Positions 1 through 8,002 of a stretch of 8,002 nt of DNA are shown here, one piece after another. This DNA is from a bacterium (lineage in GTDB: Bacteria > Blakebacterota > Blakebacteria > Blakebacterales > Blakebacteraceae), in contig JALGWK010000291.1 in assembly GCA_025774205.1 (NCBI GenBank), forward strand, positions 1 to 8,002. The letters are read 5' to 3'. How positions within the stretch are numbered: the stretch's first letter is position 1; every line of letters begins with the position of its first letter. Made by a program: the position numbers and the translations under genes. The notes beneath the pieces were generated by a model. The model was not told where the DNA came from, did not search any database, and saw only the letters and a list, made by a program, of their open reading frames with translations.

Positions 1-1217
1 CCGCCCTGTGATTCGGTCAGGAAGAGTTCCGGATTCTCGGGGTGCGCCACCGCGAAGAAGCCGTCGCCACTGCTGATCTTCTTCCAGTCACTGTTCAGGA
101 TCCCGGAGGAATCCCTGGTGCGGCTCGGTCCATACCAGGTGCAGTTATCCTGGAGACCTCCGCCTACGAAGTAGAACGGTTCCCGGTTGTCGGCGTAGAG
201 CTGGTAGAACTGCGAGAAGGGCAGCAGCCCCACGTATTCCCAGCTGTCTCCCCGGTCGTAGCTGACCCCCACACCGCCGTCCGAAGCCTGCCAGATACGG
301 TCGGGATCCTCCGGATCGATCCAGACGGCATGGTAATCGGAGTGGAGACCGCGGGAGACCTGCTCGAACCGGCTGCCGCCGTCGATGGAGCGGTAGAGCC
401 AGATGGCCATGGCGAAGACGCGGTTCTCATCGGTCGGGTCGACCCGGATATCCGCGTAGTAGAATCCGCGCGAGACGATCCGGGCATCATCACTGACCAT
501 CCGGAACTGCTCGCCGCCGTCGTCGGACCGGAAGAGGGAACCCTCCCGGGACTCGGCGATCACGTAGACCACCCGGGGATTGCCGGGCGCGACCTTGACA
601 CCGATCCGGCCCATCAGGCGGGGGAGGCCGCGATCGAGTTTATGCCACGTGTCTCCACCATCGACCGATCTGAACACACCGCCGTTCTCGCTCCCGCTGG
701 TGAAGTTCCACGGCTTCCGTTCGAAATGCCACATTCCGGCGTAGAGGATGTTCGGATTCCCGGGATCGATATCCATATCGCTGACGCCATGTTCATCATC
801 GGGATCGATCACGATCCGGGATATGTGCCTGGTCTCTTCCAGGCCCAGGTGTCGCCAGGTCCGCCCGCCGTCGGTGCTCTTGTAGACTCCGTTCCCGAAA
901 GCGACAGTATTGCGGAAATTCGACTCCCCGGTTCCGACGTAGATGACCTCCGGATTGCCCGGTTCCAGCGCGATATCTCCGATCGAAGCGATCGGCTGAT
1001 CATCGAAGATCGGCTGCCACGAGATGCCGCCGTTCACGGTCTTCCAGACCCCGCCGGAGGCGGCGGCCGCGTACACGGTCCGCGGATCCCCGGGAACTCC
1101 TTCGACATCGGTAGCCGCGGTCATGTCGGGCTGGTCCACCTGGCGGGCTTCGACCGGCCCGATGAGCGCCGCCAGCATGATGAGCGAGGAGAGGACTGTT
1201 CGTGTTCGGGATCTCAT
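1..1217 (-). CDS. Secreted BNR/sortilin-type beta-propeller protein (glycosyl hydrolase-like), 3' end off the window
   Basis: About 405 N-terminal residues of a larger exported protein are present. Residues 1-24 form a signal peptide: Arg at 2, 4 and 6, a hydrophobic stretch from 8 to 20, and a likely cut after V-E-A. The mature part repeats the BNR/Asp-box pattern S/T-x-D-G-G-x-T/S-W many times (KTVNGGISW, KSTDGGRTW, RSVDGGDTW, RSDDGGEQF, RSIDGGSRF, SYDRGDSW), alternating with D-P-x-N/D-P turns. This is the VPS10/sortilin-like seven-bladed propeller family often annotated as glycosyl hydrolase; full members usually run to 700-1000 residues, and the actual substrate is generally unknown. The start ATG overlaps the ferredoxin stop as ATGA, with a GAGAG element just upstream, so it is the last visible gene of the operon. 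Between residues about 140 and 150 the protein jumps from one blade to the next, and about 35-40 expected residues seem to be missing (see findings). The reading frame is otherwise open to the edge. Confidence 0.88.
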   Translation of the reverse strand, partial: MRSRTRTVLSSLIMLAALIGPVEARQVDQPDMTAATDVEGVPGDPRTVYAAAASGGVWKTVNGGISWQPIFDDQPIASIGDIALEPGNPEVIYVGTGESNFRNTVAFGNGVYKSTDGGRTWRHLGLEETRHISRIVIDPDDEHGVSDMDIDPGNPNILYAGMWHFERKPWNFTSGSENGGVFRSVDGGDTWHKLDRGLPRLMGRIGVKVAPGNPRVVYVIAESREGSLFRSDDGGEQFRMVSDDARIVSRGFYYADIRVDPTDENRVFAMAIWLYRSIDGGSRFEQVSRGLHSDYHAVWIDPEDPDRIWQASDGGVGVSYDRGDSWEYVGLLPFSQFYQLYADNREPFYFVGGGLQDNCTWYGPSRTRDSSGILNSDWKKISSGDGFFAVAHPENPELFLTESQG

Positions 1218-1501
1218 GATCTGCTCTCTTTCAGCTTCCAGTTCACCCTGTTCGCGGGCGGATGTACGAGTCGTATAGCACCCGGGACCGGACAGACCTC
1301 CACGCAGCTGCCCTCGTACCAGCACTCCTCCGGATAGCGGAGGATCGGTGGGCCGCCCTTCTCCGGATGGGGGAGCATCAGATCGACCTGGCATACCTCG
1401 AGGCACAGGTTGCATCCGGTGCACAGTTCGGGATCGATGAAGAGCGGGGCGGGGACTTCTTCCCGCAGAGGTCCTTCGCCGAGGCGGCTTCGATCCGTCA
1501 T
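1214..1501 (-). CDS. Small 4Fe-4S ferredoxin, AprB-like, partner of the upstream flavoprotein
   Basis: A 95-residue electron-transfer protein. The first cluster motif is complete (C27-x2-C30-x2-C33-x3-C37). The second reads C60-W-Y-E63-G-S-C66-x3-C70-P, so the usual second cysteine is Glu63. The C-W-x-x-G-x-C-V-x-x-C-P pattern followed by P-G-A-I and a short basic tail resembles the small beta subunit of adenylylsulfate-reductase-type and other ferredoxins paired with FrdA/AprA-like flavoproteins. By inference it carries electrons to or from the flavoprotein encoded just upstream. The start ATG is preceded by a GGGGGAG ribosome-binding site and overlaps, as ATGA, a stop codon that ends the displaced flavoprotein tail. 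Its own stop overlaps the BNR-protein start as ATGA. Such tight overlaps point to translational coupling and a joint transcript. Whether Glu63 ligates iron or one cluster is incomplete cannot be told from the sequence. Confidence 0.9.
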   Translation of the reverse strand: MTDRSRLGEGPLREEVPAPLFIDPELCTGCNLCLEVCQVDLMLPHPEKGGPPILRYPEECWYEGSCVEVCPVPGAIRLVHPPANRVNWKLKESRS

Positions 1502-1596
1502 CGTTCCGCTCCCCCGGTCAGGTATGAGCGGTTGTGCTGTTCGTAGTTCTCCTCGAAAGAGCCGTAGTAATCGATCGGCCGTTCACCCGTCACCAC
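1498..1596 (-). pseudogene. Displaced C-terminal tail of the flavoprotein in another frame
   Basis: Just past the flavoprotein stop, a different frame reads V-V-T-G-E-R-P-I-D-Y-Y-G-S-F-E-E-N-Y-E-Q and about a dozen more residues before a TGA. That TGA overlaps the ferredoxin ATG as ATGA, the same junction used at the next gene boundary. A P-x-D-Y-x-G-x-x-x-E-N-Y-E ending is what I would expect for the end of this flavoprotein family (recalled, not searched). I infer that the native gene ended here and that an out-of-frame lesion near 1593-1602 separated the tail from the body. Confidence 0.6.
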
Positions 1597-3296
1597 TGGA
1601 GGTGTTTCGAACTGGCCTGACGGGCGAGGCTGGCATGCAGGATGAGCCGGGCGTTCGTCAGGATGTTCATGACCTCGAGGGTACGGATCAGTTCATGCGG
1701 ATTCCCGGCCCGGAGCCGCGGCACTTCGTGCTCCTCCAGGTCGTCCAGCGCGGCCAGGCCCGATTCAAGCAGGTCGGCGGTCTTGAAGGCGCCACAGTGG
1801 TGCTGCATCTGTCTGGCGACAGCGGCGTTGAGTTCCTTCCAGGTGAGTCCCCTCTTCCGGTCGAGCGGCGCCATGATCCGGTCTCTTTCGATCTCAGCCT
1901 GTTCTGCCGATATCGGTGCGTCAGCAGCATGCATGGCGAACTCCACCGCGTGCCGGCCGGCGTAGTGACCGGTGGCCGCCGCGTGTCCGTGGCAATTGGA
2001 CGCGAACAGCTGATCACCGGCCGCGAAGAGTCCCTCCAGGTTGGTCCGCAGTTCCCAGTCATTCATCATGCCGCCGGGTAATCCGAAGAGCTGTCTCTCC
2101 TGCGGCAGGAACGCGCCCGAGCGCCAGCCGTCACCATAACTCTGCAGCAGGTGGGTGTCGGGGTCGAATCCGGCCCCGGTGTAGTTCTGAAGGATCGGAA
2201 CCTTCGTCTTGCCCTCCTCACCGACCATCAGGCCCCAGATCGCTCGCCGCTCGAGCTCGGGCATCCCCGGCAGGTCGGCGTAGAAGGGCAGTTTGAAACC
2301 CTGCTCGAGGAGCTGGTCGACCGGAAGCGTGTCGGGTCCCAGGTAGTCGTGGAGGGGGAAGTACGATTCCCCGCCGCCCTTGATGAAGAACCTCTGTCCC
2401 GGTGCCGGACGGTATCGCTCGGAAACGGACTCGAGGAGCCTGCCGTCACGATCAACCCACGGGATCTCCCGTCCCTCGGCGTCGACCATGGAACAGGCAT
2501 ACCAGGTGTTGTGCGTGTTGCCGGTCCCGTAGGGGGGATAACTCCGTTCTCCCGACCACTCCGCCTGGACCGATTTCTCCATCATGGTGAACTCGACGCC
2601 GGCCTTCCAGCCCATGGCATGACCGTCTCCGGTGCATTGCGGAGGTCTGAACTCGGAGAGCCCCGGCAGCCCGGTCGAGAAGAGCCAGATCCGGGTCGGC
2701 CGGGACATGGCCAGCACGGTGGCGCCGGCCCGGAGGACCAGGAACTCCCCCGTGCGCCCGTTGACGGCCGTGGCGCCGATGATCCTGCCGCCCTGCCGGC
2801 CCTCCTCCGAGAGGAGCGAGGTCGCCATGGTCCGGTCGATGACCTGTACTCCCAGCCGCCTGCATTCGGCGTGCAGGGCCGATTTGAAGGTCGTTCCCCA
2901 TACCCTCAGCGTGAACCGGTTCACGTAGTCGTAGGCGAAGAGGAATTTCGTCTTCTCGTCACGGAATTCGGCGCCCGCGAACTCATCCTCGCTGTCCCGG
3001 ATCTTGCCGCCCATCGCCTCCAGGTCGAGGAGACGGTCATATCCCTCCCGGCATTCGATGTAATGGGAGATACCGTTGTTGTAACCGCCATGGTCGGCGA
3101 TCATCGCCCGGGTGAGTTCTTCCGGGGTGACCCCGGAGCAGGGATTGGTGGCAGCCGATTCCCAGTGATCGCAGCCCGATCCCGCGGCTCCACTGCTCAC
3201 CGTGGCGCCCTTCTCGACAAGCGTCACCCCGACACCTTCCCTCGCGGCGGCTATCGCGGCCCAGCACCCGGCGATTCCGCCGCCGAGCACCAGCAC
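1590..3296 (-). CDS. FAD-dependent oxidoreductase, fumarate reductase/AprA flavoprotein family (frame broken at both ends)
   Basis: The readable frame gives 568 residues from a GTG. It opens directly with the Rossmann dinucleotide motif V-L-G-G-G-I-A-G-C and the E-K that binds the FAD ribose about 20 residues later. It carries the C-terminal FAD motif N-L-E-G-L-F-A-A-G-D-Q followed by the G-H-A-A-A-T-G-H helix near residues 415-440. Overall architecture (FAD domain, capping domain around residues 230-350, helical C-terminal region) fits the FrdA/SdhA/AprA superfamily. The partner ferredoxin downstream and symporter upstream suggest a soluble two-subunit redox enzyme acting on an imported substrate; the substrate is unknown. 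The annotated GTG is probably not the true start: an in-frame TGA lies three codons upstream, whereas an ATG at 3316 coupled to the symporter stop encodes M-E-S-L-E in a frame one base off. The 3' end is also cut short; the family-like tail continues in another frame to 1498. The gene is therefore either a recent pseudogene or miscalled by sequence errors. Confidence 0.87.
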   Translation of the reverse strand: MLVLGGGIAGCWAAIAAAREGVGVTLVEKGATVSSGAAGSGCDHWESAATNPCSGVTPEELTRAMIADHGGYNNGISHYIECREGYDRLLDLEAMGGKIRDSEDEFAGAEFRDEKTKFLFAYDYVNRFTLRVWGTTFKSALHAECRRLGVQVIDRTMATSLLSEEGRQGGRIIGATAVNGRTGEFLVLRAGATVLAMSRPTRIWLFSTGLPGLSEFRPPQCTGDGHAMGWKAGVEFTMMEKSVQAEWSGERSYPPYGTGNTHNTWYACSMVDAEGREIPWVDRDGRLLESVSERYRPAPGQRFFIKGGGESYFPLHDYLGPDTLPVDQLLEQGFKLPFYADLPGMPELERRAIWGLMVGEEGKTKVPILQNYTGAGFDPDTHLLQSYGDGWRSGAFLPQERQLFGLPGGMMNDWELRTNLEGLFAAGDQLFASNCHGHAAATGHYAGRHAVEFAMHAADAPISAEQAEIERDRIMAPLDRKRGLTWKELNAAVARQMQHHCGAFKTADLLESGLAALDDLEEHEVPRLRAGNPHELIRTLEVMNILTNARLILHASLARQASSKHLQW

Positions 3297-3301
3297 ATCG
3301 G

Positions 3302-3316
3302 TTCAAGAGACTCCAT
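3302..3316 (-). pseudogene. Displaced true start of the flavoprotein (M-E-S-L-E)
   Basis: An ATG shares its A with the symporter stop (TGATG). It encodes M-E-S-L-E, after which the frame must move by one base to continue as D-V-L-V-L-G-G-G. Adding one base after GAA gives M-E-S-L-E-T-D-V-L-V-L-G-G-G, a textbook N-terminus for a Rossmann flavoprotein. The coupling overlap and the natural joined sequence make this a better start than the GTG used for the readable frame. Confidence 0.65.
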
Positions 3317-4734
3317 CACAGACGGCTCCCCTGTTCAGTGGAGAGGTTCCCGCCATCCATCAGACTCACGCCGACGAAGACAAGCGCCGATATGGCGTAA
3401 GCGATGAATAGACCCAGGTCGATGTTGAAGAGCCCGTTCAGTGGTCCCGGCATGCCGACGAGGAACGAAACGACCCCGATCGCTCCACCGGTCAGCATCG
3501 CGGCGAGAGCGCCCTTCCAGGTAGCCCGCTTCCACAGAACGCCGCCGAGCAACGGTACCAGCATGCTCCCCATGTAGGGGTAATTGAAGATGATGATGGT
3601 GTAGATGATACCCTGACCACGCAGGGCGATCACGATCCCCACCACCATGGCTCCGACGATGACCGCTCTCGAGATGAGTTTCGAATGCTTCAGATCGTCG
3701 ATATCAACAGATGGATTGAGGACCATGTTGTAGAGGTCGCGGGAGAAGCTGCCGGCGAGTGAAAGCAGCAGGCAGTTACCGGAAGACATCGCCGCGGCGA
3801 GAAGTGAGGCGACGACCAGTCCGGCCAGCACGGGCGGGAGCGTCTCCTGGATCATCATCGGGAGCACCGCGGCGCTCGACACCTCGGGGAACACGATCCT
3901 GCCGGCCGCGCCGACCAGGCCGACGCAGAGACTGATAAAGATGACGATCACGCCGCCGAGGATGCAGCCCCACTTCGCCACTTTCTCCGAACTGGCGGAC
4001 TGATAGCGCATGAAAGCGTCGTACGAGACCGAGATCGAGATCAGGAAGGGTACGATGATGAAGACCGCCCGGGTCCCCATTCCCGGCGGAATGAAGGGGG
4101 TGGAGATAAGGCCGGCGGTACTGACGGTGCCGACCGATCTGAGTTCGAGCAGGGCCATGATGGCCACCAGCGGCAGCCCGATCACGATGATGGCGACCTG
4201 GATGAGGTTCGTTGCCGCAACCCCCCACATGCCGCCCATGACGCTGTAGAGCATGATGGCGACGGCGCAGATCACCACCCCGGTGGTGTAATCGAAACCG
4301 AAGACCTGGAAAATCGAGCCGGCGGCGATGATCTGGGCCACGAAGATGCCCAGCAGGCTGGGAATGTTGGAGAGCCAGCCCCAGATCCGGACCCCTTTCC
4401 TCTCACCGTATCGTTTCCCGAAGAAATCGAGGGGGACGATCCCCCCCTGTCGGCGGAGCCTGGCGGCGACCAGCAGGCCGGAGACGATCAGGCCCCCGCC
4501 GCAGCCGATCCCGTACCACACCCCCGGCCACATGCCGCTCTCGGCGCCCAGTTCCGCTCCGCCGATGATCACCCCGGCTCCGAGCTGGATGGCGGCCAGC
4601 GTCGCGGTTGTCAGGGTCAGGCCCAGCTGTCGGCCCGCGATGAGGAAATCGGAGGCGGACCGGTTCCGTCTGCTCAGCAGGGCGCCGGTCAGAAGGGTGG
4701 CGATGAAGTAGACGACGACAACGGCTATCAGCAT
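3316..4734 (-). CDS. Sodium:solute symporter (SSS family) transporter
   Basis: A 472-residue integral membrane protein with about 13 hydrophobic segments, the usual size for the SSS (SLC5) family. Family hallmarks are the N-terminal R-x-S-A-S-D-F-L-I-A-G-R-Q-L after the first span, the Y-S-V-M-G-G-M-W-G-V loop, and the A-A-A-M-S-S-G-N stretch followed by F-S-R-D-L-Y around residue 325, which corresponds to the sodium-site helix and following loop. It should import an organic solute with Na+. The subclass is uncertain; family members carry carboxylates, amino acids, sugars or choline. I chose the ATG that starts M-L-I-A-V-V-V-V-Y, which puts the first span at the N-terminus; a TTG at 4764 would add ten polar residues. 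Neither start has a clear Shine-Dalgarno sequence. The stop overlaps the probable flavoprotein start as TGATG, so the transporter probably feeds the redox enzyme. This is the one full-length gene of any size in the window with no sign of damage. Confidence 0.92.
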   Translation of the reverse strand: MLIAVVVVYFIATLLTGALLSRRNRSASDFLIAGRQLGLTLTTATLAAIQLGAGVIIGGAELGAESGMWPGVWYGIGCGGGLIVSGLLVAARLRRQGGIVPLDFFGKRYGERKGVRIWGWLSNIPSLLGIFVAQIIAAGSIFQVFGFDYTTGVVICAVAIMLYSVMGGMWGVAATNLIQVAIIVIGLPLVAIMALLELRSVGTVSTAGLISTPFIPPGMGTRAVFIIVPFLISISVSYDAFMRYQSASSEKVAKWGCILGGVIVIFISLCVGLVGAAGRIVFPEVSSAAVLPMMIQETLPPVLAGLVVASLLAAAMSSGNCLLLSLAGSFSRDLYNMVLNPSVDIDDLKHSKLISRAVIVGAMVVGIVIALRGQGIIYTIIIFNYPYMGSMLVPLLGGVLWKRATWKGALAAMLTGGAIGVVSFLVGMPGPLNGLFNIDLGLFIAYAISALVFVGVSLMDGGNLSTEQGSRL

Positions 4735-4848
4735 GCGGTGGCCCGGTTCAGAGCGAACAGTCAAAGAGACCGGGACTGTCGGAGAACAGCCCCGATCTCA
4801 GATCAGGCCACCAGATTCTAGTCCAGCTTCACGAGTGAGGAAATACAA
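4735..4848 (-). promoter_or_regulatory. Gap between anti-sigma and symporter genes: possible promoter and hairpins
   Basis: On the minus strand a TAGAAT at 4820-4815 is a fair -10 match, but no convincing -35 lies at the right distance (TTGTAT is 22 bases upstream). Downstream, 4789-4808 can form a hairpin, GCCTGATC/TGA/GATCGGGGC, with one wobble pair and one bulge. Nearer the symporter, an inverted pair ACAGTC...GACTGT separated by 11 bases could be an operator or small stem. No T-run follows either stem, so a classic intrinsic terminator is not supported. The anti-sigma and symporter genes could be co-transcribed or separately started. Confidence 0.3.
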
Positions 4849-6072
4849 TCAGCGTTTCTTTGCTTTCCTGAACACCACCTTCTCGATCCCTGCCCGCCTG
4901 GCGATCGACTCAAGCTCCAGGGCCCGGGCTCCCGGATTCTCCTCGTCCTCGACCAGGATCGTGAGCGTCTCGACCGGTTGCCGGGCGATGAGCCGCATCA
5001 GGGCCTCTTCGACCTCGTGCGAGTCGAGCAGGGAGCGACTCAGCAGGACCTCACCCTCATCGGTGATCGTGGCGACCAGATCGTCACTTTCGGTCAGGGC
5101 CGAGAGCAGGACACTGCTGCTGCCCGCCCAGGGTGTAAAGGAGAAGCCACCTGACTGAGGCGACCAGGCCATGGCGGGAGAGAAGTTGTAGTAGGGTGAA
5201 GTCGAATCGCCACGGGTGAAGTACCAACTGCCGGTTGAGTCGCCACCCTGGCGCGCGAAGGCATAGTTCCAGGCGACCTGGGCCGCTCCTCCCTCGCTTT
5301 CATCCGACCGCCGGCCGGTGACGAACCAGTGGCCTTCGTCATCCTTTTCACCCTTCACGAAGAACGACCAGTTCTGGGGGGTCCAGCCGACAGCTCTCTC
5401 ACCGGAGGGGCTCCTCGTCGACCAGACCTGGTTGTTGAGGAGGGCCATGTTCCGGGCCCAGTAGCTGGCAACTCCCACGACTCCGCTGCCCACGTGGATC
5501 TCGTCGATCCCCAGTTCCTCCCGGAGAGGATCGAGGTCGGAGAGGTTCACGGAAACCGGATCGTCACCTCCTGATCCGGTCAGGAGGATGTCCCGGTATT
5601 CCCCCTCCCGCAGGAGGGGCTTGAGCTGCCTGATCAGCTCATCGAGTTCGAATCGCCCTTCGAGCAGGTCGGTGCTGAAGGTCGTCTCGGTGTGAACGGT
5701 CAGCACCAGGACGGTGTCGGGCACGGCCTCGCCGGCAGTCTGGGCATAGGCCGGGGAGGTCAGGCTGAAGATGGTGCCCAGGTTCACAGTCGGCCTGAGA
5801 GGACTCCAGATGACGGTCTGGAAAAGCATGGTCGCCATCACCACCAGCGCCACCAGCGCCACCCGGCGCAGCCACGGTCTGAACGGGCGGGTCGAGTCGC
5901 CGTTCACCGCCGGGTGTTCGATCCGGCTGGAGTCGATCAGTTCGACGCTCCGCCTCACCTTCTCGATGACACTCTCTTCCAGCGGTCGGTCGGGCCAGGT
6001 CGCGAGCCAGTCTCCGGTCGCCCGGCACGATTCGAATTCCAGCCGGCACGTCTCACACGCAGCGGCTTTCAC
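4849..6072 (-). CDS. Membrane-anchored anti-sigma factor with two ExbD/TolR-like regions (N-terminus out of frame)
   Basis: The readable 407 residues start at a GTG and open with A-C6-E-T-C9-R, the C-x-x-C end of a zf-HC2 anti-sigma zinc finger. A single membrane span covers about residues 68-89 (W-L-R-R then V-A-L-V-A-L-V-V-M-A), giving an N-in, C-out topology. The extracytoplasmic part has three sections. Residues 120-195 have a strand-helix-strand-helix-strand pattern ending E-L-G-I-D-E-I-H-V-G. Residues 200-320 are rich in W, Y, F, G and S (W-N-Y, W-Y-F-T-R-G-D-S, F-S-F-T-P-W). Residues 330-402 run D-L-V-A-T-I-T-D-E-G-E-V-L-L, then V-E-E-A-L-M-R-L, T-I-L-V-E-D-E and A-R-R-A-G-I-E-K-V-V-F, closely resembling the ExbD/TolR periplasmic domain. 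By inference it holds the ECF sigma at the membrane and senses an envelope state. The native N-terminus (from ATG 6130) lies in another frame and the finger's histidine is absent. Confidence 0.75.
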   Translation of the reverse strand: MKAAACETCRLEFESCRATGDWLATWPDRPLEESVIEKVRRSVELIDSSRIEHPAVNGDSTRPFRPWLRRVALVALVVMATMLFQTVIWSPLRPTVNLGTIFSLTSPAYAQTAGEAVPDTVLVLTVHTETTFSTDLLEGRFELDELIRQLKPLLREGEYRDILLTGSGGDDPVSVNLSDLDPLREELGIDEIHVGSGVVGVASYWARNMALLNNQVWSTRSPSGERAVGWTPQNWSFFVKGEKDDEGHWFVTGRRSDESEGGAAQVAWNYAFARQGGDSTGSWYFTRGDSTSPYYNFSPAMAWSPQSGGFSFTPWAGSSSVLLSALTESDDLVATITDEGEVLLSRSLLDSHEVEEALMRLIARQPVETLTILVEDEENPGARALELESIARRAGIEKVVFRKAKKR

Positions 6073-6130
6073 GGGGCGGCAGTTCGTTTCGGTAGAACTC
6101 GAGAATCCTGTCTGAAGTCGGGTGTTTCAT
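6071..6130 (-). pseudogene. Displaced N-terminus of the anti-sigma factor
   Basis: From an ATG overlapping the sigma-factor stop as ATGA, a frame reads M-K-H-P-T-S-D-R-I-L-E-F-Y-R-N-E-L-P-P-R. It then runs into a stop 5 codons later, while the adjoining frame continues as A-A-A-C-E-T-C-R. The joined sequence is a normal zf-HC2 opening apart from a missing stretch that should contain the H of H-x3-C-x2-C. I infer a small out-of-frame deletion near 6066-6073. Confidence 0.7.
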
Positions 6131-6668
6131 CTGATCTCACCTGCCTCATGGAGGGTGACTTCCCTCCGCAATCGGGTCATTGCGCTCCTCATCCTGGATT
6201 TCACAGTCCCCAGCGGGATATCGAGAATCTCAGCGATCTCCCGGTATCTCAGATCATGATAGAAGGAGAGGAGGATCACCTGTCTTTCCGGCGCGGGTAT
6301 CGACTGGAGTGCCGAACGGAGGTGCTCCCGGTTATGGTATTCCGTCTCGGGGCAGGAGGTGCTGCCTGACTCGAGGGGCCATGATCCCGGGACCGAAGCC
6401 TTCCTGTTCTCGTCCCGTTGACGCCGCCTGATCTCATCGAGACCGGTGTTGGCCGCGATACGGAAGAGGCCCCCCTCGCCGGATCGAACCGGGAGAGGTT
6501 GAGGTACGCCTTGAGGAAGACCTCCTGGAGCAGGTCGTCGATGTCGTCTCCGTCGGGCAGGAAGCGGTGGAGATAGTTGGCGATTGCCCCGGCATGGCGC
6601 TCAACGAGCGTGCCGAAGGCTTCATGCTCTCCCCGCTTCGCTCTCTCTACCGTTGTCGGATCAACCAT
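6127..6668 (-). pseudogene. ECF-family RNA polymerase sigma factor, split by a frameshift in region 2
   Basis: The first 66 residues give sigma region 2: A-F-G-T-L-V-E-R-H, then D-D-I-D-D-L-L-Q-E-V-F-L-K-A-Y and F-D-P-A-R-G. In that frame the protein then turns into nonsense. From 6471 another frame continues with L-F-R-I-A-A-N-T-G-L-D-E-I-R-R-R (end of region 2), a linker, and region 4: L-R-S-A-L-Q-S-I-P-A-P-E-R-Q-V-I-L-L, R-Y-R-E-I-A-E-I-L-D-I-P-L-G-T-V-K-S-R-M. It ends at a TGA that overlaps the anti-sigma start. Together the parts make about 180 residues, normal for ECF sigmas. The conserved G-S-F-x-x-W-L segment between the halves is absent, so bases are missing at the run of six G at 6470-6475. 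If the lesion is a sequencing or assembly error the gene is functional; if real, sigma activity is probably lost. It should be autoregulated with the anti-sigma, as is usual for such pairs. Confidence 0.82.
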
Positions 6669-6673
6669 CGATG

Positions 6674-6679
6674 ACCTCT
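6674..6679 (-). promoter_or_regulatory. Ribosome-binding site of the sigma gene
   Basis: AGAGGT lies five bases upstream of the ATG at 6668 and supports that start, which encodes M-V-D-P-T-T-V-E-R-A just before region 2. Confidence 0.6.
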
Positions 6680-6854
6680 GCAGATCGGGGCGACAGTTCG
6701 CTCACTCCACAGGAGATACGCCGCCGATACCGTTCCGGATCATCAAACCGGCTGCATTCTCCCGTTTCAGTCTGTGACGGCGTCCTGTTACAGTAGAAAT
6801 CACTGGAGGTTGCTCTGTTCCCGGGTTTGTCGATTCCAACACTGGCGGGTGAAT
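6680..6854. promoter_or_regulatory. Divergent intergenic region between the sigma operon and the kinase gene
   Basis: Noncoding by my reading: open frames here lack family features and have no ribosome-binding sites. Promoters for both directions must lie here or close by. On the minus strand a GGAACA at about 6819-6814 followed 18 bases later by TCTAC is a weak match to an ECF-type GGAAC/TC promoter, which would fit autoregulation. A perfect nine-base palindrome CTGTTACAG at 6784-6792 could be an operator. Neither is strong. Confidence 0.3.
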
Positions 6855-6860
6855 GAGGAA
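6855..6860 (+). promoter_or_regulatory. Ribosome-binding site that places the kinase start
   Basis: GAGGAA four bases before the ATG at 6865 supports this start over the ATG at 6911, which lies in a different frame and has no ribosome-binding site. Confidence 0.6.
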
Positions 6861-6864
6861 CATC

Positions 6865-7697
6865 ATGCATTTCGGTACCCGGTCCTGGTCAGCACGGTTC
6901 ATCTGTTCCGATGAGGGATTGCGGGAGGCAGCGGGCGATCTGCTCGGCGGCCTCTCCCGGGATACCCGGAACCTGCCATGACCGCGACTTCCGACTTGTC
7001 GTCGGGGAAGATGAGCCGAGGGTCTGGCCTGACCAGGGCCAGGTTCTCGTCGATCTTCACTGGAACATCCTCGAGGCAGCTTTTCGGGGCAGAGCGGGGT
7101 TGTTGTCGATCCATGCCGGCCTGGTGGACCGGGGTGCCGGAGGTGTCCTGATCACCGGCAGGTGTCCTGATCACCGGCGATTCGGAAGCCGGGAAATCCA
7201 CCCTGGTAATGGCGGCCTGCAGGGCCGGCGCGCTGTTCGGTGGAGACGATCTGATCCACTTCGATCCCGGCGCCCTCGAAGCGATCCCGTTCCCCATCTC
7301 TCCGAAACTCACCAGGGCGGAAGAGGATCATTCTGATGGAGCCGCGGAGTATCCGGTTCTGCTCCAGGCCGCCGTGGAAGGTGTTGCCGGGACCGAATAC
7401 CGCTCCTATCTCGATCCCGATGGTTTCTGCCGGGGGATAGCAGGGGAGGGCCCCCTGTCGGCGGTCATCATCCGTCGGCCCCCGCATACTGTTCCGGCAG
7501 AGCTGATTCCGATCACACCGGCCGCCGGTCTGCAGAGACTCTTCGATCAGATCCAGTGCCACCGGGAGGATCGCGTGGACGCGTTCGAAGGATTGAGCGC
7601 GATGCTGGAACAGGTACCGGTATTCGAAGCTGTCGGTGAGGCTGAAGAACTCGTTGAGATGATCCCGGAGCGTATTGCCCCGGGACCGTCAGTGTAA
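6865..7697 (+). pseudogene. HprK-like P-loop kinase, broken by two frameshifts
   Basis: Three consecutive frames together encode about 275 residues. Part one (6865-6978) reads M-H-F-G-T-R-S-W-S-A-R-F-I-C, to G-G-L-S-R-D-T-R-N-L-P. Part two (from about 6980) reads D-R-D-F-R-L-V-V-G-E-D, then V-D-L-H-W-N-I-L-E-A-A-F and L-L-S-I-H-A-G-L-V-D. Part three (7161 to the TAA) starts with the Walker A motif G-D-S-E-A-G-K-S-T, followed by F-G-G-D-D-L-I-H-F-D and I-P-F-P-I-S-P-K-L. This is the pattern of proteins with the HPr kinase C-terminal fold: an N-terminal L-H-x-x-x-L strand, a P-loop in which E replaces the usual second G, and a D-D acidic pair. Such homologues occur outside sugar regulation, including peptide-modifying gene clusters. 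The first break is one extra base at 6978-6979; the second is a 19-base tandem duplication just before Walker A. Removing both restores a continuous protein. A methyltransferase gene follows after 17 bases, probably co-transcribed. Confidence 0.72.
7141..7178. repeat. Exact 19-base tandem duplication within the kinase gene
   Basis: The unit AGGTGTCCTGATCACCGGC occurs twice back to back without a mismatch. It encodes G-V-L-I-T-G, the strand leading into the P-loop. Nineteen bases shift the frame by one, so translation from upstream never reaches the Walker A lysine. With a single copy the protein reads A-G-G-V-L-I-T-G-D-S-E-A-G-K-S-T without a break. Confidence 0.95.
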
Positions 7698-7714
7698 GAA
7701 GGCAGAATACAGTC

Positions 7715-8002
7715 ATGGATCCTCTCTACTATCGAAGACTGCTGGCCCAGCCCGAACGTCTCTCGAAGATGAACCAGGCGATCCGGGCGGCTGTCAAACC
7801 GGGTGATGTCGTCGTGGATATCGGTACCGGGATCGGAACCTACGCCGTCATGGCAGTCCGGGCCGGGGCCTCCCGGGTGTATGCCCTTGAACCCGATCGG
7901 GTGGCCGATGTGGCAGCCAGGGTCTTCGAGGTCAACGGAGTGCGGGACCGGGTCGTGCTGCTCCGGCAGCGTGCCGATGAGACCGATCTTCCGGAACAGG
8001 CC
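7715..8002 (+). CDS. Class I SAM-dependent methyltransferase, PRMT-like N-terminal part, runs off the window
   Basis: Ninety-six residues are visible. After a tyrosine-containing N-terminal helix (D-P-L-Y-Y-R-R-L-L) comes the SAM-binding motif I, V-V-V-D35-I-G-T-G-I-G41-T-Y. A strand follows that ends in R-V-Y-A-L-E59-P-D; Glu59 should hold the ribose hydroxyls. The pattern K-P-G-D-V-V-x-D-I-G-T-G-x-G and A-G-A-S-R-V-Y-A-L-E is typical of protein arginine methyltransferase-like and PrmA-like enzymes in bacteria, but the substrate-defining part lies outside the window. The GAAGG upstream is about 12 bases from the ATG, longer than usual. It follows the kinase gene closely on the same strand and is probably in one operon. 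No frame problem is seen in the visible part. Confidence 0.82.
   Translation, partial: MDPLYYRRLLAQPERLSKMNQAIRAAVKPGDVVVDIGTGIGTYAVMAVRAGASRVYALEPDRVADVAARVFEVNGVRDRVVLLRQRADETDLPEQA

Follow-up and report, generated by a model that had tools for sequence, protein, structure and literature searches.

A predicted membrane anti-sigma factor carrying a C-terminal ExbD/TolR-like periplasmic domain

Cell-surface signaling anti-sigma factors of the FecR/PupR/FoxR type use site-2 proteolysis (PMC11637429), and in those of the RsiV type a periplasmic or extracellular sensor domain is described as controlling proteolysis and release of the sigma factor (PMC5014341, PMC4183432). ExbD is not mentioned in the main text of a survey of about 10,900 class I anti-sigma factors (PMC7406223), and literature searches for a fusion of an anti-sigma factor with ExbD found no description of one. 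The periplasmic domain of ExbD dimerizes, is able to open that dimer, and binds the glycan chains of peptidoglycan (PMC10771500), and TolR shows cryptic peptidoglycan binding (PMC4646322). Here we describe a candidate anti-sigma factor gene, next to an ECF sigma factor gene, whose product ends in an ExbD/TolR-like domain.

The DNA analyzed (the window) is an entire 8002-base contig from the draft genome of an uncultured bacterium (527 contigs, 86% complete). The open frame on which the initial annotation was based does exist; it lies on the minus strand, and the plus strand of the same interval contains stops (Table 1). Also on the minus strand are genes for an FAD-dependent oxidoreductase (FAD_binding_2, with a C-terminus of the succinate/fumarate-reductase type) and then a two-cluster 4Fe-4S ferredoxin (1214-3296), an order that we take to recall adenylylsulfate reductase AprBA, and for a Sortilin/Vps10-type BNR-repeat protein that runs to the contig end (3-1250). 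The sole relative of the anti-sigma protein, with 38% identity, is encoded on contig JALGVQ010000021.1 of isolate Meg19_1012_Bin_119, a member of the same genus. Scans of GTDB contigs found no ortholog beyond this copy. The comparison lineage is sparse, with three further genomes at the family level.

Table 1. Positions in the 8002-base window of the sigma factor gene and of the parts of the anti-sigma gene; residue numbers count from the listed GTG start.
Feature	Positions	Strand	Details
ECF sigma factor gene	6127..6668	minus	ATG 6668 to TGA 6127; two frames, break near 6465
Probable true anti-sigma N-terminus (MKHPTSDRILEFYRNELPPRE...)	6073..6130	minus	Aligns with ortholog N-terminus; ATG 6130
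Anti-sigma main frame	4849..6072	minus	407 codons; listed start GTG 6072
CETC, CxxC half of zinc motif	6046..6057	minus	Residues 6-9; ortholog has HLELCDEC
Single transmembrane helix	5806..5862	minus	Residues 71-89; 19-residue hydropathy 2.27; ortholog likewise
D1, first periplasmic domain	5488..5715	minus	Residues 120-195; predicted strand-strand-helix-strand-helix-strand
Aromatic-rich middle	5098..5466	minus	Residues 203-325; pLDDT mostly under 40
D2, ExbD/TolR-like periplasmic domain	4864..5097	minus	Residues 326-403; Pfam, reverse search, profile comparison

The ECF sigma factor gene lies upstream of the anti-sigma frame on the same strand. When its two frames are joined, the product matches Sigma70_r2 (1.2e-15) and Sigma70_r4 (3.1e-15) of Pfam as well as TIGR02937 (7e-25). 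Its stop codon overlaps ATG 6130 within the four bases ATGA; from this ATG the MKHPTSDRILEFYRNELPPRE stretch is read out of frame relative to the 407-codon main frame. Because this ATG overlaps the sigma stop, and because the peptide that it begins aligns with the ortholog N-terminus, it is probably the real anti-sigma start, and the listed GTG probably is not. The ortholog sigma gene is intact and the pair is arranged as in the window, so that the adjacency to an ECF sigma gene sought for a class I zinc anti-sigma factor is seen both in the ATGA overlap and in an operon common to the two genomes, which supports the anti-sigma identity first proposed. A search for a shared ECF-type promoter upstream of both sigma genes (window and ortholog) gave nothing convincing.

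The zf-HC2-type N-terminus proposed for this protein survives in the ortholog more clearly than in the window. The window frame has a zinc motif reduced to CxxC by the frame break; the stretch expected to hold the motif His is absent from the contig, Pfam zf-HC2 gives no match, and the NCBIfam 'antisigma' model matches at E 0.002, falling far short of its cut-off. In the ortholog the motif is complete (HxxxCxxC), with a zf-HC2 match at E 8.5e-5. The ortholog anti-sigma gene is out of frame at a 38-base tandem duplication directly before the transmembrane helix (L005:4150-4320, minus strand), which might stem from misassembly or act as a reversible frame switch; both known copies are frame-broken draft sequence. 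Elsewhere in the ortholog genome a short remnant (L006:2961-3140, plus strand), a broken paralog, has a 60% match to the final 30 residues of the window protein; it lies downstream of a gene for a response regulator that is encoded on the opposite strand. A P-loop ORF of the window (...GVLITGDSEAGKSTLVMAACRAGALFGGDDLIHFD...; 7120-7200, plus strand) is also split between frames, with a short direct repeat that encodes GVLITG twice; this split looks like an assembly error.

Hydropathy bears out the single membrane span of the initial annotation, at about residues 71-89. No acidic residue occurs in this helix in the window protein or the ortholog, whereas the transmembrane Asp of ExbD was invariant in the 15 ExbDs compared. 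Having a helix without the proton-carrying Asp, the protein is evidently not a proton-conducting motor subunit of the ExbD type, and the likeness to ExbD that had been suggested holds for the periplasmic domain but not for the transmembrane helix. No exbB, exbD, tonB, or tolQ gene was found in the window or in the 7.5 kb around the ortholog.

The ExbD/TolR resemblance previously seen at residues 330-402 is well beyond chance. The Pfam ExbD model matched residues 326-402 at E 0.007, which falls short of the curated cut-off, and the ortholog domain at E 0.12; an ExbD family search of the genome found the anti-sigma locus unprompted (E 0.02). In the reverse search, a two-sequence D2 profile (window plus ortholog) run against 386 diverse genomes with E up to 0.02 gave matches in 33 genomes, nearly all of them ORFs of 130-190 codons. 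With a check profile built solely from ExbDs found independently of the window protein, 28 of the 29 outside loci examined proved to be ExbD/TolR at E 1e-8 or better. Comparison of the D2 profile with the independently found ExbDs (alignment A6) gave E 1e-5 over 71 columns, a score reached by none of 200 column shuffles. The E of 3e-11 obtained against alignment A3 is too favorable, since the reverse search itself supplied some of the ExbDs in A3; the A6 value is the quotable one. In a low-confidence model, residues 334-403 are predicted to form a strand, strand, helix, strand, helix, and strand, which matches the order in the TolR core (PMC4646322). The full-length model was poor (pLDDT 44), and searches of PDB sequences with the D1 or D2 profile found no relative. 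Judged by the reverse search and the profile comparison, with a Pfam score under the cut-off, D2 belongs to the ExbD/TolR periplasmic domain family, and the C-terminal 75 residues of the protein are homologous in sequence to that domain. A weak C-terminal ExbD match (GQVLVDGKPMDLNALRNLLEQVLSGQIQIITIIIR; E 0.1-0.3) was also observed in two related 400-residue proteins of secreted type (L015 and L019; G002:C119 and G001:C172).

Between the membrane and D2 lie D1 and the aromatic-rich middle. D1 is conserved, with 38 of 83 residues identical to the ortholog over positions 120-202, and it had no family match in Pfam, PDB sequences, or the 386 genomes. The initial annotation had regarded it as a second, more diverged ExbD look-alike; no sequence test links it to ExbD. 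Its hhalign probabilities against the ExbD profile were 0.2% and 0.1%, 112 of 200 shuffles scored as well, and there was no ExbD among the D1 profile matches in the 386 genomes. What speaks for the look-alike is the arrangement of predicted strands and helices, whose order in a model of D1 alone (pLDDT 66.7, pTM 0.57) is that of D2 and TolR, and a weak alignment with D2 over 73 columns. The score of that alignment was reached by 1 of 200 shuffles initially and by 13 of 1500 in the larger run, which is the one used here, and by none over at least 60 columns. These comparisons hint that D1 and D2 may be an old internal repeat; a second ExbD-like domain at residues 120-195 is unproven. Foldseek and VIA-align 2 found nothing significant for either the full-length model or the D1 model, and no ExbD/TolR was among the fold matches; this carries little weight, because the models are weak and only two sequences are available. 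The aromatic richness noted earlier is real in the window protein (22 F/W/Y among 123 residues, 18%) but is not conserved, being missing in the ortholog (3 of 105, 3%), so that residues 203-325 are probably a variable linker.

We favor the interpretation, with a probability of roughly 0.6, that the protein is a class I membrane anti-sigma factor in which an ExbD/TolR-like domain forms the periplasmic sensor or the dimerization part of that sensor. In the orientation this implies, the zinc-type N-terminal domain would hold the sigma factor in the cytoplasm, one helix would span the membrane, and about 310 residues would project into the periplasm as the alpha/beta domain D1, the variable linker, and the ExbD/TolR-homologous C-terminal domain. 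By analogy with ExbD and TolR, D2 may alternate between two states, a closed dimer and an open form touching peptidoglycan as its ligand; cell-wall damage or remodeling would then alter the dimer state and expose a membrane-proximal stretch to a site-1 protease, and a site-2 protease, acting after that cut, would free the sigma factor. The genome encodes M50 (site-2 type) proteases. Their presence, together with the peptidoglycan binding of ExbD and TolR, makes cell-wall sensing or dimer switching followed by regulated proteolysis the likeliest mode of action; the peptidoglycan/dimer mechanism itself is offered tentatively, as possible rather than probable.

Given the frame breaks in both window genes, the 38-base duplication in the ortholog anti-sigma gene, and the C-terminal remnant elsewhere in the ortholog genome, the sigma/anti-sigma pair might instead be decaying and non-functional. 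However, the breaks do not coincide between the two genomes and the P-loop ORF of the window is likewise broken by a short direct repeat, so that assembly error is the simplest explanation for the frame breaks; the remainder of the anti-sigma frame, moreover, is open for about 400 codons. We consider decay unlikely. Another alternative is that D2 pairs with a genuine ExbD or TolR of the cell, in which case the sigma factor would respond to how abundant a Ton/Tol motor is, or to its state, and not to peptidoglycan as such. The genome does encode several ExbD proteins, and the periplasmic domains of ExbD and TolR form strand-swapped dimers (PMC4646322, PMC10771500). Against such pairing are the absence of motor genes beside either copy and the strong divergence of D2 from the cell's own ExbDs (single-sequence E 4e-4 to 0.14), which lowers the likelihood of a mixed dimer, and we think this arrangement quite improbable. 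Doubtful to a still greater degree is an ECF switch that reads the proton-driven envelope motor, in which the ExbD-like tail would swap strands or dimerize with real ExbD/TolR and motor assembly or activity would control transcription.

A different kind of objection is that D2 resembles ExbD through a common strand-helix pattern, such as that of DUF7931 or another alpha/beta domain, and is not homologous to it. The sub-threshold Pfam score would fit this, as would the finding that DUF7931 (E 8e-4) beats ExbD (E 4.6e-3) as a match to the isolated D2 fragment. Identification of D2 as DUF7931 was nevertheless rejected, as DUF7931 has no match in the ortholog and its members fail profile comparison with D2. 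The reverse search, moreover, returns ExbD almost exclusively and shuffles fail to reproduce the score, so that a pattern-only resemblance appears largely refuted and has very little left to recommend it.

The preferred reading of the protein, as a class I anti-sigma factor with an ExbD/TolR-like sensor domain, places it among several described systems. It shares with class I (ASDI) zinc anti-sigma factors the operon with an ECF gene, the HxxxCxxC motif (in the ortholog), the one transmembrane helix, and the C-terminal sensor, and differs from them in that its sensor has an ExbD/TolR-like domain. Of the other zf-HC2 proteins inspected in the source genome and four more genomes, none has an ExbD-like tail, and among the 386 genomes no further fusion was conspicuous; one partial match there lay in a 437-codon frame (G226). 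Like the FecR/PupR/FoxR-type proteins, it is an anti-sigma factor that crosses the membrane once and has its C-terminal domain in the periplasm; in those proteins this is an STN-type domain, which binds a TonB-dependent transducer, whereas Pfam scans with E up to 10 found no FecR or STN domain in the window protein or the ortholog. The sensor of RsiV-type proteins is a lysozyme receptor and belongs to a different family. With ExbD and TolR, the protein has in common a single transmembrane helix followed by a periplasmic domain, and the homologous C-terminal 75 residues; it differs in the missing transmembrane Asp, the long N-terminal cytoplasmic anti-sigma part, the lack of an exbB neighbor, and the domain and linker added between the membrane and the ExbD-like domain. 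The ExbD/TolR-like tail is a new type of sensor on an otherwise familiar kind of protein, and has been seen to date in one genus. The ligand of many membrane anti-sigma sensors is unknown, and a sensor built from an ExbD/TolR domain suggests a concrete input for an ECF pathway, as well as the possibility that this domain can serve as a sensor in the absence of the proton-conducting helix that accompanies it in the motor.
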